Assembly (NCBI GenBank): GCA_903932755.1
Contig: CAIZHL010000595.1
Span: forward strand, 1-10,834
Direction: 5' to 3'
Source: an uncultured beta proteobacterium
GTDB lineage: Bacteria > Pseudomonadota > Gammaproteobacteria > Burkholderiales > Rhodocyclaceae
Length of the DNA stretch: 10,834 bases
Both the position numbers and the translations under genes were made by a program. The notes beneath the pieces are model-generated. The model ran no database searches, was not told where the DNA came from, and worked only from the letters and a program-made list of their open reading frames with translations. How positions within the stretch are numbered: the first letter of the stretch is position 1; every line of letters starts with the position of its first letter. Below, piece by piece: positions 1-10,834 of the stretch.

Positions 1-610
1 CGGCGGCGACGTCAGCGCCAATCCGCGCTTGCGGCTGGCCATCGAGAAAGCCAAGGGGCAGAGCCTGCCCAAGGACAACATCGACAACGCCGTCAAGCGC
101 GGCACCGGCCAGCTCGAAGGCGTGAACTACGAAGAAATCCGCTACGAGGGTTATGGCATCAACGGCGCCGCGGAGATGGTTGATTGCCTCACCGACAACA
201 AGGTGCGCACCGTCGCCGAAGTGCGCCACGCCTTCGCCAAGCACGGCGGCAACATGGGCACCGACGGCAGCGTCGGCTTCCTGTTCACCCACTGCGGGCA
301 GATGCTGTTCGCCCCGGGCACCAACGAGACCGCGCTGATGGATGCGGCGATCGAGGCCGGCGCCGACGATGTGCTGACCAACGAGGACGGCTCGATCGAA
401 GTCATCACCCCGCCCAACGATTTTGCCAACGTCAAGGACGCGCTGGAGAAGGCCGGCTTCAAGCCGGAGTTCGGCGAGGTGACGATGAAGCCGCAGAACG
501 AAACCGAATTCGAGGGCGAGGACGCGCTGAAGATGCAGAAGCTGCTCGACGCCCTGGAATCGCTCGACGACGTGCAGGAGGTCTACACCACGGCCGTGAT
601 CGACGAATAG
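1..610 (+). CDS. yebC: YebC/PmpR/TACO1 family protein, 5'-truncated by the window edge
   Basis: The reading frame is open from base 2 and ends at TAG 608-610, giving about 202 residues. The family is usually about 240 residues, so roughly the first 40 are off the window. The first visible residues, [18 protein letters not shown], match the conserved block near the YebC N-terminus, followed by [13 protein letters not shown], the EGYG turn and the GSVGFLF segment. The C-terminal part has the usual EVTMKPQN and ends in an acidic helix. The family was long annotated as a transcriptional regulator (PmpR); more recent work on YebC/TACO1 proteins links them to ribosomes stalled on proline-rich stretches. 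yebC is commonly found next to ruvC, as here, apart from the permease gene between them. The TTG at base 29 is internal, not the start. The assignment is secure; the molecular role is family knowledge. Confidence 0.96.
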
Positions 611-611
611 C

Positions 612-1472
612 GTGACTTCGTCCGCCGCGATCCGTTTCGCCCCGCTGCTCTTCGTCGTCCTCTGGAGCACCGGCTTCATCGGCGCCAAGTACGGCCTGCC
701 GCATGCCGAGCCGCTGTCCTTCCTGCTGGTGCGCTATCTGCTGGTGGTGTCCCTGATGACCCTGATCGCGCTGGTGACGCGCGCACCGTGGCCGAAGGAC
801 GGTCGGCAGTGGTTCCATATCGGCGTTGCCGGCCTGCTGGTGCATGCCATCTATCTTGGCGGCGTCTTCGTCGCCATCTCGAAAGGACTGCCCGCCGGCG
901 TCACCAGCCTGGTGGTGGGCATCCAGCCGCTGCTGACAGCCGTCGGCGCCGGCTGGCTGTTGAACGAAACCGTGCTCAAGCGGCAATGGGCGGGCCTCGT
1001 GCTCGGCTTTGTCGGCGTGACCATGGTGGTCTCGGGCAAGCTGGGCAGCGGCTTTCAACTTGATGCGCTGTGGCCGGCCTTGGCCGCGCTGGCCGGGATC
1101 ACCGCCGGCACCTTGTATCAGAAGCGCTTCTGCCCCAGCTTCGACTGGCGCACCGGCGCCATTGCCCAGTTCCTGCCCACGGCAATTGCCACGGGCGTAG
1201 TGGTCGCCGTCGCCGGCAACTTCCGCGTCGAGTGGGTGCCCGACTTCATCTTCGCGCTCGCCTGGCTGGTGCTGGTGCTGTCGCTAGGCGCCATCTCGCT
1301 GCTCAACATGCTGATCCGGCGCGGCACGGCGGTGAATCTGGCCAGCCTGTTCTACCTGGTGCCGCCCTGCACGGCGCTGATCGCCTGGCTCCTGTTCGAC
1401 GAACGCCTGGCCGGCATGGCGCTGGCGGGCATGGCGCTCGCCGTTTGGGGCGTGTATCTTGCGCGGAAATGA
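612..1472 (+). CDS. EamA/DMT-superfamily inner-membrane permease
   Basis: This 286-residue protein is almost wholly hydrophobic and is arranged as two EamA-type repeats (about residues 8-140 and 150-284) of roughly five helices each. The N-terminal repeat opens with the typical LLFVVLWSTGFIGAKYGL helix, and each repeat ends with a helix followed by a short charged tail (GWLLNETVLKRQ and LLFDERLAG). The family holds small-metabolite exporters of the drug/metabolite transporter group; the substrate cannot be read from sequence. The start is GTG at 612, one base after the yebC stop, with no clear Shine-Dalgarno, so translation probably depends on coupling to yebC. It ends just before a 144-bp non-coding stretch with an inverted repeat, which may separate it transcriptionally from ruvC. 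Its location between yebC and ruvC is a linkage only and does not imply a role in recombination. Confidence 0.9.
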   Translation: MTSSAAIRFAPLLFVVLWSTGFIGAKYGLPHAEPLSFLLVRYLLVVSLMTLIALVTRAPWPKDGRQWFHIGVAGLLVHAIYLGGVFVAISKGLPAGVTSLVVGIQPLLTAVGAGWLLNETVLKRQWAGLVLGFVGVTMVVSGKLGSGFQLDALWPALAALAGITAGTLYQKRFCPSFDWRTGAIAQFLPTAIATGVVVAVAGNFRVEWVPDFIFALAWLVLVLSLGAISLLNMLIRRGTAVNLASLFYLVPPCTALIAWLLFDERLAGMALAGMALAVWGVYLARK

Positions 1473-1485
1473 ATTCAAATTCCTC

Positions 1486-1599
1486 ACCACAGAGACACAG
1501 AGGCACAGAGAAAGGCAAGAAATCTGCGTCTTGTAGATTGGCCGGCCTTTACCCATTTTGCACCTACGCTTTCCTCTGTGATCTCTGCGCCTCTGTGGT
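1486..1599. repeat. Imperfect inverted repeat of CACAGAG units (REP/MITE-like) upstream of ruvC
   Basis: The left arm (1486-1514) contains three CACAGAG units at 1488-1494, 1496-1502 and 1504-1510, spaced 8 bases apart. The right arm (1569-1599) carries the complement, CTCTGTG at 1574-1580 and 1591-1597 with the variant CTCTGCG at 1583-1589. The outer ends pair as ACCACAGAG with CTCTGTGGT. Inside lies a smaller inverted repeat (AATCT 1521-1525, AGATT 1535-1539) and the palindrome GGCCGGCC (1540-1547). The whole 114-bp unit could fold as a long imperfect hairpin. It has no U-tract and no coding capacity. Similar CACAGAG-rich sequences are, from general recollection, dispersed in many environmental proteobacterial genomes; whether they are mobile is not shown here. 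The right arm creates an in-frame ATG at 1578 upstream of the true ruvC start. Confidence 0.8.
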
Positions 1600-1616
1600 T
1601 CAACCGAGTTTTTCGC

Positions 1617-2162
1617 ATGAAACCCCCGACCTCGACACCCATCCGCATCCTCGGCATTGATCCGGGCTTGCGCTCGACCGGGTTCGGCGTCATCGACAAG
1701 GCCGGCAACAAACTGGGCTATGTCGCCAGCGGCTGCATCAAGACCGATGCGGCGGGCAGCCTGCCGGAGCGGATCAAGACCATCCTCGACGGGCTGGTCG
1801 AAATCATCGCCACCTACACTCCGCAGCAGGCGGCTGTCGAGATCGTCTTCGTCAACGTGAACCCGCAATCCACGCTGCTGCTAGGCCAGGCCCGCGGCGC
1901 CGCGATTGCCGCGCTGGTCACGGCCAACCTTCCTGTTGCCGAGTACACGGCGCTGCAAGTCAAGCAGGCGGTGGTCGGCCACGGCAAGGCGGCGAAAGAG
2001 CAGGTGCAGGCCATGGTCGCCCGCCTGCTCGCCCTTCCCGGCAACCCGAGTCCCGACGCCGCCGACGCGCTGGCCTGCGCGATCGCGCACGCCCACGGCG
2101 GGCAGGGCATGGGCGCACTGGCCACCGCCGGACGCCGGGTCAAGGGCGGGAGGCTGGTGTAA
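1617..2162 (+). CDS. ruvC: RuvC crossover-junction endodeoxyribonuclease
   Basis: RuvC cuts Holliday junctions symmetrically after RuvAB branch migration. The 181-residue protein matches the family in length. The four acidic metal-binding residues of the RNase H-like fold are present: Asp15 in GIDPG, Glu75 in AVEIVF, and Asp147 and Asp150 in PDAADALA. The family blocks GQARGAA (90-96) and a basic [10 protein letters not shown] segment (121-130) are also intact. The start was set at ATG 1617 because it directly precedes the conserved N-terminus; an in-frame ATG at 1578 would add 13 residues encoded by the inverted repeat. Only a weak GAG (1606-1608) serves as a possible ribosome site. No LexA-type CTGT-N8-ACAG box is seen upstream. 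The TAA stop overlaps the next start codon by one base (TAATG). Confidence 0.97.
2148..2153 (+). promoter_or_regulatory. Strong Shine-Dalgarno for the glycosyltransferase inside ruvC
   Basis: GGGAGG lies 8 bases before ATG 2162, within the last codons of ruvC. It supports that start and independent initiation in addition to coupling through the TAATG overlap. Confidence 0.7.
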
Positions 2163-3382
2163 TGGCTTCAATTCTGTATGCATGGGAATTCGGCGCGAAC
2201 CTGGTGCATATCGGTACATTCCTGCCCATCGCACGGGAACTGCGAGCCCACGGCAACACGGTGCACTGGGTCGTCACCCATCCGCACCAAGCCGCCCGAC
2301 TCTTGCCCAAAGCCGGCTTCGACTGGCTGCAGGCGCCTACCATGCCGGAACAGCGGCGCGAGGGTCCTCCGCTAAGTTATGCCGACATACTTCTGCGCTT
2401 TGGCTACGCGGATAGCAACAACCTGCTGGGGCTGGTCGTCGCCTGGCGCGAACTGCTGCGCCTGACCGGTGCGAAAGTGGTACTCGCCGACCACTCACCG
2501 ACGGCGATCCTTGCCGCGCGCACACTGGATATCCCGGTGATGCTCTTCGGCAGCGGCTTCTTCACCCCGCCCCCGGTGCATCCGACGCCGAACATGCGGC
2601 CGTGGTCACCGGAGCCCATCGAGCACCTGCTCGCGATGGACCGCGTGGTGCTGACGAGCATCAATGAGGTACTCGAAGGCTGCCGCAAACCGGGGCTGGA
2701 CAGCCTGGCCCGGCTCTTCCAAGTGGCGGAGGACAGCCTGCTCAGTTTTCCCGAACTCGACCATTACCCGACCAGAGGCCAGGCCCGTTACTGGGGCATG
2801 CTGCCAGCCGCCGTCGCCGCGGACAGCACCTGGCCCGCCGCCCCCGGCCCACGGGTATTCTCCTACCTGCGGCCCGAGACGCCCCATCTCGAAGCCGCTT
2901 TGCAGGCGCTGCACGGACTCCAAGGCAGCGTTCTGATTTACGCGCCAGGCCTGCCGGCAGAATTGATGCGGCGGTACACGGCGCCGCACGTCACCTTCTC
3001 GACGGTGCCGGTGGACTTGAACAAGGTCGCGCGGCAGGCTGACGCCGGCCTGACCTATGCCAGCCCGGCGGCCACCGTTGCGTTCCTGATGGCCGGCAAA
3101 CCGGTGCTGATGATGCCGGGCCACCTCGAGCAATTTCTCTTCGCCAAGCGGGTCGAGGAAATGGGCGCCGGCCTCCTCCAGAACCCGGAACAGCCCCCGC
3201 AAAACCTGGCAGCGATGCTGCGGCAGGTGCTGACCGACCCGGGCATCCGCGCCAATGCCGGCGCCTTCGCCACCAAGTACGCCAATTTCGACCAGAATGC
3301 AGTCATGACACATATCGTCGCCCGCATCGAGGAACTGGCCGATGCAGCAACCAACAGCCCCAACGCCGGAGTTCGTCCATGA
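2162..3382 (+). CDS. GT-B fold (UGT/MGT-like, GT1-type) glycosyltransferase between ruvC and ruvA
   Basis: The 406-residue protein has the two-Rossmann layout of nucleotide-diphospho-sugar transferases. The N-terminal half opens with a glycine-rich turn and His16 ([20 protein letters not shown]), in the place of the usual catalytic histidine region, and has [19 protein letters not shown] (109-127). The C-terminal half has the donor-binding block at about 297-338, including [21 protein letters not shown] and EMGAGL, equivalent to P..DQ..NA.RV...G.G of the family. The usual H-x-G motif before this block reads TYASPAA, so the donor-contacting histidine is replaced. There is no signal peptide or membrane helix, so it is presumably cytosolic. 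Donor and acceptor are unknown. It overlaps ruvC by one base and ruvA by four (ATGA) and shares their GC level, which suggests long residence. Bacterial relatives often decorate lipids or natural products. Confidence 0.82.
3368..3371 (+). promoter_or_regulatory. Shine-Dalgarno of ruvA inside the glycosyltransferase gene
   Basis: GGAG lies 7 bases before the ruvA ATG (3379), within the 3' end of the preceding gene. It fixes the ruvA start and shows that ruvA translation signals are carried by the inserted gene. Confidence 0.6.
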
Positions 3383-3975
3383 TCGGCCGCCTCACGGGAA
3401 TGCTCATCGAAAAGAATCCGCCGTCCATCACGGTGGATGTCCATGGCCTCGGCTACGAAGTAGATGTGCCGATGAGCACCTTCTACAATCTGCCTGCCAC
3501 GGGCGAAAAAGTCTCGCTGCATACCCACCTGATCGTGCGCGAGGACGGCCACTACCTGTACGGTTTTGCTTCGCCGGATGAGCGTACGGCCTTCCGCCAG
3601 TTGCTGAAAATTTCCGGCATCGGCGCCCGCACGGCGCTGGCCGTCCTCTCCGGCATGTCGGTGACGGAACTGGCGCAGGCGGTCACGCTGCAGGAAGCCG
3701 GACGCCTGACCAAAGTGCCGGGCATCGGCAAGAAGACCGCCGAACGACTGCTCCTGGAACTGCGCGACCGGCTGCCGAAGACGCTGGCTGCCGGAGGCAC
3801 AAAAGTCGGCGCTGGCGACACGGCGAGCGACAGTCTTTCCGACATCATGAACGCCCTCTTGGCGCTCGGTTACAACGAACGCGAAGCGCTCACCGCGATG
3901 AAGGGCCTGCCGGCCGAGATTTCCGTCTCCGACGGCATACGCGCGGCGCTGAAGCTGCTGTCGAAGTCATCATGA
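3379..3975 (+). CDS. ruvA: RuvA, Holliday-junction branch-migration DNA-binding subunit
   Basis: RuvA tetramers bind the four-way junction and load RuvB rings. The 198-residue protein has the three expected domains: an N-terminal OB-fold (about 1-63, starting [15 protein letters not shown]), a central domain with two helix-hairpin-helix motifs ([15 protein letters not shown] near 78-92 and [16 protein letters not shown] near 113-128), and a flexible linker followed by a small RuvB-binding domain (about 150-198, including [16 protein letters not shown]). The acidic pin residues Glu55 and Asp56, which separate strands at the crossover, are present at the same numbers as in E. coli. The start overlaps the glycosyltransferase stop (ATGA). 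The gene ends 35 bp before ruvB. All key motifs are intact, so it should be fully functional. Confidence 0.97.
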
Positions 3976-3998
3976 ACCAGGCTGGCAAGCGTGTCGGC

Positions 3999-4010
3999 TA
4001 AACTGCCGCA
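3999..4010 (+). promoter_or_regulatory. Possible leaderless -10 element for ruvB
   Basis: TAAACT (3999-4004) ends 6 bases before the ruvB ATG at 4011. A start site 6-8 bases downstream of a -10 would fall on or next to the A of the start codon. No Shine-Dalgarno is present in the 35-bp ruvA-ruvB gap, which fits a leaderless message, but no convincing -35 hexamer is seen 16-18 bases upstream. Confidence 0.35.
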
Positions 4011-5065
<1,055 letters not shown>

Positions 5066-5069
<4 letters not shown>

Positions 5070-5914
5070 TGACGGCATCCCTATCCATCATCACCACCTG
5101 CAAGGGCCGCCTTGAACATCTCAAGCAATCCCTGCCGCGCATGGTGGCACAGCCGAACTGCGAATGCATCGTCGTGGATTACGACTGCCCGGATGATACG
5201 GCGGCGTGGATTGGCGAGAATCATCCGCAGGTCAGGGTGCTCAAGGTCGAACAGGCACCCCGCTTTCACTTGGCCCGGGCCCGCAATCTGGGCGCCCGCG
5301 CCGCAACCAGCGAATGGCTTGCCTTCCTTGATGCCGATGTCCTGATCGAGCCCGACTTTGCATCCGATCTGAGTAGCGCATTGCGCCACGGACGCTACTT
5401 TCGGCCGCGGCCGCTAACCCGTGAAACCTGGGGCAGCTTCGTTTGTCATCGGGGGGATTTTTTCGCGCTCGAGGGCTTTGACGAAACGCTCGAGGGCTAT
5501 GGTGGCGAGGACAGCGACTTGTATTTTCGCCTGGATCATTTCGGGTGCTCCTGTGCGTTTTTCGACGCAAACCTACTGCGCTCCATACCTCACGACAACC
5601 AGCTGCGATCGGCGCATTTTGAAATCGCAGACATCGAACTCAACCGGCTAGTCAATTCTTCCTACAACCACATCAAATACGACCTGATGCGCGAATCGGG
5701 GCAGAACATTTTGCCGGCCGAAACCCGTCATGCCATCTATTCCGAAGTAAAGACCACGCTCGTCGAAAATTGGCGACGGGGCAAGAGCGCCGGCCGCATA
5801 ACCATCACCTTGCCAATCCGGCACGTCATACCCGTGCCGGATGGCTGGGCGATACGGCGTCACTGGACTTTTGAAATCGCACAAGTTTCCAGCAACGCGC
5901 CGCAATCCAGATGA
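5066..5914 (+). CDS. GT-A glycosyltransferase, GT2 with galactosyltransferase-like C-terminal motif, copy 1
   Basis: The 282-residue protein starts with the GT-A nucleotide-sugar fold ([19 protein letters not shown]), has the ARARNLGA helix (70-77) and a DxD metal site Asp89-Ala90-Asp91 in [12 protein letters not shown]. It continues with a WGSF segment (122-125) and [13 protein letters not shown] (144-156), the GGED motif that defines the Glyco_transf_7C type of acceptor/donor region. The last 80 residues are less conserved. No signal peptide or helix is visible, so the enzyme should act in the cytoplasm. Its ATG overlaps the ruvB stop by four bases (5066-5069), with a second ATG at 5069 as an alternative. 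It is adjacent to and homologous with the next gene. Donor sugar and acceptor are unknown. GC is lower than in ruvB. Confidence 0.85.
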
Positions 5915-6741
5915 GCAGGGAACTCTCTCTGATCACCACCTGCAAAGGCCGCCTTCATTATCTTCAGCAAACCCTGCCGGAGATGATGAAGCAGAAAAAT
6001 GCGGAATGTGTCGTGGTCGACTACGGCTGCCCGCAGGGAACCGGAGACTGGGTTGCCGAACATTTCCCGCAGGTCAAGGTCGTCAGGGTCAACGACGATC
6101 CGGGTTTCAACCAATGCCGTGCCAGGAATCTAGGCGCGGTCGCCGCCACATCTTCGCTGTTCTGTTTCGTCGACGCCGACATAAGGCTCGCCCCCGGATT
6201 TGCGTCCTGGATAGGCGCAAATTGCGCTGCAAAAACCTTTCTGCGGGCACAACCCGTGACCATGGACACATGGGGTACCTTTGCCTGTAACCGCGAGGAT
6301 TTCTGGCGCGTTGGCGGTTACGATGAAGTCTATGAAGGCTACGGGGCATCTCCGGAAGATCTATACCTTCGCCTCTCTAGTACTGGAATTTCTGAACACG
6401 GGTTCCCTGCCACCCTGATTTCCAGTATCCCCAACAGTGAAGCCGAACGCACCACTTTTTATGCGACCAATAACCGCTGGTGGCAACATAGAATCAATTC
6501 GCTTTACCTCATCGCAAAGCTAGACTTGATGAAGTTGCTCGAGGAAGACCTATCCATCGAAAAGAGGAAAGTACTCTACGTCCAATCCAGGCAGGCTATC
6601 GCGCACGCGATGAGCTCTTCAGCAAACGTTGCGACGCTCGAGGTCTCACTGGAAGACAAGACAACGCGAACCATGAATATACTCATCCGCCTCGACCGCA
6701 AGCTCACCTATTCGATCCGCTGGAAAGACTCTTCGCCGTAA
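5911..6741 (+). CDS. GT-A glycosyltransferase, diverged tandem paralogue, copy 2
   Basis: This 276-residue protein is clearly a duplicate of the preceding gene: 25 of the first 38 aligned residues are identical ([20 protein letters not shown]), and DNA at 5932-5955 matches 5090-5113 at 23 of 24 bases. The DxD metal site is kept as Asp88-Ala89-Asp90. The WGTF segment (121-124) is kept, but the GGED motif of copy 1 is replaced by GYGASPEDLYLRL (143-155), so the two copies probably differ in substrate. The C-terminal third has little similarity to copy 1. It overlaps copy 1 by four bases (ATGA), so the pair is probably translated together, perhaps adding consecutive sugars. Codon use is more AT-rich than in the core genes; the 60-base line from 6481 is about 42% GC. 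Confidence 0.83.
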   Translation: MSRELSLITTCKGRLHYLQQTLPEMMKQKNAECVVVDYGCPQGTGDWVAEHFPQVKVVRVNDDPGFNQCRARNLGAVAATSSLFCFVDADIRLAPGFASWIGANCAAKTFLRAQPVTMDTWGTFACNREDFWRVGGYDEVYEGYGASPEDLYLRLSSTGISEHGFPATLISSIPNSEAERTTFYATNNRWWQHRINSLYLIAKLDLMKLLEEDLSIEKRKVLYVQSRQAIAHAMSSSANVATLEVSLEDKTTRTMNILIRLDRKLTYSIRWKDSSP

Positions 6742-6761
6742 AAATCCAACCTGGATCAACT

Positions 6762-7556
6762 TTACGCAACGTCCTGTTTTTCGCCAAGATGGCTCAGATA
6801 AGCAGCTCTGATTCGCTCAGCCAATGCGCCTGGTGGTTTCTGCGTGGGAATCGCGGTAATTTCTTCTTCCGCCTGCGCAACGCGGTCAAGCCCGAGGAAA
6901 GCCGCACAACGCTCGAAAGCCTTCTGAGGATTCTGCAAAATCTCTTCATAGGCAATGTGCAGCAGCAGGCGGCCTGATAGCTGGCTGATAATCCCGCCAA
7001 TTACCCTCTCCTCCTCGACGTATTGCGAGTGGAGACGGTCGATATGCGGAAAGAGCTTGGAGACATCAATAGACTCAAGGTTTGGCTCGTCACCAAAATT
7101 GAACCACGTCCCCGTTGCATACGCGATCACACCTGATATAGCTTGCCGCAGCTTGTCTCGCCTTGTGATGAATATCAGCCGATCAAAACTTCCCAGGAAT
7201 CTTGCAGCACTGTTGAAATCTCCATCAACGAGAGGAAGCAATTGGTTGGGCTGAATCTTGACGCCGAACCATCCGTCACGGGTGGTTCTTGCCTGTGCTA
7301 CGACGTGAAGGTACCTGTCCAGGGTGACGGTCTCCGCGCGGCCAGAGAATAGGCGCGCACCCATGAGGTGAATGGCATCTGGGTGCAGGTACTCCATGGG
7401 AATGCCCAGGCGATTCTTTACATTACTCAGGCGTGCGCATAAATAATTGCTGCCGGTTCGCTGAGACGAAAAAATCGCGTAGCGATATTTTGGCTCAGAG
7501 AACTCTTTGCTATCGAACTGCGCACTGAAGTAGCTGGGCCAGTTGTGTGTCGCCAT
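6762..7556 (-). CDS. Stf0-family PAPS-dependent sulfotransferase
   Basis: The 264-residue protein matches the Stf0 (trehalose 2-sulfotransferase) family in length and motifs. The 5'-phosphosulfate loop is SSQRTGSNYLCARL (30-43), followed by GIPMEYLHP (51-59), where Glu55 is a candidate catalytic base by family analogy. FGVKIQPNQ (97-105) and the 3'-phosphate-binding segment TRRDKLRQAIS (131-141) with ATGTW (147-151) complete the family pattern. The enzyme would transfer sulfate from PAPS to a carbohydrate hydroxyl, on trehalose in the studied mycobacterial member; the acceptor here is unknown. It is convergent with the glycosyltransferase pair (20-bp gap) and divergent from ybgC (75-bp gap), so it needs its own promoter. 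Several 60-base lines are about 43-50% GC against two-thirds in tolQ, which points to recent acquisition. Confidence 0.88.
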   Translation of the reverse strand: MATHNWPSYFSAQFDSKEFSEPKYRYAIFSSQRTGSNYLCARLSNVKNRLGIPMEYLHPDAIHLMGARLFSGRAETVTLDRYLHVVAQARTTRDGWFGVKIQPNQLLPLVDGDFNSAARFLGSFDRLIFITRRDKLRQAISGVIAYATGTWFNFGDEPNLESIDVSKLFPHIDRLHSQYVEEERVIGGIISQLSGRLLLHIAYEEILQNPQKAFERCAAFLGLDRVAQAEEEITAIPTQKPPGALAERIRAAYLSHLGEKQDVA

Positions 7557-7631
7557 ATCTCGCTTCTGTTCTTAACGAAGGCGATTGATCATTCTGGATA
7601 GTATGCACGAATCGCAATGTAAAATTAGCGG
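7557..7631. promoter_or_regulatory. Divergent intergenic region between the sulfotransferase and ybgC
   Basis: This AT-richer 75-bp gap must hold the start signals of the minus-strand sulfotransferase. On the minus strand a TTTACA-like -35 (7623-7618) is followed after 17 bases by TATCCA (7600-7595), only a fair match. On the plus strand TAAAAT (7620-7625) could be the -10 of ybgC, overlapping that -35. If both are real, the two transcripts would compete for the same bases. Confidence 0.3.
7620..7631 (+). promoter_or_regulatory. Possible leaderless -10 element for ybgC and the tol operon
   Basis: TAAAAT (7620-7625) ends 6 bases before ATG 7632, placing a predicted start site at the start codon. 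There is no Shine-Dalgarno in front of ybgC. A clear -35 is absent at 16-18 bases upstream. Confidence 0.35.
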
Positions 7632-8069
7632 ATGGCGCACAGTACCAGTCTCAGGAACGTTGGCCAGACAGTCTCGGTTCGTATCTATTACGAAGACACC
7701 GATGCCGCCGGCATCGTCTATTACGCCAACTATTTGCGTTTCATCGAACGCGGGCGCACCGAGTTCCTGCGGGCACTCGGCCATGACCAGAATATCCTGA
7801 TGCAGGAAGGCATCGCCTTCGCGGTGCGCTCGGTCAGCGCGGAATTCCTCAAGCCGGCGAAACTCGACGACCTGCTGACGGTGGAAACTGCGGTGGCATC
7901 GCTCGGTCGCGCGCAATTGACGTTCGCCCAGCGCGTCCTGCGCGACACCGAGGTGCTGCTTGATGCGAAAATACGCGTCGTCTGCATCGACCCGGGGCGC
8001 GGCAAGGCGATCCCGATGCCACGCCTGATCCACGACCAGTTGGCCGCCCTGACGAAAGCCGCGCAATGA
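7632..8069 (+). CDS. ybgC: YbgC, Tol-Pal-associated acyl-CoA thioesterase
   Basis: This 145-residue hot-dog-fold protein belongs to the 4-hydroxybenzoyl-CoA thioesterase group. The signature YYEDTDAAGIVYYANYLRF (19-37) holds the catalytic Asp24, equivalent to Asp17 of the Pseudomonas 4HBT enzyme. The following helix FIERGRTEFLRALG is also typical of YbgC. YbgC proteins hydrolyse acyl-CoA substrates and are linked to phospholipid metabolism; the gene heads the tol operon in many proteobacteria, as here. The start at ATG 7632 leaves a normal short N-terminus before the first strand. The stop overlaps the tolQ start in ATGA, so the two are probably co-translated. It is the first plus-strand gene after the inserted block, and any promoter for the tol genes should lie in the 75 bp upstream or further back. 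Confidence 0.95.
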   Translation: MAHSTSLRNVGQTVSVRIYYEDTDAAGIVYYANYLRFIERGRTEFLRALGHDQNILMQEGIAFAVRSVSAEFLKPAKLDDLLTVETAVASLGRAQLTFAQRVLRDTEVLLDAKIRVVCIDPGRGKAIPMPRLIHDQLAALTKAAQ

Positions 8070-8743
8070 ACATCACCCAAGACCTATCCATCATCGAACT
8101 CGTCATCAACGCCAGCCTGGTGGTCAAGCTGGTGATGCTGCTGCTGACGATCGTGTCGCTGACGTCGTGGTACTGGATCTTTCGCAAGGCCTTCGCCATC
8201 CGCGATGCGCGGAGCAAGACCGACAAGTTCGAACGGGATTTCTGGAGCGGCGGCGACCTCAACGCCTTGTACCAGAGCGCCGTGAACAACCGCCACCAGA
8301 CCGGCGCCCTGGAGCGCATCTTCGAAGCCGGCTACCGCGAATTCACCAAGTTGCGCGGACAGAAGATCATCGACCCGACCGCCGTCATCGACGGCGCGCG
8401 GCGCGCGATGCGCGCAACCTACCAGCGCGAGATCGACGATCTCGAAGCCCACCTGGCCTTCCTCGCCTCGGTCGGTTCCGTTTCGCCTTACGTCGGCCTG
8501 TTCGGCACCGTGTGGGGCATCATGCACGCCTTCCGCGGCCTGGCCAACATGAGCACGGCGACGCTGTCGGCCGTCGCCCCCGGCATTGCCGAAGCGCTGG
8601 TGGCGACCGCCATCGGCCTCTTCGCCGCGATCCCGGCCGTGATCGCCTACAACCGCTTCGCCCACGACGTCGATCGCGTCGCGGTGCGCTTCGAGAGCTT
8701 CATGGAGGAGTTCTCCAACATCCTGCAACGGCAGACGCGCTAG
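8066..8743 (+). CDS. tolQ: TolQ, inner-membrane proton-channel subunit of the Tol-Pal system
   Basis: TolQ and TolR form the proton-driven motor that energises TolA for outer-membrane constriction during division and lipid homeostasis. The 225-residue protein has the MotA/TolQ/ExbB pattern: an N-terminal helix (about 12-36), a large cytoplasmic loop with REIDDLEAHLAFLASVG, and two further helices, around GLFGTVWGIMHAF (144-156) and GIAEALVATAIGLFAAIPAV (173-192). The GTVWGIMHAF and EALVATAIGL signatures agree with those of E. coli TolQ, and the pore-lining threonines appear intact. It overlaps ybgC by four bases. One base separates its TAG from the next ATG, but that gene is a glycosyltransferase rather than tolR, which is unusual because TolQ and TolR work in a fixed complex. 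Confidence 0.97.
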   Translation: MNITQDLSIIELVINASLVVKLVMLLLTIVSLTSWYWIFRKAFAIRDARSKTDKFERDFWSGGDLNALYQSAVNNRHQTGALERIFEAGYREFTKLRGQKIIDPTAVIDGARRAMRATYQREIDDLEAHLAFLASVGSVSPYVGLFGTVWGIMHAFRGLANMSTATLSAVAPGIAEALVATAIGLFAAIPAVIAYNRFAHDVDRVAVRFESFMEEFSNILQRQTR

Positions 8744-8744
8744 C

Positions 8745-9515
8745 ATGGCTGCGGTCAAGCATGTGCCGGTGCAGATGCTCTGGGTCGGCGGCCAGCTTTC
8801 GGCGCTGGAGCGCATGGCGCTGACCTCGTGGCTGGCGAACGGCCACGAGGTACATCTCTACAGCTACGGCAAGCCGGCGAACACGCCCAAGGGGCTGCGC
8901 ATTTGCGATGCGAGCGAAATCCTGCCGCCCCAGGCCGACACCCAAAGTTCCGCCAGCGGTCAGGCGCCGGTGCGCTTCTCCGACATGTTCAGCTATGCGC
9001 TGCTGCACAAGCGCGGCGGCATCTGGGTCGACATCGGCGTCGTTTGCCTGCGGCCGCTCGATTTCGCCGCGGGAATGGACTACTTCTTCGCCTCGGAAAT
9101 GCTTCCGGCCCTGGCCGGCGACGAAGGCAAGATGCGCGTCCGCACTTCGGGCTGCGTGATGAAATCACCACCCGGCAGCCCGCTGATGCAGGAATGCCTC
9201 GACCTCGCGCGCAGTTCGGCAGGCGCCGGCAGCGCCGCGGTGACCGGGCCTTTGCAACTGCACGGCGCCGTCGAGAAGTACAACATGGCCACGGCGCTGC
9301 TGAACCCCAACCTGTTCTGCCCGGTGCCGTTCTGGAACATGACCGCGCTGATCAGCGGCCTGACCGTGCTGCCGCCGGAGAGTTACGGGGTCCATCTGTG
9401 GCCCCAGAGCTGGCGGCGCAATTTCTTCGACAAGAATGCCGGTTACGACCCCTTGTCGCTGGTCGAGCGCCTCAAGGCCCACTACCTAGGACGCAAGGAA
9501 GTTTCCCGTGCGTAA
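8745..9515 (+). CDS. GT32-like glycosyltransferase (DXD sugar-binding region family) between tolQ and tolR
   Basis: The 256-residue protein begins with IPxxxxxxW-like VPVQMLWVGGQLS, then LTSWLANGHEVHLYSYG, and has the family core FSDMFSYALLHKRGGIWVD (78-96), where Ser79-Asp80 and the GGIW turn are typical of the Gly_transf_sug/capsular polysaccharide synthesis group. The family continues as D-x-D-V, but here residues 96-100 are D-I-G-V-V (GAC ATC GGC GTC GTT), so the second metal-binding Asp is missing. Later family marks are TGPLQLHGAV (167-176) and the C-terminal HLWPQSW (217-223). There is no signal peptide. Its ATG is one base after the tolQ stop, and its 3' end carries the tolR Shine-Dalgarno and overlaps the tolR start by eight bases. 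GC is as high as in the tol genes. It may be a low-activity or altered-mechanism transferase. Confidence 0.84.
   Translation: MAAVKHVPVQMLWVGGQLSALERMALTSWLANGHEVHLYSYGKPANTPKGLRICDASEILPPQADTQSSASGQAPVRFSDMFSYALLHKRGGIWVDIGVVCLRPLDFAAGMDYFFASEMLPALAGDEGKMRVRTSGCVMKSPPGSPLMQECLDLARSSAGAGSAAVTGPLQLHGAVEKYNMATALLNPNLFCPVPFWNMTALISGLTVLPPESYGVHLWPQSWRRNFFDKNAGYDPLSLVERLKAHYLGRKEVSRA
9495..9501 (+). promoter_or_regulatory. Shine-Dalgarno of tolR inside the glycosyltransferase gene
   Basis: AAGGAAG lies 6 bases before GTG 9508, which decides this start over the ATG at 9526. It lies in the last codons of the upstream gene. Confidence 0.65.
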
Positions 9516-9927
9516 GCGTCGGCTCATGAACGAAATCAACGTCGTTCCCTATATCGACGTGATGCGGGTGCTGCTCGTGATCTTCATGGTCACCGCGCCG
9601 ATGATCCAGCCCGGCAGCGTCGACCTGCCCAGCGTCGGCAAGAGCAGCCTGCCGCCGGTGGCGCCGCTGGAAGTCATCATCAAGGCCGACACGTCACTCG
9701 CCCTGCGCGACCGCTCGAAGGGCGGCGCGGAACAGGTGGTGACGCGCGCCGACCTGGCCGGCCGGATCAAGCAGGCGCAAGCCGCGAATCCGCAGCAGGC
9801 GGTGCTGATCGCCGGCGACAAGAGCGTCAGGTATGAAGCGGTGCTGGGCGTGATGGACGAACTGCAGCGGCAGCAGGTCACCCGGATCGGGCTGCTGGTG
9901 CAGCCGGTGCAGCCGGCGGCGAAATAG
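9508..9927 (+). CDS. tolR: TolR, stator subunit with periplasmic peptidoglycan-interacting domain
   Basis: The 139-residue protein has the ExbD/TolR plan: a short basic cytoplasmic tail (MRKRR), EINVVPYIDVM with the essential membrane Asp17 (equivalent to E. coli TolR Asp23), one helix (about 16-33, ending FMVTAPM), and a periplasmic domain from SVDLPSVGKSS to the C-terminus. Residue 20 is Arg (CGG) where relatives read Leu in DVMLVLLVIF; a single T-to-G change would explain it. The start is GTG 9508, supported by AAGGAAG; it overlaps the glycosyltransferase by eight bases. ATG 9526 would remove the basic tail. tolA follows with no gap. Assignment is secure; full function depends on whether the arginine is tolerated. 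Confidence 0.94.
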   Translation: MRKRRLMNEINVVPYIDVMRVLLVIFMVTAPMIQPGSVDLPSVGKSSLPPVAPLEVIIKADTSLALRDRSKGGAEQVVTRADLAGRIKQAQAANPQQAVLIAGDKSVRYEAVLGVMDELQRQQVTRIGLLVQPVQPAAK

Positions 9928-10701
9928 GTGACCGAAACCCCGATCCTGCCGCCTTCGAACAAGGCCGGCAAGCGCGCCTCAATCGCCCTCGCGATCGCGG
10001 TACACCTGCTGCTGGCCGGATTCCTGTTTTACGGGGTGCGCTGGCAGACCAAGGCCACCGACGTGGTCGAGGTCGAACTGGTACGCGCCGTTGCCGAACC
10101 CGCTCCCGCCTCCCCTGTTGCCCCGCCCGTCGCCGTGCCGCCAGCGCCGACTTTTGAGCCGCCACCGGTGCCCAAGCCTGAGCCGGTGCGCCCGCCGCCG
10201 AAACCGGACATCGCCATCAAGGAAAAGGAAAAGCCCAAGCCGCCGCCCAAGGTCGAGCCCAAGCCCGTGCCGCCGCCCAAGGTCGAAGCGAAGCCGCGCG
10301 TCGATCCCTTCCAGGAACAGCTCCTGCGCGAGACCGAGCAACTGACCCAGCGCAAACAGGCCGAAACCGCCGCCCAGGAACTCAACCAGTTGAAGGCGGC
10401 GCAAACCGCCTCGGCGCGCAACAAGGCCGTCGCCGATTACCTCGGCCGCATCCGCGGCAAGATCCGCGGCAACATTGTTCTTCCCCCCGACATCAAAGGC
10501 AATCCCGAGGCCATTTTCGAGGTGACGCAACTGCCCAGCGGCGAGGTTATTAGTGTCAAGGTGAAAAAATCTTCCGGGAATCCCGCGCTCGATGCGGCTG
10601 TTGAACGCGCCATCCTGAAGTCCAGTCCTTTGCCAAAGCCCGAGCAGAACGATGTTTTTGACCGTTTGCTGAACATTCCCTACCGGCCGATAGGGGACTA
10701 G
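9928..10701 (+). CDS. tolA: TolA, TonB-like trans-envelope energy transducer
   Basis: TolA spans the periplasm and passes TolQR energy to TolB-Pal. The 257-residue protein is much shorter than the 421-residue E. coli form. It has a cytoplasmic tail, one signal-anchor helix (about 18-37, with His26 in the place of the conserved helix histidine), and a proline-rich stalk (56-125). A charged, Gln/Ala-rich helix likely to be coiled coil follows (127-168), then a C-terminal TonB/TolA domain (about 170-257: YLGRIRGKI, GNPEAIFEVTQLPSGEVISV, NPALDAAVERAI). The start GTG at 9928 follows the tolR TAG directly, with a weak ribosome site. The stalk contains a tandem PPPKVE-KP repeat that is also visible in the DNA. 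The long proline runs may make its translation dependent on EF-P. Confidence 0.94.
   Translation: MTETPILPPSNKAGKRASIALAIAVHLLLAGFLFYGVRWQTKATDVVEVELVRAVAEPAPASPVAPPVAVPPAPTFEPPPVPKPEPVRPPPKPDIAIKEKEKPKPPPKVEPKPVPPPKVEAKPRVDPFQEQLLRETEQLTQRKQAETAAQELNQLKAAQTASARNKAVADYLGRIRGKIRGNIVLPPDIKGNPEAIFEVTQLPSGEVISVKVKKSSGNPALDAAVERAILKSSPLPKPEQNDVFDRLLNIPYRPIGD
10231..10290 (+). repeat. Two tandem 30-bp units in the tolA proline-rich stalk
   Basis: Units 10231-10260 and 10261-10290 agree at about 25 of 30 bases, including an identical 18-base core (10239-10256 and 10269-10286). They encode KPKPPPKVEP followed by KPVPPPKVEA. Copy number at such repeats can change by slippage, altering stalk length without a frameshift. 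Confidence 0.75.
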
Positions 10702-10706
10702 ACCGC

Positions 10707-10719
10707 TATAATTCGGTCC
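10707..10719 (+). promoter_or_regulatory. Consensus -10 TATAAT just before tolB
   Basis: A perfect TATAAT (10707-10712) ends 7 bases before ATG 10720, so the predicted start site is at or one base from the start codon. The 18-bp tolA-tolB gap has no Shine-Dalgarno close to the start, and no good -35 is found 16-18 bases upstream. An internal promoter before tolB has precedent in the E. coli tol-pal cluster. Confidence 0.45.
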
Positions 10720-10834
10720 ATGAAATTCAACGCTTTACTCGTCGCTGCCGGCTTGGCGGCCATGTCTTTCCTGGCCAATGCCCAGCTCACGGTGGAAATC
10801 ACCGGTGCCGGCGCCAACCGCCTGCCGGTCGCCA
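10720..10834 (+). CDS. tolB: TolB, periplasmic beta-propeller of Tol-Pal, 3'-truncated by the window edge
   Basis: Only the first 38 codons are present. Translation gives MKFNALLVAAGLAAMSFLAN followed by AQLTVEITGAGANRLPVA. The first part is a classical Sec signal peptide: one Lys, a hydrophobic core, then ANA before the predicted cleavage in front of Gln22. The mature start, LTVEITGAGANRLPVA, matches the N-terminal strand of TolB (E-I-T-x-G), the segment that contacts TolA or Pal. The order after tolA is the expected one. The start ATG 10720 lies 18 bp after the tolA stop, with TATAAT in that gap and no ribosome-binding site. The rest, including the propeller, and presumably pal, lies beyond the window. 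Confidence 0.92.
   Translation, partial: MKFNALLVAAGLAAMSFLANAQLTVEITGAGANRLPVA

What the first reader, a model, noticed from the sequence alone, without database searches (positions are those of the whole stretch)
8066..9927. Glycosyltransferase gene embedded between tolQ and tolR
TolQ and TolR assemble in a fixed stoichiometry and their genes are nearly always adjacent. Here a GT32-like transferase follows tolQ by one base, overlaps tolR by eight bases and carries the tolR Shine-Dalgarno. The fit and matching GC mean it is not a recent accident. A link between a glycan-modifying enzyme and the Tol-Pal envelope motor, for example making a glycan whose placement follows Tol activity, is possible but is inference.
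Basis: partly seen in the sequence, partly recalled or inferred. Interest (0 to 1): 0.72.

Follow-up and report, generated by a model that had tools for sequence, protein, structure and literature searches.

The report
Sugar-transferase gene lodged between tolQ and tolR
In one family of environmental bacteria, a gene from a sugar-transferring enzyme family sits inside a tightly conserved cell-envelope operon, and in this genome it looks catalytically disarmed yet strongly preserved, which raises the question of what it now does there.

Summary
In detail: tolQ (8066-8743), a 256-aa GT-A-fold protein (8745-9515) and tolR (9508-9927) run on one strand, 1-nt gap then 8-nt overlap. It is not a one-assembly oddity: 15 genomes of six genera in one betaproteobacterial family carry this gene in the tol cluster (14 tolQ^tolR, 1 tolR^tolA). 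In an order-wide control, 113 of 116 genomes have tolQ and tolR within 300 bp; besides the window, the exceptions are two genomes with FkbM methyltransferase genes there. The insertion fits a wider pattern: glycosyl-, methyl- and sulfotransferase genes lie at several junctions of ruvC-ruvA-ruvB-ybgC-tol in relatives. The window protein has lost the second Asp of DXD and a conserved Glu (DXD is changed in 18 of 41 close homologue clusters, 0 of 37 others), while dN/dS stays about 0.1. And the four genomes of its subclade gave no match for the L-Ara4N genes arnC and arnA, whereas the one clade member seen outside tol sits inside an arn operon. Best reading: an LPS-modifying transferase family that joined the tol operon and is, in this lineage, a selected probable pseudoenzyme. 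No functional link to Tol-Pal is shown. Side finding: relatives without it carry a covarying hairpin over the tolR start.

The parts
7632..8069 (+). ybgC (thioesterase), first gene of the tol cluster here
   Evidence: Pfam 4HBT_2 2.4e-16
8066..8743 (+). tolQ
   Evidence: Pfam MotA_ExbB 5.5e-39
8745..9515 (+). GT-A-fold protein of the Gly_transf_sug (GT32-like) group, class A, 256 aa
9030..9038 (+). position of the DXD motif, residues 96-98, here D-I-G (second Asp lost)
   Evidence: alignments
9405..9407 (+). residue 221, Gln here, a nearly invariant Glu in the family
9495..9501 (+). Shine-Dalgarno-like AAGGAAG for tolR, inside the GT gene
   Evidence: read from sequence
9508..9927 (+). tolR (GTG start, overlaps GT by 8 nt)
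   Evidence: Pfam ExbD 6.5e-27
9928..10701 (+). tolA
   Evidence: Pfam TonB_2 7.3e-20, TolA 4.7e-8
2162..3382 (+). second transferase-like gene lodged between ruvC and ruvA (EryCIII-like C-terminal domain)
   Evidence: Pfam 30.0 bits, just under cut-off 31.7; same place in 15 of 17 relatives whose stretch holds both ruvC and ruvA
5066..6741 (+). two GT2-family genes lodged between ruvB and ybgC, lower GC3 (0.686, 0.639)
6762..7556 (-). Stf0-type sulfotransferase gene, opposite strand, GC3 0.585

Best explanation
The gene belongs to a betaproteobacterial family of small GT-A proteins whose ancestral work was most likely to add a sugar to LPS (core or lipid A region). It became a translated part of the ybgC-tolQ-tolR-tolA operon, as one of many glycan-type genes lodged in the conserved ruv-ybgC-tol cluster of this family. 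Shown: position, recurrence, predicted fold, codon-level purifying selection, loss of the DXD second Asp and of Glu221, no match for arnC and arnA in the same subclade. Inferred: LPS as the substrate, loss of catalysis in this lineage, and that the kept protein now acts by binding (a nucleotide sugar, an envelope enzyme or the Tol stator) or simply as the gene through which tolR is translated.
For: All ten in-genus proteins and four of five strong hits in other genera lie exactly between tolQ and tolR, the fifth between tolR and tolA. The tol-linked proteins fall in one clade with support 1.000, together with database proteins of unseen context and L067; L067, the one member seen elsewhere, is inside an L-Ara4N (arn) operon, between the ArnA-type UDP-4-ketopentose gene and arnD. 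Neighbouring junctions hold glycosyl-, methyl- and sulfotransferase genes: 20 of 30 gap ORFs scanned pass a Pfam cut-off, 16 of those 20 glycan-type. Two genomes of another family have FkbM methyltransferase genes at the tolQ^tolR junction. dN/dS of the gene within G000, G012, G020, G029 is 0.088-0.127 (TolR 0.092-0.169, TolA 0.126-0.221). The window protein keeps 33 of 36 nearly invariant residues; two of the three it lost are D98 and E221. arnC and the arnA dehydrogenase both gave no match in G000, G012, G020, G029 and one other (G016) of 31 genus genomes; the formyltransferase gave none in the same five and in G213, of 22 tested.
Against: No experiment shows any substrate. Metal-independent GT-A enzymes are known (GT6, PMC3961637, abstract seen), so loss of the motif does not prove inactivity. 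G012 of the same subclade has an intact DXD with Gln221. G013 has its first Asp changed and keeps the arn genes, so active-site change and arn loss are not always coupled. 16 of the 17 genus genomes without the gene have the arnA dehydrogenase, so arn does not need it. The arn absence rests on four draft genomes (70-90% complete) that may be one clade.
Confidence: 0.45

Rival explanations
1. Preferred landing region only: glycan-type genes accumulate in the ruv-tol cluster because it is steadily expressed and recombines between relatives; the tolQ^tolR position has no meaning for Tol-Pal.
For: Similar genes sit at ruvC^ruvA, ruvA^ruvB, ruvB^ybgC and ybgC^tolQ; presence is patchy among related species; the upstream GT2 and Stf0 genes have low GC3; class A and two other subgroups of the protein (about 46% identical to the window) occupy the identical site in different species, and the paired species G023 and G024 carry different subgroups, as if swapped through the flanks.
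Against: The insert joins tolQ and tolR without damage and with a fixed 8-nt overlap in the genus, is under strong purifying selection, and one protein clade keeps to the tol cluster across six genera.
Confidence: 0.35
2. The window protein is an active but metal-independent glycosyltransferase; the changed residues mark a change of mechanism or donor, not loss of activity.
For: dN/dS about 0.1 and retention of 33 of 36 nearly invariant residues; metal-independent GT6 enzymes are known (PMC3961637, abstract).
Against: Over class A database clusters all eight that lost the Glu also have a changed DXD, more like decay of one site than a switch, though the genome G012 has Gln221 with DXD intact; several different replacements occur (DIG, DIS, NID, SID, GID, EID).
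Confidence: 0.15
3. A catalytically inactive GT-A protein that works in the Tol-Pal machine itself, for example by binding TolQ or TolR or by reporting nucleotide-sugar supply.
For: Gene arrangement that predicts co-translation with TolQ and TolR, and selection without an intact active site. Precedent for GT-fold proteins whose catalytic residues are not needed: IRX9 (PMC4132061, abstract).
Against: No interaction data; 17 of 27 genus genomes with a tol-type tolR do without it.
Confidence: 0.12
4. Assembly or contamination artefact.
For: The window's own genome is a 603-contig draft, 70% complete.
Against: Same order in 14 genomes, on contigs up to 400 kb.
Confidence: 0.01

Closest known systems
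Gly_transf_sug / GT32-type glycosyltransferases (PF04488; the mannosyltransferase Och1, 9n3s, is the best solved match by sequence; that Och1 is the GT32 type enzyme is recalled)
   Same: GT-A fold, sequence around the DXD region; profile hit to 9n3s E 1.9e-4 over profile positions 78-106
   Different: Second Asp of DXD and conserved Glu221 lost in the window protein; Pfam score below cut-off; gene inside the tol operon
Canonical ybgC-tolQ-tolR-tolA-tolB-pal operon
   Same: Gene order and strand otherwise normal as far as the window reaches; [quoted passage not shown]
   Different: An extra gene separates tolQ and tolR
arn (L-Ara4N lipid A modification) operon
   Same: A 49% identical relative sits inside one (L067)
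   Different: The window gene is not in an arn operon and its own subclade gave no match for arnC and arnA
GT-fold proteins with a non-catalytic role such as plant IRX9 (PMC4132061, abstract)
   Same: GT fold kept while catalytic residues are dispensable or lost
   Different: No activity or interaction data here; different family and kingdom

Membership tests
Gly_transf_sug (PF04488) / GT32-like | Pfam score at or above the curated cut-off | tested here: not met
   21.5 bits against 23 for the window protein; several relatives carry the precomputed PF04488 label
Gly_transf_sug (PF04488) / GT32-like | GT-A fold | tested here: met
Gly_transf_sug (PF04488) / GT32-like | DXD motif | tested here: not met
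   D96-I97-G98 in the window; DXD in 23 of 41 class A clusters and 37 of 37 others readable
Gly_transf_sug (PF04488) / GT32-like | CAZy family assignment GT32 | not testable with these tools
   no CAZy library on hand
Gly_transf_sug (PF04488) / GT32-like | glycosyltransferase activity | not testable with these tools
   needs an assay
Pseudoenzyme (descriptive class) | loss of catalytic or metal-binding residues with the rest of the conserved set kept | tested here: met
   33 of 36 nearly invariant positions kept, D98 and E221 lost; the catalytic role of E221 is assumed from its conservation, not shown
Pseudoenzyme (descriptive class) | purifying selection on the protein | tested here: met
   dN/dS 0.088-0.127 over six pairs
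Pseudoenzyme (descriptive class) | absence of activity | not testable with these tools
   needs an assay
tol-pal operon gene | same strand, tight spacing, no internal terminator or promoter | tested here: met
   1-nt gap and 8-nt overlap; no promoter-like site in 7500-10834, and 3 terminator-like sites against 3.1 expected, none between tolQ and tolR
tol-pal operon gene | one continuous transcript | not testable with these tools
   no RNA-seq on hand

The most novel reading that the evidence does not exclude
A disarmed glycosyltransferase has been recruited into the Tol-Pal operon as a non-catalytic partner: it is made in step with TolQ and TolR, still binds a sugar nucleotide or LPS intermediate, and tunes the stator or tolR translation to LPS supply. 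The tolQ^tolR junction in this genus would then be an evolving control point with three states: direct overlap, an interposed protein, or a covarying hairpin over the tolR start.
Probability: 0.12. Interest if true: 0.85.

Novelty: new variant of a known kind. Interest (0 to 1): 0.6.

Why it matters
How the Tol-Pal motor and LPS or other surface glycans influence each other is open; the review seen (PMC7391070, passages) reports loss of full O-antigen in tolA cells, probably through a shortened core LPS, and asks whether O-antigen is why tol-pal is essential in some species. A genus in which a glycan-type gene is lodged within tolQR in some species and absent in close relatives is a natural experiment for that question. 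A strongly selected protein that has lost its catalytic motif inside this operon would be a new, testable component. The junction also shows that strict tolQ-tolR adjacency can be broken, in at least two families, in the sampled cases by a glycosyltransferase-type gene or by FkbM-type methyltransferase genes.

Tried and rejected
Single-assembly artefact: rejected, same order in 14 genomes. Wider spread of the tol-linked gene: not found beyond the family. The order scan (399 genomes, 20 with a match) and the class scan (369 genomes, 7 with a match at E 1e-10 including the own one) gave no further tol-linked strong match in the 1.5 kb or so fetched on each side. Of 51 loci on named contigs 9 are tol-linked, L067 is arn-linked, and the other 41 show no Tol protein within the flank held. 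The weak GT-like matches upstream of ybgC in G082, G180 and G213 (E 1.5e-8 to 1.8e-7) were not confirmed: the ORF in G082 has no Pfam hit, the other two were not scanned. A second strong copy in the own genome: none found. Rfam: no family in the window at gathering score; in six relatives the tolR hairpins match only microRNA models far below their gathering scores, taken as chance. Literature: seven searches; in their listings I saw no paper on a glycosyltransferase between tolQ and tolR, on glycan genes in a ruv-tol cluster, or on a hairpin over tolR; I saw passages of one paper and the abstracts and section lists of two. Fold libraries: hits to effector and toxin glucosyltransferase domains are read as shared GT-A fold only. 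The core tree places G020 on a partial TolQ and TolR only, so its position is weak. Ten of the 30 gap ORFs scanned had no Pfam hit above cut-off, and some may be wrong frames; 28 of the 30 are from the 92 listed, one is the Stf0 match and one is the opposite strand of a listed ORF in L182.

Full report
Observation. The reading frames are as described. tolQ ends at 8743, the inserted gene runs 8745-9515, tolR starts with GTG at 9508 and tolA at 9928. The SD-like sequence for tolR (AAGGAAG, 9495-9501) is inside the inserted gene. GC3 of the insert (0.852) is near tolQ (0.912) and tolR (0.900), unlike the two GT2 genes and the Stf0 gene upstream of ybgC (0.686, 0.639, 0.585).

Recurrence. A tol-type tolR is found in 27 of 31 (G010, G014, G028 and G030 gave only paralogue-level matches). 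All 10 proteins lie between tolQ and tolR, and in all 10 the end of the inserted gene overlaps tolR by the same 8 nt. In the family scan (395 genomes drawn from a larger group) 21 have a match and 11 have one at E below 1e-90: six of the genus and G031, G075, G098, G153, G165 of five other genera. G031, G075, G098 and G165 are tolQ-GT-tolR; G153 is tolQ-tolR-GT-tolA. With the four in-genus carriers that this draw left out, that makes 15 distinct genomes. Order (399) and class (369) scans added no strong tol-linked match.

Control for adjacency. From 250 order genomes searched for TolQ and TolR the tool listed part of the matches; I could use 150 and 147 genomes, and 116 had both genes on one contig. 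The median gap is 35 bp; 113 are under 300 bp. The three larger ones are the window (767), G573 (829) and G497 (1686). The inserts of G573 and G497 are one and two FkbM-type methyltransferase genes (Pfam 3.4e-21; 9.4e-17 and 1.1e-16). FkbM-type genes also occur at ruvB^ybgC in relatives of the window. So in this sample each interrupted tolQ^tolR junction holds a modification-enzyme type of gene, in two families. That FkbM enzymes here act on the envelope is inference.

Setting. The window is a yebC-ruvC-ruvA-ruvB-ybgC-tolQ-tolR-tolA cluster. In relatives extra genes occur at several of its junctions: an EryCIII-like gene between ruvC and ruvA in 15 of the 17 genomes whose stretch holds both (absent in G005 and G017), others at ruvA^ruvB, ruvB^ybgC and ybgC^tolQ. 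Of 30 gap ORFs scanned, 20 reach a Pfam cut-off: 10 glycosyltransferases, 2 sulfotransferases, 3 methyltransferases and 1 GDP-mannose dehydratase, plus DUF707, NTP_transf_3, Radical SAM and UbiA. The finding is thus one case of glycan-type genes lodged in a housekeeping cluster. Some relatives (G005, G017) have almost no extra genes there.

Clue to function. L067, the one member of the clade seen outside tol, lies between the ArnA-type UDP-4-ketopentose gene and arnD in an arnT-arnB-arnC-formyltransferase stretch; only the formyltransferase and ketopentose genes pass their NCBIfam cut-offs, the others have arn families as best hit. In the genus, the arnA dehydrogenase gave no match at E 1e-60 in 6 of 31 (G000, G012, G016, G020, G026, G029) and arnC none at E 1e-90 in 6 of 31 (G000, G012, G016, G020, G021, G029); in G026 and G021 the remaining arn genes appear to be cut by contig ends. 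The formyltransferase gave none at E 1e-40 in 6 of 22 tested (G000, G012, G016, G020, G029, G213). So all four genomes with Gln221 miss all three genes, and one other genus genome (G016, without the inserted gene) does. arnD is kept in three of the four without other arn genes beside it. The ten genomes with both residues intact all have the formyltransferase. Counter-cases: G013, with a changed first Asp, has the arn operon, and 16 of 17 genomes without the inserted gene have the dehydrogenase. The link is suggestive, not established: four drafts, perhaps one clade.

Patchiness. In a tree of seven housekeeping proteins the carriers are scattered: six (G006, G011, G013, G020, G026, G029) are placed next to genomes without the gene, while G000-G012 and G023-G024 pair with each other; several of these supports are low. 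G023 and G024 carry different subgroups of the protein. Repeated loss and exchange through the flanks both fit.

The junction without the gene. Of the 17 genus genomes with tolR but without the insert, 4 have the tight tolQ-tolR overlap and 13 carry 58-214 bp (127 in seven), most with a dispersed GC-rich repeat and, at the end, an inverted copy of the first 22 nt of tolR, giving a long hairpin with the start codon in the stem and an SD-like G-rich stretch in the loop; in L026 and L029 it is much weaker. Over the 13 sequences 94.1% of cells pair and 11 of 22 pairs show changes on both sides, 0 of 500 shuffles reach this. The repeat (pattern, up to 2 mismatches) is in 28 of 31 genomes with 0 control matches. 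Of 27 copies read, one per genome, 12 have a hairpin of score 11 or more just downstream, against at most 9 in 72 control stretches; two of the 12 are the tolR junction and four share one hairpin sequence. Selection for the RNA hairpin or template-switch repair of a palindrome both explain the covariation. Folding the tolR starts of the carriers of the inserted gene shows no such hairpin.

Judgement. I think the most likely history is an LPS-type transferase family that became an operon resident, with catalysis probably lost in this lineage while the protein stays under selection (0.45). A landing region without functional link is the main rival (0.35).

Noticed in passing
L018, L019, L023, L025-L029, L031, L033, L035, L037, L038 (tolQ^tolR junctions of 13 genus genomes without the inserted gene): A 22-bp covarying hairpin formed by an inverted copy of the first codons of tolR covers the tolR start, with an SD-like stretch in the loop; 11 of 22 pairs have both-sided changes; much weaker in L026 and L029. 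Possible translational control of tolR, or palindrome repair.
   Followed up: partly
L135-L164 and the tolQ^tolR loci: A dispersed repeat with core CCCCCTTTNNNNNAAAGGGGGNNGGGGGGAT in 28 of 31 genus genomes, in 12 of 27 copies read followed closely by a long hairpin.
   Followed up: partly
window 2162-3382: EryCIII-like transferase gene between ruvC and ruvA; same place in 15 of 17 relatives whose stretch holds both genes.
   Followed up: partly
window 5066-7556: Two GT2 genes and an opposite-strand Stf0 sulfotransferase between ruvB and ybgC with lower GC3; the contents of this junction differ widely among relatives.
   Followed up: partly
L244 4426-6080 and L245 6793-7590: FkbM methyltransferase genes (two in tandem, and one) between tolQ and tolR in another betaproteobacterial family; many relatives of 50-60% identity are in the protein database, neighbourhoods not seen.
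   Followed up: partly
L239, L240, L241: arnD-like gene kept without other arn genes beside it in G012, G029, G020; may serve another lipid A amino sugar.
   Followed up: no
P0018 with P0052, P0024 with P0048: A class A and a non-class-A protein have the same longest-contig length in the table, so some genomes may carry both; the contigs could not be fetched.
   Followed up: no
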